Shown: positions 1-64,000 of the stretch, one piece after another
Layout of the letters: every line of letters starts with the position of its first letter
How positions within the stretch are numbered: position 1 is the first letter of the stretch
Assembly: GCA_024635795.1 (NCBI GenBank)
Contig: JAGXIH010000003.1
Location: 62,001-126,000 of the forward strand
DNA: 64,000 nucleotides
DNA from: Salegentibacter sp.
Lineage (GTDB): Bacteria; Bacteroidota; Bacteroidia; Flavobacteriales; Flavobacteriaceae
Direction of reading: 5' to 3'
Notes under the pieces: generated by a model
Seen by the model: only the letters and a program-made list of their open reading frames with translations
Databases searched by the model: none
Told to the model about the DNA's origin: nothing
Translations under genes and position numbers: made by a program

Positions 1-13
1 GTCCTTTGATAAG

Positions 14-33
14 GATTCCCGCCTTCGCGGGAA
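14..33. repeat. REP-like palindromic hairpin (GATTCCCGCCTTCGCGGGAA)
   Basis: Perfect TTCCCGC-cttc-GCGGGAA inverted repeat; related copies at 219-238, 277-300, 314-337 and 22902-22925. Confidence 0.75.
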
Positions 34-47
34 TTTATGCCAGGCAT

Positions 48-83
48 AAAAAAATCCCCCTGGTTTCGCTATTACCAGGGGGA
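48..83 (-). terminator. Intrinsic terminator / attenuator following Met/Cys-rich leader peptide 2
   Basis: Minus strand TCCCCCTGGT-aatagcgaa-ACCAGGGGGA followed by T-run; 10 bp stem. Confidence 0.85.
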
Positions 84-110
84 CTTGAATTGAACTCTAA
101 ATAAACTAAG

Positions 111-203
111 TTACATTCGCTTCTGGCAATAGCATTTCATGTGCATACACATCATCATAATGGGCATTATCATTTTTTTTGCTATTGACAGGTTGTTACT
201 CAT
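111..203 (-). CDS. Putative Met/Cys-rich leader peptide MSNNLSIAKKMIMPIMMMCMHMKCYCQKRM (30 aa)
   Basis: Direct translation of minus strand 203->111; 9 Met and 3 Cys codons; located just upstream of a terminator hairpin with an alternative antiterminator pairing. Confidence 0.75.
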   Translation of the reverse strand: MSNNLSIAKKMIMPIMMMCMHMKCYCQKRM

Positions 204-218
204 TCTTTCTTTTTTATG

Positions 219-238
219 TTCCCGCGAAGGCGGGAATC
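219..238. repeat. REP-like palindromic hairpin (inverse orientation)
   Basis: TTCCCGCGAAGGCGGGAATC, reverse complement of the 14-33 element. Confidence 0.75.
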
Positions 239-276
239 TTTACTCTTTTTTATTCTTCTTTATTCTTCTCCTTTTA

Positions 277-300
277 GATTTCCGTCTTCACGGAAATGAC
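277..300. repeat. REP-like hairpin GATTTCCGTCTTCACGGAAATGAC
   Basis: Same layout as the other copies with compensatory stem changes (TTTCCGT/ACGGAAA). Confidence 0.75.
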
Positions 301-313
301 TTTTTGTTTTTTT

Positions 314-337
314 GATTTCCGTCTTCACGGAAAAGAC
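314..337. repeat. REP-like hairpin GATTTCCGTCTTCACGGAAAAGAC
   Basis: Near-identical to 277-300. Confidence 0.75.
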
Positions 338-349
338 AAATTATTATAT

Positions 350-380
350 AAAAAAAGCCGCTACGGTGGCAGCGGCTTTT
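350..380 (-). terminator. Intrinsic terminator / attenuator following Met-rich leader peptide 1
   Basis: Minus strand AAAAGCCGCT-gccaccgt-AGCGGCTTTTTTT; 10 bp stem plus T-run. Confidence 0.85.
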
Positions 381-398
381 GCAAATATCTTTTCAGTT

Positions 399-449
399 TT
401 ATGCAATAGTGCGCGCTGCGGAGGCTTTCCACATCATCATACGCATCAT
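399..449 (-). CDS. Putative Met-rich leader peptide MMRMMMWKASAARTIA (16 aa)
   Basis: Direct translation of minus strand 449->399; 5 Met codons in the first 6; immediately upstream of the 350-380 terminator. Confidence 0.7.
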   Translation of the reverse strand: MMRMMMWKASAARTIA

Positions 450-489
450 ATTGCAAATAAACTTGTACATTTCGTTGTTTTGTTGGCTA

Positions 490-497
490 CAAAGATA
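490..497 (-). promoter_or_regulatory. Candidate Bacteroidota -7 box (TATCTTTG) for the leader transcript
   Basis: Minus-strand TATCTTTG matches TAnnTTTG; TTG (519-521) about 21 bp upstream; leader 1 starts ~40 nt downstream. Confidence 0.5.
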
Positions 498-691
498 AGG
501 GCACATTCTTTTAATATCCAAGCAGAATACTAATTTTTACGAAATATTTATTTTAAGCGAAATAAACTCTGTTTTTCAGAAAATAAACATAGCTTTCCTT
601 AAATTATTTCAGAATTGAGCAGTAAACTCCCGGCGGGATAGATTTCAGAATTAAACTTTGAAAAAGAAATATTGAATCCCACTTATTTTTA

Positions 692-699
692 TACATTTG
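692..699 (+). promoter_or_regulatory. Candidate metK promoter -7 box TACATTTG
   Basis: Matches TAnnTTTG with TTG at 672-674, 17 bp spacer. Confidence 0.55.
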
Positions 700-717
700 T
701 CACCGTATAATTTAAAG

Positions 718-815
718 GGAAGGATTTGACTGATTGCAACCCTATATGCACTTAGGTGTATTGAAAAATGCTAAAGCAGTAATACTACTCCTGTTAGCAC
801 CACGTCAAATTCCGC
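718..815 (+). ncRNA. Candidate SAM-I/SAM-IV-clan riboswitch in the metK 5' UTR
   Basis: Closing stem GGATTTGAC (722-730)/GTCAAATTCC (804-813); GCAACC (736-741) and TGCTAAAGC (769-777) resemble the S-box core; internal hairpin ATGCAC/GTGTAT; lies between promoter box and metK start. Confidence 0.6.
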
Positions 816-843
816 CCATAATTCTATAATACTTAAAAGAAAT

Positions 844-2100
844 ATGGCTTATTTATTTACTTCTGAAAGCGTTTCTGAAGGACACCCCGATAAGATCGCC
901 GACCAGATAAGCGATACCCTACTCGATAATTTTCTTGCTTTTGACGAAAACTCAAAAGTTGCCTGCGAAACCCTGGTAACAACCGGACAGGTTGTTCTTG
1001 CCGGTGAAGTTCGCAGTGATACTTACCTGGATGTGCAAACCATAGCACGGGATGTGATCAATGATATAGGGTATACTAAAGGTGCCTATAAATTCAGCGG
1101 GGATTCCTGTGGCGTAATCTCGCTTATTCACGAACAGTCCCAGGAGATCAATCAGGGAGTGGATCGCGGAAATAAAGAAGAGCAAGGCGCCGGCGATCAG
1201 GGAATGATGTTCGGTTATGCAACTAGCGAAACCCAAAACTATATGCCTCTCGCCTTAGATATTTCTCATAAGATTCTTATCGAGCTGGCAAAAATAAGAC
1301 GGGAGGAAAAAGAAATAACTTACCTCCGCCCCGATTCTAAAAGCCAGGTAACCATAGAATACAACGACGAAAATATTCCGCAGAAAATAGTGGCCATTGT
1401 AGTATCTACCCAGCACGACGAGTTCGATGAAAATGATGATAAGATGCTAGCCCAAATTAAAAAGGACATTCTCGAGATCCTTATCCCAAGGGTAAAAGAA
1501 CAGCTCCCTGAATATGTTCAAAAATTATTTAATAATGATATCACCTATCACATCAACCCTACCGGAAAGTTCGTTATCGGTGGGCCACACGGTGATGCCG
1601 GATTAACCGGGAGAAAGATCATCGTAGATACTTACGGAGGGAAAGGCGCTCATGGGGGCGGTGCTTTTTCTGGAAAAGACCCAAGTAAGGTTGACAGATC
1701 GGCTGCCTATGCTGCAAGACATATTGCCAAAAATTTAGTCGCTGCAGGAGTGGCCGATGAAATTCTGGTACAGGTTTCTTATGCCATTGGTGTGGTTGAA
1801 CCAACATCCATCTTTGTTGATACCTACGGGACTTCCAAAGTTGATCTCAAAAATGGAGAGATAGCAAAAAAAGTAAGAGAAATCTTCGATATGCGCCCTG
1901 CAGCCATTGAGGAACGTCTGAAGCTGCGCAACCCAATCTACCGCGAAACAGCTGCTTACGGGCATATGGGAAAAGAACCGAGAATATTAACCAAGGTATT
2001 TGAAAGCCCGTATAATGGCAGGATCACGAAAGAAGTGGAGCTGTTCACCTGGGAGAAACTGGATTATGTAGATAAAGTAAAAGAAGCTTTCGGACTTTAA
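844..2100 (+). CDS. metK: S-adenosylmethionine synthetase
   Basis: Characteristic MetK sequence ([47 protein letters not shown]). Confidence 0.98.
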
Positions 2101-2122
2101 TTTTTAATCCTCAATAAGTATT

Positions 2123-2157
2123 AAGTAGACCGCAATTTTCGCGGTTTACTTTTTTTT
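2123..2157 (+). terminator. Terminator after metK
   Basis: AAGTAGACCGC-aatttt-GCGGTTTACTT followed by T-run. Confidence 0.8.
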
Positions 2158-2234
2158 ACGTTTTCTTCGGAAAGCTTTAACAGCGGGCAGGACTAATTAT
2201 TCCTAATTTTAAGTTCCAACCAATCCTACACTAA

Positions 2235-3599
2235 ATGTCCGTTTTTAAAAAAGTTCGTGATACCTTCAGGCTACTGAGATCGGTTGACATGGATCAGCTG
2301 GCAAAAATAAACCAGCAAATAGATCTTTCAGAAGCTATGAAAACTTTGGGTGCGCTGGATGAACGCCAACTCAAAGGCCTGATGAAAATGTTAAAAACGA
2401 AGCGAAAAAAAGGCCAGAGTGACCTGCCTCCTATCGATGGGGATTTCTATAACCTGGACCTCAAATTAACCGAGGAACAGCGCAAATTGCAGATGGAGGT
2501 TCGAAATTTTATGGAAGATGAGGTTCGACCTTTGGTGAATGATCACTGGAACCGGGCTGAATTTCCTTTCGAGATCATTGAAAAATTCAAAAAGCTCAAT
2601 ATAACCGGTGTTCCTTATGAGGGTTACGGCTGTCCCAATCTTCCGTTTTTGATGGAAGGTATCATCGCTCAGGAAATCGCCCGGGTGGATGTCTCAATAT
2701 CTACATTTTTCGGAGTTCACAGTGGTCTGGCGATGGGTTCCATTTACCTCTGCGGAAATGAGGAACAAAAGCAGGAATGGCTTCCGAAGATGCAAAAACT
2801 AGAAAAAATTGGTGCTTTTGGTCTTACCGAACCAAATGTAGGTTCGGGAGTGGCAGGAGGTCTGGAAACCACCTGTAAATTCGATGGTGAAAACTGGATA
2901 TTAAATGGACAGAAGAAATGGATTGGTAACGCCACCTTTGCCGATGTGATCGTGATCTGGGCCCGCGATGATGATTCCAACCAGGTGAAAGGCTTCCTGG
3001 TTAGAAAAGAAAATCCCGGTTTTAAGGCCGAAAAGATGGAGGATAAGATGGCGCTGCGAATCGTGCAGAATGCACTTATCACCCTGGAAAATTGCAAAAT
3101 TCCTAAAAGCGACAAGCTGGAAAATGCCAACAGCTTTAAGGATACAGCCAAAGTGCTGCGGATGACGCGTGCCGGAGTTGCATGGCAGGCTGTGGGTTGT
3201 GCCCGTGGTGCCTATGAAAGCGCCCTGAAGTACACCCGGAAAAGGGAACAATTTGGAAGACCAATCGCTTCCTATCAGCTTATTCAAGATCACCTGGTAG
3301 AAATGCTCTCCAATCTTACCGCTATGCAAACCCTGGTTTTTCGACTTTCGGAAATGCAGGATGCAGGGATGCTTTTAGATGAACATGCCTCTTTAGCCAA
3401 AGTCTTCTGTAGTATGCGCACCCGGGATGTGGTGAGTCGGGCCAGGGAAGTAATGGGAGGAAACGGAATTTTACTCGAATATGATGTGGCCCGTTTTGTG
3501 GCCGATGCCGAGGCAATCTACAGCTATGAAGGCACCAAAGAAATAAATTCATTAATTGTAGGCCGTGCCATTACTGGTTACAGTGCCTTTGTTAGTTAA
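2235..3599 (+). CDS. Acyl-CoA dehydrogenase family protein (with ~75 aa N-terminal extension)
   Basis: ACAD motifs (FGLTEPNVGSG, YTRKREQFGRPIASYQLIQ, MGGNGILLEYDVAR). Confidence 0.92.
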   Translation: MSVFKKVRDTFRLLRSVDMDQLAKINQQIDLSEAMKTLGALDERQLKGLMKMLKTKRKKGQSDLPPIDGDFYNLDLKLTEEQRKLQMEVRNFMEDEVRPLVNDHWNRAEFPFEIIEKFKKLNITGVPYEGYGCPNLPFLMEGIIAQEIARVDVSISTFFGVHSGLAMGSIYLCGNEEQKQEWLPKMQKLEKIGAFGLTEPNVGSGVAGGLETTCKFDGENWILNGQKKWIGNATFADVIVIWARDDDSNQVKGFLVRKENPGFKAEKMEDKMALRIVQNALITLENCKIPKSDKLENANSFKDTAKVLRMTRAGVAWQAVGCARGAYESALKYTRKREQFGRPIASYQLIQDHLVEMLSNLTAMQTLVFRLSEMQDAGMLLDEHASLAKVFCSMRTRDVVSRAREVMGGNGILLEYDVARFVADAEAIYSYEGTKEINSLIVGRAITGYSAFVS

Positions 3600-3626
3600 A
3601 ATATAAACCATTTTAAAAGAAAACGA

Positions 3627-4556
3627 ATGTCATTTTTAATTGTTAGTCCGGGAAAAGACCCGAAACCTTGGGTAGAAGCTTTACAAAACCAACACCCGGG
3701 ATTAAATATTTATGTATATCCAGAAGAACACGATAAAGAGGATGTTGATTTTGTGCTTGCATGGAAACATCCGCGTGGGCTTTTCAAAAATTATCCGAAC
3801 CTAAAGGTTATTGCCTCTATGGGTGCTGGGGTAGACCATATCACCTCCGACCCGGAGTTGCCGGAAAATATTCAGATAACCAAGGTTGTAGATAATATGC
3901 TGGAAGAAGATATGGGTAATTTCGTTTTAAGCCTTATCCTCAATTATCAGCGCAATCTTTTAATTTATCAGAAACAACAGGTGGATAAAAACTGGAATCC
4001 CGTAAGATACACGAGAAACAAAGACGTTAATGTGGGGATTTTAGGTCTTGGTCATCTTGGTCAAACAACGGCTAAAACTTTGGTAAAAAATGGGTTCAAA
4101 GTACACGGCTTCTCAAAAACCCTGAAGGATATAGAAAATATTGAAAGTTTTTCAGGAGAAGATGAATTGGAGGACTTCCTTGAAAAGTCTGAAATATTGG
4201 TAAACTTACTCCCCCTTACTCCGGAAACCAAAAATATTCTTAACAAGGGGCTATTTGAAAAACTTCCTGAAGGAGCCTATGTGATAAATGTAGCCCGGGG
4301 TGAACATCTGGTGGAACTCGATCTGATAGAAATGTTAGATCAGGAACACTTATCAGGAGCGGCTATGGACGTATTCAGGCAGGAACCTCTGCCCGACGAT
4401 CATCCGTTTTGGGAACACCCAAAAATTTTCATAACTCCCCACATAGCAAGCGTAACCCATCCAAATTACGTTATACCCCAAATCGTAGAAAATTATGAAA
4501 GAATGATGAAAGAGGAACCACTAAAAAATGTAGTAGAACGTGAAAAAGGTTATTAA
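3627..4556 (+). CDS. D-2-hydroxyacid dehydrogenase (glyoxylate/hydroxypyruvate reductase A-like)
   Basis: NAD-binding GLGHLGQTTAK, NVARGEHLVELDLIEML, FITPHIAS. Confidence 0.9.
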   Translation: MSFLIVSPGKDPKPWVEALQNQHPGLNIYVYPEEHDKEDVDFVLAWKHPRGLFKNYPNLKVIASMGAGVDHITSDPELPENIQITKVVDNMLEEDMGNFVLSLILNYQRNLLIYQKQQVDKNWNPVRYTRNKDVNVGILGLGHLGQTTAKTLVKNGFKVHGFSKTLKDIENIESFSGEDELEDFLEKSEILVNLLPLTPETKNILNKGLFEKLPEGAYVINVARGEHLVELDLIEMLDQEHLSGAAMDVFRQEPLPDDHPFWEHPKIFITPHIASVTHPNYVIPQIVENYERMMKEEPLKNVVEREKGY

Positions 4557-4567
4557 ACATTAATATT

Positions 4568-5038
4568 ATGGAAGCATTTAAAAACATTCTGGTTGCCGTA
4601 GATTTCAATGACACTATTGGAGAACTTATGGGTTATGCGGAAAGCATTGCTCAAAAATTTGGATCGAAGATTTGGGTTGTTCACGTGGCTGAGCCAAGCC
4701 CCGATTTTACCGGGTACGAAGTTGGTCCACAGTATATTCGGGATCTGAAAGCTGAAGAATTCCGGGAAGAACATCGACAGCTACAGGCCATGAGCAAACT
4801 CTTTTTAGATCAAAACATCGAATCTGAGGCCCTGCTCATTCAGGGTTCTACGGTTCAAACTATTATTGAAAAAGTAAAAAAACTTAATGCCGACCTTTTG
4901 ATCGTTGGCACCCACAAACACGGATTTCTCTTTAATATTCTTTCGGAAAATGTTTCCTTGGAATTGCTCAAAAAAGCAGATGTACCCTTTTTAGCCATTC
5001 CAATTGAGGAAGAGAAGGAAGAGAAGGAAGAGAAGTAG
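4568..5038 (+). CDS. Universal stress protein family
   Basis: ILVAVDFNDT start and IVGTHKHGFL motif. Confidence 0.88.
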   Translation: MEAFKNILVAVDFNDTIGELMGYAESIAQKFGSKIWVVHVAEPSPDFTGYEVGPQYIRDLKAEEFREEHRQLQAMSKLFLDQNIESEALLIQGSTVQTIIEKVKKLNADLLIVGTHKHGFLFNILSENVSLELLKKADVPFLAIPIEEEKEEKEEK

Positions 5039-5085
5039 AAACCCGTATTTAGAAAGTTTTTGATTTTGGTTAGAAACCTTAACTT

Positions 5086-5110
5086 TAGGGATTAAAAATT
5101 TTAATCCCTA
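5086..5110. repeat. Palindromic hairpin in 5' region of the PLP dehydratase gene
   Basis: TAGGGATTAA-aaatt-TTAATCCCTA, 10 bp perfect stem; followed by GGGG-tattg-CCCC. Confidence 0.6.
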
Positions 5111-5137
5111 ATCGGGGTATTGCCCCTATTTCAAAAG

Positions 5138-6076
5138 ATGATCAGCAAAAGAGAATTTCAAAAGCTTCACGAAAGTATAAAGCCTCATATTCACCGCACC
5201 CCTGTATTAAGTTCACATTTGCTGAACGAAATGGCCGGGACAGAAGTCTTCTTTAAATGCGAAAACTTTCAGCGGGGTGGCGCTTTTAAAATGCGGGGTG
5301 CTATGGCAGCTATTTTGAACCTGAGCCAGGAAGCGCGGGAAAAAGGAGTGGTCACCCATTCTTCCGGAAATTTTGCTCAGGCAGTTTCTCTGGCAGCTAA
5401 TAGCCTTGGGATCCCCGCTTATATCGTTATGCCTTCTTCAGCTCCTGAAGTAAAGAAAGCCGCGGTTCAAAATTACGGTGGGGAAATCACAATTTGTCCT
5501 CCTACCTTAAAAGACCGCAAAGAAGCCGCCGAAAAGATCGTGAAAGAGACAGGCGCTACCTTTTTGCATCCTTCCAATCAACTGGATGTGATCTACGGGC
5601 AGGGAACGGCGGCCATCGAATTGCTGGAAGAAAAACCCGATCTGGATGTAGTGATCACTCCCGTTGGTGGCGGCGGACTCCTGGCCGGAACCGCTCTTGC
5701 GGTAAATTACTTCGGAAAAAACTGTAAATGCATTGGGGCTGAACCATTTGAAGTAGATGATGCCTACCGATCCCTTAAGAGCGGAAAGATTGAAACCAAC
5801 GAGACAACAAACACTATTGCTGATGGACTTAAAACCCAGCTTGGAGACAAAAATTTCCCACTGATTCAAAAGTATGTTTCAGAAATTATTAGAGTGGAGG
5901 AAGAGCAAATCATTTCAGCAATGCGCCTAATCTGGGAACGGATGAAGATTATCGTGGAGCCTTCGAGCGCGGTAGCATTTGCAGCTGTACTTCGCGAGAA
6001 AGAAAAATTCAGAGGAAAGAAAACAGGGATAATCATTTCAGGGGGAAATGTGGATTTAAACAACTTGCCTTTCTAA
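5138..6076 (+). CDS. Threonine dehydratase / serine racemase-like PLP enzyme
   Basis: FKCENFQRGGAFKMRGA PLP-lysine motif, SSGNFAQA, GGGGLLAG; start ATG at 5138. Confidence 0.9.
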   Translation: MISKREFQKLHESIKPHIHRTPVLSSHLLNEMAGTEVFFKCENFQRGGAFKMRGAMAAILNLSQEAREKGVVTHSSGNFAQAVSLAANSLGIPAYIVMPSSAPEVKKAAVQNYGGEITICPPTLKDRKEAAEKIVKETGATFLHPSNQLDVIYGQGTAAIELLEEKPDLDVVITPVGGGGLLAGTALAVNYFGKNCKCIGAEPFEVDDAYRSLKSGKIETNETTNTIADGLKTQLGDKNFPLIQKYVSEIIRVEEEQIISAMRLIWERMKIIVEPSSAVAFAAVLREKEKFRGKKTGIIISGGNVDLNNLPF

Positions 6077-6147
6077 AAAGCTGATTTTCTATTTCGCTTT
6101 TATCAAAAAAAAGAAGCCGTATATTTAGTCTCCCTAAAATATATAAT

Positions 6148-9100
6148 ATGCTTAAAAATTTGATTCCGGTCATAATTATACTTCTGGCCGCCCCCAACCT
6201 GATCTCACAGGAAGACAAGGAAAAAGATAAATGGGATGTTAACGATCCTTATTCCGATGATTGGAATATCAAAGAGGTGCAACTTCAAACCGATGAAGGC
6301 ACCTGGATGAACCTTGACGTTAGCCCCGATGGAAAAACCATAGTTTTTGACCTTTTGGGCGATATTTATTCAATGCCTGTTTCCGGCGGAAAAGCCAAGG
6401 TCCTTCGTAAAGGGATGGCCTATGAAGTACAACCCCGGTTTAGCCCCGATGGTTCCAAAATATCTTTCACCAGCGATGCCGCCGGTGGCGATAATATCTG
6501 GATAATGGATAGCAATGGCGAAAACGCCAATCAGCTCACGAAAGAGGATTTCAGACTTTTAAATAACGGGGAATGGACTGCCGATGGAAATTCCATCATT
6601 GCAAGAAAACATTTTACCTCGGGACGTTCGCTGGGTGCCGGTGAAATGTGGCAATATCATATTGGCGGAGAAGCAGGCCTGCAATTAACCGAACGAAAGA
6701 ACGACCAGCAGGATGTAAACGAACCCAGCATTTCTCCCGATGGAAAATATCTTTATTACAGTGAAGATATGTATCCAGGAGGTGCTTTTCAGTATAACAA
6801 AGATCCGAATAAACAGATTTACGTGATCAAACGTTACGATTTTGAAACCGGCGAGAACACTACTATTACCGGTGGTCCCGGAGGTGCAGCAAGACCTCAG
6901 GTTTCACCCGATGGGAAGAAACTGGCTTTTGTAAAGCGCATCAGAACAAAATCGGTTTTATATATCCACGACCTGGAAACCGGCGAGGAATGGCCGGTTT
7001 ATGATAAACTTAGTAAAGACCAACAGGAAGCCTGGGCCATTTTTGGTGTTTACCCCGGCTTTTCCTGGATGCCTAACAATAAGGAATTAGTATTCTGGGC
7101 CGAAGGCAAGATCAATAAAGTAAATATTGAAACATTCGAAAGCGAGATTATTCCTTTTGAGGTAGAAAACACGATTGAAATTGCTGAAAGCCACCGCAGT
7201 GAGCACCAGGTTTTTTCTGAAAAATTTGATGCTAAAGTAATACGTCACGCGGTAACTTCACCTAATGGAAAGACTTTAATGTTCAGCGCCGTAGGTCAGC
7301 TCTGGAAAAAAGACCTACCCAACGGCAAACCTCAGCGAATCACGAATAGCGAAGAATTTGAATTTGAACCGGCATTTTCACCCGACGGAAATGAGATCGC
7401 CTATGTAACCTGGACAGACGAAGGAATGGGCGCTTTGATGAAAGTTGGCCTTAACGGTAGGAATCCTCAAAAACTAACTTCAGAAAAAGGGATCTTCAGA
7501 AATCCTTCCTTTTCAAATGATGGGAAAACCATCGTATTCGTGAAGGAAAAAGGCAACTCAGACCAGGGACAAACCTTCAGCAAGGAACCGGGAATTTACA
7601 CGATAAGCGCTTCCGGAGAAAATTTAAAAAAGATCCACGATTCCGGAGATTTCCCGCAATACAGCGCCGATGGCAAACGTATCTTTTTCCAAACCGGAGG
7701 TAGCCTAATGGGCAGTATCGAGAAAAATCTAAAGAGTATCGACCTTACGGGCCATGATGAGCGCACGCACATCAAGTCTAAATATGCGAACCGATTGGTT
7801 CCCAGCCCCGACAACAAATGGGTGGTTTTCTCACATTTGCATAAGGCTTATGTTGCCCCGTTACCGATGAACGGTCGCCCGGTGGAACTGGATAACAACA
7901 CCAAAACAGTACCTGTGAGTCAGATCGCCAAAGATGCCGGACTTAACCTGCATTGGTCCAATGACAGTAAGAATCTGCACTGGACATTGGGAGACGAATA
8001 TTTCACCAATAAAGTTTCAGAAAGGTTCACCTTTTTGCAGAATTCGCCCGATTCTATTCCCCCAATTACTGAAAAAGGCATAAAAATAGGGCTGAAGCTC
8101 GAAACCGATGTTCCTTCAGGGCAGATCGCATTTACAAATGCGCGCATCATCACTATGAACGGTGACAAGGTCATTGAGAATGGAAGTATATTAATTGACG
8201 GCAATAAAATTGTTTCGGTTGGCGAAGCTTCCGAAGTAAATATTCCGAACCGAGCCAAAGTTTATGACCTGGAAGGGAAGACTATTATGCCTGGAATCGT
8301 AGATGCTCACGCCCATATTGGCGCTTTTCGCTACGGGCTCACCCCGCAAAAGCACTGGCCCTTATATGCAAATCTTGCATTTGGGGTGACTACGGTTCAC
8401 GATCCATCAGCACTTAGTGAAACCATTTTTAGTATGGCTGAAATGGTGAAGGCCGGGGAAATGGTAGGTCCGAGAATTTACTCCACCGGAGTTATTCTTT
8501 ACGGTGCCGATGGTGATTTTAAGGCGGTGATCAACAACCTGGAGGATGCACGTTCTGCCTTGAGAAGAACCAAGGCTTTTGGAGCGACTTCAGTAAAAAG
8601 TTACAATCAGCCGCGCCGGGAACAGCGCCAGCAAATTATGCAGGCTGCAAAGGAACTGGAGATGAATGTGGTGCCGGAAGGCGGAAGTACCTTCCTCCAC
8701 AATATGAATATGATCGTAGACGGGCATACAGGGATAGAACATAATATTCCAGTAGCACCGGTTTACAAAGACATAGAAACCCTTTGGGGTAACAGCAGCG
8801 CCGGCTACACTCCTACTCTAATCGTGAATTACGGCGGCATTAACGGGGAGTATTATTTCTACCAAAAGGATAATGTATGGGAAAATGAGCGCTTGCTTAA
8901 TTTCACCCCGCGATATGTTGTAGATTCCCGCTCACGACACCGCACTAAACTTCCCGAGGAAGAATATGAGAACGGGCCTGTGCTTGTATCAAAAACTGCA
9001 AAAGCCCTAACAGATATTGGAGTAAAAGTAAACCTGGGTGCCCACGGACAATTACAGGGTCTTGGTGCCCACTGGGAACTTTGGTTGCTTCAAATGGGTG

Positions 9101-9441
9101 GAATGACCAATATGGAAGCCCTGCAGGCAGCTACCATTAACGGAGCTGAATATATTGGAATGGGAAGCGAAATTGGTTCCCTCGAAGAAGGTAAGCTGGC
9201 CGATTTAATAGTACTGGAGAAAAATCCTCTGGAAGATATTCGCAACTCTGAAACCGTTATTTACACCATGGTGAACGGAAGATTATATGATGCTGAAACG
9301 ATGAATGAGATTGGCAACGAGCCAAAGAAACGCGGTAATTTCTATTGGGAAAACAATAAATATAACGCAGCTTTTCCCTGGCACGAAGGCACCCAGAGCT
9401 TTACCGCCCCGGGCTGTATCTGCCATAGACTTAGCAATTAA
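6148..9441 (+). CDS. Secreted amidohydrolase with N-terminal TolB/PD40-like beta-propeller
   Basis: Repeated SPDGKxxxF blades; C-terminal PGIVDAHAHIG, GHTGIEHNI, ADLIVLEKNPLEDI. Confidence 0.92.
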   Translation: MLKNLIPVIIILLAAPNLISQEDKEKDKWDVNDPYSDDWNIKEVQLQTDEGTWMNLDVSPDGKTIVFDLLGDIYSMPVSGGKAKVLRKGMAYEVQPRFSPDGSKISFTSDAAGGDNIWIMDSNGENANQLTKEDFRLLNNGEWTADGNSIIARKHFTSGRSLGAGEMWQYHIGGEAGLQLTERKNDQQDVNEPSISPDGKYLYYSEDMYPGGAFQYNKDPNKQIYVIKRYDFETGENTTITGGPGGAARPQVSPDGKKLAFVKRIRTKSVLYIHDLETGEEWPVYDKLSKDQQEAWAIFGVYPGFSWMPNNKELVFWAEGKINKVNIETFESEIIPFEVENTIEIAESHRSEHQVFSEKFDAKVIRHAVTSPNGKTLMFSAVGQLWKKDLPNGKPQRITNSEEFEFEPAFSPDGNEIAYVTWTDEGMGALMKVGLNGRNPQKLTSEKGIFRNPSFSNDGKTIVFVKEKGNSDQGQTFSKEPGIYTISASGENLKKIHDSGDFPQYSADGKRIFFQTGGSLMGSIEKNLKSIDLTGHDERTHIKSKYANRLVPSPDNKWVVFSHLHKAYVAPLPMNGRPVELDNNTKTVPVSQIAKDAGLNLHWSNDSKNLHWTLGDEYFTNKVSERFTFLQNSPDSIPPITEKGIKIGLKLETDVPSGQIAFTNARIITMNGDKVIENGSILIDGNKIVSVGEASEVNIPNRAKVYDLEGKTIMPGIVDAHAHIGAFRYGLTPQKHWPLYANLAFGVTTVHDPSALSETIFSMAEMVKAGEMVGPRIYSTGVILYGADGDFKAVINNLEDARSALRRTKAFGATSVKSYNQPRREQRQQIMQAAKELEMNVVPEGGSTFLHNMNMIVDGHTGIEHNIPVAPVYKDIETLWGNSSAGYTPTLIVNYGGINGEYYFYQKDNVWENERLLNFTPRYVVDSRSRHRTKLPEEEYENGPVLVSKTAKALTDIGVKVNLGAHGQLQGLGAHWELWLLQMGGMTNMEALQAATINGAEYIGMGSEIGSLEEGKLADLIVLEKNPLEDIRNSETVIYTMVNGRLYDAETMNEIGNEPKKRGNFYWENNKYNAAFPWHEGTQSFTAPGCICHRLSN

Positions 9442-9557
9442 AGTCATTAAGAAAGACCGGATAGTTAAATTAAGTTTCTAAATTGGCATAGTATCGCCTG
9501 TTTTGGTAACTTTTAATTTTAATTTATCCGGTTTTTTTTTATTAAAAATGAGATTTT

Positions 9558-9917
9558 ATGAGAAGAGTTAAATTCGGAAGACTTTTTACGGGAAGGAAGA
9601 TAGATGAGAGTATCATCCGGGAACACCTTGCACTGGAGCGGACGAAGCTCGCCAATGAGCGTACGTTGCTCTCCTATACCCAGGCCGCGCTTTATTTTCT
9701 GCTGGGGGGCCTTGCGTTAATTCAGTTAAAGGAATATGAGGAGATGCATTACATTGGCTACCTCGCGCTTATATTCTCCGTGCTTTTTGTCACCGTGGGT
9801 ATCTGGCGGTTTATAGTTCTGAAGAATAAAATGAAGGATTTGCTGAGGGGAAAGGTGGAGTCGTCAGCCGAGGAGGAAGATGAGGAAGATGAGGAAGATC
9901 CCGATAATAATTTCTAA
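9558..9917 (+). CDS. DUF202 family membrane protein
   Basis: REHLALERTKLANERTLLSYTQAALYF motif, two TM segments. Confidence 0.85.
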   Translation: MRRVKFGRLFTGRKIDESIIREHLALERTKLANERTLLSYTQAALYFLLGGLALIQLKEYEEMHYIGYLALIFSVLFVTVGIWRFIVLKNKMKDLLRGKVESSAEEEDEEDEEDPDNNF

Positions 9918-10085
9918 GGTTAAAGCAACCTCCTGTAGTATAAATTCCAGTTTTCCTTTATAATTTAATTGTGCTAAAATTCATCTCGAAAATTCTTATA
10001 TGATTTAGAGGTATGGTTTTTGAAAAATCAATCCCAACGCAAACAATATAATATACTTTACAGCTTTAAAACATAACAATTCCAA

Positions 10086-10460
10086 TTGCAAACTTTCACG
10101 CATTACTTTCTTCATCTTATTGCCATTGGTGCTATTGCCTGGTTTTACGATAAAAAAAACTGGAAAAGAAACTGGCTGATTCTCCTTTCTACCATGGCCG
10201 TGGATCTCGACCACGTATTTGCGACACCCCTTTTTGACCCTATGCGCTGCGGAATTGGCTATCACCCCCTACATTCAGAAATCCCGATTTTGGGATATTT
10301 AGCAGGAACTATTTTTGTGAAAAATAAGACCATAAGATTGATATTTATTGGCCTTCTATTCCATATGATCACCGATTTTATAGACTGTCTCTGGATATTC
10401 TCTAAATGTGAAACCTGCTTTACCGACTCTGAAATCTATAAATGGAAAGATCTCTTCTGA
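10086..10460 (+). CDS. DUF6122-like small membrane protein
   Basis: THYFLHL...VDLDHVFATPLFDP..RCGIGYHPLHS..HMITDFIDC pattern; start is a TTG codon in the ORF track. Confidence 0.7.
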   Translation: MQTFTHYFLHLIAIGAIAWFYDKKNWKRNWLILLSTMAVDLDHVFATPLFDPMRCGIGYHPLHSEIPILGYLAGTIFVKNKTIRLIFIGLLFHMITDFIDCLWIFSKCETCFTDSEIYKWKDLF

Positions 10461-10462
10461 AG

Positions 10463-11362
10463 TTATTCTGAAGTATGCCCTGCTGCCTTTTGAGCAAGTT
10501 TCGCCTGAACCTTCTCCAACTTGCCCAGGGCTAGATTTTTATCTATTCCGAAACGCTTGGATAGGAATTCAGAAGAATTATATGAAATTTTTACCACCCC
10601 GGCCTCATCCCGCCAAACCAGCATTTTAACCGGTAATTCCAGGGCAGAAAGCCTTGCTTCCTGCATTAGCTTTGTCCCCACTTCGGGATTTCCAAAAACC
10701 AGAAGCGTGGCGGGTCTTAATCCCATTCCCAGCTTTTCGGCGTTTTTGGTGTGATCGATTTTTGCAAAAAGGGTCACCCCATCCGTAGCAGTGATCTCAT
10801 TTTTAAGCCGGGTAAGGGTTTCGTTGAAATTATGCTCACTCCTAAAGCTTTCAATCCCTTCCATGTACCGAATTTTATATTTACCCGTCTTTTTAGGACT
10901 TCGGCCGGTAACATCTTTAGCAATATCTTTCAGGTTCTTTTTTATATTATTTAAGATCTTGCCTGACTTCAGCGCATGTCGGGTTTTGAGATGATCCACA
11001 TCGCTGTAAGCCAGAAACACCTTTCCTTTTTCATCTTCCCCCAGGAGAATTTTCAGAGGGAGATCAAGACCAGTCACCTGTCGATTCTGCATTAACGGGG
11101 TTCCTGCTTTGGCATTTCCGAAGATAATAAGCCTTGCAGGCTCTAACTGCAGCCCCGCTTCCCCGGCGTTTTTTGAATGATCAATTTCAGCAAATATTTT
11201 TATTTCTGAATTTTCTGCAAGTCGGTCTTTAAGACGGGTATAAGTTTCTTCAAAATCATACCTACTTTCGGCACGCAGCACCGTAGCCCATTGCTCTTCT
11301 TGAGCTATTACCTGACCCAGGAATAGAAAACTAAAAACCGTAAAAAATAACAGTGATCTCAT
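10463..11362 (-). CDS. Secreted protein with two tandem DUF302 domains
   Basis: Two copies of (F..T..RLK......IFAEIDHSKNA....L.P..LIIFGNP..GT.LM); signal peptide. Confidence 0.85.
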   Translation of the reverse strand: MRSLLFFTVFSFLFLGQVIAQEEQWATVLRAESRYDFEETYTRLKDRLAENSEIKIFAEIDHSKNAGEAGLQLEPARLIIFGNAKAGTPLMQNRQVTGLDLPLKILLGEDEKGKVFLAYSDVDHLKTRHALKSGKILNNIKKNLKDIAKDVTGRSPKKTGKYKIRYMEGIESFRSEHNFNETLTRLKNEITATDGVTLFAKIDHTKNAEKLGMGLRPATLLVFGNPEVGTKLMQEARLSALELPVKMLVWRDEAGVVKISYNSSEFLSKRFGIDKNLALGKLEKVQAKLAQKAAGHTSE

Positions 11363-11545
11363 CTTTAAAAATTTAAGGAAAAATTTCTTTTTAATTTAAT
11401 CAATTACAGGGAAATACAGAAGTCTACTGCCCCAGTTTTTAAATTTTATAAGTAAATTGACGAACGGAAAAATTGGGTATTGTTCAAATCTTTTATCTTT
11501 ACACCATCAATTACCAAATCTAACCAGCGAGTAAAAATTTGACGT

Positions 11546-12160
11546 ATGCATGTAGCTATTGCAGGAAATATTGGGGCCGGAAAAACCACCCTCACAAAAC
11601 TTTTAGCAAAACATTATAAATGGGAAGCTCATTTTGAGGACGTTCTGGAAAATCCATATCTGGAGGATTTCTACAATAAAATGGAGCGTTGGTCTTTTAA
11701 CCTTCAGATCTACTTCTTAAACAGCAGATTCAGGCAAATTCTTCAAATCAGGGAAAGTGGCGAAAAAATCATTCAGGATCGAACCATCTATGAAGATGCC
11801 CATATTTTTGCTCCCAACCTGCACGCTATGGGTCTTATGACTAACCGTGACTTCGAGAATTACAGATCTTTATTCGATTTGATGGAAAGTGTAGTACAAG
11901 GGCCTGATCTCTTGATTTATCTGCGTAGCAGCATCCCTAACCTCGTTAACCAGATACACAAACGCGGGCGTGATTATGAAAATTCAATTTCAATTGATTA
12001 CTTAAGCAGACTTAATGAACGTTACGAGGCTTGGGTACACAATTACAACAAAGGGAATCTCCTTATTATCGATGTTGATAAGATTAACTTTGTAGATAAC
12101 CCGGAGGATCTTGGAAATATTATAAACCGGATTGACGGAGAATTGCACGGTTTATTTTAA
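11546..12160 (+). CDS. Deoxynucleoside kinase family
   Basis: HVAIAGNIGAGKTTLTKLLAKHY P-loop, QDRTIYEDAHIFA. Confidence 0.92.
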   Translation: MHVAIAGNIGAGKTTLTKLLAKHYKWEAHFEDVLENPYLEDFYNKMERWSFNLQIYFLNSRFRQILQIRESGEKIIQDRTIYEDAHIFAPNLHAMGLMTNRDFENYRSLFDLMESVVQGPDLLIYLRSSIPNLVNQIHKRGRDYENSISIDYLSRLNERYEAWVHNYNKGNLLIIDVDKINFVDNPEDLGNIINRIDGELHGLF

Positions 12161-12172
12161 TAAACTGAAATT

Positions 12173-12838
12173 ATGGAATCTACTAAATTAAAAAGACCAA
12201 AACATAAGGGTTCTCCTAAATTATTTGATAATCCTATCCTGGAGAAATTAACCCATACTCATATTTCACTCCCCCTAATAATCTTTGGAGTGATCGCTGC
12301 AGTTTTGGTTTACTACGGAATTGTAGAAAAGGGCTTTGAAGCTCCCATGATGGTTCTATTGTTCGTAGTCGGCTTATTTTTCTTTACTCTGGTGGAATAT
12401 TTAATGCACCGGTATTTATATCATATTCCTGCAACCACCCCCCGTAAACAGAAAATTTCCTATACCATGCACGGCGTTCACCACGACTATCCTAAGGATA
12501 AATCCCGTCTTGCAATGCCCCCGTTACTTAGTTTGATAATTGCTACCGTGCTTTTTATTATTTACCGGGCGGTTCTTGGCGATTATGTTTTCGGGTTCCT
12601 GGCAGGATTTTTAATCGGTTACGCCGGCTATCTCGCTGTGCACTATTCCGTACACGCCTTTAAGGTTCCTAATAACTTTTTAAAGACCTTATGGCATCAT
12701 CACAGTATTCACCATTACCGCGAACCTGACAGGGCTTTTGGAGTTTCTTCCCCACTCTGGGATCATATCTTAGGAACCATGCCAAGAAAAACCGGGAAAT
12801 CACAGCGCACTGCCGTTGGAGCAAGTATAGACGACTAA
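12173..12838 (+). CDS. Sterol desaturase / fatty acid hydroxylase family protein
   Basis: Histidine boxes HRYLYH, HGVHHDYP, HHHSIHHY. Confidence 0.88.
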   Translation: MESTKLKRPKHKGSPKLFDNPILEKLTHTHISLPLIIFGVIAAVLVYYGIVEKGFEAPMMVLLFVVGLFFFTLVEYLMHRYLYHIPATTPRKQKISYTMHGVHHDYPKDKSRLAMPPLLSLIIATVLFIIYRAVLGDYVFGFLAGFLIGYAGYLAVHYSVHAFKVPNNFLKTLWHHHSIHHYREPDRAFGVSSPLWDHILGTMPRKTGKSQRTAVGASIDD

Positions 12839-12845
12839 AAAGCGA

Positions 12846-12873
12846 ATCCCGCAAAGAAGCGGGGTTTTTTACT
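12846..12873. terminator. Bidirectional terminator between convergent genes
   Basis: CCCGC-aaagaa-GCGGG followed by T-run. Confidence 0.7.
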
Positions 12874-13867
12874 TTATAAAACCATTTTCACGGGCGTGCT
12901 CCACTGCCTGCTCAGAAAATTCCACCATTAAAACCGGAGTGGTTTCAAAATTATCTATAATACTCTGTACCCGCTTCATTTGTTTCCTGTGCTTCACGCT
13001 TCTCAGATAGATCGCCAGAATTCTATTAGGATATTGAGCTGCAATGTCAGTATAAATAGAGGCATCATGCTCTCCGCTATCGCCGATAAGAATAAAATTA
13101 AGGCTGGGGTAGGTTTTTAAAATATTCGCAATCTCTTTTTGCTTATGAGGTTTTTCAGGTTTCAGGCTGCGATCAAAGGGAGTCCTGAAATTTCGAAGTA
13201 GGATTGGCCCTTTGGGAAACTGGTTATGGTCCAGGAATAGTTTGAGGTATTCATAAAGATTCCACGGACTGTTACTCAAATAAAACATCGGATTCTTATT
13301 CTTTCCTGAAGTTCCCAGGTGTAATTTTTTGTAAAATCCCGGGGCGCCTTTTAACGGGATTCTCTGGTAAGCATTGGTCAACAAACTATTTTTCAATAAA
13401 CGCCATTTCAAAAAGGAAGTAACGCCTGTATGGAGAATGGTATCGTCTATATCGCTAATCACCCCGAATTCGGCTTCAGGATCGGGAATAAGGAATCTGC
13501 CGGTGAAGGGCTCCTTCAGGACTTTGGTTTTTTTCCCCAGCGGACCACGGTAAAATAATTGATAATCTACCCAGCCTTCTTCATTTGCATGTTCAGCAAG
13601 ATTCTGGTCCAGAACGTCGTCAAACAAAAAGTAACCCTCAGGCCCGGATTTCGTGGTGGCAGTAATTTTGCCGGGTAACACCAACTCCACTTCCGCATCG
13701 GGAACCTCAAAAGTATCAAACTGTTTCCAGGTGTTTCTTATGGTTTTAAAAATAGAAGGATCTTTGGCGATTTGTAATGCTTCGTTATCCAGTACCCTTC
13801 CAAGGATATAAAGGTGAGAGTGGGTACCATAACTGCGGTATAGCGTAATAAGGATCTGGTCTAACAT
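12869..13867 (-). CDS. App1-family phosphatase domain protein (DUF2183)
   Basis: GVISDIDDTILHTGVTSFLKWR, FYLSNSPWNLYEYL, LIGDSGEHDASIY. Confidence 0.88.
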   Translation of the reverse strand: MLDQILITLYRSYGTHSHLYILGRVLDNEALQIAKDPSIFKTIRNTWKQFDTFEVPDAEVELVLPGKITATTKSGPEGYFLFDDVLDQNLAEHANEEGWVDYQLFYRGPLGKKTKVLKEPFTGRFLIPDPEAEFGVISDIDDTILHTGVTSFLKWRLLKNSLLTNAYQRIPLKGAPGFYKKLHLGTSGKNKNPMFYLSNSPWNLYEYLKLFLDHNQFPKGPILLRNFRTPFDRSLKPEKPHKQKEIANILKTYPSLNFILIGDSGEHDASIYTDIAAQYPNRILAIYLRSVKHRKQMKRVQSIIDNFETTPVLMVEFSEQAVEHARENGFIK

Positions 13868-13971
13868 TTTATATCTGCCGGCAAGTTTCCTTATTCATTT
13901 TTTCATTAATTCTATGGGTTTAATCCAAGATATAAATTCTAAAGTAGCCTAAAACAAGCTTTAATTTAATT

Positions 13972-16404
13972 TTAGGAATTCTCCAGGCGCTGGATTACCT
14001 TTTCTATAGAGACCCCTTTCCCCAAAACTTTTTTAAAAATGTCTTTCTTTTCTTTGAGCCGATCGGGCACCGTTTCAATAGTGAAATCTTTTATTTTCAA
14101 GCCAGATTTTACTTCTTCCCATTCCAGTGGTGCCGAAACCGGTGCTCCGGGTTTAGGTCTCACACAATAAGCCGCTGCCAGGGTTTGTCCTCTACTATTC
14201 TGAAGATAATCCAGGTAGATCTTCCCTTTTCGGCTTTTAACCGCCCGCTCCATACTGGTGAGTTCAGGTAATTTCTCCTGAATGAAATAACATAGTAATT
14301 TCGTGAAATCCCGGGCTTCATCATAAGTATATTTTGCACCCAAGGGAATATAAATATGCAAACCGCTGGAACCCGAAGTCTTACAATACCCATCGATTTT
14401 AGCGAGATCCAACACCTCCTTTGCAGCCTGTGCAACTTCAATGACCTCTTCAAAAGTATTTTTATCTGATGGATCCAAATCGATAACCGTGTAATCCGGA
14501 TGATCGAGGTCATCTTTCCGGGAATTCCAGGGGTTTATCTCTATACATCCCAAATTCGCCATATAAAGCAAAGTAGCTTCGTTTTGACACAGCATATATT
14601 CTATCTCCTTTTCAGCAGATTCCGAATAAATATTGATGCGCTCAATCCAATCGGGCATCTGGCCCTCGGTGTCTTTCTGATAAAAACCCTGCTTAGTGAT
14701 GCCATTGGGATGCCGATGTAGATTCTGAGGTCGGTCCTTTAAATACGGCAGCATATAATTGGCTACTTTGATATAATAATCTATCAGGTCATATTTTCTA
14801 AAGCCTGAATCAGGCCAATAGACTTTGTCAAGATTAGTAAAATCTACCGAAATTCCACCCACATCCAGCGAAGCTCCGGTTTTACCGGATTTCCCCTTCC
14901 CCTTAGGAGCTTCGGTTTGCTTTTCATGAGTGATCTCCTCAGGCTCTTTATCCTCCCTTAGTCCTTTAAACACGGGATGTCGCAAAAATCCATTTTTGGT
15001 CATTTCCGAATATTTCACCTCACAAATAAGCTCGGGTTGCATCCAGGTAGGTTTTCTGCCCTTTAGGTTTATTTTCTTCGGAAAAGGACTTCCCTTTGTT
15101 TCGTATTTTTTAAACTTTTTCAGCAGGTCTTTCTGTTCCTCATTGCTGAAACCCGTACCGCAATTTCCTATATAACTCAATTCCCCGTTCTTAAAAGTCC
15201 CCAGAATGAGAGAACCAAAAACAGATCCCTCTGAATCGGTATAGCCGCAAATAATAGCTTCCCGGGTTTGCACCGCTTTTATCTTTAACCAGCTTTCACT
15301 GCGATAGCCCGGCGAATAAGTAGAATCGGCTTTTTTGGCAATTACTCCTTCCAGCCCTGCGTCGATTGCTTTTTTATAAAACGCATTTCCCATCCCCTGG
15401 ATATGATCACAGTAGACCACAGCTTCCAGGTCTTCAAGTACCTCGGGAAGCAGACTCTTTCGCTCCAGCAGTGGCAAATCCAGCATAGAGTGATCGTTGA
15501 GATATAGCATATCAAAAACATAATACCTCAACTCCCCTTTGGCCTTACTATCGTAGTTCTGCAAGGCCTGAAAATCGGGAACGCCATCCTCATCAAGGAT
15601 CACCACTTCCCCATCCAGAATAGTATCATGAGTAATTTGTTCCAGTTCCTTTCTAAGACTGGGAAACATTTTGTTGAAGGAAATTCCGTTACGGGAATAA
15701 AGGTTCACCTCTCCATCCCGAATATTGGCAACTACACGGTAACCATCCCATTTTATCTCATAAATCCAATCCGGATTATTGAATATCTTTTTAGTTGCCG
15801 TGGCCAGCATAGGTTTCAGGAAATCATTCGGATCGATTTTTTTAATTTTCCCTGATTTTATTTTAGTTTCAGAAGTATTTTTTTCTGCAAAGATTTCGGC
15901 ATCATATTCCAGGTCGGTAGAAAATTTGTCCTTCTTTTTGATAAGAAGCCATTGATTTTGTTTCTCTCCCCTGCTGGTGTGCACCAACGCAAATTCCCCT
16001 CTTATTTTTTGTCCTTTAAATTCGATTTTCAAATTACCCTCCTCCAACTGTTCCAGTAAATTATCGGCTTTACCCTCAGCGGCCCGGAAAGTTCCTTTAT
16101 CCCAGATTTTCATGACTCCCGCTCCATAGTTTCCCTTAGGGATAGTTCCTTCAAAATCCAGGTATTTTACGGGATGGTCTTCGGTTTGAATAGCAAGACG
16201 CTTATCTTTCGGGTTCATAGAAGGACCTTTGGGTACCGCCCAGCTTTTTAGGACACCTTCCATTTCCAACCGGAGGTCATAATGCAACCTGGAGGCCTGG
16301 TGTCTCTGGATCACGAACCTACCGCGGTTCTCATTACTGTAATCGGCGCCGGGCTCCGGGGTATCTTTAAAATTTCGTTTTTTATTATAATCTTCAAGAC
16401 TCAT
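13972..16404 (-). CDS. ligD: NHEJ DNA ligase LigD (phosphoesterase-ligase-polymerase order)
   Basis: HHASRLHYDLRLE-type PE motif (RHQASRLHYDLRLEMEG), ligase EIKWDGYR, polymerase region ..YTVIDLDPSDKNTFEEV..SGSSGLHIYIPLG. Confidence 0.95.
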   Translation of the reverse strand: MSLEDYNKKRNFKDTPEPGADYSNENRGRFVIQRHQASRLHYDLRLEMEGVLKSWAVPKGPSMNPKDKRLAIQTEDHPVKYLDFEGTIPKGNYGAGVMKIWDKGTFRAAEGKADNLLEQLEEGNLKIEFKGQKIRGEFALVHTSRGEKQNQWLLIKKKDKFSTDLEYDAEIFAEKNTSETKIKSGKIKKIDPNDFLKPMLATATKKIFNNPDWIYEIKWDGYRVVANIRDGEVNLYSRNGISFNKMFPSLRKELEQITHDTILDGEVVILDEDGVPDFQALQNYDSKAKGELRYYVFDMLYLNDHSMLDLPLLERKSLLPEVLEDLEAVVYCDHIQGMGNAFYKKAIDAGLEGVIAKKADSTYSPGYRSESWLKIKAVQTREAIICGYTDSEGSVFGSLILGTFKNGELSYIGNCGTGFSNEEQKDLLKKFKKYETKGSPFPKKINLKGRKPTWMQPELICEVKYSEMTKNGFLRHPVFKGLREDKEPEEITHEKQTEAPKGKGKSGKTGASLDVGGISVDFTNLDKVYWPDSGFRKYDLIDYYIKVANYMLPYLKDRPQNLHRHPNGITKQGFYQKDTEGQMPDWIERINIYSESAEKEIEYMLCQNEATLLYMANLGCIEINPWNSRKDDLDHPDYTVIDLDPSDKNTFEEVIEVAQAAKEVLDLAKIDGYCKTSGSSGLHIYIPLGAKYTYDEARDFTKLLCYFIQEKLPELTSMERAVKSRKGKIYLDYLQNSRGQTLAAAYCVRPKPGAPVSAPLEWEEVKSGLKIKDFTIETVPDRLKEKKDIFKKVLGKGVSIEKVIQRLENS

Positions 16405-16407
16405 TTT

Positions 16408-17181
16408 CTAGGAGGCTTTTTTCTTTTTCTTTTCAAGGCTTGCCTTTAACTGGGCCATTAGATCTTTGGCAGGAGTGGGTTTGCTTTCAAAATCTTCAGT
16501 TTTAATCTTTTTACCTGTGCTTTTAGATTCAATGATCTTCATCAACTGGTAGTTATAAACATCCTTGAATTTATCGAGTTTAAATTTGGTGGTATGCTGC
16601 TCAATAAGGGATATGGCCATATCCAGCTCTATTTTTGTCACTTTGGTTTTCGGTAATTTAAGATCTTCCGTATCCCGGATCTCATCAGAAAATCTTATCA
16701 CGTGTAAAACCAAGGCCTTTTTATAGACTCCAACTAAAGCCAGGTGTTCCTTCTGTCTCATCACGAAAGTTGCAACGCCCAGTTTTTCGGTTTTTTTTAG
16801 CGCATCTCTAAGTAAGTTATAGGATTTACCACCTTCTTTTTGCGGTTCAAGGAAATAAGGTTTTTTGTAGAGGACTTCTGCCACTTCATCTTCCCCAATA
16901 AATTCTTCAATATCTATGGTTTTGCTCTTTTTTAAATTAGCATTATCAAAATCCTCTTTCTCAAGGACAACGTAGGCATCGTCTTTTTTAAAACCCTTTA
17001 CAATATCCTTCCATTCAACTTCCTTTCCGGTTTCTTCGTTAACCCGTTTATACCTTATTCTCGCATTATCATGCTTGTCGAGCATATCAAGTTCTATACG
17101 CCGGTCTTCTGAACCTGAATAAAGTTTTACAGGGATAGACACCAGCCCGAAACTTATTGAACCATTCCAAATTGACCTCAT
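16408..17181 (-). CDS. ku: Ku protein (NHEJ)
   Basis: MRSIWNGSISFGLVSIPVKLYSG start; 4 nt from ligD, same strand. Confidence 0.96.
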   Translation of the reverse strand: MRSIWNGSISFGLVSIPVKLYSGSEDRRIELDMLDKHDNARIRYKRVNEETGKEVEWKDIVKGFKKDDAYVVLEKEDFDNANLKKSKTIDIEEFIGEDEVAEVLYKKPYFLEPQKEGGKSYNLLRDALKKTEKLGVATFVMRQKEHLALVGVYKKALVLHVIRFSDEIRDTEDLKLPKTKVTKIELDMAISLIEQHTTKFKLDKFKDVYNYQLMKIIESKSTGKKIKTEDFESKPTPAKDLMAQLKASLEKKKKKAS

Positions 17182-17380
17182 AATTAAGTATTTAGAATTT
17201 AAAATTAAGGGAATTATCTGCAAGCCTTAGTTGTAGCTGTGTTAAAAATCATAATGGCGAATTCAAAAACAATTTTAATAGAACTTCAACAAAGCTTTAC
17301 CACATATTTAACTAAAAACGAACAACTTAGCCGTTAACTTTAATAGCTATTCTAATTTAATTTTTATTTAAATAATTTCC

Positions 17381-17512
17381 GATTATGGCACTTTTGTTCG
17401 TTTTGCGAAAGAGCTGGGGCATAAAACGATCGCAGATAAACTACAAAAAAACCTGGATGAAGAATACAAAGCCGATGACGATCTGGATAAACTTACTAGA
17501 AGTCAGAAATAA
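17381..17512 (+). pseudogene. 3' remnant of a YciE/YciF-like DUF892 ferritin-like gene
   Basis: Reads DYGTFVRFAKELGHKTIADKLQKNLDEEYKADDDLDKLTRSQK* with an in-frame stop shortly upstream and no start. Confidence 0.6.
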
Positions 17513-17540
17513 TAAAAAAAGCCAAATAACAAGTTTGAAT

Positions 17541-17588
17541 TAGCCGAAAAAGCCCGTTTAAAGATAGACTTCAAACGGGCTTTTTTTA
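17541..17588. terminator. Intrinsic terminator hairpin
   Basis: AAAAGCCCGTTT-aaagatagactt-CAAACGGGCTTTTTTT. Confidence 0.75.
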
Positions 17589-17622
17589 TGTAAAATTTTA
17601 AAACTTAAAAGTTTTCCTGCAC

Positions 17623-19905
17623 TTATTTTATATTAACTTCAAAAACATCCTCTGTTTGTGAAACCTCTCCTACCTGCGGAGTTTCTTCCGGATTATTAGG
17701 AACTTCCTCTTCGGTGTGGCCTCCTAAAATTGGTGCCATCACCAATCCTATCAAGCAGGTAAGTTTAATAAGGATATTCATAGAAGGTCCTGAAGTGTCT
17801 TTAAACGGGTCTCCTACCGTATCACCAGTAACTGCTGCTTTATGCGCCTCAGAGCCTTTATAGGTCATCTCACCGTTGATCATCACCCCGGCTTCAAAAG
17901 ATTTTTTAGCGTTATCCCAGGCGCCACCGGCATTGTTCTGAAAAATCGCCCAAAGAACACCACTTACGGTAACTCCAGCCATATATCCTCCCAGCATTTC
18001 AGCAATGAGGAGATAATCATAGCCAAATAACATTGGTAAAACTACAATTGCAATCGGGAAACCAATGGTTAGCACTCCGGGCAATAACATTTCTTTTAAA
18101 GCCGCCTGGGTCGAAATAGCAACACATTTATCATATTGAGGTTTACCCGTCCCTTCCATAATTCCGGGAATTTCTTTGAATTGGCGGCGTACTTCCTCTA
18201 CCATTTTCATCGCTGCTTTCCCAACAGATTTCATTGCAAGAGCGGAGAATACCACGGGTACCATTCCACCAATAAACAACATGGCAAGTACAGGAGCCTT
18301 AAAAATATTGATTCCGTCTATTCCCGTAAATGTTACATAAGCGGCAAAAAGTGCCAGCGAAGTAAGTGCTGCAGAGGCAATCGCAAAACCTTTTCCGGTT
18401 GCTGCGGTCGTGTTTCCTACAGAATCAAGAATATCGGTGCGCTCCCGTACTTCAGGTGGAAGTTCGCTCATTTCTGCAATCCCACCGGCATTATCGGCAA
18501 TAGGTCCAAAGGCATCAATAGCAAGCTGCATTGCCGTGGTAGCCATCATCGCTGATGCTGCCAGAGCAACTCCGTAAAATCCTGCAAAAGCGTAAGATGC
18601 CCAAATAGCGAAAGCGAATAACAAGACTGAAAAGAAAGTAGAGATCATCCCGGTAGCAAGTCCGGCGATTATGTTTGTTCCTGCTCCTGTGCTCGAGTTC
18701 TGCACAATAGAAAGCACAGGTTTCTTACCAAGACCGGTATAATATTCGGTTACTGCGGAAATCACTCCCCCAACAACAATACCTACCAGTGAAGCATAAA
18801 ATACCCTGATGGCATCTATACTTTTATATTCAAAACCTTCAGCACCTCCAACAAAGAAGCCCATAGTTAGGGTATCTGTTGGTAACATCCAGGTAACTAA
18901 GAAATAGGTAGCTACTGCCACCAAACCAATAGACACCCAGTTACCTATATTAAGCGCTTTTTGCACTTCAGCCTCCTTCGCACTGTTACTGGTGATCTTA
19001 ACCAGCATAGTACCAACAATAGACATTATAATTCCAACCCCGGCGATAGCCATTGGTAGTAAGATAGGACCAATCCCGCCAAATCCGGAATCAACAATAT
19101 TTCCGCCCATATCTTCAATAATATAGTTTCCGAGTACCATAGCTGCAAGTACTGTAGCTACATAACTTCCGAAGAGGTCGGCACCCATTCCTGCAACATC
19201 CCCAACGTTATCTCCTACGTTATCGGCAATGGTTGCCGGGTTACGTGGATCGTCTTCCGGAATCCCGGCTTCAACTTTCCCTACCAGGTCGGCACCTACA
19301 TCGGCTGCCTTGGTATAGATCCCTCCGCCAACACGAGCAAAGAGGGCGATAGATTCAGCTCCTAAAGAGAATCCGGCCAAGGTTTCAAGTACAATGGTCA
19401 TTTGAGAGGTATCGGTCCATTGCCCTCCCATAAAATAATGGAAGAAAATAATGAAGAAGGTAGTTAATCCCAGCACTGCAAGTCCTGCAACGCCAAGTCC
19501 CATCACAGTACCTCCACCAAATGACACTTTAAGGGCCTTGGGTAAACTGGTTCTAGCCGCCTGGGTCGTACGAACATTGGTTTTGGTGGCAATCTTCATT
19601 CCCATATTTCCGGCAAGGGCAGAAAAAAAGGCCCCAAAGATAAAGGCCACAATTATTAAATAATGAGTGGTTGGCACCACATATGCAACCGCTGCCAGAG
19701 CAATACTGGCACCTACTACAAATATGCTGAGTAATTTATATTCTGCATTTAAAAAGGCGAGGGCTCCCTCATAGATATGCGATGAAATTTCTTTCATCTT
19801 GCCGTCTCCGGCATCCTGTTTTAAAACCCAGGATCTTTTAATGCCCATGTAAATGAGCCCAATTATTGCCAGTATTGCAGGCATATAAATCATCATTGAT
19901 TCCAT
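17623..19905 (-). CDS. hppA: Membrane-bound (Na+/H+-translocating) pyrophosphatase, probably K+-dependent type
   Basis: [57 protein letters not shown] (Ala rather than Lys). Confidence 0.96.
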
Positions 19906-20022
19906 ATTAATTTGTTAAGTTTTAGTTAATACGGCTAAAGTAGTAAATTGAGGATAATTAAAAAAGCAATAACTTTTTAAGGTTATTGCTTTTTAATATT
20001 CAATGATGACGGTCAGTTTTTG

Positions 20023-20535
20023 CTAGATCCCGAAACGGTTTTTGTCCCCATCGTATTCTTCGAATCTCTTAACGCATTGTTTAATAATTTCACGCGCCTC
20101 ACTTGCATCTCCCCATCCATCAACGTCAACTTTCTTTTTTTCAAGATCCTTGTAAACCTTGAAGAAATGCTCGATCTCCATAATAAGGTGACCATTTAAC
20201 TCTTTTAGATCGTTCATTCTGTTCCAAATAGGGTCTGAAACCGGTACGCAGATTATCTTTTCGTCAGGTCCCTTTTCATCGGCCATATGAAAAACCCCAA
20301 TTGGTTTAACTTCCATCACTATTCCGGGAAATGTGGGTTCTGCAACCAGCACCAAAACATCCAGGGGATCATCATCAAGGGCCAGGGTATTAGGTATAAA
20401 TCCATAATCGGCAGGATACATCATAGAAGAAAATATCATCCTGTCGTATCGAACGCGCTTCAGTTTAAAATCGTACTCATATTTATTTCGACTCCCTTTC
20501 GGGATCTCTATCATTACATCAAAAGTCTCAGACAT
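20023..20535 (-). CDS. ppa: Inorganic pyrophosphatase (soluble, family I)
   Basis: EIPKGSRNKYEYD, YPADYGFIPNT, DDDPLDVLVL. Confidence 0.95.
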   Translation of the reverse strand: MSETFDVMIEIPKGSRNKYEYDFKLKRVRYDRMIFSSMMYPADYGFIPNTLALDDDPLDVLVLVAEPTFPGIVMEVKPIGVFHMADEKGPDEKIICVPVSDPIWNRMNDLKELNGHLIMEIEHFFKVYKDLEKKKVDVDGWGDASEAREIIKQCVKRFEEYDGDKNRFGI

Positions 20536-20749
20536 TTTTCTATTATTTTCTTATTTAAGGGCGGCAAATATAAGGAATTTCCAGCTTAATTGATCCCAAT
20601 TAAAACCGAAAACCAATGTATCTGGGTAGGGTTCTTTCCTCGAAGGTGGAATATTTTACAATTCTGCTTAAACGTAAAATCCAGGTTTGAAAATTTCAGA
20701 ATATTTCCGAAGGAATTATATCACAACAAATAATTTAATTCCATCTATA

Positions 20750-20781
20750 AAAAAAGCTTCACCTTTTTAAGATGAAGCTTA
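20750..20781 (-). terminator. Terminator after pdhB
   Basis: AAGCTTCA...TGAAGCTT stem with A-run on + strand side. Confidence 0.65.
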
Positions 20782-20803
20782 AATCCAGAGGATTCCTCTT
20801 TAT

Positions 20804-21787
20804 TTAGTCTATATACATTACCTTTTTAACGGCCTTAACCACATCGTCGCTGTTAGGCAACCATTCTTTTAAAAGAACAGGGGAATAAGGGGCCGGGGTA
20901 TCGGCAGTGTTAATTTTAACGATAGGTGCATCAAGGAAATCAAATGCTTTTTCCTGAACCTGGTAAGTGATCTCGGTAGCAACACTACCAAACGGCCAGG
21001 ACTCTTCCAGGATCACCAAACGGTTGGTTTTCTTAACCGATTCGATAATAGTATCGTGATCCATTGGTCGAACCGTTCTAAGATCGATGATCTCACAGGA
21101 GATATCATCTTCTTTTTCGAGTTTTTCGGCAGCCTTGTAAGCTTCTTTTATGATCTTCCCGAAAGAAACGATAGTTACATCCTTTCCTTCACGTTTAATA
21201 TCGGCTTTCCCAATTTCTATGGTATATTCTTCTTCAGGAACTTCGCCTTTATCACCATACATCTGCTCGCTTTCCATAAAGATAACAGGATCGTCATCTC
21301 TAATTGCTGCTTTTAAAAGTCCTTTGGCGTCATATGGATTTGAAGGAACGATCACTTTTAAACCGGGAGTATTGGCAAACCAACTTTCAAAAGCCTGGGA
21401 GTGTGTAGCACCTAACTGCCCAGCTGAACCAGTAGGCCCACGAAAAACAATAGGAATATTAAACTGCCCACCACTCATCTGACGCATTTTCGCGGCATTA
21501 TTTATGATCTGGTCGATTCCTACCAAAGAGAAGTTAAAGGTCATATATTCAACAATAGGCCTGTTGCCGTTCATCGCAGATCCTACCGCTATCCCGGAAA
21601 AACCAAGCTCAGCGATTGGAGTATCTATTACGCGTTCCGGGCCAAACTCATCCAGCATCCCTTTGGAAGCCTTATAAGCACCGTTATATTCAGCAACTTC
21701 CTCCCCCATCAGGTATACGCTCTCATCTCTGCGCATTTCTTCGCTCATCGCTTCGGCAACTGCTTCCCTAAATTGAATTGTCTTCAT
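20804..21787 (-). CDS. pdhB: Pyruvate dehydrogenase E1 component beta subunit
   Basis: MKTIQFREAVAEAMSEEMRRDESVYLMGEEVAEYNGAYKASKGM. Confidence 0.93.
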   Translation of the reverse strand: MKTIQFREAVAEAMSEEMRRDESVYLMGEEVAEYNGAYKASKGMLDEFGPERVIDTPIAELGFSGIAVGSAMNGNRPIVEYMTFNFSLVGIDQIINNAAKMRQMSGGQFNIPIVFRGPTGSAGQLGATHSQAFESWFANTPGLKVIVPSNPYDAKGLLKAAIRDDDPVIFMESEQMYGDKGEVPEEEYTIEIGKADIKREGKDVTIVSFGKIIKEAYKAAEKLEKEDDISCEIIDLRTVRPMDHDTIIESVKKTNRLVILEESWPFGSVATEITYQVQEKAFDFLDAPIVKINTADTPAPYSPVLLKEWLPNSDDVVKAVKKVMYID

Positions 21788-22018
21788 TATATAGTATCGT
21801 ATTAATTGTAAAACTTGAGGAAACAAAAATAGTAATTAGCTAATGTTTATACCATATTAAGTCCACAAATTTTTAAAAGCGGAAATTTCACTAAATTCAC
21901 CCTAATCTTTCTACAAGGAATCCCCAACAAAAACATTTATTTCGGGAAATAAAACCAGCGATCATTCCAATCTATTAACAATTCTTTAAATTTCTAGGAA
22001 AAACACTTCCTTAAATTT

Positions 22019-22034
22019 GCTATGCGTGCATAGC
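22019..22034. promoter_or_regulatory. 16-bp palindrome upstream of etfB (candidate operator)
   Basis: GCTATGC-gt-GCATAGC abutting TAAATTTG (22012-22019), a TAnnTTTG match. Confidence 0.4.
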
Positions 22035-22097
22035 TTTTTTTGATTTAAATTATGTAACTTCGTAAACGAAAACGATTTAATTAAAACATCTTTTTAT

Positions 22098-22844
22098 ATG
22101 AAAATATTAGTATGTATTAGCCACGTACCTGATACTACCTCAAAAATTAATTTCACCGACGGGGATTCGAAGTTCGATACCGCCGGAGTTCAATTTGTTA
22201 TAAACCCTAACGATGAGTTCGGTTTAACCAGAGCCATGTGGTTTAAAGAAAAGCAAGGCGCTACGGTAGATGTCGTGAATGTTGGCGGAGCAGAAACCGA
22301 ACCAACCTTGAGAAAAGCCCTTGCCATTGGAGCCGATTCAGCTATTAGAGTGGATGCCACTCCTACCGACGGCTTTTTTGTGGCTAAACAACTGGCCAAA
22401 GTTGCTAAAGAAGGAAATTACGACCTTATTATTGCTGGCCGTGAATCTATAGATTATAATGGAGGAATGGTACCGGGAATGATGGCAGCATTTATGGATG
22501 CAAATTTTGTAAACACCTGTATTGGCCTTGAAGTTGAAGGCGATACAGCTACAGCGATCCGTGAAATAGACGGCGGAAAGGAAACCCTAACCGCAAAGCT
22601 TCCACTGGTTATTGGTGGTCAAAAAGGACTTGTACAGGAAAAAGATCTTAAAATACCAAATATGCGTGGCATTATGCAGGCGCGTAAAAAACCGCTTAAC
22701 GTGGTAGAAGCCGAAGACGCTTCAGCACAAACAGAAACGAAGAAGTTTGAGAAACCTGATCCAAAAGGAGAAGTTAAACTTGTAGATCCTGATAACCTGG
22801 ATGAGCTTATCGATCTGCTTCACAACGAAGCCAAGGCGATCTAA
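22098..22844 (+). CDS. etfB: Electron transfer flavoprotein beta subunit
   Basis: MKILVCISHVPDT...NPNDEFGLTRA...GRESIDYNGGMVPGM. Confidence 0.95.
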   Translation: MKILVCISHVPDTTSKINFTDGDSKFDTAGVQFVINPNDEFGLTRAMWFKEKQGATVDVVNVGGAETEPTLRKALAIGADSAIRVDATPTDGFFVAKQLAKVAKEGNYDLIIAGRESIDYNGGMVPGMMAAFMDANFVNTCIGLEVEGDTATAIREIDGGKETLTAKLPLVIGGQKGLVQEKDLKIPNMRGIMQARKKPLNVVEAEDASAQTETKKFEKPDPKGEVKLVDPDNLDELIDLLHNEAKAI

Positions 22845-22901
22845 AAGAAATAAAATAAGACTTCACATTACATTATTTTGTTTGTGGAGATTAAAAAATA
22901 A

Positions 22902-22925
22902 GATTTCCTCCTGCGAGGAAATGAC
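22902..22925. repeat. REP-like hairpin inside the etfB-etfA spacer
   Basis: GATTTCCTCCTGCGAGGAAATGAC, same outline as the 277-300 element with covarying stem. Confidence 0.65.
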
Positions 22926-22941
22926 TAAAAAAATTTAATAT

Positions 22942-23910
22942 ATGTCAGTATTAGTATATACAGAATCCGAAGAAGGAAAATTCAAGAAAGCTGCTTTAGA
23001 AGTAGCCTCCTATGCCCGGGAAGTGGCCGCTAAAGAAGGTGGCAGCGTAACCGCTGTAACCTTTAATGCCGAAGATACTTCTGAGCTGGGCCAATATGGT
23101 GTAGATAAAGTATTGAACATCAAAAGTGAGAAACTAAGCAAGTTCAACGCTGAAGCTTATGCATACGCGCTTAAACAAGCTGCCGAAAAAGAAGGCAGCA
23201 AAGTGGTTGTGCTTAGCCAAAGCGCAAACAGCAAATATCTTGCTCCTTTATTGGCTGTTCAGCTTAATGCAGGTTACGCTCCAAACGTGGTTGCGCTTCC
23301 TGAAAGCACCGATCCTTTTACCGTAAAAAGAAGTGTTTTCACTAACAAAGCTTTCAACCTGCTCCAAATCAATACCGAGGTTAAGATTGTTGGAGTATCT
23401 CAAAATGCTTTTGGTTTAAAAGAAAACAAGGCCGAGGCCACTGTAGAGGAATTCAGCCCGAGTCTTTCAGAGGAAGATTTCAGCGTAAATGTAGAATCGG
23501 TAGATAAAGCAACCGATAAGGTTACCATCGCCGATGCCGAGATCATCGTATCCGGAGGACGCGGATTAAAAGGCCCGGAAAACTGGGGAATGATAGAAGA
23601 AATGGCCGAAATTCTTGGAGCAGCCACAGCCTGTTCTAAGCCGGTTAGTGATATGGGATGGAGACCTCACAGTGAACACGTAGGCCAAACCGGTAAGCCG
23701 GTGGCTTCCAACCTGTATATCGCCATAGGAATCTCCGGAGCTATCCAGCACCTTGCAGGTGTGAATGCTGCGAAAACCAAGGTGGTTATAAATAACGATC
23801 CTGAGGCCCCATTCTTTAAGGCCGCAGATTACGGTGTAGTAGGCGATGCTTTTGAAGTAGTGCCCAGGCTGAACGAAAAATTGAAGGAATTTAAAGCGAA
23901 AAACGCATAA
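22942..23910 (+). CDS. etfA: Electron transfer flavoprotein alpha subunit
   Basis: C-terminal FAD domain [51 protein letters not shown]. Confidence 0.95.
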
Positions 23911-23934
23911 TTTTCATAACTTGTGCCCCTTAAA

Positions 23935-23983
23935 AGGGCTGTCTAAATCTGGTGCAAAGTCCTTATTTAGACAGCCTTTTTTA
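23935..23983 (+). terminator. Terminator after etfA
   Basis: GGGCTGTCTAAAT...ATTTAGACAGCCTTTTTT. Confidence 0.75.
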
Positions 23984-23994
23984 ATTTTTGGAAT

Positions 23995-24615
23995 ATGAGT
24001 TTAGTCCGCCTTAATATAAAAGGAATTTCTTATAGTCAAACCCAAAACGGGGCATATGCCTTAATCCTGAGCGAAGTGGATGGGGAGCGAAAACTCCCAA
24101 TCGTCATTGGCGCTTTCGAGGCGCAATCTATTGCCATCGCCCTGGAGAAGGAAATAAAACCTCCCCGGCCCCTAACCCACGATTTATTCAAGAATTTTGC
24201 CGATAGGTTTGATATCACCGTTAAACAGGTTATCATTCATAAGCTGGTAGATGGGGTTTTCTATTCCAGCCTTATTTGTGAACGTGATAAAATAGAGGAA
24301 ATTATTGATGCCCGTACCAGTGATGCCATCGCGCTGGCTTTGAGGTTTGACGCACCTATTTTCACCTATAAGAATATTCTGGACAAAGCCGGTATTTTTC
24401 TTAAAGGAGATGAAACTTCAGCTACCCCGGAGAAGCAACAGGAGGAGATAATCTCTGAGGAGGTCCTTCCCGATGATATCAGCATGAAATCAGATTCTAC
24501 CGACTATAAAAAACTTTCCCTGGACGAATTAAAAACCCTTCTCTCGCAGGCCGTTAATAACGAAGATTATGAAAAAGCAGCGCGAATAAGAGACGAAATC
24601 TCCAAACGAAAATAA
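23995..24615 (+). CDS. Bifunctional nuclease (DUF151) domain protein with C-terminal UVR motif
   Basis: LPIVIGAFEAQSIAIALE, DARTSDAIALALRFDAPIF; C-terminal NNEDYEKAARIRDEISKRK. Confidence 0.9.
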   Translation: MSLVRLNIKGISYSQTQNGAYALILSEVDGERKLPIVIGAFEAQSIAIALEKEIKPPRPLTHDLFKNFADRFDITVKQVIIHKLVDGVFYSSLICERDKIEEIIDARTSDAIALALRFDAPIFTYKNILDKAGIFLKGDETSATPEKQQEEIISEEVLPDDISMKSDSTDYKKLSLDELKTLLSQAVNNEDYEKAARIRDEISKRK

Positions 24616-24629
24616 TTCCCCCTTTTTTT

Positions 24630-26333
24630 ATGAACAAGACCTGGCTCTGCCTGTTTTTAATGATCTTCGGAATAAATTCAGCCTTTTCCCAAAGCATTTC
24701 AAAAACCTGGCAACTGCATTCTGATGTGGATAGCACCCAACAAGCGCTGTTTTCTCCAAATTCCCTTTTTAATTTAGATGAAGGCCGGTTTGAAATAATT
24801 GATGAAACTTCAGAAGAAAACCTTGTAGAAGGAGATTACATCTACCAGAATAATTTGCTGATCATTTTCGCCAATAAGCCAAAGGATAGCATCATAAATT
24901 ATCGTATTTCCTCACTTACAGACACCTCTATGGTGCTCTCAGACAGCCAACGCGATTTTGTCTTTGCTGAAACCCTTAAAAGTACTGCAGAGATAATACC
25001 TCCCGAGGCTGCCAAAGAAATGATCCCCAACCAGGGGATAAGCCTGGACAGTGTAATTCGTGGCGCTGTTGGAATGCTGGTCTTATTGCTTATAGCTTTC
25101 ATATTTAGCACCAGGAGAAAAGCCATTAACTGGAAAACCGTAGGGATGGGGCTTGCTGCCCAGCTACTTCTTGCTTTTGGGGTTTTACAGATTCCCTTTA
25201 TTCAAAGCATTTTTGAATTTGTAGGAAATATATTTGTGCTCATCCTTGATTTTACCGCCGCCGGTAGTGAATTTCTGCTTGGTGGAATGATGGATGTAGA
25301 TAGCTTCGGGTTCATTTTTCTATTCCAGGTATTGCCTACGATCATTTTCTTTTCAGCATTGACTTCAGTGCTTTTTTACCTCGGAGTAATACAAATCGTA
25401 GTAAAAGGCCTGGCCTGGGTACTTACTAAACTTATGGGCATTTCCGGCGCCGAGAGTTTAAGCGTTGCAGGAAATATTTTCCTGGGGCAAACCGAAGCTC
25501 CTTTGATGATCAAGGCCTATCTGGAACGTATGACCCGCTCTGAGATCCTGCTGGTCATGGTTGGGGGAATGGCCACTGTGGCCGGGGGGGTGCTTGCTGC
25601 CTACATAGGATTCCTTGGAGGCGATGATCCGGTCTTAAGGCTTCAGTTCGCCAAACACCTGCTCGCCGCATCGGTAATGGCCGCACCGGGAGCCATCGTG
25701 GTTTCCAAGATTCTTTATCCGCAGCTGGAACCCATAAATGAAAATGTAGAGGTTTCTTCAGATAAAATAGGCTCCAATATCCTGGATGCCATCGCAAATG
25801 GTACTACGGAAGGACTAAAACTCGCCGCTAATGTAGGTGCTATGCTGCTGGTTTTCATCGCCTTTATCGCTATGATAAATTACGTGCTTAACTATACAGG
25901 AAATCTAACCGGGCTAAACGCCATTTTAGCTGAAAACACTCCCTACAGAGGTTTTTCCCTGGAAGCTATCCTGGGAATAATCTTCGCCCCCCTTATGTGG
26001 TTAATCGGGGTGGCAAAAGAAGATATGATGCTGATGGGGCAGCTCCTGGGAATAAAACTTGCCGCAAGTGAATTTGTAGGTTACGTGCAGCTTGCAGAAC
26101 TTAAAAATCCTGCGAACGCGCTTAGTCTTACTTACGAGAAATCGGTGATTATGGCCACTTATATGTTATGTGGTTTTGCGAATTTTGCTTCTATCGGAAT
26201 TCAAATCGGTGGAATTGGTTCCCTTGCACCGGGACAGCGAAAAACCCTTTCAGAATTCGGGATGAAGGCCCTTATTGGCGGAACTCTGGCTTCTTTACTT
26301 TCAGCTACAATTGCCGGAATGATCTTAGGTTAA
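24630..26333 (+). CDS. NupC/CNT family nucleoside transporter with secreted N-terminal lipocalin-like extension
   Basis: GNIFLGQTEAPLMIKAYLERMTRSE, CGFANFASIGIQIGGIGSLAPG; ~130 aa signal peptide plus beta-rich N-terminus. Confidence 0.88.
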   Translation: MNKTWLCLFLMIFGINSAFSQSISKTWQLHSDVDSTQQALFSPNSLFNLDEGRFEIIDETSEENLVEGDYIYQNNLLIIFANKPKDSIINYRISSLTDTSMVLSDSQRDFVFAETLKSTAEIIPPEAAKEMIPNQGISLDSVIRGAVGMLVLLLIAFIFSTRRKAINWKTVGMGLAAQLLLAFGVLQIPFIQSIFEFVGNIFVLILDFTAAGSEFLLGGMMDVDSFGFIFLFQVLPTIIFFSALTSVLFYLGVIQIVVKGLAWVLTKLMGISGAESLSVAGNIFLGQTEAPLMIKAYLERMTRSEILLVMVGGMATVAGGVLAAYIGFLGGDDPVLRLQFAKHLLAASVMAAPGAIVVSKILYPQLEPINENVEVSSDKIGSNILDAIANGTTEGLKLAANVGAMLLVFIAFIAMINYVLNYTGNLTGLNAILAENTPYRGFSLEAILGIIFAPLMWLIGVAKEDMMLMGQLLGIKLAASEFVGYVQLAELKNPANALSLTYEKSVIMATYMLCGFANFASIGIQIGGIGSLAPGQRKTLSEFGMKALIGGTLASLLSATIAGMILG

Positions 26334-26426
26334 CAACCTGGGGATAAAATAGTGCCGAAGTAAAGCTGAAAATAAATGTGGTTTGCTATTTTAGCTGAAG
26401 TATTCTTTTACTTCTGAAACAGCAAC

Positions 26427-27251
26427 ATGAAACAATATCACGATCTCTTAAATCATATCCTGGAAAACGGAACCGACAAAGGTGACCGTACAGGTACCGG
26501 CACCCGAAGCGTCTTTGGACATCAAATGCGTTTTGACCTAAGCGAAGGTTTCCCGATGGTTACCACGAAAAAGCTTCACCTGAAATCCATTATCTACGAA
26601 CTCCTTTGGTTCCTGAAAGGAGATACTAATGTGAAATATCTTCAGGAAAATGGGGTGCGCATCTGGAATGAATGGGCCGATGAGAATGGCGATCTTGGTC
26701 CGGTGTACGGTCATCAATGGAGAAACTGGAACAGCGAAGACATAGATCAGATCAAAGAAATCGTTGAAACATTGAAAAAAAACCCGAATAGTCGAAGGAT
26801 GCTGGTTTCGGCCTGGAACCCTTCAGTTTTGCCCGACACCTCAAAGTCTTTTTCAGAAAATGTAGCCAACGGCAAGGCAGCCCTCCCACCCTGCCACGCC
26901 TTTTTCCAGTTTTATGTGGCCGATGGAAAATTATCCCTTCAACTTTACCAGCGCAGCGCGGATGTCTTTCTGGGAGTGCCCTTTAACATCGCCTCATATG
27001 CGTTGTTTACCTTAATGATGGCACAGGTATGCGGATATAAACCGGGAGATTTTATCCATACCTTTGGCGATGTTCATATCTACAATAACCATATGGATCA
27101 GGTTAAACTCCAATTGAGCAGAGACCCACGCCCATTGCCACAAATGAAGCTCAACAAGAAAGTAACTGATATTTTTGGATTTGATTATGAAGATTTTATC
27201 TTAGAAAATTATAATCCGCACCCGGGAATTAAAGCCCCTGTAGCAGTTTAA
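26427..27251 (+). CDS. thyA: Thymidylate synthase
   Basis: [49 protein letters not shown]. Confidence 0.98.
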
Positions 27252-27279
27252 AAACGAATTAAAAATTTAAAAAATTGTA

Positions 27280-27687
27280 ATGAAAAATCTATTTGTAATC
27301 GCTTTGTTTTTTGTGACTAGTTTTGGTTTCGCTCAGGAAACTTCGGTAGAAGGTAATACGGTAACCTCTAAACAAACCGCCCCTGTTTGGCCTGGTTGTG
27401 AAGACGAGTCCGATAAAAAATCCTGCTTTAACATGAATCTCATGACTCATGTTAAAGAAAATTATAAATACCCTAAAAATGATGCAGGGGAATATCTTCG
27501 CGGAAAAGTAACCATCAAAATGGAAGTGAACGAAGAAGGAATTGTGGTGATAAAATCGGTGGAAGGAGACCACCCAAAGGTCAATGCCGCCGTTACTGAA
27601 ATGATTAAAAAAATGCCAAAGATGCAACCCGGCACTCTTGACGGGAAACCTTCAGCGGTAGGTTATACTATTCCTTTAAACTTATAA
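27280..27687 (+). CDS. Secreted TonB C-terminal-domain protein
   Basis: Signal peptide; APVWPGCE, GKVTIKMEVNEEGIVVIKSVEG, MPKMQPGTLDGKPSAVGYTIPLNL. Confidence 0.8.
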   Translation: MKNLFVIALFFVTSFGFAQETSVEGNTVTSKQTAPVWPGCEDESDKKSCFNMNLMTHVKENYKYPKNDAGEYLRGKVTIKMEVNEEGIVVIKSVEGDHPKVNAAVTEMIKKMPKMQPGTLDGKPSAVGYTIPLNL

Positions 27688-27693
27688 AAGCAC

Positions 27694-27810
27694 ATGAAAT
27701 ACTTTGCAATTTTATTCCTGATGCTTTTTCCCTACAGCAAATTCACAGGAGAATAAAGCATCAGGTAAAATTGTGCCTTCATTCACCTTAAAGTGCCGGG
27801 TTTCATCCTG
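27694..27810 (+). pseudogene. Possible frameshifted remnant of a small secreted protein
   Basis: MKYFAILFLMLFP in one frame continues as TANSQENKASGKIVPSFTLKCRVSS* in another. Confidence 0.35.
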
Positions 27811-27909
27811 AAACAGCAGTACTTTAACTTGCCATTAACTCGCGATAATTCCCATCCTTTATAAAATTCATTAAATTTGAGAAGAAGCCTTTAGAATTCT
27901 CTCAATATT

Positions 27910-29073
27910 ATGCAATCACAACAGGAATTAATATCTTTTTTTAATGAAACCAGGGCCAGGTCAGAAATTATATGTTCTTTTCTGCAAACCGAAGATTATG
28001 TGGTGCAACCCATCGTAGATGTTTCCCCACCGAAGTGGCACCTGGGACATACCACCTGGTTCTTCGAAGAGTTCGTGCTCAACCCGCATAAACCGGGTTA
28101 TAAACTATTTGATGAAAATTCGGCCTATGTCTTCAACTCTTATTACGAAAGCGTAGGTGACAAGGTAATACGCACCAACCGCGGGAACTTATCCAGGCCA
28201 ACGGTAGCCTGGGTTTACGATTACCGCACCTATGTCTCAAAAGCCCTTCAGGAATTTATGAAATCTGAAGAGCTTTCAGAAGAAATTCGGGAACTCATAG
28301 AAATTGGCTGCCATCACGAAAAACAACACCAGGAACTGCTTTATACCGATATAAAATATATTCTTGGTAACAATCCGCTTTTTCCAAAGTACAACGATCA
28401 GTTCAAGGAAAACCCTATCCAGGACTTTAAAGCAGAGTGGATAAAATTATCTGAAGGACTTTACGAAATTGGCCATAACTCCGATGATTTTTGTTATGAC
28501 AACGAGTTGGGGCAACACAAAGTATTTCTGGATGATTTTGTGATTTCCAGTAAACTCATTACCAATGCCGAATATCTGGAATTTATGGAGTCAGGCGGTT
28601 ACAATGATGTATTGTTGTGGCACGCCGAAGGTTGGGACTGGATAAACAACAACAAAATCAATTCCCCTTTCTACTGGCATAAAATAGAAGGCGAATGGCA
28701 TAGTTACGGTCTGAATGGTCTACACCCGGTTATCCCCGAAGCGCCTCTAACCCACATTTCTTATTATGAAGCCTTTGCCTACGCCCAGTGGCGTGGCTTG
28801 CGCCTTCCCACCGAATTTGAATGGGAAGCGGCTAACGAATATTTTAAATGGGGAAGCCGCTGGGAATGGACCGAAAGCGCTTATTCTCCATATCCCGGTT
28901 ACACCAAAGCTCCGGGCGCTCTTGGCGAATACAACGGAAAATTTATGGTTAACCAAAAGGTGTTAAGAGGCGGCTCGGTAGCCACTTCAAAAAACCACAC
29001 CCGTCCCACCTATCGCAACTTTTTCCATCCACAGCTTAGATGGCAATTTACCGGCTTAAGATTAGCAAAATAA
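27910..29073 (+). CDS. egtB: Ergothioneine biosynthesis sulfoxide synthase EgtB-like
   Basis: PKWHLGHTTWFFEEF and HHEKQHQE (HX3HXE) iron-binding motifs; C-terminal FGE-sulfatase fold (RGLRLPTEFEWEAA, VLRGGSVATS). Confidence 0.9.
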   Translation: MQSQQELISFFNETRARSEIICSFLQTEDYVVQPIVDVSPPKWHLGHTTWFFEEFVLNPHKPGYKLFDENSAYVFNSYYESVGDKVIRTNRGNLSRPTVAWVYDYRTYVSKALQEFMKSEELSEEIRELIEIGCHHEKQHQELLYTDIKYILGNNPLFPKYNDQFKENPIQDFKAEWIKLSEGLYEIGHNSDDFCYDNELGQHKVFLDDFVISSKLITNAEYLEFMESGGYNDVLLWHAEGWDWINNNKINSPFYWHKIEGEWHSYGLNGLHPVIPEAPLTHISYYEAFAYAQWRGLRLPTEFEWEAANEYFKWGSRWEWTESAYSPYPGYTKAPGALGEYNGKFMVNQKVLRGGSVATSKNHTRPTYRNFFHPQLRWQFTGLRLAK

Positions 29074-29087
29074 TCACTAAAGAAAAT

Positions 29088-30056
29088 ATGAAATCCATAC
29101 CCACTACAGGCTTTAAGTCCGCATTTGAAGAAGATGTTTATAAAGGACTTACCAGCCATCCAAAATATCTGCTTTCAAAATATATCTACGACGAAAATGG
29201 CGATAAGCTTTTTCAGCAAATCATGGATATGCCGGAGTATTATCTCACCAATTGCGAATTGGGCATTCTTCAGGAATATACCGCCCCAATAGCCGACTCT
29301 TTTAATGCTGCAGGCGGCTTCGACCTTATCGAACTAGGTGCGGGCGATGGAAAAAAGACCAAAGTACTTCTGAAACATTTAAGTGAGCAGAATTATGAGT
29401 TCACTTATCTCCCTATTGATATCAGCGAGCACGCTTTGAAGGTCCTGGAGGCTTCAGTGAAGAAAGAAGTGCCAGGAATAGATATAAAATCACAGCAGGG
29501 CACTTACTTCAAAACCCTGGAAAATCTGGCTGATTTTAGTAGACGAAAAAAGGTGATTCTGGTATTAGGTTCCAACATCGGTAACTTGTTGCACGAAAAT
29601 GCGATTGAATTTTTGCGGAATATTCAGCAGGCGATGGCGCCGGAAGACATGTTGTTTATGGGATTCGATCAGAAGAAAAATCCGCAGAAGATTCTCGATG
29701 CCTATAACGATCCGCACGGAATTACAGAGGCCTTCAACAAAAATCTCCTGGTTAGGATTAACTATGAATTAGGTGGAAAATTTAACCCAGACAACTTTAA
29801 ACACTGGGAAACTTACGACCCCGAAACGGGTACAGCAAAAAGCTTTCTGGTGAGCAAATTGGATCAGGAAGTTTTTATAGAAGCCTTTAACTTAAAGGTC
29901 CATTTTGATGCCTGGGAAAGCATTCATACCGAAATCTCCCAGAAATACGATGATAAAATTGTTGAGTGGCTGGCCTCAGAAGCCGGTTTAAAGATCGAAA
30001 CCCGCTTTGCAGATTCAGAGGATTGTTTCCGAAACTATATTTTCAGAAAGCTATAA
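29088..30056 (+). CDS. egtD: L-histidine N-alpha-methyltransferase EgtD
   Basis: LTSHPKYLLSKYIYDENGDKLFQQI, ELGAGDGKKTKVLL, LVLGSNIGNL. Confidence 0.92.
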   Translation: MKSIPTTGFKSAFEEDVYKGLTSHPKYLLSKYIYDENGDKLFQQIMDMPEYYLTNCELGILQEYTAPIADSFNAAGGFDLIELGAGDGKKTKVLLKHLSEQNYEFTYLPIDISEHALKVLEASVKKEVPGIDIKSQQGTYFKTLENLADFSRRKKVILVLGSNIGNLLHENAIEFLRNIQQAMAPEDMLFMGFDQKKNPQKILDAYNDPHGITEAFNKNLLVRINYELGGKFNPDNFKHWETYDPETGTAKSFLVSKLDQEVFIEAFNLKVHFDAWESIHTEISQKYDDKIVEWLASEAGLKIETRFADSEDCFRNYIFRKL

Positions 30057-30060
30057 GTTC

Positions 30061-31146
30061 TCAACCGGTAAATTTCTTAAGTTGTTTTATAAGAAAATCC
30101 ACCTCCCTCTCGGTATTGAAATAGTGAAAACTAATCCTTATCCCATCCCCTCTTCTGGAAGTGATAATATTCTGGCTGCGCAAAGCATTATATAACTTTT
30201 CATCCCCTTTTATATTGAAAATTGAGGAATGTAGCTCGCGTTTAGCCACGGCTTCTTCCAGCAAACCAAGTTCTTCAAAAGCGGCTTTCCCTTTATTCTG
30301 AAGTTTCAGTAATTGATTTTCAATCTCCTTAAGTCCGGTCGTTTTCAATAATTCCAGGGCAACCTTCAGGCTTCCGAAATTTAAGGTATCTAAATGCCCA
30401 GGCTCAAATTTCCCAATAAAATTTCCTTCCCTTTCCTTATATTTTCCCTGCAGCGAACCGAAACCAAGTGCTTTTGGCGAGACTTTCCCCTGGATGCTCT
30501 CATTAAAAAGCATAAAACCATTACCGTATCCTGCATTAAGCCATTTATAGGAGCTGCAGATCACAACATCCAGTCCGGAGGCCTCAAAATCAAATTCCTC
30601 TGTACCGCAATACTGGGTGCCATCAGCGATAAAAATGGTGCCGGGGTAATTTTCCTTCAGTTCTTTTAGAAAATCAATACTCAGCTTGATCCCGTTCAAA
30701 TACTGCACTATGCTAAAGGCGAAAAAGTCGGGTTGCTCCTTTTTGAAAGCTTCAGTAATATTGTACTCCAGGTTCTCATCAATTTCAGCATAGCTCATTT
30801 CAAAATTTCGCGATTCTACCGCCCAGTTTATCGAGGGATAATCTTGCTTCAGCAATAAGGCTTTTTGAGGTTTATCCAGTCCTTCCAGTAGGGTATTAAA
30901 TCCGAAGGAAAAATTAGGTACCAAAGCCACCTGATTCGCAGGGCAATTAAAAAAACTGCCCACGCTTTCTCTCACTCCGGTTAGGATTTCGCCCATTTTC
31001 TCTTTTAAAACCCCCGCTTTTATTAGAAAATCAAGATCGTGATCCTGCCTGAATTCCCAAACTTTTTCAGGAAGTAAGCCTGAGGCCGCCGTATTAAGGT
31101 AAGTATATTGCTCTAAAACCGGGAAACCTTTTCTAAATTTATCCAT
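30061..31146 (-). CDS. Class V aminotransferase-fold PLP enzyme (EgtE-like candidate)
   Basis: PLP lysine SSYKWLNAGYGNGFM; YLNTAASGLLP start; convergent with egtBD. Confidence 0.85.
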   Translation of the reverse strand: MDKFRKGFPVLEQYTYLNTAASGLLPEKVWEFRQDHDLDFLIKAGVLKEKMGEILTGVRESVGSFFNCPANQVALVPNFSFGFNTLLEGLDKPQKALLLKQDYPSINWAVESRNFEMSYAEIDENLEYNITEAFKKEQPDFFAFSIVQYLNGIKLSIDFLKELKENYPGTIFIADGTQYCGTEEFDFEASGLDVVICSSYKWLNAGYGNGFMLFNESIQGKVSPKALGFGSLQGKYKEREGNFIGKFEPGHLDTLNFGSLKVALELLKTTGLKEIENQLLKLQNKGKAAFEELGLLEEAVAKRELHSSIFNIKGDEKLYNALRSQNIITSRRGDGIRISFHYFNTEREVDFLIKQLKKFTG

Positions 31147-31204
31147 AAGCAGTGGTTAATTATTGCTAAAACCTGTAAATTTGATTAGACACTAAAATAC
31201 TATT

Positions 31205-31684
31205 ATGTTTTCTAATAAGAAAAACCATTCGAAACTCGATGCCGAGCAGCGTGAACTCTATGACAATGCCCGCCATAGAACACTCCAAAAGAGACACCTT
31301 TTCCAGCATTTTGTAATATTTCTTATCGGCGCTACTTTTTTAATTTTACTTAATGTGGTCTTTGGCTACAAGGAAGACTTTAAATTGCTGGGCTACGACT
31401 GGTTTGTTACGGTCATTTTGGTTTGGGGCTTCTTTTTGTTTATTCATCTCATCAATGTTTTTGTTATCAACAGTTTTATGGGCAAGGCCTGGAAGAACCG
31501 GCAGATGGAACGCCTGGTTAGCAAACAACAGGAAAAGATCGCCGAAATGCAGAAACAGGTGGAAAAGGATTATCCCTTGCCGGAGCATCAAAAAACAAAA
31601 CCGGTTGAAAAACAAAAGGAAATAAAACCCGGTCCTGAAAAATCAGCCGACCCGGATGATTTTGACCAACCTTACAATACCTGA
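31205..31684 (+). CDS. 2TM domain-containing protein
   Basis: Two TM helices separated by a short loop, basic and acidic C-terminal tail. Confidence 0.75.
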   Translation: MFSNKKNHSKLDAEQRELYDNARHRTLQKRHLFQHFVIFLIGATFLILLNVVFGYKEDFKLLGYDWFVTVILVWGFFLFIHLINVFVINSFMGKAWKNRQMERLVSKQQEKIAEMQKQVEKDYPLPEHQKTKPVEKQKEIKPGPEKSADPDDFDQPYNT

Positions 31685-31687
31685 AGT

Positions 31688-32170
31688 ATGGTCACGATGA
31701 TCGCGGCAGCAGCCGAAAATAATGCCCTTGGAAAGGAAAATGACCTGGTTTGGCATCTTCCCGATGATTTTAAGCGCTTTAAAAAACTAACCACGGGTCA
31801 TCATATTATCATGGGAAGAAAGACCTTTGAATCTTTCCCGCAACCTTTACCCAACCGCACTCATATTATAATTACCCGTAACAAAGATTATAAAGCTAAA
31901 GGTGCCGTTGTAGTTCATTCCCTTGAAAGAGCCTTAGAGATAGCTAAAAATGATCCTCAGCCATTTATTATTGGTGGAGGGGAGATCTATAAACAGGCAC
32001 TTCCCTTCTCTGATAAAATTGAACTCACCAGGGTGCACTCAGATTTTGAGGCTGACACCTTCTTTCCCGAGATCGATGAAAGTGAATGGAAACTGGTAAA
32101 AAAGGAATTTCATACTACCGACGAAAAGCACAAATACGCCTTTACTTACTTAACTTATGAGCGCCTCTAA
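31688..32170 (+). CDS. folA: Dihydrofolate reductase
   Basis: MIAAAAENNALGKENDLVWHLPDDFKRFK, GRKTFESFPQPLPNR. Confidence 0.96.
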   Translation: MVTMIAAAAENNALGKENDLVWHLPDDFKRFKKLTTGHHIIMGRKTFESFPQPLPNRTHIIITRNKDYKAKGAVVVHSLERALEIAKNDPQPFIIGGGEIYKQALPFSDKIELTRVHSDFEADTFFPEIDESEWKLVKKEFHTTDEKHKYAFTYLTYERL

Positions 32171-33011
32171 GCTGTTAGACCAAATAGCAGAGCAAAATAA
32201 CTTCGGAATAAAAACCTATTCCCGGCTTACCGGGGGAGACATTAATGATGTTTTTCTGCTCACTTCCAAAGAGGGTGAAAAGTCAGTGGTAAAACTTAAT
32301 GATGCTCAAAAATATCCGGGAATGTTCGAGGCCGAAAAAGCTGGGTTAGAACAGCTTGCAAGGCCCGGGGTTATCGATATTCCTGAAGTTCTGGGCGTGG
32401 GAAAAATCAAAGACACAGCTTATCTCCTGCTGGAATATAAAGCATCGGTCCCGAAGGCGCCTGATTTTTCAGAAAAATTCGGGATACAACTTGCTTCACT
32501 TCACAAAATAACTTCGGATGAATTCGGGTTTCCTGAAGATAATTATATTGGAAGTCTTCCACAGTACAACAAGTCTTCGAAATCAGCAGCCGATTTCTAT
32601 ATAAGTCAGCGGCTAGAACCTCAACTAAAAATTGCGAAAGACCGGGGCTATTCTCTTCAGCTTAGCGAAGACTTCTTTATTAATATTTCAGAAATAATTC
32701 CAAAGGAACCACCTGCGCTCATACACGGCGATCTCTGGAATGGCAATTACCTGGTAAACGAGAAAGGTATGCCTTGCTTTATTGATCCCGCCACGGCTTA
32801 TGCCCCCAGGGAAATGGATCTGGCAATGATGAAGCTCTTTGGAGGTTTTGAGGAAGAGGTTTTCACAACTTATCAAGATCAATTTCCCCTGGCTCCCAGC
32901 CTGGAAGAACGGGTTCCGCTCTGGCAGCTATATTACCTGCTTGTTCACCTTAATCTCTTTGGCAAAGGCTATCTGTCTTCTGTTAGCAACATCATTAAAA
33001 AGTACAGTTAA
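32157..33011 (+). CDS. Fructosamine kinase family protein
   Basis: LIHGDLWNGNYLVNEKGMPCFIDPATAYAPREMDLAMMKLFGGF; overlaps the folA 3' end by 14 bp. Confidence 0.92.
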   Translation: MSASKLLDQIAEQNNFGIKTYSRLTGGDINDVFLLTSKEGEKSVVKLNDAQKYPGMFEAEKAGLEQLARPGVIDIPEVLGVGKIKDTAYLLLEYKASVPKAPDFSEKFGIQLASLHKITSDEFGFPEDNYIGSLPQYNKSSKSAADFYISQRLEPQLKIAKDRGYSLQLSEDFFINISEIIPKEPPALIHGDLWNGNYLVNEKGMPCFIDPATAYAPREMDLAMMKLFGGFEEEVFTTYQDQFPLAPSLEERVPLWQLYYLLVHLNLFGKGYLSSVSNIIKKYS

Positions 33012-33116
33012 CTTCACATTTATTAACATTAACTACTTAATTTTTAGCACTTTATTGGCGAGATAGGGAGTTCTAGGTTTTTACCTTCAACTTTTTAACT
33101 AAAGATCTTTTGCAGT

Positions 33117-33614
33117 ATGAGCACCCTAAACCTTAATCACAAACAAGCCCTGGAAAAAATGACCAATCTGGTGGAAAGCATAAAAACCGGAATGCTGATC
33201 ACCTGTTTAAGTGACCGCCCGCTTAATGCCGTACCTATGACCACCAAAAAAATTGATGGCGAAGGAAACATCTGGTTTTTAAGCAGGCTGGACAGCAGTC
33301 AAAATTGTAATATCGCTCGGGAAGCTGAAGTGCAATTGCTTTACAGTTCCCCCGGTAACAAGGAATTTATCAGCATCTACGGTATGGCTTCAATCAATCT
33401 CGACCCTGAAAAACTAAAGGAACTCTACCATACAAGTGATGATGCCTGGTTCACCGGCCTGGACGATCCCAATCTCACGGCTATAAAAGTCATCCCAAAA
33501 CAATCGTATTACTGGGATGAAAAACGAAATAATTATGTCGACCTCTTTGCCGGGAATCGCACGCCTGAAAAAGACACAATTAGAACAGGCGAGAAAGGAA
33601 AACTTCAGTTATAA
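33117..33614 (+). CDS. Pyridoxamine 5'-phosphate oxidase-like (general stress protein 26 type)
   Basis: PMTTKKIDGEGNIWFLSRLDS, YWDEKRN. Confidence 0.82.
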   Translation: MSTLNLNHKQALEKMTNLVESIKTGMLITCLSDRPLNAVPMTTKKIDGEGNIWFLSRLDSSQNCNIAREAEVQLLYSSPGNKEFISIYGMASINLDPEKLKELYHTSDDAWFTGLDDPNLTAIKVIPKQSYYWDEKRNNYVDLFAGNRTPEKDTIRTGEKGKLQL

Positions 33615-33628
33615 CTTAAAAAGCTTTC

Positions 33629-33660
33629 AAAAAGGCCTCAGGTTATGAGGTCTTTTTTAT
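33629..33660 (+). terminator. Intrinsic terminator
   Basis: GGCCTCA-ggtta-TGAGGTCTTTTTT. Confidence 0.7.
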
Positions 33661-33732
33661 TCTTTCTATTTTAGCCGAAAATTTTATCGGTTTAAATTCT
33701 TTTTGAGACGCCGATATCTAAACTTCAATACA

Positions 33733-34617
33733 ATGAAAGCATATATTTTTCCCGGACAGGGAGCACAATTTCCGGGAATGGGACTGGACCTTTTTGAAAA
33801 ATCGGTTGAAGCACAGGATATGTTCAAAGCCGCTAACGCCATTTTAGGTTATTCGATTACCGATATAATGTTTGAAGGCAGCGCCGAAGACCTGAAACAA
33901 ACTAAAGTTACCCAACCGGCCATATTTATTCATTCGGTGATACTAAGTAAATTGCTTGGGGATAAATTTCAACCAGATATGGTAGCGGGGCATTCCCTGG
34001 GAGAATTTTCGGCACTGGTGGCTAATAAAGTATTGAGTTTTGAAGAAGGACTTCAGTTGGTCTATAAAAGAGCTATGGCGATGCAGGAAGCTTGTGAACT
34101 ACAGCCTTCCACTATGGCTGCCGTTCTCGGCCTGGAAGATGAAGTGGTAGAAGCTGTTTGTGCTGAAACCGAAGGCACCGTAGTAGCAGCTAATTACAAC
34201 TGTCCCGGACAATTGGTTATTTCAGGAGATGTGAAAGCCGTGGAACTGGCCTGTGAGAATTTAAAAGAACGTGGCGCCAGAAGAGCGATGATCCTTCCTG
34301 TAGGCGGGGCATTTCATTCTCCATTGATGGAACCGGCAAGAAAAGAACTGGCAGCCGCTATAGAGAACATGACTTTCAGAAAACCTATCTGCCCGGTATA
34401 CCAAAACGTAAGCACTTTTGCAGTAACCGATCCTGAAGAGATAAAGAAAAATCTTGTTTTTCAGCTTACGTCTCCGGTAAAATGGACGCAAAGCGTTCAG
34501 AATATGATAAAAGACGGTGCTACCGAATTTATTGAAGTTGGCCCCGGAAAAGTGCTACAGGGTCTTGTAAAGAAAATTGATCGTAGTATGAATGTTTCTT
34601 CTGCAGAAATACAGTAG
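33733..34617 (+). CDS. fabD: Malonyl-CoA:ACP transacylase
   Basis: FPGQGAQFPGMG, GHSLGEFSAL, PVGGAFHSPLM. Confidence 0.97.
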   Translation: MKAYIFPGQGAQFPGMGLDLFEKSVEAQDMFKAANAILGYSITDIMFEGSAEDLKQTKVTQPAIFIHSVILSKLLGDKFQPDMVAGHSLGEFSALVANKVLSFEEGLQLVYKRAMAMQEACELQPSTMAAVLGLEDEVVEAVCAETEGTVVAANYNCPGQLVISGDVKAVELACENLKERGARRAMILPVGGAFHSPLMEPARKELAAAIENMTFRKPICPVYQNVSTFAVTDPEEIKKNLVFQLTSPVKWTQSVQNMIKDGATEFIEVGPGKVLQGLVKKIDRSMNVSSAEIQ

Positions 34618-34667
34618 AGGCAATCTCATTTCAAATATAGTTCCTCCAAAAAGGACAATAAAAAACT

Positions 34668-34695
34668 CCCGGTAATCACTGCCGGGAGTTTTTTA
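34668..34695. terminator. Bidirectional terminator between convergent genes
   Basis: ACTCCCGG...CCGGGAGTTTTTT. Confidence 0.75.
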
Positions 34696-34713
34696 TATCG
34701 ATAAGAATTTCCT

Positions 34714-35994
34714 TTATTTCCTGTAGATCTTCCCTTCCTTCATCACGAATTTTACATTTTGAAGGCTTTGAATATTCTCTGTGGGATCTTCATCAACCGC
34801 GATGATATCGGCTAAAAAACCTTCCTGTAGTTGCCCTATTTTATCTTCCATCTTTAGTAAACGGGCATTGGTGATGGTCGCCGATTGAATTGCTTCCATA
34901 GCGGGCATTCCGGCCTCGGTCATATACACAAATTCGCGGGCATTTTCCCCGTGTTTAAAAACTCCGGCATCTGTACCAAAGGCGATTGGCACTCCCTTTT
35001 TGTAAGCGCGGGCAAACATATCCTGAATCTGGGGTCCTATCTCTCTTGCTTTTGGTACAACCACTTCAGGGTAATAACCTTCTACCTCAGCCTTTTCGGT
35101 CACTTCCTTTCCTGCGGTAATAGTTGGTACAAGGTAAGCATCATGCTTTTTCATGAGTTCCATGGTCTCATCGCTCATCTTGGTTCCGTGCTCAATTGTT
35201 TTTACTCCTGCCCGAATGGCCCTTTGCATTCCTTCATCGCCATGAGCGTGAGCGGCAACATCAAAATCGTAGTCTTTAGCCGTTTCAACAATTGCCCTGA
35301 TCTCTTCTTCAGAAAACTGCGGATTAGAACTGCTCTTAGCCACACTCAATACGCCGCCGGTCGCTGTGATCTTTATCAGATCGGCGCCGTTTTTATAGCG
35401 TTGTCTTACAGCTTTTCGCGCATCATCCATATTATTCACCACGCCTTCCTTTGGACCCGGATCGCCCATTAATTTTCGGTTCATTCCACTCGTTGGATCG
35501 GCGTGCCCTCCGGTAGAAGCAATAGATTTTCCTACGGTAAAGATTCTGGGGCCATCTATCTTACCCTTATTTATAGCATCCCGGAGCGCGATATTCACCC
35601 CGCTTCCGCCAAGTTCACGAACGGTAGTAAAACCGGCCATGAGCGTGGTCTTTGCAAAACCAACAGCATTAAATGCATTGTCGGCCTCGTTATTAACATA
35701 CCGCTCCAGATATTTCCCGGGGTTGGTTTCGCTTTCCAGGTGAACGTGCATATCAATTAATCCGGGTAGCAAGGTTTTATCCTTCATCTCGATAAGGGTG
35801 TCAGCCTCCTTTTCCGGAGACACAAATCCGTTTTCAATGCTCTTGATTTTCTCTCCGGAAACAATGATGGTTTTATCGGTTAAAACCTTCCCGTTCTTAG
35901 TGTCTATAAATTTTCCGGCCTGAATGTATATATCCTGAGCCTGTAGTGTAATGGAAAGAAAAATTCCGAAGCAAAAGATCAAAAGTTTTTTCAT
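34714..35994 (-). CDS. Secreted metal-dependent amidohydrolase (imidazolonepropionase/prolidase-like)
   Basis: LLPGLIDMHVHLES, AHAHGDEGMQRAIRAGVKTIEHGT, FGTDAGV. Confidence 0.92.
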   Translation of the reverse strand: MKKLLIFCFGIFLSITLQAQDIYIQAGKFIDTKNGKVLTDKTIIVSGEKIKSIENGFVSPEKEADTLIEMKDKTLLPGLIDMHVHLESETNPGKYLERYVNNEADNAFNAVGFAKTTLMAGFTTVRELGGSGVNIALRDAINKGKIDGPRIFTVGKSIASTGGHADPTSGMNRKLMGDPGPKEGVVNNMDDARKAVRQRYKNGADLIKITATGGVLSVAKSSSNPQFSEEEIRAIVETAKDYDFDVAAHAHGDEGMQRAIRAGVKTIEHGTKMSDETMELMKKHDAYLVPTITAGKEVTEKAEVEGYYPEVVVPKAREIGPQIQDMFARAYKKGVPIAFGTDAGVFKHGENAREFVYMTEAGMPAMEAIQSATITNARLLKMEDKIGQLQEGFLADIIAVDEDPTENIQSLQNVKFVMKEGKIYRK

Positions 35995-36001
35995 AAGGTT
36001 T

Positions 36002-37135
36002 CTATTGATTTAAAAAGTCTTTGATTGTGTTAGCAATATAATCAATCTGCTCGTCATCCAGTTCGGTATGCATCGGCAGGGAGAGAACTTCCTTCACCAG
36101 TTGATTAGTAACAGGGAAATCGGCTTCATTATATCTTTCATCGGCATAGGCCTTCTGGCTATGCAGCGGGATTGGATAATAGATACCAAATGGAATTCCT
36201 TTTTCCTGCAGGTGTTTTGCCAGGGCATCTCTTTTTCCATTAGTGATCTTCAGGGTATACTGATGAAAAACGTGGGTATCTGGTTTTCCGGTGATCACCG
36301 GAGTAACTATCCCTTCCTGCCCCGCAAAGGCCGCATTATATTTTTCGGCGGCTGCTCTCCTGGCATCGTTGTATTTATCAAGACGTGGCAGTTTAGCCCT
36401 TAAAACCGCTGCCTGCAAACTATCTAACCTGGAGTTAACACCAACCACATCGTGGTGATAACGCTCATACATTCCATGGTTTACGATCCCACGAATGATA
36501 TGTGCCAGCTTATCATCGTTAGTAAAGATCGCGCCACCATCGCCGTAGCAGCCGAGGTTCTTAGACGGAAAAAAGGAAGTTGCTCCCACATCACCCATTA
36601 CTCCGGTCTTATAGCTCTTTCCATCTTCTGAATGGAAATTACCACCTATGGCCTGGGCATTATCTTCAATTACATATAAATTATGTTCTTTGGCGATTTT
36701 CAAGATCTCATCCATATCGGCAGACTGGCCAAAAAGATGAACGGGAACTATTGCTTTGGTCTTTGGCGTGATGGCTTTTTTGATGGCCTCAGGATCTATA
36801 TTGAAAGTGTCGGGTTTTACATCTACCAACACCGGGGTTAATTGCAACAAGGCAATCACTTCTACAGTAGCGGCAAAGGTAAAATCGGCGGTTATCACTT
36901 CATCTCCGGGTTTTAAATCCAGTCCCATCATCGCAATCTGGAGGGCATCTGTGCCATTGGCGCAGGGGATTACGTGTTTTGCTCCAAGATATGCTTCAAG
37001 TTCCTTTTGAAATTTCTGAACCTGCGGTCCGTTTATAAATGCGGCTGATTCTATAACCTCCTTAAATGAGGCATCTACTTCATTTTTTATTGCGGCATAT
37101 TGACCCTTAAGGTCAACCATTTGTAAGTTTTTCAT
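36002..37135 (-). CDS. DegT/DnrJ/EryC1/StrS family aminotransferase
   Basis: CANGTDALQIAM, SFFPSKNLGCYGDGGAIFTND. Confidence 0.94.
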   Translation of the reverse strand: MKNLQMVDLKGQYAAIKNEVDASFKEVIESAAFINGPQVQKFQKELEAYLGAKHVIPCANGTDALQIAMMGLDLKPGDEVITADFTFAATVEVIALLQLTPVLVDVKPDTFNIDPEAIKKAITPKTKAIVPVHLFGQSADMDEILKIAKEHNLYVIEDNAQAIGGNFHSEDGKSYKTGVMGDVGATSFFPSKNLGCYGDGGAIFTNDDKLAHIIRGIVNHGMYERYHHDVVGVNSRLDSLQAAVLRAKLPRLDKYNDARRAAAEKYNAAFAGQEGIVTPVITGKPDTHVFHQYTLKITNGKRDALAKHLQEKGIPFGIYYPIPLHSQKAYADERYNEADFPVTNQLVKEVLSLPMHTELDDEQIDYIANTIKDFLNQ

Positions 37136-37229
37136 AGTAATTTTTATAAAGCACGAAAATACGAAATATCGTTACCTCCGCCAATCTATTTTCAGGAAAG
37201 GCCTATTTTAGCAGAAGAAAACCAGGGTT

Positions 37230-38468
37230 TTGCAAATCATCTATAATTTATTCATCCATTTAACCGAATTTCTCCTGCCGGTAGCCGGGATCTTTAGCCA
37301 CAAAATGAAGCTTTTTGTTAAAGGCAGAAAGGAGGTTTTCCCACGCTTAAAAAATGAAATTCAGGCTGGAGAAAAATATATCTGGATCCACGCCGCTTCC
37401 CTGGGGGAGTTTGAACAGGCTGTTCCGGTTATTGAGCTGCTAAAGGAAAAATATCCGAGCCATAGGATTCTGGTGACCTTCTTTTCTCCCTCAGGTTATG
37501 AGAATAAGAAAAAACACCCACTCGCAGATGTGATCACCTATCTTCCACTGGATACTTACAGCAATGCCCGCAAATTCCTTGACCTGGTAAGACCGGAGTT
37601 GGTTTTCTTTGTGAAATATGATATATGGCCAAATTTTCTCCAGGAAATAAAACAAAGAGGAATTCGCAGCTTTCTTATTTCCGGAGCCTTCAGGAAGGAT
37701 CAGGTTTATTTTAAAAGCTATGGCAGCTGGATGAAAAAAGCCCTTCAAAGTTTTGAACATATTTTTGTTCAGAACCGGGAGTCGAAAGAACTCTTGGAGA
37801 AAAATGGTTTCAGCAATGTTAGCCTGAGTGGAGATACCAGGTTCGACCGGGTCTCGCGGCAACTCACTTATGATAATAAACTCGAAGTCCTGGAGAATTT
37901 TCTTCAGGATGATCTTTGTATCGTGGCCGGAAGCACCTGGCCCGAAGACGAAGAACTACTGCTGGAATATATCAATTCTGCCCCTGCTAAGGTGAAATTC
38001 ATTATCGCCCCTCACGAGATAAAAACAGAGAAAATCAATGATTTCAGAAAAAAATTAAAAATGTCTTCAGTTTTATATTCTGAGACTTCTTCCAGGGAAC
38101 CAAAGGATTTTCAATTACTTATAATAGACAATATCGGCCTATTAAGCAGGATTTATAGTTATGCTGATATTGCTTACGTGGGTGGGGCCGCAGGCAATAC
38201 CGGCCTTCACAATATCCTCGAACCCGCAACCTTTGGCATTCCAATAGTAATAGGTAAAAACTTCGAGAAATTTCCTGAAGCAAAAAAACTTGAGCAGTTG
38301 GCCGGATTATATTCGGTAGCTTCAGCAGAAGAACTAACGGCAATCTTTCAGAAATTGGTTAAAAACAAGGATTTCAGAACACAGACGGGGATGATAGCCG
38401 GACATTTTATCAATTCCAATACCGGCGCAACCCGGGTAATTAGTGATTATCTTTCAAAGAAGCCTTAA
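37230..38468 (+). CDS. waaA: 3-deoxy-D-manno-octulosonic acid transferase
   Basis: WIHAASLGEFEQAVPVIELL, VAGSTWPEDEE, YVGGAAGNTGLHNILEPA. Confidence 0.93.
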   Translation: MQIIYNLFIHLTEFLLPVAGIFSHKMKLFVKGRKEVFPRLKNEIQAGEKYIWIHAASLGEFEQAVPVIELLKEKYPSHRILVTFFSPSGYENKKKHPLADVITYLPLDTYSNARKFLDLVRPELVFFVKYDIWPNFLQEIKQRGIRSFLISGAFRKDQVYFKSYGSWMKKALQSFEHIFVQNRESKELLEKNGFSNVSLSGDTRFDRVSRQLTYDNKLEVLENFLQDDLCIVAGSTWPEDEELLLEYINSAPAKVKFIIAPHEIKTEKINDFRKKLKMSSVLYSETSSREPKDFQLLIIDNIGLLSRIYSYADIAYVGGAAGNTGLHNILEPATFGIPIVIGKNFEKFPEAKKLEQLAGLYSVASAEELTAIFQKLVKNKDFRTQTGMIAGHFINSNTGATRVISDYLSKKP

Positions 38469-38572
38469 TAATTTCTTTATTTTTTAAGATTTTCTGCTAA
38501 AAAATCACAAATAAAACCGCGGGGAAAGATTTTCAGCTTAATTTCGAAGATTGAACTAAAAACTACAATTTT

Positions 38573-38815
38573 ATGAAACGTGTATTTGTTTTAGGAAGTT
38601 TATTCCTTGTAAGTACTTTAAGCCTAATTTCCTGTCGCGAAACTTCTGACGAGAATGAGAAAGAAGTGATCGTGAGAGAAGTGGAAGTTGAGAAGCAAAC
38701 CCCAACTGAAACCGAAGAGAAAAAAGGAATCCTTGAAAGAACCGGTGAAAGAGTTGACAAGGAAGTTAACGAAGAGATCGATAAAGAAATTGACAAGATT
38801 GGAGACGATAATTAG
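38573..38815 (+). CDS. Small acidic lipoprotein, family member 1
   Basis: Signal peptide plus lipobox LISC|RETSDENEKE, highly charged remainder. Confidence 0.7.
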   Translation: MKRVFVLGSLFLVSTLSLISCRETSDENEKEVIVREVEVEKQTPTETEEKKGILERTGERVDKEVNEEIDKEIDKIGDDN

Positions 38816-38946
38816 ATAAAACACATAGTTTTATCTTAATTAATCCGTAATTCCTGAAATTTTAAGAAAATTTTAGCAGTAAAATAGGCTTAACAATAAG
38901 TCACATCTCTAATTTTGTTGAGTATAAACTAAAAAACAACCAAATT

Positions 38947-39189
38947 ATGAAACGATCAATTTTATTACTGGCAATGATATTTACGTTATCAACTGCTTTA
39001 ACTTCCTGTAGGGAAGTTAAAGAAGAAGAAAACGAAATGGAAATGCATAGCGATGATATGGATGATATGAATGATGACCTTGATGATGTAGGAGATGATA
39101 TAGAAGAAGCCGCAAACGATGCCGGAGAAGCTATTGATGAAGGTGCTCAGGAAGTAGAAGATGAGCTTGAAGGTAATGATGATCTTTAA
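38947..39189 (+). CDS. Small acidic lipoprotein, family member 2
   Basis: Lipobox ALTSC|REVKEEENE; Asp/Glu-rich DDxxDD repeats. Confidence 0.75.
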   Translation: MKRSILLLAMIFTLSTALTSCREVKEEENEMEMHSDDMDDMNDDLDDVGDDIEEAANDAGEAIDEGAQEVEDELEGNDDL

Positions 39190-39212
39190 TAATAAATTTC
39201 AATTATTAAGTT

Positions 39213-39368
39213 ATGAAAAAGTTAGTTTTATTACTGGCATTAACCTTTAGCACCGCCGCGGTTTTCACATCCTGCAGGGATGACCGTTCCGGTGTTGAAA
39301 AAGCTGCAGATGATATTGAGGATGCAGCAGATGACGTTGGTGATGCCATAGACGATGCTACAAATTAG
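39213..39368 (+). CDS. Small acidic lipoprotein, family member 3 (51 aa, absent from ORF track)
   Basis: MKKLVLLLALTFSTAAVFTSCRDDRSGVEKAADDIEDAADDVGDAIDDATN*; same layout as the preceding two ORFs. Confidence 0.75.
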   Translation: MKKLVLLLALTFSTAAVFTSCRDDRSGVEKAADDIEDAADDVGDAIDDATN

Positions 39369-39397
39369 TAGCACAACAATATCTATTAACCACCAAT

Positions 39398-39427
39398 AAA
39401 AACCCTCTTACCCAGAGGGTTTTTTTA
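39398..39427. terminator. Bidirectional terminator
   Basis: AACCCTC-ttaccca-GAGGGTTTTTTT. Confidence 0.7.
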
Positions 39428-40237
39428 TGCCTCCTTTTTAAAGGCCTTGAGATCTCTTTTTAATTCTTCCATAGATTCCTGAAGCTCCCGGAAGAGTCCG
39501 CTCTGCGACGGGTTATCCAGGTTAAAGGTTAATTTGCTGTTCACCTGCCAGATCTCCTGGATATCGTTCACATCAACCTCCACCGGCAAATATTCTTCGT
39601 TGGAGGAAATAAGCAACACCTTGGAAGGATCTGGTAATTTCTGAAGTTTTTTCACAAGCACAGAATCATACAGTACCACCACATAAACCTTATTGTTAGA
39701 AGCCTGATCCAGATCGGACACGGCTTTTCCCAATACCCATTCTCCAGGATAATAATTAGGAAGCATACTATCCCCCTCTATCTGAAATCCACGATAAGTA
39801 GCATTACGGAATTCCGGGAGGGGAATATCGAAAGCCGGGAGTTGATAATACCATTCCACATCCTGAACATTATGAGGATACCCTGCTGCAGCCTTCTGGT
39901 TAACCATCAGAATATTCTCATTGTCAGCACTATCTACTGTAACCACCTTTGGGCTCACATCTCCTTTGCTTAGTTGTAAATACTTCTGTCCGCTTTCTCC
40001 AAACAACCAGAGAGGATTAATCCCAAACCGACTCAAAAGCCCGGCCACCACCTTGCCCGATAATTTTGTGCGCCCCCGTTCAATATCAGCGGTGGAATTT
40101 TTAATCCCCAGCAGTTCTGCAAATTGAGATTGAGTAAAATTGTTTTCTTCTCTTACTTCCTTAAAGTGCTTGATCTCAATAGATGGCGGTGTTCCCATAT
40201 CAGAATGTTTTTGGAATAATTCCCAGTGTAAATCCAA
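39425..40237 (-). CDS. XRE-family HTH regulator with LexA/S24 peptidase domain
   Basis: HTH FTQSQFAELLGIKNSTADIERGRTKLS; peptidase IEGDSMLPNYYPGEWVLG and VLVKKLQKL; candidate Ala-Gly cleavage site QKAAAGYP. Confidence 0.85.
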   Translation of the reverse strand: MDLHWELFQKHSDMGTPPSIEIKHFKEVREENNFTQSQFAELLGIKNSTADIERGRTKLSGKVVAGLLSRFGINPLWLFGESGQKYLQLSKGDVSPKVVTVDSADNENILMVNQKAAAGYPHNVQDVEWYYQLPAFDIPLPEFRNATYRGFQIEGDSMLPNYYPGEWVLGKAVSDLDQASNNKVYVVVLYDSVLVKKLQKLPDPSKVLLISSNEEYLPVEVDVNDIQEIWQVNSKLTFNLDNPSQSGLFRELQESMEELKRDLKAFKKEA

Positions 40238-40290
40238 ATTTATTGGATTTATTCCGATAGCACAACAAAAAATTCCGGTTTTTTATAAAA

Positions 40291-41037
40291 TTATTGAGCG
40301 AGGTATCCTCCGTCTATAGGATAATAGGCTCCGGTAGCGAAAGAAGACCGGTCTCCGGCCAGCCACATAAATAGCTCGGCAACTTCCTCGGGTTCTCCTA
40401 AGCGTCCTATGGGGTGAACCTTAACCAACTGCTCAAGCAAATCTTTATCCAGGTCATCCAGTAAAGGCGTCTTGATAAAGGCCGGTCCTACCGAGTTTAC
40501 CCGTACCCCCTTTGCAGAATATTCCAGCGCGGCTGTTTTCGTTAGCCCAACTACTCCGTGTTTTGCCGCCACATAAGCCGCCGAATTGGCAAAACCAACG
40601 CTCCCTAAAATAGATGTTACATTTATAATTGAGCCCTTCCCATTCTTCAGCATAGCAGGAATCTGGTATCGCATTCCGTAGAAAACCCCCGAAAGATTGA
40701 TGCCGATCACTTTATCCCATGACTCAATGCCATACTCACCTACCGGCATTTGCTCTCCGCCGATTCCCGCATTGTTAACCGCAATATCCAGTTTACCAAA
40801 ATGGGACAAGGCTTCTTCCACACTTTTTTCTGAATCCTCAGGTTTCGAAGCATCTGCTTTCACAAAAGCTGCCTTGGCCCCCGTAGCTTTAATTTCCTCT
40901 GCCAGTGCTTTGCCTTTTTCATCATCGATGTCGGTTAGCAAAACCGAAGCTCCGTTTTTTGTAAAAAGAAGCGCAGTGCTCTTTCCTATTCCAGATGCTG
41001 CTCCGGTAATAAGAGCTACTTTTCCTTTTAGTTCCAT
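40291..41037 (-). CDS. Short-chain dehydrogenase/reductase
   Basis: ALITGAASGIGKSTA, VNNAGIGG, AAYVAAKHGVVGLTK, PIDGGYLAQ. Confidence 0.93.
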   Translation of the reverse strand: MELKGKVALITGAASGIGKSTALLFTKNGASVLLTDIDDEKGKALAEEIKATGAKAAFVKADASKPEDSEKSVEEALSHFGKLDIAVNNAGIGGEQMPVGEYGIESWDKVIGINLSGVFYGMRYQIPAMLKNGKGSIINVTSILGSVGFANSAAYVAAKHGVVGLTKTAALEYSAKGVRVNSVGPAFIKTPLLDDLDKDLLEQLVKVHPIGRLGEPEEVAELFMWLAGDRSSFATGAYYPIDGGYLAQ

Positions 41038-41148
41038 AATTATTCTTCTTTGATGTTTATTCCTTTAAAAATACACCGTAAGAGACTCAGAAACTATGAG
41101 AAAACTCAGGAAAGCTTATTTTACTTAAATTGCCGGGAAATTACCCGT

Positions 41149-41823
41149 ATGAAACCCTTATTTATTTCACTCGCCATTCTTTTCTGCCTTTCGGGACAGG
41201 CCCAGGACAGGGCATTACCTGAAGACTTTGTATACCTCCATCAAATGCTACCCGGAATTCAGCTTGACATCCGTTACGCGGGAGAACATAATTTTCTTGG
41301 CAAACCTGTTAACGGATACAACCGGCCGGTAGCCATACTTAGCAGGTCCGCTGCAGAAGCCTTGGTAAAAGTTCAGTACGATCTGATGCAACAGGGTTAC
41401 TGCCTTAAGGTCTTTGACGCCTACCGCCCGCAAATGGCGGTAGATCATTTTGTGGTTTGGGCCCGGGATACAGGCGATACCCTGGCCAAACAGGAATTCT
41501 ATCCCGATGTCCCTAAATCAGAGCTTTTCCAGCGGGGTTATATTGCCTCAGAATCTGGGCATTCCCGGGGCAGTACTTTAGATCTCACTATCATCGATGC
41601 CGAGACAAAAAAGGAACTGGACATGGGTAGTTCTTATGATTTCTTCGGAATAATCTCCCATCATGACTCCGGGCAAGTAACCAAAGAGCAGAGAGCAAAC
41701 CGCGAAATGCTTAAAAGCCTGATGATAAAACACGGCTTTCACCCCTACCCTGAAGAATGGTGGCACTACACGCTAAGAAACGAGCCCTATCCTGAAACTT
41801 ATTTTGATTTTCCGGTGGAATAA
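41149..41823 (+). CDS. D-Ala-D-Ala dipeptidase (VanX/DdpX-like, M15D), secreted
   Basis: ESGHSRGSTLDLTII and PEEWWHYTL zinc-site motifs; signal peptide. Confidence 0.9.
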   Translation: MKPLFISLAILFCLSGQAQDRALPEDFVYLHQMLPGIQLDIRYAGEHNFLGKPVNGYNRPVAILSRSAAEALVKVQYDLMQQGYCLKVFDAYRPQMAVDHFVVWARDTGDTLAKQEFYPDVPKSELFQRGYIASESGHSRGSTLDLTIIDAETKKELDMGSSYDFFGIISHHDSGQVTKEQRANREMLKSLMIKHGFHPYPEEWWHYTLRNEPYPETYFDFPVE

Positions 41824-41982
41824 CCCCTCGGCTACGCTCGGGATGACATTCCCCTCGTCTCCGATTTTGGAGTCTAATATCACTTCGAGCATAGACGAGA
41901 CCCAGGAATTAACCCTTCAAAAAGTCAACTTTTGTCGTTTGCATTCCTAATTTTGTAAACCGATAGCCTAAACACCCCAAAC

Positions 41983-43197
41983 ATGAAAATACTCCACACC
42001 GCCGATTGGCATATAGGCAAAAAACTACATAAACACGAGCTCTCGGAGGATTTTGAGCTCTTTATTGCCTGGCTGGGCGAGTTTATTGAAAAAGAACAAG
42101 TGGATGTTTTGCTGATCTCCGGAGATGTATTCGATCTTGCCAATCCATCTTCAGATGCGAGAAAGCAATATTACCGCGCCCTAATGCGACTTCGGAAACT
42201 CGACTGCAAGTTGGTGATTACCGGAGGGAACCACGATTCCCCGGCGATGCTGGACGCCCCCCAGGAGATCCTTCGGGAATTGGAGATGCATGTTGTTGGT
42301 GGTCTTCCGGAAAATATGGAAGACCTACTCATCCCCATAAAAAATAAGGAAGGAGAAACTGAGCTGGTAATCGCGGCCCTGCCATACCTCCGGGACGCAG
42401 ATCTGCGTAGCGCCGCCGAAGGCCAGACTTATGAGGACAGACTGGAAGCCATTCGTGCAGGAATTCAGCAGTGTTTTGAAAATGCTGCCGACTTATGCCT
42501 TAAAAATTATCCTGGGATACCGGCAATAGCCATGGGTCACCTTTTTGCTGCGGGGGCTGAAACTTCAGAAAGCGAGCGGGAAATACAGATCGGAAACCTG
42601 GCAGCCTTCAATGCGCTTCAGTTTGGGGAATATTTCAGTTATATCGCATTAGGACATATCCACAAACCACAAAAATTAAATTCTGCGGTACCCACTTATT
42701 ACAGTGGCTCTCCGCTTCCGCTTTCCTTCAGCGAAAGAAAAGATAACAAACGGGTGTTACTGTTAAATACCAAAAACGGCTGGGAACCGGAGAATATTCC
42801 GGTACCCGCTTTCCGCAGTCTACTAAAAATAAGTGGTAATCTTGAAGACCTGGAACTGAAACTAAGAGATCCGGGAGAACAAAAGGAACTGGAGTCGCTT
42901 ATTGAAGTTGAACTTACCGAAGAAAACTATGATGCCGGTAAGATCCTTAAGCTCGATACGCTGGTCAGTAATTTTGAACTGGAGGGTTTCAGAATAGTGA
43001 AGCACAGGGTAAATTTCAAAAACCGGATCTCAGGAGCCTCAGAACTTTTTCAGGAACAAAAACTCGAGGATCTAAAACCCAAAGAGGTATTTCTTGAACT
43101 GATTAACAGGCAGGATTATGATGAGAAAACCAAAGAAGAGATCCTGAGCGCCTTTGAAGAACTCCTGGCTGAAACTTATCAAAACGAGACCGCTTAA
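41983..43197 (+). CDS. sbcD: Exonuclease SbcD
   Basis: MKILHTADWHIGKKLH, LLISGDVFDLANPS, ITGGNHDSPAML, YIALGHIHKPQ. Confidence 0.95.
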   Translation: MKILHTADWHIGKKLHKHELSEDFELFIAWLGEFIEKEQVDVLLISGDVFDLANPSSDARKQYYRALMRLRKLDCKLVITGGNHDSPAMLDAPQEILRELEMHVVGGLPENMEDLLIPIKNKEGETELVIAALPYLRDADLRSAAEGQTYEDRLEAIRAGIQQCFENAADLCLKNYPGIPAIAMGHLFAAGAETSESEREIQIGNLAAFNALQFGEYFSYIALGHIHKPQKLNSAVPTYYSGSPLPLSFSERKDNKRVLLLNTKNGWEPENIPVPAFRSLLKISGNLEDLELKLRDPGEQKELESLIEVELTEENYDAGKILKLDTLVSNFELEGFRIVKHRVNFKNRISGASELFQEQKLEDLKPKEVFLELINRQDYDEKTKEEILSAFEELLAETYQNETA

Positions 43198-43200
43198 GCT

Positions 43201-46200
43201 ATGAAAATACTCAGGATAGAATTCAAAAATATAAATTCGTTAAAAGGAGAACACGAAATAGATTTCACCGATGTGCCTTTTACTGGCAGTTCCCTATTTG
43301 CCATTACAGGACCTACCGGGAGCGGGAAAAGCACTATTCTGGATGTGATCTCACTTGCCCTGTTCAATAACATCCCCCGTATGGGAAAGATTTCCACTTC
43401 AGAGATCAATAAAACCGGAGCCATCCTCACCCGGAACCAGCAGGAAGCGATGGCAGCGGTGACCTATCAGGGGAAGTCAGGAAAATACAGATCCCAATGG
43501 AGTATCTCAACCGCCAGAACCGGAAATCTTCGTGATTACGAAATGGAGCTGAGCAATGCCGAAACCGGAACTCTCATCGACCTTAAAAAGTCGGAGGTAC
43601 CCGGCAAGAACGAAGAACTCATAGGTCTCAATTACAATCAATTTATCAAAGCAGTCTTGCTGGCCCAGGGGGAATTTGCGCAGTTCTTAAGGGCCAAAAA
43701 GGAGGAACGCGGAGAATTGCTGGAAAAAATAACCGGCACCGGAATTTACAGACAACTGGGCATTAAAGCCTTTCAGAAATATAAAGATGAAAATCGGGAA
43801 ATTCAATTCCAGCAAAACAGAATTGACGCGATCAAAGAACAGTTGCTCAGCGACGAGGTTTATAAAAAAAACACAGAAGAGCTAAAGCAAAAAGATAATC
43901 TTGAAAACCAGCTGAAAATTGAAATCGAAAAACTGAAAAAGCATCTTGAATTAAAGGAAAAGATTCAGCTTCAGAAGAAAGAGATCAATACCCGGGAAAC
44001 TCAAAAGAACAGGGCCGGAGAAGAACTGAAAACTTTTGATAAGGAACACGGATACCCGCTTAAACAACATGAAAAGATAGAAGACCATGCCGAAGAGCTG
44101 CGAAATTGGACCCTTCTAAAGAAAGGACTCAATGATCTTGAGGAAGAACTCAAAAAAATTCAGCAAAGCAAAGAGCAAAATACCGCTAACCAAAAGGCTT
44201 GTTTACAGGATGCAGGAAACCTGCTTGGTATGCAAGTAACTTCAGAAACCATAGTGGAAAGCCTTGACGCATTTTTCAGAAAGATAAGTTCCTTAGATGA
44301 AGAAAGGCGGACAAAAGGTCATGAGTTCAAAGCGCTTAGGGATCAGTTTCAAAGTGAAACCAGGCAGCTTCCTATAAACCTGACAGAAGATAATCCGCAG
44401 AAAACCCGGGAGGAATTAAAGCGACTGGCTCAGATTTCAGAAGAAAAAGGAAAGAAACTTCAGGAGGAATTAGAAGGCCTTGACCTAAAAGACGTTCATG
44501 GAGAAAAACAGCAGTTAAGTTCCAGACTGGAGCTGGCCAGGGAAGCCTGGCGAAAAGAAGAAGAGTTAAAGAATATTGCGGCCGAAGTGAAGAAATTTCA
44601 GACAGAAGAGGAAAGTCTAAAACCGAAAATAAAAAGCTTACCGGGGGAAATCGAAACTGCAAAGAATAAATGTGAACTGCTAACAGAACGCCGCGAAAAG
44701 CTGAACCTGAAAAAACAGAATCATCTTCTGCAGGCGAAATTTGAAGAACAGCGACATATTCTGGAAGATGGAAAACCTTGTCCGCTATGCGGAGCTCTGG
44801 AACATCCTTTTGCCACTGCCCTTCCTGAAAAAGATGATACTCTTGAAAAAGAAATAAAAGAAACCGAAGAAGAGCTTTCTACCTGGAGTAAAAAACTAAG
44901 CGCCACCGAAGCCGATCTAAGACACCATACAACAAGGCAGGAAGCTTTGCAAAAGGAAATAAAGAACATCCAGACTCAGCTTCATAACCAAAGAGAAGGT
45001 TTTGAAGAAAAATATGGACACCTCAAACCAGGAGAGGAATATAGCTGGGAAAAGCTTTGTGATAAATGGCAGGGGAAATTAAATAGCTTTGAAGCCTGGG
45101 AAAAGGAACAAAATTCCCTGCAAGCCATTGAAGCTGGGATCCCTTTACTCGACAAGCTCATGAAAGTTCTGGAAAAAGGTAAAGAAATTAGTCAGGAAAG
45201 AGAAAATCTCTATAAGGGCCGGGATATTTCTGAAGACACCGGAGATCTAAAAACCCGGTGGACCCGACTATCACAGGAAGAAAAAAACTTAAATAGCAGT
45301 CTGAAAAACTTAAAAGATAAACTTGAAAGTCACAACAGGAACTTAAGTGACCTCGAGGTTCAATTGCTGCCTGCGCTTCAGGAAAAAGGTTTCCCCGATA
45401 TTCCCACAGCCAGGAAAGCTCTCATGCCTGAAGCTGAATGTCGCGCCTTGCGGATAAAAAGGGAAGAAATATACAAAAGCATCAACGAGGCCATCTCTTC
45501 TCTAAAATTACTAAACTCTCAACTTGATGAGTTCAAAAAAACCGACCTACCTGTTTCGGAGGAGCAATTACAGGAACAGCTAAAGGAAAAACAACAAAAG
45601 CTTACTGAAGTTTCGGCGGCTTGCAGGGAGCTTTTCAGTAGCATTAAAAACCACGACAGCAACCTGGACCTTTTACAGGAAATCAAAGTTCGTATCGCAG
45701 AAAAAGAGAAAAAAATAAGGCGATGGCGCCTCTTAAATGAACTTATAGGTGATGCTAAGGGCAAAATTTTTAACGATTTTGCCCAGGACCTGAGTTTAAG
45801 CCAGCTACTTCACCTGGCCAATCACAGGCTCAAAGACCTGAGCGATCGCTACCGCATAGACAAACCTGAAGAGGAAGAAGACGACGGCCTCGTGGCCATA
45901 GACGAACATATGGGCGGGCAGCGACGTTCGGTAAAAACCCTTTCCGGTGGGGAGACCTTTATCCTGAGCCTTTCGATGGCTTTGGCCTTAAGCGATCTGG
46001 CCTCCCGGAATGTAGAGATCAATTCCCTTTTTATAGATGAAGGCTTTGGTACACTGGATCCTGAAACTCTCGACCAGACTCTGGACACCCTGGAGAAACT
46101 GCAGGCCGAATCCTCAAAAATTATCGGGATTATAAGCCACGTAGATTCCCTGAAGGAACGTATCGCGACACAGATACAATTACAGCGAAACGGACAGGGC

Positions 46201-46227
46201 TACAGCAGTCTGGAAATAAAAGGATAG
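43201..46227 (+). CDS. sbcC: Exonuclease SbcC
   Basis: Walker A GPTGSGKSTILD, zinc hook CPLCGALEHP, signature LSGGETFILSLSMALALSDL. Confidence 0.96.
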   Translation: MKILRIEFKNINSLKGEHEIDFTDVPFTGSSLFAITGPTGSGKSTILDVISLALFNNIPRMGKISTSEINKTGAILTRNQQEAMAAVTYQGKSGKYRSQWSISTARTGNLRDYEMELSNAETGTLIDLKKSEVPGKNEELIGLNYNQFIKAVLLAQGEFAQFLRAKKEERGELLEKITGTGIYRQLGIKAFQKYKDENREIQFQQNRIDAIKEQLLSDEVYKKNTEELKQKDNLENQLKIEIEKLKKHLELKEKIQLQKKEINTRETQKNRAGEELKTFDKEHGYPLKQHEKIEDHAEELRNWTLLKKGLNDLEEELKKIQQSKEQNTANQKACLQDAGNLLGMQVTSETIVESLDAFFRKISSLDEERRTKGHEFKALRDQFQSETRQLPINLTEDNPQKTREELKRLAQISEEKGKKLQEELEGLDLKDVHGEKQQLSSRLELAREAWRKEEELKNIAAEVKKFQTEEESLKPKIKSLPGEIETAKNKCELLTERREKLNLKKQNHLLQAKFEEQRHILEDGKPCPLCGALEHPFATALPEKDDTLEKEIKETEEELSTWSKKLSATEADLRHHTTRQEALQKEIKNIQTQLHNQREGFEEKYGHLKPGEEYSWEKLCDKWQGKLNSFEAWEKEQNSLQAIEAGIPLLDKLMKVLEKGKEISQERENLYKGRDISEDTGDLKTRWTRLSQEEKNLNSSLKNLKDKLESHNRNLSDLEVQLLPALQEKGFPDIPTARKALMPEAECRALRIKREEIYKSINEAISSLKLLNSQLDEFKKTDLPVSEEQLQEQLKEKQQKLTEVSAACRELFSSIKNHDSNLDLLQEIKVRIAEKEKKIRRWRLLNELIGDAKGKIFNDFAQDLSLSQLLHLANHRLKDLSDRYRIDKPEEEEDDGLVAIDEHMGGQRRSVKTLSGGETFILSLSMALALSDLASRNVEINSLFIDEGFGTLDPETLDQTLDTLEKLQAESSKIIGIISHVDSLKERIATQIQLQRNGQGYSSLEIKG

Positions 46228-46402
46228 GTTTTCTTTGGGAGATAATCAGAAAACCTACCACTAAATTTCCGGATCATAACTCCAAGTGTGCAAATGGACA
46301 TAAAAAAAAATTACAACGAAGCCCGGAAATATTAAAAATTGTTAACAACAATAAATCCGATGACTAAAAATCTATCTTGCATTTTCTAATCAAAGAATAT
46401 TT

Positions 46403-47278
46403 ATGGCTTCAGGATTATTTGCACTTCTGGATGATATTGCAACTTTAATGGATGATGTGGCGATGATGAGCAAAGTCGCAGGAAAAAAAACCGCGGGACT
46501 CTTAGGCGACGATTTGGCCGTAAATGCCGAAAAAGCTTCCGGCTTCGTTTCTTCCCGGGAATTGCCTGTCCTCTGGGCAATAACAAAAGGCTCCTTCCTG
46601 AATAAGCTGATCATCCTGCCCCTGGCATTTTTAATGAGCGCTTTCTTTCCGGTTGCCATTACGGTTATTTTAGTAATCGGCGGACTTTACCTCGCTTACG
46701 AAGGCGCTGAAAAGATATTTGAATATTTTTTCCCTCATTCCCCAAAAGCCGAAAATCCTAAACTCGAAAAACTTACCGAAGAAGAAGTACTTAGCAGGGA
46801 AAAAGGGAAAATAAAATCGGCTATCCTTACTGATTTCATACTTTCCGTAGAAATTGTGATCATAGCTTTGAGCAGCGTTGAAAACCAGGATCTGGTCACC
46901 AAAATTCTTGTAGTTACCATTATCGCCCTGATAGCCACCGTAGGAGTTTACGGAATTGTAGCCCTGATCGTTAGAATGGATGACTACGGACTTAAGCTTA
47001 TCGAATTAAACGATAGAGAAAACAGCTTTTCCGATAAAATTGGTCACTTCCTGGTCAATGCACTACCTAAGGTCATCAAAAGCCTTACGGTAATTGGAAC
47101 CATAGCTTTGCTTTTGGTGTCAGGAGGCATTTTTGTACATAATATCGATTTCTTCCACGGTCTTTTCGAGAGCCTACCCGGTATTCTCGTAGAGTTTCTA
47201 ACCGGCATGGTTGTTGGATTTGTTGTTTTGCTGATCATCAAAGCAGGCAGCAAAGTTTGGAAAAGCATTAAAAATTAA
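46403..47278 (+). CDS. DUF808 family membrane protein
   Basis: MASGLFALLDDIATLMDDVAMMSKVAGKKTAGLLGDDLAVNAEKA. Confidence 0.9.
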   Translation: MASGLFALLDDIATLMDDVAMMSKVAGKKTAGLLGDDLAVNAEKASGFVSSRELPVLWAITKGSFLNKLIILPLAFLMSAFFPVAITVILVIGGLYLAYEGAEKIFEYFFPHSPKAENPKLEKLTEEEVLSREKGKIKSAILTDFILSVEIVIIALSSVENQDLVTKILVVTIIALIATVGVYGIVALIVRMDDYGLKLIELNDRENSFSDKIGHFLVNALPKVIKSLTVIGTIALLLVSGGIFVHNIDFFHGLFESLPGILVEFLTGMVVGFVVLLIIKAGSKVWKSIKN

Positions 47279-47434
47279 GAATTTAAATTTCAAGCTTAAT
47301 CTTAGACTTAAAAACTCTAAATAATTTTCAACCGGGAACTCCCAACTCCTCAGGGAAGGACACCAAACAATAAACCCAAACTCCAAACAACTTTGGAAAA
47401 GGAACACACAAATCAAAACTGGCAACTGAAAAAA

Positions 47435-49222
47435 CTAGGAAAGAACTAACTTCATTTGGTTTAATCTGTTTTCAGCAGTATCCAGTGAGGCTTCAAAACC
47501 ATTCGGAAAAGAATTCTCCTCAAGTAATGTCCGGTAATACGAGATCCCTTCCATTAGACTTTTAGCGAAGTTATTCTGGTTCCGAAGTATTTTCCTATCA
47601 GGGTCTTTTGTTTCATCCAGCTCCTCCTGAAAATAATCAAGATATAATTCCAGCTCTTTTATAAACATATGAGGTCTGGCCTTATTGCTAAGCAGATCTT
47701 TTCTTCCGTAGATATGATCGGTCATTTCCTGGAGGGAGGCGATCTTAGAGTAATTAGCGATATTTGGTCCCGGACAAATGGTCACCGCTTCCAGTTTTTT
47801 CAGGAAAGGCTCCTTATAGCTCACCGGCGCTGCATTGCTCAAACCAATACAAAGACATTCCTTTGCCAATACCTCATCCAATTGCTTTTTAAATTCCTGC
47901 TCCGGCAATCCCGCTTCCTCCAGCTGCTTTACCTTTAGTTTCTGGTATTTGGTTGAAGCCGTACAAATGGGCTCTTTGGTAAATTCGGTATTGGAAACCA
48001 GATATTTTTCGGTACATGGACTTCCGGGTTTACCATTTTTAATTCGGTCCAGCTTTTCCTTTTCGGCACTGGTATCCTTAAGATAATTGAAACGAACTCC
48101 CAACGGGGAATTCTTGCTCAAAACCACATCTTTCTCCCCTGCTTTACTTAAAAGCTCAAGGGTATGTTCATCGACTGTTGTCGCTTCAGGGCAAAGCAGA
48201 AAAGGCGTACCCCAACCTGTACTGTCTACGCCATACTTATTGCGAAGAAAATTAGCTTCTTCAGCCGTTCCTATTCCGCCCTGAACGGTAATTTTTATGG
48301 GGTGAGGTTTTTCAAAGCCGGCCTGACCTTTCGCCTTTATAGCAGGATCATAAATCCTGAAAAGCTCTTCAGCCAGTTCCTCTCTTTTATTGCTGAATTC
48401 TTCCAGAATAGGTCCCAGCAGTAAACCCTGGGTGGCGAAGGCATGCCCGCCACAATTCAGGCCCGATTCTATTCTGAATTCACTTACCCAGATGCCTTTT
48501 TTAGCCAGGTATTTTCCCTGGATCAGTGCCGAGCGGTAATCGCTCACCTTGATCACGATCCGTTTGCTGAAACTTCCCCAGGCAGTAGCGTCAAATTCCC
48601 TGAAATCTTCCAGGTAATTATAAAGTCTGGGATTCATCCCAGCCGAAAAGATCACCGCCGAATTGTCTAGACTGCTTTGTGCATAGGCCTTTAAAGCCTC
48701 AAGCGCATCCGATCCGTTAGGAATAGGTTCTCCAGATTTATCAAAATTGTTCTTATCTACTTTGGTCATTATATTCACCTCGATAGCCCCGGCTTTAACC
48801 TCTTTGCGCAAGAGATTTTCCAAAGTCCTTTTCAACTCTGCATCGCCTGTTTTGATGAATTCATGGTATTTTTCTTTTAAACCAGAGTTTTCCGGCAACA
48901 TCTCGAAATATTTAACCAGATCTGAACCCGTTTCAAAAGCAGAATTCCTGATTTTTTCCAGGCGATTCTGTACATTCCGGTTTACCAGGTCCAGGTAGTC
49001 GGTGATACGGCGGGAGCGATAATTCTCTTCCTTGTTAGAGATCGGGACATAGGTTTCCCCGGTATCTTGGTAATAATATTTTCGCATAGTCTCGATAAGG
49101 TTATCCTCAATGATGGAAAGCGCCGAGCTTATGCCAAAAGCGGCAACCTTAACAGGAGAATCAATAGTAAAAGCAATGCCCATAACCGGGATATGGAACT
49201 GGTGCGGAGATAGTGTATTCAT
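47435..49222 (-). CDS. Uncharacterised Cys-rich ~595 aa protein, possible FMN/TIM-barrel-like enzyme
   Basis: HIPVMGIAFTIDSPVKVAAFGISS, VQGGIGTAEEANFL; Cys motifs NCGGH, LCPEAT, PCTEKY, PICTAS, ECLCIGL, ICPGPN. Confidence 0.6.
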   Translation of the reverse strand: MNTLSPHQFHIPVMGIAFTIDSPVKVAAFGISSALSIIEDNLIETMRKYYYQDTGETYVPISNKEENYRSRRITDYLDLVNRNVQNRLEKIRNSAFETGSDLVKYFEMLPENSGLKEKYHEFIKTGDAELKRTLENLLRKEVKAGAIEVNIMTKVDKNNFDKSGEPIPNGSDALEALKAYAQSSLDNSAVIFSAGMNPRLYNYLEDFREFDATAWGSFSKRIVIKVSDYRSALIQGKYLAKKGIWVSEFRIESGLNCGGHAFATQGLLLGPILEEFSNKREELAEELFRIYDPAIKAKGQAGFEKPHPIKITVQGGIGTAEEANFLRNKYGVDSTGWGTPFLLCPEATTVDEHTLELLSKAGEKDVVLSKNSPLGVRFNYLKDTSAEKEKLDRIKNGKPGSPCTEKYLVSNTEFTKEPICTASTKYQKLKVKQLEEAGLPEQEFKKQLDEVLAKECLCIGLSNAAPVSYKEPFLKKLEAVTICPGPNIANYSKIASLQEMTDHIYGRKDLLSNKARPHMFIKELELYLDYFQEELDETKDPDRKILRNQNNFAKSLMEGISYYRTLLEENSFPNGFEASLDTAENRLNQMKLVLS

Positions 49223-49380
49223 AGCACAGATAATTTTAAGCCGATAAAGGTGAAGATTCAACAGGCATTAAAATATGAGCAGAATCATATTTTGGAAATT
49301 TGTATCAAAGTTGCTGATTCTTCATTGCTGAACATTTTTTGTATCTTCAGCTTAGAATTAACCAATTTAGAATATCAACT

Positions 49381-49725
49381 ATGAAAAGCGCATCCCTTAC
49401 CAGAAACCTTAAATACAATGATTCAAAACCGGCCGTAGAAATCCTACTGGACACCGACAGCAGCAAAGAAATTCGGATCCTGATGAAGAAAGGCCAGGTA
49501 ATGAAAGAACATAAAACCTCCTATCCAATCATGGTAGAAATCTTCGAAGGCAGGATCTCCTTTGGGGTTAATGGCAATACCCATCAACTTGAAAAAGGTG
49601 ATCTGGTATCTTTGGAGGCAAGTATACCTCATGATCTTAAAGCCGAAGAAGACAGCACCATAAGGCTATCCCTTTCAAAGGCAGATTCTGTAGAAAGAGT
49701 GAAAGAGGTTGCTAAAGAAAGTTAG
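49381..49725 (+). CDS. Small cupin-domain protein
   Basis: GQVMKEHKTSYPIMVEIFEGRISFGVNGNTHQLEKGDLVSLEASIPHDL. Confidence 0.85.
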   Translation: MKSASLTRNLKYNDSKPAVEILLDTDSSKEIRILMKKGQVMKEHKTSYPIMVEIFEGRISFGVNGNTHQLEKGDLVSLEASIPHDLKAEEDSTIRLSLSKADSVERVKEVAKES

Positions 49726-49936
49726 AATAAAAGGCTCGATGCTTAAGGTTGCTTAAAATTTTTAAGGCTCCCGTCATACCGGGCTTGATCCGGCATCTCA
49801 TTCCGGTTGCATTCAAGATTCAAGATTTAACTGAATTTAAAAAAAAATGGAAACTCAGAACTGATCCGAAAGAAAAACCTCAAACCATAAACATCCGGGA
49901 ACCGAACCCCACAACAGAAAACCGAAAACTGAGAAC

Positions 49937-51085
49937 TCAGGATAACTTTTCTGGGATTTCATATTTTCTTTTGAGCTCATTCATATTCAGTTGTTTTCCC
50001 ATCGCCTCATTAACCATGATAAACTCATAGATATTTTCCTTGTCTATTATTCCCAGCAGCTCTCCCTTTCGCACTACGGGTGCCACCGAGATGCTCTGTA
50101 CCAGGATTTGCTGATAAACCTCCTGCAGCGGCATTTCTGGATCAAGACTAAGAAAATCGGTTTCCATGACATCAGTAACCGGAGAAGAATTGCCATTTTC
50201 CGATAATCCCTTTATCAGGTCATTCCGGCTTAGTATGCCCAGCACTTTACCGTCTTCCACGATCACAAAATCGTGGGCCTGGCCGTCTAACAGAAGTTTC
50301 ACGGCTTTCCCAAGATTATCCTGCGGACTAAGCCTGGCAAAATGTTTCATCAGTATATCTTTCACCTTGTAGCCCGTAAGCGAGGTTTTGGTCATTTCCA
50401 TTTCGGCTTCAGCCCCGGCGCCCAAATAGATGAAAATTCCTATAAACACCAGGAAAATATTGGCGTATAGGCCCAGAAAGACAAACCCGATAGCCAAAAA
50501 CTGCCCTATCCCTGCAGCGATCTTTGTAGCCGTACCTCGTTCAAACTTAAAGAGCAATAAAGCCCGTAGGATCCTGCCCCCGTCCATAGGAAAGGCCGGA
50601 ATGAGATTGAAGATCGCCAGGATCATATTGGCAAAAAGCAGGTTATACCAGAATCCCACCCCGCTAAAGTTCATAAGGTCCAGTGGTTCAGAAAAGGAAG
50701 GAAAACTGTTAAAGGCCAACAAGGCCAGAAAGATAAAAATGCCTATTACAAGGTTTACCAGGGGTCCTGCAATGGCTACTAAAAGCTCCTGCATAGGTTT
50801 TTCAGGGAATTTCTCCAGGCGGGCGAGTCCGCCAATGGGCAAAAGGGTTATGCTTTTTGTGTCGATATCGAATCTTTTGGCCGTTAAGGCGTGGCCAAAT
50901 TCGTGAAGCGTGACACAAAGAAAGAGCGCCAGGATAAAGACAACACCCAGGATGCCTTGCATCATATCCTGTTCCAGCCGGTAATGCAGAATAAAGATCC
51001 ATATCAGAAGGATCATAAATGTCCAGTGCACCGAGACTTTTATCCCGGCAATACGCCCAAGGTTTAAAGACCATTTCATTTCCAT
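49937..51085 (-). CDS. Site-2 protease family (M50) membrane protease with CBS domains
   Basis: LHEFGHALTAKRF (HEXXH), FNLIPAFPMDGGRILRA; two C-terminal CBS-like segments. Confidence 0.93.
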   Translation of the reverse strand: MEMKWSLNLGRIAGIKVSVHWTFMILLIWIFILHYRLEQDMMQGILGVVFILALFLCVTLHEFGHALTAKRFDIDTKSITLLPIGGLARLEKFPEKPMQELLVAIAGPLVNLVIGIFIFLALLAFNSFPSFSEPLDLMNFSGVGFWYNLLFANMILAIFNLIPAFPMDGGRILRALLLFKFERGTATKIAAGIGQFLAIGFVFLGLYANIFLVFIGIFIYLGAGAEAEMEMTKTSLTGYKVKDILMKHFARLSPQDNLGKAVKLLLDGQAHDFVIVEDGKVLGILSRNDLIKGLSENGNSSPVTDVMETDFLSLDPEMPLQEVYQQILVQSISVAPVVRKGELLGIIDKENIYEFIMVNEAMGKQLNMNELKRKYEIPEKLS

Positions 51086-51204
51086 AATCCTAACCTGTTA
51101 ATTAGTTTCCAGAGAAGTACGACAGGTATTCTCCCTTAAATTTACTGAATTTTCACAGATTTTTTATCAACTTCTTCGGAAAGCTTTGAGCCAGGAAGGT
51201 TTAT

Positions 51205-52356
51205 TTAGACTCTTAAATGCCGCCGGTAAATTTCATGGAATATTGAAATTCCGGTAGGGATAAGCGCATCGGGGAAATCATAATCGGGATTGTGAAGGGC
51301 CGGGCAGTTCTCCCCGGCACCCAGACCAAAGAAAGCCCCTTTGAAATGCTGAGTAAAAAGCCCGAAATCTTCCCCCCATTTAAATGGCTGATCCCTCTCC
51401 TTAAGGTTTAAGCCCAGCTGTTTACCTGCCAACCTGATAGAATTTGCCGCTTCAGGTAGGTTATTCGTAGCCTTAAATTCTTCGGTATAATAGAAATCAA
51501 CACCCAACCGGTGAGTTTCTTTAATACGCATCAGGAATTCCCTGATCTGATCTTTTAATCCCTGCATCTGGGTCTGAGTCCAGGTGCGCATGGTAAAACG
51601 CAGTTCCGCGGCCCCGGCAGAAACTCCGTAGGCAATACTGCCAAGTTCTACGTGAACAGGAGTTATGAGTTTAAAATCTTCTTCTTCGGGACGATTATCA
51701 GACCAAAGCTGCATTTGCAACAGGATTTCGGCCACAGCCTGCGCCGGGTTGATTCCGTTTTCGGGTTCGGCGGCGTGCGCGGTTTTCCCTTTAAGTTTAA
51801 TCACCAGACTACTCACCGAGGCAGTAAAGGCCCCGTCTTTTATCAGAAGTTCCTGCAAAGGAAAACCCGGCAAATTATGAAGTCCGAAAATAAGATCAGG
51901 CTTCAGATCCTGAAAAAAACTTTCTTTTAGAATGGCAGCAGCGCCCTTTCCTGTTTCTTCTGCGGGTTGAAACAATAAGACTACTTTCCCTTTTTCAGGC
52001 GGATGTTCCACAAGACAGTGTGCAAGTCCCAGCAGAATTGTGGTATGACCATCATGACCACATTTATGAGAAACACCCTCCACCCGGGATCTATGTTCAA
52101 AATCGTTGGTCTCGGTAATCGGCAAAGCATCCAGTTCTGCCCTGAATACAATGGTTTCTCCGGCTTTCCCACTGTCGAAAACCGCTATAAGTCCGTGGCA
52201 ATCCAGCCCGCTTTGGATTCGGGTTGGATTTAGTTTCTGCAGGTAGGCGGCTAGCCTTGCCGCGGTTGAGCTTTCTTCACCTGAAACTTCAGGGTGTGCA
52301 TGTAGCAACTTCCTGAAAGAGATCAGATCTTCGAGGGTTTCAGGTTTCAGATTCAT
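51205..52356 (-). CDS. M20 family amidohydrolase/peptidase
   Basis: LHAHPEVSGEE, FRAELDALPI, HKCGHDGHTTILLG, QPAEETGKGA. Confidence 0.92.
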   Translation of the reverse strand: MNLKPETLEDLISFRKLLHAHPEVSGEESSTAARLAAYLQKLNPTRIQSGLDCHGLIAVFDSGKAGETIVFRAELDALPITETNDFEHRSRVEGVSHKCGHDGHTTILLGLAHCLVEHPPEKGKVVLLFQPAEETGKGAAAILKESFFQDLKPDLIFGLHNLPGFPLQELLIKDGAFTASVSSLVIKLKGKTAHAAEPENGINPAQAVAEILLQMQLWSDNRPEEEDFKLITPVHVELGSIAYGVSAGAAELRFTMRTWTQTQMQGLKDQIREFLMRIKETHRLGVDFYYTEEFKATNNLPEAANSIRLAGKQLGLNLKERDQPFKWGEDFGLFTQHFKGAFFGLGAGENCPALHNPDYDFPDALIPTGISIFHEIYRRHLRV

Positions 52357-52492
52357 TAGATGAATATAATATTTTTTAGGTCGAAAATGCGACGCTAATA
52401 GATAATATGGCAACAGAGGACAGGATTGAATTCTAAAATTCCGTAAATTAAGACTATGAAACCAGCATGCTGCTGGACCCAAAAATGGCAAC

Positions 52493-52511
52493 ATCCCGAT
52501 TAAATCGGGAG
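52493..52511. repeat. Short palindromic hairpin
   Basis: TCCCGATT-a-AATCGGGA-type inverted repeat upstream of the saccharopine dehydrogenase-like gene. Confidence 0.5.
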
Positions 52512-52568
52512 GGACATAATTATAAGCCTGTGTTAAATTCCCCAAGTCGGGATAAAAACTGTAAGCAG

Positions 52569-53711
52569 ATGAAAAAGCATCACAAGATTATAATTGCCGG
52601 AGCCGGTGGAATAGCTGAGGCCGCCGCCTTGCTTCTGGCTGAATGGAGCGGGGTCACTCCTTCCATTTATATAGGAAATCGTACGCTTCCAAAGGCAGAG
52701 AAACTAGTCAAATGGGTTAAAGAGGGCACCACAAAAAATTGTGCGATCGAAGCCTTTCATCTACCGGGGGATAAAGTTACCGAGGAAATGAAAAGCATAT
52801 TTGAACAGGCCGATATCATCCTGGATTGCTTGCCGGGCAGCCTGGCCCCAAGAATAGCTACGCTGGCAAAAGACCATAAGTTACATTACGTCAACCTAAC
52901 CGAATATGTTGCAGAGACCGAACAGATCATGGAGCTGGCCAAAAATGCCAACACGGGATTCATTCTGCAAAGCGGACTCGCTCCGGGCTATATCAATATC
53001 CTGGCGCTGGGCCTTTTCAGGGATTTCTGTAATGATTTTGTCGTAGATAAGGTAGACAAGCTGGAATTTAAAGTGGGAGCACTCACTAAAAATGCTGTTT
53101 CGCCCCATTATTATGGCTTCACCTGGAGCCCGGTTGGGGTAGCGACCGAATATTTGAACAAGGCCCTGGTACTGCGCGATTATAAAAAGGCCAGCCTGCC
53201 TCCTTTATCGGAACGGAAACGGATCATCATCGATGGAATAGCCTATGAAGAAGACCTGACCTCGGGCGGGGCTGCTGATTTGCCGGATGCCCTGGCGGGT
53301 AAAGTAAGTAGTCTTGACTATAAAACCTTGAGGCATCCCGGACATTATAGCTGGGTTGAGACACAACTTGAGAAAACCGGAAAGGGACCGAAAGCCGTGA
53401 AAGAATTGCAGGATATAATGCAGGCGGTGATTCCAAACATAGAAGATGACCAGATAATCCTTTATGCTGCAGTAGAAGGAAAAAATAGCTTAGGGATCCT
53501 GCAAAGACGGGAGATCTCCAAACGCATCTTGCCCCTGAAAGTAGGAAAACATACAATAAGAGCCATCCAGACCACCACCGCAGCTGGCTTGCTGCAATGC
53601 GCCCAGATAATCCTGGAATCCAATAAAAAAGGTGTTATTCTACAGAGTACGATAAACCCTGAAGAGTTTTTAAACGGGGATTACATCGTTCCGGTTTATG
53701 GGGAAAAATAA
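52569..53711 (+). CDS. Saccharopine dehydrogenase-like protein
   Basis: IIIAGAGGIAEAAALLLAEW, QSGLAPGYINILALGLF, HPGHYSWVE. Confidence 0.88.
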   Translation: MKKHHKIIIAGAGGIAEAAALLLAEWSGVTPSIYIGNRTLPKAEKLVKWVKEGTTKNCAIEAFHLPGDKVTEEMKSIFEQADIILDCLPGSLAPRIATLAKDHKLHYVNLTEYVAETEQIMELAKNANTGFILQSGLAPGYINILALGLFRDFCNDFVVDKVDKLEFKVGALTKNAVSPHYYGFTWSPVGVATEYLNKALVLRDYKKASLPPLSERKRIIIDGIAYEEDLTSGGAADLPDALAGKVSSLDYKTLRHPGHYSWVETQLEKTGKGPKAVKELQDIMQAVIPNIEDDQIILYAAVEGKNSLGILQRREISKRILPLKVGKHTIRAIQTTTAAGLLQCAQIILESNKKGVILQSTINPEEFLNGDYIVPVYGEK

Positions 53712-53783
53712 TAGCCAGGTTAAATTGAATTATCAGATCGAGCCCCTCAGCAGACGCCCAGCAAAACTTTTTCCAAAACAAAA

Positions 53784-53811
53784 AACCCTGCAAACCAGAG
53801 TCTGCAGGGTA
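53784..53811. terminator. Bidirectional terminator between convergent genes
   Basis: ACCCTGCA-aaccagagtc-TGCAGGGT. Confidence 0.65.
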
Positions 53812-53842
53812 AAAGTCAAAAAATTCAGTTATTGACCTGTTT

Positions 53843-56815
53843 TTATTTAGTAACCTTCACATAATCGATTATAAATTCCTTTGGGAAGATAGAGTCATCA
53901 ACATCCGGTCCTCCAAAATTCCCGCCAATTGCAAGGTTTATCAGCAAATAGAACGGATGATGGTAAGGGTAAGTTTCTTCATTCTTAACTTGTGGAGAGA
54001 AGGTATAGGTCTTTTCATCGTTGATAAAGAACTCGATAGCATCCTCACTCCAGTCCATCCTGAAAACCTGGAAATCTTCGGTAATACCGGGAACGGGCGT
54101 GCTTTTAATATTCTCGGTTTCTCCGTGGCTTGCGGGGGTGTGTAGCGCATTATGAAGCGTATCCGGCTGGCGGCCTACGTACTCCATAATATCTATCTCT
54201 CCCGAAGCAGGCCATCCCACCTCCTGAATATTGTTACCCAACATCCAGATCGCCGGCCAGAGACCGTGTCCATCGGGCAGCTTAGCACGAACCTCAACGC
54301 TGCCGTATTTAAATTCAACCTTATCTTTAGTATTTATCTTTCCCGAGAAATACTTGTCGCCTTCTTTAACGGCTTTAATGATAAGCTTCCCGTCTTCAAC
54401 ACTTACAAACTCCCGGTAATAGCCCTGGCGTTCGTTATTCCCCCAACCACAAAGATCGGGGCAACCATCGCCCTCTTCATAACTCCAGTAATCCATATTC
54501 AGTTCATCGCCTTCAAAATGATCTTCAAAGATCACCTTGCTTTCTTTTAAACTGAAACCTGTCTTCTGGAGGTCACGGGAATTTCCGCCAATAAATACCT
54601 CAAAATCTCCGGCTTCTGCTTCCCATTTTTTATTCGTATTATAGAACTTCAGCATTTCTTCATCTATAGTGAAATCAACGCGTTTGCTTTCTCCGGGAGC
54701 AAGTGTCACCGCCTCAAAACCTTTAAGTTCTTTTACAGGACGGGTGGTACTGGCCACAAGATCGCGGATATAAAGTTGCACAATCTCCTTTCCTTCCACA
54801 TCCCCGTTGTTAGTTAGCTCTACACTAGCCTGAATACTGCCGCCTGCTTCCATTTCTTCTGAAGAGAGGCTAAGATCTCCGTATTCAAAATCGGTATAAC
54901 TAAGTCCGAAACCAAAGGGATAAAGCGCATCTTTCTTCTCATCGGTATAGGCAGAGTAAGTCACATGCTCCTCGCTGGAGGGACGTCCTGTATTTTTCTG
55001 GTTGTAATATAAAGGCTCCTGACCTACCGCTCTTGGGAAGGAAACCGGCAGCTTACCTGACGGATTATACTTTCCAAACAGTACATCGGCGATGGCGTTT
55101 CCGCTTTCAGAACCCAGTTGCCAGGCTACGGCTATAGCCGGAATATTTTCAGAAGCCCAGGTGATCTCCAATGGTCTTCCGTTAATGAGTACTAATACAA
55201 TGTTTTGATTCACTTTATAGATCTCCTCCAGCAATTCCTGCTGAAGTCCGGCCAGGCCAATATTTACCTGACTCCTGCCTTCACCCGACTGGAATGCATC
55301 TTCACCAAGCGCCATCACCACAAGTTCGGCTTCTTCGGCAGTTTTAATAGCCTTTTTAAAACCAGATCGGTCGGTTTCATTGATCTCCAACGGCATTAGG
55401 AAACTTCTTTCCCCAATCCCAAGATCTGCACCCTTGGCATAGCTGATCTTCACATTTTTACCGGCAGCATTTTTGATCCCTTCCAGCATCGATACAGCTG
55501 AATTAGCTTCTCCCTGTGCTCTCCAGTTTCCTATTGGGGAATCCTTATCATCGGCAAGTGGCCCGATAACAGCTATATTCTTTACAGAAGATTTCAGCGG
55601 AAGCAGTTCCTTTTCATTTTTCAGAAGCACAATAGATTTTTTTGCGATATCGCGGGCAGTGGCTCTGTGTTCTTCATAAGGTACTTCCTTTTGAAGATCA
55701 GTATTTGAATAGCGATAAGGATCGTCAAAAAGTCCCATTTTGAATTTAACCCTCAATACTCTTCTTACCGCATCATCTATATGCTTCATGCTAACTTTGC
55801 CTTCTTCTACCAGCTCTTCAAGGCTTGACTCATAAGCCCCGCCTTCCATATCCATATCACTACCGGCATTAAGCGCGATTTGTGCAGCCTGTTTTTTATC
55901 TTTTGCAAAGCCGTGTTCTATCATTTCAGGAATAGAACCCCAGTCTGAAACCACAAATCCATCCCAGTCCCATTTTCCTTTAAGGATATCTCTTTGCAGA
56001 ACTTTATGTCCCGTTGCCGGGGTTCCATCAAGGTCATTAAAAGCGTTCATTACCGTCGCTACTCCGGCTTTTGCCGCAGCTTCAAAAGGAGGAAGAATGG
56101 TATTATGAAGTTCATTTTCCCCTATGTGAACGGTATTGTAATCACGACCTGCTTCCGCGAAGCCGTAACCTGCAAAGTGTTTTGCGGTGGCAGCGATGGT
56201 TTTTTCATCGGCAAGGTCATTACCCTGGTAGCCTTTAACTTTTGCAACGGCTACCTGCGCAGTGAGATAAGTATCTTCTCCGGAGCCTTCCATAATTCTA
56301 CCCCAACGGGCATCACGCGAAACGTCTATCATTGGAGAGAAGGTCCAGTTTATACCATCAGCCACAGATTCAAGGGCGGCAATACGCGCCGATTTTTCCA
56401 TAGCTTCCAGATCCCAACTTGCGGTTTCTCCCAGAGGAACCGGGAACATAGTTTTATAGCCGTGAATTACATCATAGCCAAACATCATAGGTATCTTCAG
56501 GCGGGAGTTCTCCATTACCAGCCTTTGTGCTTCCGCAGTAGCTTCAGCAGATAGTACATTCAGCATAGAGCCTACACGGCCATTCTTGATATTTTCTTCT
56601 TTTTCTTTGTTATTCATTTCAGAAGCCGGGCCGGTAAGGTCCCAACTGCCGTTGTATTGTACCAGCTGCCCTACTTTTTCCTCAAGTGTCATTAAGGATA
56701 GGACGGAATCTACTTTAGATTCCACATTTTTGACCGAGCTGGGTATTTCTGAGTTTTGTCCCTTAACCATAAGGCTTCCGAAAAGGAAAAGGACTACCAG
56801 GGGAATATTTTTCAT
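53843..56815 (-). CDS. GH3 beta-glucosidase fused to C-terminal GH16 beta-glucanase (990 aa)
   Basis: GH3: MTLEEKVGQLVQ, FVVSDWGSIPEMIEHG; fibronectin III-like domain; GH16: LWPAIWMLGNN, GEIDIMEYVG. Confidence 0.93.
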   Translation of the reverse strand: MKNIPLVVLFLFGSLMVKGQNSEIPSSVKNVESKVDSVLSLMTLEEKVGQLVQYNGSWDLTGPASEMNNKEKEENIKNGRVGSMLNVLSAEATAEAQRLVMENSRLKIPMMFGYDVIHGYKTMFPVPLGETASWDLEAMEKSARIAALESVADGINWTFSPMIDVSRDARWGRIMEGSGEDTYLTAQVAVAKVKGYQGNDLADEKTIAATAKHFAGYGFAEAGRDYNTVHIGENELHNTILPPFEAAAKAGVATVMNAFNDLDGTPATGHKVLQRDILKGKWDWDGFVVSDWGSIPEMIEHGFAKDKKQAAQIALNAGSDMDMEGGAYESSLEELVEEGKVSMKHIDDAVRRVLRVKFKMGLFDDPYRYSNTDLQKEVPYEEHRATARDIAKKSIVLLKNEKELLPLKSSVKNIAVIGPLADDKDSPIGNWRAQGEANSAVSMLEGIKNAAGKNVKISYAKGADLGIGERSFLMPLEINETDRSGFKKAIKTAEEAELVVMALGEDAFQSGEGRSQVNIGLAGLQQELLEEIYKVNQNIVLVLINGRPLEITWASENIPAIAVAWQLGSESGNAIADVLFGKYNPSGKLPVSFPRAVGQEPLYYNQKNTGRPSSEEHVTYSAYTDEKKDALYPFGFGLSYTDFEYGDLSLSSEEMEAGGSIQASVELTNNGDVEGKEIVQLYIRDLVASTTRPVKELKGFEAVTLAPGESKRVDFTIDEEMLKFYNTNKKWEAEAGDFEVFIGGNSRDLQKTGFSLKESKVIFEDHFEGDELNMDYWSYEEGDGCPDLCGWGNNERQGYYREFVSVEDGKLIIKAVKEGDKYFSGKINTKDKVEFKYGSVEVRAKLPDGHGLWPAIWMLGNNIQEVGWPASGEIDIMEYVGRQPDTLHNALHTPASHGETENIKSTPVPGITEDFQVFRMDWSEDAIEFFINDEKTYTFSPQVKNEETYPYHHPFYLLINLAIGGNFGGPDVDDSIFPKEFIIDYVKVTK

Positions 56816-56962
56816 CTTAAATTTATTTATAGGTTACCTCTTCTGAGAAATTTCCTCTGCGGAAATTTTCAGTTCAGTTCATCCTGAGCCCGGTCCCACC
56901 CCCGATTATTCGGGGATGTCCAGGTTCTTTGGCAACCAGAAAATCTGGCTAATTCTCAAAGT

Positions 56963-58618
56963 TTATTGAAATACCCTGATGTAATCTACCTCCATAGAGG
57001 ATTCCACGAAATCAGGATCGATTTCACCTCCAAAAGTTCCTCCCATCGCTACATTCAGGATAAGGAAAAAGTCTTTATTGAAGGCGGAATCAGGATTGTT
57101 TTCATAGGTATGAAATACCTCGCCATCTACAAGAAAAATTATATGATCGTCAGACCATTCTACAGTATAGATATGGAAATCATCACTCACGCCATCGACC
57201 ATAATGGTGTTGCCATCGGCATCCCCACCCGATCTTCCTTCGTAATGAAGGGTACCGTGAATAAGGTCCTGCTCGTTTCCGGCGTGTTCCATAATATCGA
57301 TTTCTCCGGTTTGCGGCCATCCAACTTCATCAAAGTCGGAGCCCAGCATCCAGATGGCGGGCCAGGTCCCTGCGCCTTCCGGCAACTTGGCTTTGACTTC
57401 GATCCTTCCGTAGGTGAATTCAAAATTATCTTTGGTTGTTATTCTTGAAGAAGAATAATCAAAACCTTCAGTGTCTTCAGCCTTGGCGGTAATTACAAGG
57501 TTCCCGCCACTAATCACCGCGTTGTCTTCGGTGTAGTATTGATCCTCCTCGTTACCCCATCCATTTTCACCGTTTCCGATTTCGAAGTTCCAAACACTGG
57601 TATCAAGATCTCCATCGGTATCGAAATCGGCTTCCCAAAGTAACTCATCGTACTCTGATTCAAATTCCTCTTCGGGTTCTTCTTCGGCTCCTTCGCCGGA
57701 AGTAAGAATAAACCACCAGTCGAATTCACCATTACCATCTGTAGATCTCAGGATTAGCTCATCAGTGCCTGAACGATCGAATATTTCATATCGGTGATCT
57801 CCACCAATGTAATAGCCTATAAAGCCATTCCCGGTAAGATTGATGGTTTCTGCGCCTCCCGGAGCTGTAATGAACCAGTTTTCAGTATAATCATTGTAAG
57901 GTACGTTAAGAACATCTGCACCCCCGGACTCGGTTTCACAATCAGAACATGAGGCTATCTCATCAATTAAGCCGGCTCTTCCAAATACAGTTCCTGAAGG
58001 ATCTGGATCTGGGTCATCATTAGTAGCATCGGTAATATGAACAAAAGTTCCATCTTCCTCGAAGATATATCTGTCGTCATACATTCCAACTCCGGCTTTT
58101 GCATTTGCAGGGGCACCATACCATTCCGTAGGTAAATTTCCTCCTACAGGACCCAGACCAAAGTGACCGGCAACTTCAGCTTTAATACGCCATTCTTTAG
58201 CACCGTCTCCAATTAATTTTTCAAGTAGATCGGCCGGTGGTTCATAAGTTACCAGCACCTCAACCTCTACGCTTGTAGTACTAGCAGTTCCGCCGGGACC
58301 ATAGGCAATTATGTTAACATTATATGTTTGGGTACCGGTTTCAGAAAATGGATGGGTATAAACCCCACTGGCTGTGGTTACCTCAGTTCCATTTTCAAAA
58401 ATGAATTTATAGGTCATGGCACCCTGAGCTGTTGCAGTAAAGGTTACCTCACCGCTACCGTCTCCATCAGGCATATCATCTGATTGCCCAAGGATAGCTG
58501 TCTCTACCTGGAGATTGGTAGGAGCAGTGATCTCACCTATATCGTAATCGTCATCGGTACAGGCCATAAAAAAGACCAGCATGAAAACCGAGAGACTTAT
58601 CTTAAGTATATTTTTCAT
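56963..58618 (-). CDS. PKD-domain lipoprotein with C-terminal GH16 (laminarinase-type)
   Basis: Lipobox FMAC|TDDDYD; PKD-like region; TWPAIWMLGSDFDEVGWPQTGEIDIMEHAG. Confidence 0.92.
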   Translation of the reverse strand: MKNILKISLSVFMLVFFMACTDDDYDIGEITAPTNLQVETAILGQSDDMPDGDGSGEVTFTATAQGAMTYKFIFENGTEVTTASGVYTHPFSETGTQTYNVNIIAYGPGGTASTTSVEVEVLVTYEPPADLLEKLIGDGAKEWRIKAEVAGHFGLGPVGGNLPTEWYGAPANAKAGVGMYDDRYIFEEDGTFVHITDATNDDPDPDPSGTVFGRAGLIDEIASCSDCETESGGADVLNVPYNDYTENWFITAPGGAETINLTGNGFIGYYIGGDHRYEIFDRSGTDELILRSTDGNGEFDWWFILTSGEGAEEEPEEEFESEYDELLWEADFDTDGDLDTSVWNFEIGNGENGWGNEEDQYYTEDNAVISGGNLVITAKAEDTEGFDYSSSRITTKDNFEFTYGRIEVKAKLPEGAGTWPAIWMLGSDFDEVGWPQTGEIDIMEHAGNEQDLIHGTLHYEGRSGGDADGNTIMVDGVSDDFHIYTVEWSDDHIIFLVDGEVFHTYENNPDSAFNKDFFLILNVAMGGTFGGEIDPDFVESSMEVDYIRVFQ

Positions 58619-58630
58619 TTCTAATTATTT

Positions 58631-60718
58631 TTAATTCGTAAGTTGAATATCATCGTAATAGTAAATTGATCCATCACCCCGTAGTTCTCCAGGGTATTCA
58701 AAGAACATGATCACTTTTCCATACTCCTGCGCAGTATCTATTCCCACTGTCGAGAAATCGAAGACAAGCTCTTCCCATTGGTTTTCCTTAGTGGTCATTA
58801 CAGATACTTCACTATTAATAGTGTTATCAGTACTGTTTTCAAGTTTCATCAATACAGGAATCCCTGCTTTTGGAGAATATACTTTCACACTAATTTTCGT
58901 AGTAGATGAAAAGTCTATAGGCGCCTCAAGTTCGAGCGTCGCTCCTGCCCAAGGTTGAGAATCAACAGATTTAGTGAATTTAACCACCGTACTACTAGGG
59001 TTTATACCTCCAGGGACGGGATTGGTTTCTATTGCAGTTTCTGCGCCTTCAAAAGGAGTAAGAGAATAAGTTAAAGAAGAATTTTCAAAACTTACCGGTA
59101 ATGTAACGGTAGTTGCATTACTCTCAGAAGAAAAGTAAAGGTTGTCAATATAAAATGTACCACCGGGAGCAGTTCCTACATCAAATTTGAACTGAAAAAT
59201 ATCGCTTATATCAAGACCCTGACTGGTAAATTCAGACAAGGGAATTTCAATACTGTTCCATTGATTTGGAGTTACATTCAAGTTTACACTTTTTTCTCCT
59301 GAACCAGAAGAAATAAGGAAGAATGGAATTGAGGAATAATCTCCAGACCAAACATCAATGTGAACAGATTCAAATGCAGTTACATCTATATCCTCACCAA
59401 TATCAATTCCCTGATAATTTGCATTGCCATATTTAATCGCCGCATTTCCATTTATAGAAACCATTTCATATGTTGTAGATTGACCCCAATCTGGATAGTA
59501 GTCAACTCCTGCCGGATCTGAATACTTATCACTAAATATTGACGTTACATTCTCCTCAACGTGAATTGGGGTTGGAGCAGCAATAACCGGCGAAGTTGGT
59601 ATTTGTACACTGTCATCATAAAAGAATACATTATCAACAAGTACAGTTGTTTCACCAGCAGGTGCTGCTGAATATACTATTTGCGAGATATGTGCTCTGG
59701 TGGTTAATCCTGTGAAGTCTTCTAAAGGTATATCTAAAGTCACCCATTCACCTTGTGCAGGAGCCTCTATTTCTACTTCATGCTCAACATCATCACCACC
59801 TCCGTCATAGACACCGTTAGGTCCAAAGTCTACAAGTTTAACTCTGAAGGTTTCTGCATCAAGAGAGAAAATATCAGTACGGAAATGAGTCATGTTGGTT
59901 GCATCAATCTGAGTACTTTCAGTTATAACTCCAACAAAATTCAAACTAGAATATACCTTGATATCATTTCCATCAATATCCGTTTCTTCAAGTTCGGCTT
60001 CTGACCAATCCGTGATCCACATATCTACTGGGACATCAGTATAAGCATTACTGAATAGTGAGATAACACTTTCAGGTAATTTATTGGGAGTAGGAGCAGG
60101 AACTGGTCCACTCATTTCTACAGTTTCTTTATAATCAACAGTTGCTGCACCACCACTTAGGGCTACGACTCGCATATCATAAGTACCAGTTTCTGCATAA
60201 GTGTGAGTGACAGTTTCACCGGGCATAAGCGCAGTGGGTTCCTCGTCTACAGTTTCGCCAAAGTACACATCGAACCTGGTCGCATAGTCTGCTGAAGCTG
60301 AAACGGTAACAGAATACCCATCAGGATCCTTGGTAATAACCACCTCCAGATTTTCAGGTTGACGGAAAGAAACAGTAAGAGGCTGTGCCCCCTGCGCCGA
60401 AACTCCATTCAAATTAGTTCCTGTAACCACTACCTCATAATCACCTTCGGCATAAACATGATCTACACTTTCTCCCGGCCTGATCTCAGAAGCTACATCA
60501 CTTCCATCTCCAAAATCTACGCTGAACATATTAGCGCTTTCCCCCGTTGGGGTAATGCTTACAAGGCCTGAATTATCCTGGGTTATCTGGAAAATAGCTC
60601 CCAAATTGGCTGGTTCCTGGATCTGGTTTAGGTCCACCAGGGAATCGTCATCACTCTCACAGCTTATAAATGGTAGCGTGAGCAGTAAAGCAAAAATTAA
60701 TTTATAGTATTTTTTCAT
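58631..60718 (-). CDS. Surface glycan-binding-type PKD lipoprotein
   Basis: Lipobox FISC|ESDDD; two PKD-like domains and repeated beta-sandwich segments; directly downstream of susD. Confidence 0.82.
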   Translation of the reverse strand: MKKYYKLIFALLLTLPFISCESDDDSLVDLNQIQEPANLGAIFQITQDNSGLVSITPTGESANMFSVDFGDGSDVASEIRPGESVDHVYAEGDYEVVVTGTNLNGVSAQGAQPLTVSFRQPENLEVVITKDPDGYSVTVSASADYATRFDVYFGETVDEEPTALMPGETVTHTYAETGTYDMRVVALSGGAATVDYKETVEMSGPVPAPTPNKLPESVISLFSNAYTDVPVDMWITDWSEAELEETDIDGNDIKVYSSLNFVGVITESTQIDATNMTHFRTDIFSLDAETFRVKLVDFGPNGVYDGGGDDVEHEVEIEAPAQGEWVTLDIPLEDFTGLTTRAHISQIVYSAAPAGETTVLVDNVFFYDDSVQIPTSPVIAAPTPIHVEENVTSIFSDKYSDPAGVDYYPDWGQSTTYEMVSINGNAAIKYGNANYQGIDIGEDIDVTAFESVHIDVWSGDYSSIPFFLISSGSGEKSVNLNVTPNQWNSIEIPLSEFTSQGLDISDIFQFKFDVGTAPGGTFYIDNLYFSSESNATTVTLPVSFENSSLTYSLTPFEGAETAIETNPVPGGINPSSTVVKFTKSVDSQPWAGATLELEAPIDFSSTTKISVKVYSPKAGIPVLMKLENSTDNTINSEVSVMTTKENQWEELVFDFSTVGIDTAQEYGKVIMFFEYPGELRGDGSIYYYDDIQLTN

Positions 60719-60730
60719 AATCTTTATTTT

Positions 60731-62194
60731 TTAGTATCCGGGGTTTTGCTCCCAGTTACCCTGAGAAAATTCTATTTCTTCTAGCGGAATAGGGAATACT
60801 TCGTTTTTCCCTGCAGTAAAGCCGTCTATGTTGGCTGCTGCCCTTCCGGTTCTTACCAGGTCAAAGAAACGGTGTCCTTCCCCTACTAATTCTTTTCTTC
60901 TTTCCTGGTAGATGATTTCAGTAAGGGCATCCCCTGAATTTTCCACTTCCCTTAAGCCTGCTCTTTCGCGAACCTCATTTAAATAGGTTCTTGCAAGCTC
61001 ATCATCTATCCCGCCGCGGTTAAGGGCTTCTGCAGCCATCAGCAACACATCAGCATAGCGAATCGCACGGTAGTTATTAGGCTGGGTAAGGTTTGCATCT
61101 CCCATATTATCATTCTTCCGCGGAAGATATTTTCTGTTGAAATAGCCTGTATGTTTATAACCTTCAGCATAAGTAGCCCCGGTCTCAGCGGCCCAGGCTT
61201 CGATATCAAGGATTGATAGGTCTCTCCTGATATCGTCTGCAGCAAACATACCGTAAGCTTCCTGAGTAGGCACATTAAAGCTAAAACCTGATTCAAAAAG
61301 AGGTCCGCTGTAATTCCTGATTCCCTGGAATCCTACGGCTACGTTACCTTCACTACACTGAAGACAGTCAAATCCAGCTCCTTCTTCCCCGGTGTACTGA
61401 ACTTCAAAAACTGATTCTTCATTATTTTCACCTTCCTGTTCGAAAAGCGTTTCGAAATCTGAAAGTGCATAAGGCCCTTCATTGATCAATGTGGTCAGCA
61501 CATTAGCGGCTTCAGGGAATTCATCCTGGTACAGGTGTACTTTCCCTTTAAGGGCCATCGCGGCACCTTTGGTAACACGACCAACTTGAGGAGCGGTGTA
61601 CTCCAGGTTGTCTATGGCGTACTGAAGATCTGTTTCGATCTGGTTATAAACCTCTTCTCTGGATGCTCTTGGAATTGAGGTTTCATCTCCAATCACAAAG
61701 CGTTCATCGCCTTTAATTGGAATAGGCCCAAACCATTTCATCAGTTCAAAGGTGAAATAGGCTCTTAAGAACCTGGTTTCAGCAATGATCATGTCCTTAC
61801 CTTCAAACTCGGTTTTTTCCTCGAATTCCAGGATGTAGTTGGCACGTTGCACTCCCGCAAAATTCCAATCCCAAACATCGTCAAGATTGTCGTTGATTGG
61901 CGTGTGGCTCATTTCGTCCACCTGCTGAAAGCCGATAACATCGGTAGCGCTTTCTCCACCACTTAAGGTGTTATCTGAAGCGATCTCCCCCAACAGTACA
62001 TTCACGTAAGTAGACTGAAGCACATCGTAAACCCCGATAAGGGCATTATAATAATCTTCTTCAGAATTGAAGTAATTCTCCGAGTCTATATTGTATTCCT
62101 CGGTTTTTTCCAGATAGTCTTCGCTACAGCCGGTGAAGGTGATCACAGCCAGCAGCAGAACTATGGATTTAATTTTTAAACTAAATATTTTCAT
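60731..62194 (-). CDS. susD: RagB/SusD family nutrient-uptake lipoprotein
   Basis: FTGCSEDYLEKT; RAYFTFELMKWFGPIPI; YADVLLMAAEALNR; RRKELVGEGHRFFDLVRTG. Confidence 0.95.
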   Translation of the reverse strand: MKIFSLKIKSIVLLLAVITFTGCSEDYLEKTEEYNIDSENYFNSEEDYYNALIGVYDVLQSTYVNVLLGEIASDNTLSGGESATDVIGFQQVDEMSHTPINDNLDDVWDWNFAGVQRANYILEFEEKTEFEGKDMIIAETRFLRAYFTFELMKWFGPIPIKGDERFVIGDETSIPRASREEVYNQIETDLQYAIDNLEYTAPQVGRVTKGAAMALKGKVHLYQDEFPEAANVLTTLINEGPYALSDFETLFEQEGENNEESVFEVQYTGEEGAGFDCLQCSEGNVAVGFQGIRNYSGPLFESGFSFNVPTQEAYGMFAADDIRRDLSILDIEAWAAETGATYAEGYKHTGYFNRKYLPRKNDNMGDANLTQPNNYRAIRYADVLLMAAEALNRGGIDDELARTYLNEVRERAGLREVENSGDALTEIIYQERRKELVGEGHRFFDLVRTGRAAANIDGFTAGKNEVFPIPLEEIEFSQGNWEQNPGY

Positions 62195-62205
62195 CTCTCA
62201 GTATT

Positions 62206-64000
62206 TTAGAATTTTAAATTTAATCCGGCCATATAAATACGTGGCACAGGGTAGAAACCGTAATCGATTCCTCCTCCAATAGCTTCGCCTGTAGAGGCAG
62301 CAGGATCAAATCCCTTATAGTCCGTAAAGGTGTACAGGTTGTTTACCGCTGCGTAAAATCTCAAAGACTGAATTCCTACAGCAGAAAGCATTGTTTCAGG
62401 TAAAGTATATCCAAGCTGAACGTTCTGAATTCTAAGGTAAGAGGCATCCTCTACATAAAATTCTGAAAGTACCCTGTTTGAAGTAGCACCGGTGGTAAGC
62501 CTTGGCACTTCAGTGCTGGTACCCTCTCCTCTCCATCTTTCCATCACATAGGCGTGACGGTTTACATTTGGCTGACTTCTCTCATAGTTTCTTACCATAT
62601 CATTTCCAAGGGAAGCATAACCGTAAGCTGTGAAATCAAAGTTTTTATAGTTAAGATTTATATTCAAGCCCATAGTAGCGGTCGGAATAGGATCTCCAAT
62701 ATTGGTGCGATCATCTGGAGTGATCACTCCATCGCCGTTTACGTCCACATACCTAAGATCTCCGGGTGCAGCTGGTGCAGCAAGAGCGTCTTGTGCAGGA
62801 TGCGCATCAACCTCGGCCTGGTTCTGGAAGATACCGTTGGTCTTATATCCGTAGAAATATCCCATTGGGAAACCCGGTTCGAAACGTGAAGGCTGTGGTT
62901 GTCCAACGCCAAACTGTCCTCCGGGAATGAATTCGGCACCATTTATAGCGGTAACTTCATTATTAAGGAAAGTAGCGTTATAGCTTATATTATAATTAAA
63001 GTCGTCGCTTATATAGTCACGATATTTAATGGCGAATTCAACCCCTTCATTTCTGGTGGTTCCGGCATTAATGGTAGGAGCTCCTGCACCGGGAGCACCA
63101 CCTCCAAGGATTCCTGAAACCGGAATAGCAGCTACAAGAAGATCTTTACGGTCTTCCCTGAAGACGTCGGCAGAAATATCAACTTTTCCGTCAAAAAGGC
63201 GGAGGTCAAGTCCTATGTTTGTTTTTTCAGATTCCTCCCAGCCTGAAGCAGGGTTAGCAATTACTCCGGGCGCAGTACCATTTACAAGGTTACCCCCAAA
63301 AACGTAAGTTGCTTCCCCGTTTAACAAAGAGCGGTAGAACTGAGCGTTTCCGGCTTCATCATTACCAAGAATACCAAAACTTCCTCTTAGTTTAAGGAAA
63401 GAGATCACTTCTGAAGAGGCTAAGAAATCTTCTTCCGAAAGGATCCATCCCGCAGTGAATGATGGGAAGGTCCCTACACGGTTGTCAGGGCTAAATCTTG
63501 TAGAGGAATCTCTACGAAGCATCCCTGATACTAAATATTTTCCTTGAAAGTCATATTGAAGTCTTCCGAAGAAAGAAAGCTTACGAATATCATATTTATA
63601 AGCACCGTTATTGATCCCGTCATTGGTTCCGGTAGTTAAGCTGATATCAGCAAACTCCCAGGAATTGTTAGGAACATCATAACCGGTTGCAAAAAGTCCG
63701 TCACCCCAGTCTCGAATCACTGTCATACCGGCTGTACCGGTCACATGATGAGTGTCATCGAAGGTGTTTTCGTAAGTACCAAAAAGGTCATAAGTATAAG
63801 AGTTATCGTTGATCCTGTTTTGGTTAACTGTACTCCTTGGAGTATTAAAAACTTTCCCCGGACCGTAGTCTATGATAGGTGCAAAGTCCTTTCCTTTACT
63901 GTTACTAACATTATAACCTATTCGGGAAGTGAATGTTAGCTCTTCAATTGGAGTATATTCCAGGCTGAAAGAGCCATTTAATTTACTAAGGGTATAGTCG
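62206..64000 (-). CDS. susC: SusC/RagA-type TonB-dependent transporter, 3' part (5' end beyond window)
   Basis: C-terminal SusC motifs (GSFGILGNDEAG, EGVEFAIKYRDY, GDLRYVDVNGDGVITPDDRTNIGDPIP, YLRIQNVQLGYTLP); frame open to window edge on reading. Confidence 0.95.
   Translation of the reverse strand, partial: DYTLSKLNGSFSLEYTPIEELTFTSRIGYNVSNSKGKDFAPIIDYGPGKVFNTPRSTVNQNRINDNSYTYDLFGTYENTFDDTHHVTGTAGMTVIRDWGDGLFATGYDVPNNSWEFADISLTTGTNDGINNGAYKYDIRKLSFFGRLQYDFQGKYLVSGMLRRDSSTRFSPDNRVGTFPSFTAGWILSEEDFLASSEVISFLKLRGSFGILGNDEAGNAQFYRSLLNGEATYVFGGNLVNGTAPGVIANPASGWEESEKTNIGLDLRLFDGKVDISADVFREDRKDLLVAAIPVSGILGGGAPGAGAPTINAGTTRNEGVEFAIKYRDYISDDFNYNISYNATFLNNEVTAINGAEFIPGGQFGVGQPQPSRFEPGFPMGYFYGYKTNGIFQNQAEVDAHPAQDALAAPAAPGDLRYVDVNGDGVITPDDRTNIGDPIPTATMGLNINLNYKNFDFTAYGYASLGNDMVRNYERSQPNVNRHAYVMERWRGEGTSTEVPRLTTGATSNRVLSEFYVEDASYLRIQNVQLGYTLPETMLSAVGIQSLRFYAAVNNLYTFTDYKGFDPAASTGEAIGGGIDYGFYPVPRIYMAGLNLKF

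Follow-up and report, generated by a model that had tools for sequence, protein, structure and literature searches.

Leader-peptide attenuation is a classical mode of control, in which, as in the trp, his, thr, ilv, leu and phe attenuators (reviewed by Gollnick and Babitzke, 2002, cited in PMC9723704), a short ORF of cognate codons, a protector, an antiterminator and a terminator precede a biosynthetic operon; the same parts recur at the locus described here, the protector consistently in the first of its two units only. Among sulfur amino acids, a metL leader has been predicted before metNIQ in Streptomyces lividans, where no typical terminator was found (PMC8079986), and cysteine-responsive polycysteine attenuators are known from mycobacteria (Canestrari, 2020, cited in PMC13236596) and were predicted in PMC1262725 as well. 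A study of Flavobacterium psychrophilum reports strong clues that leader-peptide attenuation acts upstream of amino-acid operons, with conserved 5' elements that include those of pheA and hisG (PMC9723704). The main text of that study names no met leader, and its Supplementary Table S7/appendix D9, which may list Flavobacterium ones, was not covered here. Our literature search turned up no case from Bacteroidota of a leader that is methionine-rich or built on Met codons. Here, we describe a locus at one end of a 64,000-nucleotide stretch of Salegentibacter DNA (the window) at which a tandem ribosome-mediated transcription attenuator very likely governs metY and the genes that follow, with Met-dependent readthrough remaining an inference.

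From 497 down to 48 on the minus strand, the locus consists, in order, of a promoter box, leader ORF 1, terminator 1, a spacer, leader ORF 2 and terminator 2. An earlier note made without database searches had placed a promoter box, two Met-rich ORFs and two GC-rich terminators here, and these held. The box (TATCTTTG; 490..497, minus strand) is of the Bacteroidota -7 type, recognised by consensus match only, and lies 27 nt before the leader-1 ATG. Leader ORF 1 (MYKFICNMMRMMMWKASAARTIA; 399..470, minus strand) encodes 23 amino acids, five of them Met besides the start Met, and its start and Met run are kept in 30 relatives. The earlier note had read it as a 16-residue ORF from 449, a start that failed and that we correct to 470-399 because the ATG at 470 is common to relatives. 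Leader ORF 2 (MSNNLSIAKKMIMPIMMMCMHMKCYCQKRM; 111..203, minus strand), which held as first drawn, has 30 codons, nine of them Met counting the start, and is kept in 39 relatives. The terminators, first given as 380-350 and 83-48, held in place with spans revised to 353..380 and about 55..83 (both minus strand). The spacer between terminator 1 and leader ORF 2 is 149 nt long. REP-like palindromes (CCCGCCTTCGCGGG and TTCCGTCTTCACGGAA; 16-33, 219-237, 278-297 and 315-334) lie in this spacer and also in the gap from terminator 2 to metY, and related copies occur elsewhere in the genome.

The earlier note had further predicted a minus-strand Met or Cys gene left of the window, and would have been refuted by a gene on the opposite strand or unrelated to sulfur amino acids. 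The first gene beyond the window is on the same strand and is metY (O-acetylhomoserine sulfhydrylase; 94% to that of S. sediminis, which places the window in or near Salegentibacter), with its start ATG 41 nt outside the window edge (L009) and ~90 nt beyond terminator 2. Behind it follow metX, hom, an Rrf2-family regulator, cysH, cysD and cysN, which we infer to form one operon with metY. The regulator (CymR/IscR-like; L009 9831-10262, between hom and cysH) could conceivably add a second layer of sulfur control to this met-cys cluster. To the right of the leaders, metK is divergent and is preceded by a SAM-II riboswitch (710-784, plus strand; 57.6 bits) that is kept in many relatives; the back-to-back metK and metY are thus under two sensing systems.

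Each unit contains mutually exclusive pairings, including antiterminators that were absent from the first description and that proved to be present and covarying. In unit 1, region 1 (450..455, minus strand) is the 5' strand of a protector (1:2) stem whose 3' strand is 402..407 (minus strand), i.e., 455-450 pairs with 407-402 and joins the first Met-run codons to the ORF end. Region 2 of unit 1 (GCAGCG; 414..419, minus strand), within the end of leader ORF 1, is the 5' strand of the antiterminator and pairs with 374-369 (CGCUGC), a part of the 5' arm of terminator 1 that doubles as the antiterminator 3' strand. In unit 2, the corresponding region 2 (UGCUAUUGCCAG; 123..134, minus strand) pairs with 78-67 (CUGGUAAUAGCG), the part of the 5' arm and loop of terminator 2 that serves as antiterminator 3' strand, and in the window this is an unbroken helix of 11-12 pairs. 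No consistent protector stem was found across copies of unit 2. Both leaders fold better than their dinucleotide shuffles (z = -3.8 for leader 1 and -5.1 for leader 2).

We compared 80 metY loci, among which both leader types occur in Salegentibacter, Christiangramia, Gillisia, Salinimicrobium, Mesonia and Flavobacterium. Counting the window, there are 31 copies of unit 1 and 40 of unit 2, and every one has the leader ORF and the terminator, as well as an antiterminator duplex whose position near the ORF end is constant. In the alignment of unit-1 copies the terminator is 98.1% paired and the antiterminator (419-414 with 374-369) 100% paired, with compensatory changes in 8 cells: C-G becomes A-U in six Flavobacterium copies and G-C becomes A-U in two Mesonia-type copies. 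As the matching change is also made in the other arm of terminator 1, three strands vary together. The unit-1 protector stem is 95% paired with 12 double-changed cells. For unit 2, the terminator is 98.2% paired with 63 double-changed cells, and the antiterminator is 81.6% paired with 8, in an alignment where two rows have the terminator 3' arm off by one column. For all these stems, none of 500 shuffles reached the observed number of double-changed cells. Covariation therefore supports the antiterminator strongly in unit 1 and modestly in unit 2.

Conserved short ORFs might instead encode working Met/Cys-rich micropeptides (e.g., metal- or redox-binding), with the terminators merely ending messages. 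In favor of this reading, start, stop and Met/Cys richness are conserved. Against it, leader 1 shows no third-position excess of change (0.305/0.284/0.287 for the three codon positions), its C-terminal SAA becomes SAE or TAC exactly alongside the matching change in the terminator arm, and the place before metY or metX is held while the peptide drifts. In one Flavobacterium (L041), moreover, the ORF stops before the end codons and the RNA segment is still there. We consider micropeptides very unlikely, and take the RNA pairings located there to explain why the peptide ends (SAA..IA and YCQ) are so unexpectedly conserved. Separately, two Flavobacterium loci (L033, L037) have a small ORF of ~55-60 codons between terminator 2 and metY, ~240 to 70 nt upstream of metY, that the window lacks.

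The earlier attenuator reading would also have failed had the Met runs not been conserved; both they and the terminators are kept in relatives. On both strands of the 64 kb we counted 555 ATG-started ORFs of 10-40 aa, only three of which have ≥5 Met and ≥20% Met, and among these three a strong terminator (stronger than -12 kcal/mol) follows leaders 1 and 2 only. In the copies from relatives, ATG is frame-specific: 128 in frame versus 4 out of frame in leader 1 and 259 versus 8 in leader 2, or 387 versus 12 for both. Within the sensor zone (i.e., the codons at which ribosome stalling would keep the antiterminator strand clear of ribosome cover), Met makes up 34.8% of codons in unit 1 and 31.7% in unit 2, and Cys 13.0 and 13.6%, as against 2.3% Met and 0.5% Cys in the long ORFs of the window; after the sensor zone, Met falls to 0.4% (unit 1) and 5.4% (unit 2). 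It could still be argued that the hairpins are ordinary small-RNA terminators and that the Met runs arose by chance in sequence rich in ATG, since terminators are common and REP-like palindromes abound in the spacer. The frame bias and the covarying antiterminators count against this, as do the lack of any further case on either strand of the 64 kb and a target specificity obtained from the RNA model alone. That is, covariance-model searches ran without regard to genes, and the family search with the unit-1 model gave 25 hits at E ≤ 4.1e-9, of which 22 lie before metY, two before metX and one at a contig end. This alternative is strongly disfavored and, in our judgment, very improbable.

The attenuator reading additionally requires that ribosomes stall where they leave region 2 accessible. 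By general understanding the edge of the ribosome footprint can be taken as 13 nt, a value we assumed and measured from the start of the A-site codon. With this footprint, region 2 stays open while a ribosome waits at a starved codon and is masked once it reaches the stop. A Met codon in the A site leaves the region free in 127 of 128 cases in leader 1 and in 247 of 265 in leader 2. At the last such Met codon, the predicted antiterminator probability averages 1.0 in unit 1 and 0.99 in unit 2, as computed on transcripts ending before the terminator's 3' arm. Full-length transcripts are predicted by folding to favor the terminator, as would be expected if timing decides. With no ribosome, the antiterminator probability in the window is 0.0 for unit 1, which is expected to terminate without translation because its protector stem ties the ORF end to the beginning of the Met run. 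For unit 2 it is 0.57 in the window and averages 0.75 over copies, so that the antiterminator is expected to form; because of this prediction and the lack of a consistent protector, the default state of unit 2 is less clear. The suggestion in the earlier note that the three Cys of leader 2 also serve sensing held only in part for the window, in that Cys codons 24 and 26 fall inside the antiterminator strand and Cys19 alone is placed as a sensor codon.

The arrangement in series, likewise proposed in that note, held on promoter-box placement. Of 31 loci with leader 1, 24 have a TAnnTTTG box 26-29 nt upstream of it, and none of the 29 inter-unit spacers contains one; one promoter thus appears to serve both units, and polymerase must pass both terminators. 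Multiplicative or two-input control, as that note envisaged, has not been shown.

We propose that transcription from the one promoter would run through both units. With plentiful Met, a ribosome would reach the leader 1 stop codon and cover region 2, allowing terminator 1 to form, and leader 2 may act likewise on terminator 2. With scarce Met-tRNA, the ribosome would halt in the Met run with region 2 unblocked, which would then pair with the terminator 5' arm before the 3' arm is synthesized and so let polymerase continue; both units would have to be cleared before metY. The main signal is inferred to be how much charged elongator tRNA-Met is available, with charged tRNA-Cys probably contributing as well. 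The gene context, conservation, alternative pairings, ribosome geometry (under the assumed footprint) and series arrangement rest on comparison and are shown, whereas translation, stalling, Met/Cys-dependent readthrough and gate logic are inferred, there being no transcript, ribosome-profiling or growth data. One point against the model is that Met shortage lowers initiation too, which could possibly blunt a Met-codon sensor.

The same gene has a different leader in sister genera. Leaders with no SAM-I between them and metY occur at 41 of the 80 metY loci, SAM-I (RF00162) directly before metY with no leader at 37, and the upstream sequence was too short to score at 2. On the metY tree the exchange needs one change only, and thus 41:37 represents one replacement in the sample rather than many independent events. 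In the window, the metY leader lacks a SAM aptamer (RF00162, RF01726 and others searched), the sole SAM match being the SAM-II element before metK; the leader region has no match to the T-box covariance model, and no Rfam family reaches threshold at the leaders. A Phe_leader match there (25 bits against a cutoff of 55) was rejected as chance-level.

That SAM-I serves the same gene in relatives makes SAM a plausible signal, and attenuation might accordingly act through a nascent Met-rich arrest peptide responding to SAM or another metabolite instead of to tRNA-Met charging. Yet residue order is unconserved beyond Met/Cys count and the RNA-constrained ends, and before cysH-cysD-cysN the leader of a related unit shifts to Cys (MRTISGIQILTCCCTMTMCCCNCCCLKLPFLRR), as codon sensing predicts. 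We therefore regard an arrest peptide as very unlikely and retain codon sensing.

The order-wide search recovered that Cys-dominated leader as the second leader of a unit before DUF2061-cysH-cysD-cysN in another family (L174), and added a unit before cysE-cysK (L172), units near metX in a third family and units before metY in a fourth. Another Met/Cys leader stands upstream of a gene that we take to be sulfite reductase-like from reading its sequence, without a profile search (L147). Within the window's own genome, further targets were sought by covariance model only. Between metY and metX in L171 (2491-2615, reverse orientation) lies a copy resembling unit 1 but with no Met run (MKFNICNTFKVAQDNSCGSLIA), which may be decayed or sense something else. 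Weak unit-1 matches (E from 0.01 down to ~1e-7) are probably mostly generic terminators and are not interpreted; a match at E ≤ 0.01 occurs in 250 of 301 genomes. The four weak matches inspected (L122-L125) have no Met leader. The class-wide search added a single new match (G567), an ATG-rich ORF beside an unrelated gene, which was taken as chance.

Within Flavobacterium the parts are rearranged. Several have SAM-I before metX, downstream of metY, and in some one unit is lost or moved: L041 has unit 1 alone, and in three (L199, L200, L201) a TonB-dependent receptor gene lies between the units, leaving unit 1 before the receptor and unit 2 before metY. The receptor gene (L199 632-3666, with unit 1 alone before it; same order in L200 and L201) might import a sulfur compound or a methionine source. 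Two of these loci also have a Cys-ended leader plus terminator (MQEFFKIAIKSQMNKSLQMNKMFNVARICVCVC) before SAM-I and metX (L199 7266-8086; L201 7122-7949; metY orientation), possibly a leader-plus-riboswitch tandem found in some Flavobacterium. A bolder reading, to which we give slightly less credence than doubt, is that the locus is a two-stage, two-input gate of separable modules that fills the role of SAM-I by reading out tRNA charging. Under it, unit 1, with its protector stem, would sense Met and be shut without translation, unit 2, Cys-richer in many relatives, would sense Met and Cys, and metY would need both stalls.

As leader-peptide attenuation is itself classical, what is new relative to the classical attenuators is the use of Met (and Cys) codons, the two units in series in Bacteroidota, and the exchange with a SAM riboswitch, though priority in Flavobacterium is open. 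Met-codon attenuation falls outside the classical examples and would be expected to be awkward, given the effect of Met starvation on initiation. The finding gives Flavobacteriaceae, for which the main text of PMC9723704 treats leader attenuation only in general terms, a mechanism for sulfur-gene control. The metL leader of S. lividans is similar in that it is a reported Met leader peptide and has M and C close to its end, but it precedes a transport operon, is leaderless and a single unit, and has no pairing evidence in the text covered (PMC8079986). Mycobacterial attenuators share runs of sulfur amino acid codons in short ORFs upstream of sulfur genes, but are Cys only, with no conserved terminator hairpins found for them in PMC1262725, whereas intrinsic terminators and antiterminators covary here. 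The tandem attenuators of Salmonella mgtCBR resemble this locus in that a single leader holds two short ORFs, each with its own stem-loop, but they sense ATP and proline (PMC3641672), whereas here both units are Met-coded and precede a methionine gene. Finally, SAM-I (the S-box) occupies the same place before the same gene in sister Flavobacteriaceae and meets the same expectation of leader-RNA control of methionine synthesis, but its aptamer senses SAM and is missing before metY where leaders are present. With a widespread, well-conserved serial pair on one side of this divide and a SAM riboswitch on the other, the system allows direct tests of how a metabolite aptamer is traded for a sensor of tRNA charging, and of the benefit of a second, like gate.

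Follow-up and report, generated by a model that had tools for sequence, protein, structure and literature searches.

Two candidate methionine-codon attenuators in series in the leader of the metY operon of Salegentibacter

Leader-peptide attenuation is a classical mechanism of transcriptional control. The proteobacterial attenuators of the trp, his, thr, leu, ilv and pheA operons combine an open reading frame (ORF) of cognate codons, alternative 1:2, 2:3 and 3:4 helices and an intrinsic terminator ahead of a biosynthetic operon. Control of methionine biosynthesis in bacteria is usually ascribed to SAM riboswitches, T-boxes or repressors. Tandem attenuators are represented by mgtM and mgtP of Salmonella, which lie with their two leader ORFs in one leader mRNA, respond to ATP and proline, and precede the Mg2+ transport and virulence operon mgtCBR (PMC3641672). 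For Flavobacterium psychrophilum, a member of the same family as the organism considered here, strong indications that leader peptides attenuate amino-acid operons have been presented in a main text that names no methionine operon or structures (PMC9723704). Met or Cys genes preceded by leader peptides that contain the respective codons are also on record: the metL leader before metNIQ of Streptomyces lividans is a Met-leader candidate with no typical terminator reported (PMC8079986), and the mycobacterial Cys leaders have no conserved hairpins (PMC1262725). Our literature search for methionine leader-peptide attenuators returned only the metL candidate. It has also been documented that a gene can trade one sensing system for another (PMC2965389).

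The window analysed here, C11:62001-126000, is a stretch of 64,000 nucleotides from a Salegentibacter assembly of 62% completeness. At its left edge the minus strand carries a leader that is very probably, judging from its sequence, a pair of ribosome-mediated transcription attenuators placed in series before the metY operon. The genes that it would control are beyond the edge of the window. The start of metY is at C11:61959, 42 nt to the left of window base 1, and its product is closest among named proteins to MetY of S. sediminis (94%). The cluster runs metY, metX, hom (homoserine dehydrogenase), an Rrf2-type regulator, cysH, cysD, cysN and an OsmC-like gene, with names assigned by reading the sequences rather than by family models; the gene order suggests co-transcription. 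The role of this operon is homocysteine synthesis and sulfate assimilation, so that metY, metX, hom, cysH, cysD and cysN make the amino acid that would be sensed. The Rrf2/CymR-like gene within the metY-cys cluster (L009:7828-8262) suggests a second, protein-based sulfur control.

Measured against the proteobacterial paradigms, the locus differs in its codons (Met, and Met plus Cys), in its host phylum, Bacteroidota, and in having two complete attenuators in series. Its antiterminator also takes the apical stem and loop of the terminator, not the whole 5' arm. The mgtCBR leader shares the doubled layout; here the codons are those of Met and Met plus Cys, and the operon is the amino acids' own biosynthetic one. 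The SAM-I riboswitch (RF00162) occupies the same operon position at metY of other Flavobacteriaceae, presumably for the same purpose; its aptamer senses SAM directly, whereas the present leaders would sense charged tRNA through the translating ribosome. No tandem Met / Met plus Cys attenuator and no exchange with SAM-I at metY was described in the literature that we searched, many subscription papers lying outside it. The mechanism is of a known kind; what looks new is its tandem form and its exchange with SAM-I within a single operon. A conserved, structurally complete and doubled Met/Cys attenuator would add a type of sensor both to the methionine pathway and to the Bacteroidota, in which RNA regulation is poorly mapped.

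The riboswitches of relatives and neighbours raise the question of whether SAM-I, SAM-II or a T-box acts in this leader as well, to which we give almost no credence. Relatives carry SAM-I at the same place and the adjoining metK has a SAM-II riboswitch, but a covariance-model search of the window against Rfam gave no match in the metY leader, nor did metY of the leader-type relatives tested. The sole match in the window was the SAM-II element itself (57.6 bits; gathering threshold 44). One intergenic region therefore holds two types of RNA sensor facing in divergent directions, SAM-II for metK and the putative attenuators for metY. The neighbouring features are as follows.

710 to 784, plus strand: SAM-II riboswitch, directly upstream of metK
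844 to 2100, plus strand: metK, the divergent neighbour of the leader

Since metK diverges, the minus strand upstream of the leader holds no gene, and both terminators can stop only the metY operon's own leader. The second attenuator, nearest to metY, comprises these elements.

111 to 203, minus strand: leader ORF 2, MSNNLSIAKKMIMPIMMMCMHMKCYCQKRM, a Met run plus Cys, conserved in six genera
181 to 191, minus strand: segment A, CUGUCAAUAGC, which pairs with B as a putative anti-antiterminator or pause hairpin
123 to 133, minus strand: segment B, GCUAUUGCCAG, partner of A or C
87 to 119 (approximate bounds), minus strand: noncoding spacer with a weak hairpin, TTAGTTTRTTTAGAGTTCAATT, from the leader-2 stop to the terminator, between B and C
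68 to 78, minus strand: segment C, CUGGUAAUAGC, antiterminator with B, or paired in part with the terminator 3' arm
48 to 86, minus strand: intrinsic terminator 2, with 5' arm 86-74, loop 73-65, 3' arm 64-52 and a U-tract

Terminator 2 (-22.4 kcal/mol, z -5.65) sits between leader ORF 2 and the first gene. When the leader is folded as untranslated RNA, the minimum free energy (MFE) structure (z -5.2) has, beside this terminator, the A:B helix, which had not been part of the original prediction. Duplex energies are -18.7 kcal/mol for B:C and -14.4 for A:B. As predicted from the sequence, the A:B, B:C and C:D helices are the full 1:2, 2:3 and 3:4 layout of a trp-type attenuator. The spacer probably brings B and C together. 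It is kept strongly within the genus, more so than a weak hairpin needs, is replaced by other hairpins in Flavobacterium, and may possibly serve as a pause site.

The original prediction was an 11-bp pairing, with one G-U, between minus-strand 133-123 (GCTATTGCCAG) and 78-68 (CTGGTAATAGC), and both coordinates and pairing proved exact. It had placed B just after the Met/Cys codons of the leader ORF; B is indeed inside the ORF, but the last two Cys codons (134-132 and 128-126) overlap it. It had also described C as including the 5' arm and loop of the terminator. An apical overlap exists, amounting to only 5 nt (78-74) of the 13-nt arm (86-74) together with 6 of the 9 loop nucleotides (73-68). 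Exclusion of one structure by the other would for this reason be kinetic or steric, and the proposed mutual exclusivity is upheld in that the antiterminator is conserved and covaries, while with so partial an overlap of the arm the exclusion may be less than full. In other Salegentibacter, C overlaps only the top two stem pairs of the terminator plus the loop. The basal terminator stem and B:C could coexist as a pseudoknot, which folding tools cannot score. This partial overlap is the main mechanistic doubt.

Folding calculations bear on the same point. At equilibrium the complete terminator (-22.4) beats B:C. When the transcript is folded stepwise, starting at B and lengthening at its 3' end, the MFE structure is B:C (-20.0) before the 3' arm emerges, and the terminator (-22.6 to -27.9) takes over once about 6 nt of that arm have been transcribed. 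This modelled order is the kind of kinetic competition that an attenuator should show. When RNA upstream of 98 is masked, as by a ribosome at the stop codon, only the terminator forms. The pairing was neither unconserved nor too weak to compete, the two outcomes that had been named as counting against it.

That plain terminators stand behind chance Met-rich ORFs, with accidental complementarity, is very improbable. B is similar to the 3' arm of the terminator (CCAG), which gives some complementarity to C for free, and 44 of 2000 synonymous recodings of the leader ORF reach the observed B:C score, so that the complementarity partly follows from the peptide. In 2000 dinucleotide shuffles, however, the ORF never reaches it (mean best score 5.2), there is no upstream gene to terminate, and leaders and pairings persist across genera with compensatory changes. 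Conservation across genera is stronger evidence than the shuffles. Both attenuators are found in Salegentibacter, Christiangramia, Gillisia, Mesonia, Salinimicrobium and Flavobacterium. Conservation of the leaders, antiterminators and terminators thus extends to at least six genera, and the antiterminator pairings covary, which bears out the prediction of an attenuator rather than a plain terminator after a chance small ORF.

In 46 leader-2 sequences from the six genera, B and C are complementary over 7-12 of 13 positions. Among the changes that preserve pairing are CAG/CUG to CAA/UUG inside Salegentibacter, CCG/CGG in a single Gillisia, and the variants ACUAUUGCC/GGUAAUAGU and GUUAUUGCC/GGUGAUAAC of the Mesonia group. 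The B:C covariation score is 0.192 against 0.159 +/- 0.011 (0/500 shuffles reach it; slid registers give at most 0.095), a test with few cells whose shuffles are inflated by related sequences. B is highly conserved, and swapping B and C between species changes little: cognate combinations average 9.44 pairs and non-cognate ones 9.33. Terminator 2 has double-sided compensatory changes in 6 of its 14 consensus pairs across genera. A helix of the A:B type, the competing 1:2 hairpin, exceeds 95% of shuffles in 32 of 45 loci and is weak or absent in others, for example some Christiangramia and Gillisia; it is the least secure element. For these comparisons L025 was excluded, its species being represented by L034.

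An exact-pattern search for extra copies within the genus found at most one per genome, with a pattern that misses 6 of 15 genomes. A leader-2 covariance model run on 200 other genomes of the family, under strict filters that lose weak matches, matched in 12 genera outside Salegentibacter. Six of eight such loci inspected precede metY with Met/Cys leaders. Of the other two, L124 has a different gene downstream and L126 looks like chance.

The upstream half of the transcript contains the probable promoter and the first attenuator.

490 to 497, minus strand: Bacteroidota-type -7 element, TATCTTTG, with TTGG at 521-518 as -33 element
399 to 470, minus strand: leader ORF 1, MYKFICNMMRMMMWKASAARTIA, with five internal Met codons and one Cys, conserved in six genera
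414 to 419, minus strand: segment B1 (GCAGCG) of antiterminator 1, pairing with 374-369
369 to 374, minus strand: segment C1 (CGCUGC), common to antiterminator 1 and terminator 1
406-402 with 383-379, minus strand: inner helix of antiterminator 1, UUGCA with UGCAA
about 350 to 380, minus strand: intrinsic terminator 1, AAAAGCCGCUGCCACCGUAGCGGCUUUUUUU

Like leader 2, leader 1 is a short 5' ORF with a run of codons for the pathway product. An equivalent of the antiterminator 1 fold is present in every locus folded, although locus L014 escaped the search pattern. Its compensatory changes convert GCAGCG:CGCUGC to GCAGAG:CUCUGC in Flavobacterium and to ACAGCG:CGCUGU in Mesonia, and its covariation score is 0.177 against 0.061 +/- 0.024 for shuffled pairs, a value that none of 500 shuffles and no slid register reaches, subject to the same limits of cell number and relatedness as for leader 2. 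The -7 and -33 elements are the probable single promoter of the leader transcript. Nearly all loci of Salegentibacter, Gillisia, Christiangramia, Mesonia and Salinimicrobium have TAnnTTTG 26-28 nt ahead of the ATG of leader 1, and the Flavobacterium loci lack it at this position; between leader 1 and leader 2 the exact motif is absent in all loci but one. As it is found essentially only before leader 1, both attenuators probably act in series on one RNA.

The general mechanism that we propose can be set out in steps. (i) A single transcript would start at about 485-480 and present leader 1 and terminator 1 first, then leader 2 and terminator 2. (ii) When Met-tRNA is plentiful, the ribosome would reach the leader stop codon and cover B, so that C is left to pair with the 3' arm of the terminator and RNA polymerase halts. 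(iii) When Met-tRNA is short, the ribosome would stall in the run between A and B, with A masked or cut off; in leader 2, a shortage of Cys-tRNA at the first Cys codon (149-147) would also stall it. (iv) With the ribosome so stalled, B would capture C as C emerges, the terminator would nucleate too late and transcription would continue. (v) If the leader is untranslated, A:B would form and C would be free, leading to termination. (vi) With the terminators in series, full expression would need read-through at both, so that a lack of Met would be the main signal opening the operon and a lack of Cys would add its effect at leader 2. The ORFs, alternative helices, terminators, conservation, covariation and gene cluster are read from the DNA, and from them we infer translation, stalling, kinetics and the AND-like logic. 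Methionine is also the initiator amino acid, and its severe loss would lower initiation as well, which counts against the model.

We are less sure of the Cys response than of the Met response, because the two Cys codons inside B lie where stalling would cause termination. A variant of the same attenuator in which only Met-tRNA (or general translation speed) is sensed and the Cys codons are non-regulatory therefore deserves some weight, though we consider it rather unlikely. It would fit the varying number of Cys codons upstream of B (0 to 4 per leader 2). Against it, 44 of the 46 leader-2 sequences retain at least one such codon, and the cluster contains cysH, cysD and cysN.

A second alternative takes the small ORFs as functional Met/Cys-rich proteins, for example metal-binding ones, with RNA structures that only end transcripts. 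Peptides rich in Met, Cys and His, MMMRTMMMCMCMQHMKCYCQNRM among them, do resemble copper ligands, and the peptide ends (CYCQN, SAA) are conserved. These ends, however, are what the B segments encode, and both the codons used there and the changes in them track the RNA partner: Cys is encoded by TGC in 64 of 72 cases within B and by TGT in 90 of 109 cases in the regulatory run (Fisher p 1e-22, phylogenetic kinship ignored), so that within B the choice of codon follows the pairing of the RNA. The runs vary in length and composition, and the ORFs are linked to metY and exchanged with SAM-I. We accordingly hold such a protein function to be quite improbable and prefer attenuation.

The exchange was examined in a set of 81 MetY rows, made up of 80 named loci and the window. 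Two rows, cut off at contig ends, were unclassified; the 79 classifiable loci divide into 42 with leaders and 37 with SAM-I, and none has both. SAM-I was confirmed by Rfam for the loci tested and called from a core-sequence pattern for the others. On a quick, unrooted MetY tree one change between leader and SAM-I suffices (support 93). This clean split between SAM and charged tRNA on one orthologous operon, with its single change, makes module exchange testable in culturable strains.

Other families present further arrangements. Upstream of metY in other families of Bacteroidia (L140, L142, L143, L146 and L139), a SAM-I aptamer comes before a short ORF that has many Cys codons or finishes with them, as in ...PCCMCICCPCC*, ...STCCCCCC* and MRMCCWCPCCC*, possibly a SAM-I-gated Cys leader. 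A comparable Cys-rich ORF was found at none of 28 other SAM-I loci, mostly before metH. Met/Cys leaders with terminators also precede metY homologues in L141 (tandem, ...MMMCCCMPINRPEQLYHIA) and L131 (MSETEGKQLIMMMSLSMMMWMQSVYMKV), from other families, so that this type of attenuator would be older or recurrent. With both SAM-I plus Cys ORF and Met leaders found in other families, either state may be ancestral and the exchange may have run in either direction. On a tentative view, on which we are nearly evenly divided, the metY regulatory slot evolves by swapping whole sensor modules: SAM-I; a tandem Met then Met plus Cys attenuator, acting as a serial AND gate for two charged tRNAs; or, in other families of Bacteroidia, a hybrid made of a SAM-I aptamer set immediately ahead of a Cys-rich leader ORF, the translation of which it may gate.

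At metH, which lies downstream of this metY cluster, Salegentibacter retains SAM-I. In the sister genomes G003 and G011, SAM-I and metH follow the OsmC gene (L009:4063-4485 and downstream). In the source genome, with its assembly 62% complete, unrelated genes follow OsmC and no SAM-I was found there. REP-like palindromes of the TTCCCGCGAAGGCGGGAA and TTTCCGTGAAGACGGAAA types flank leader 2 on both sides (10-33, 219-242 and also about 262-340), and similar copies occur at other places in the genome.
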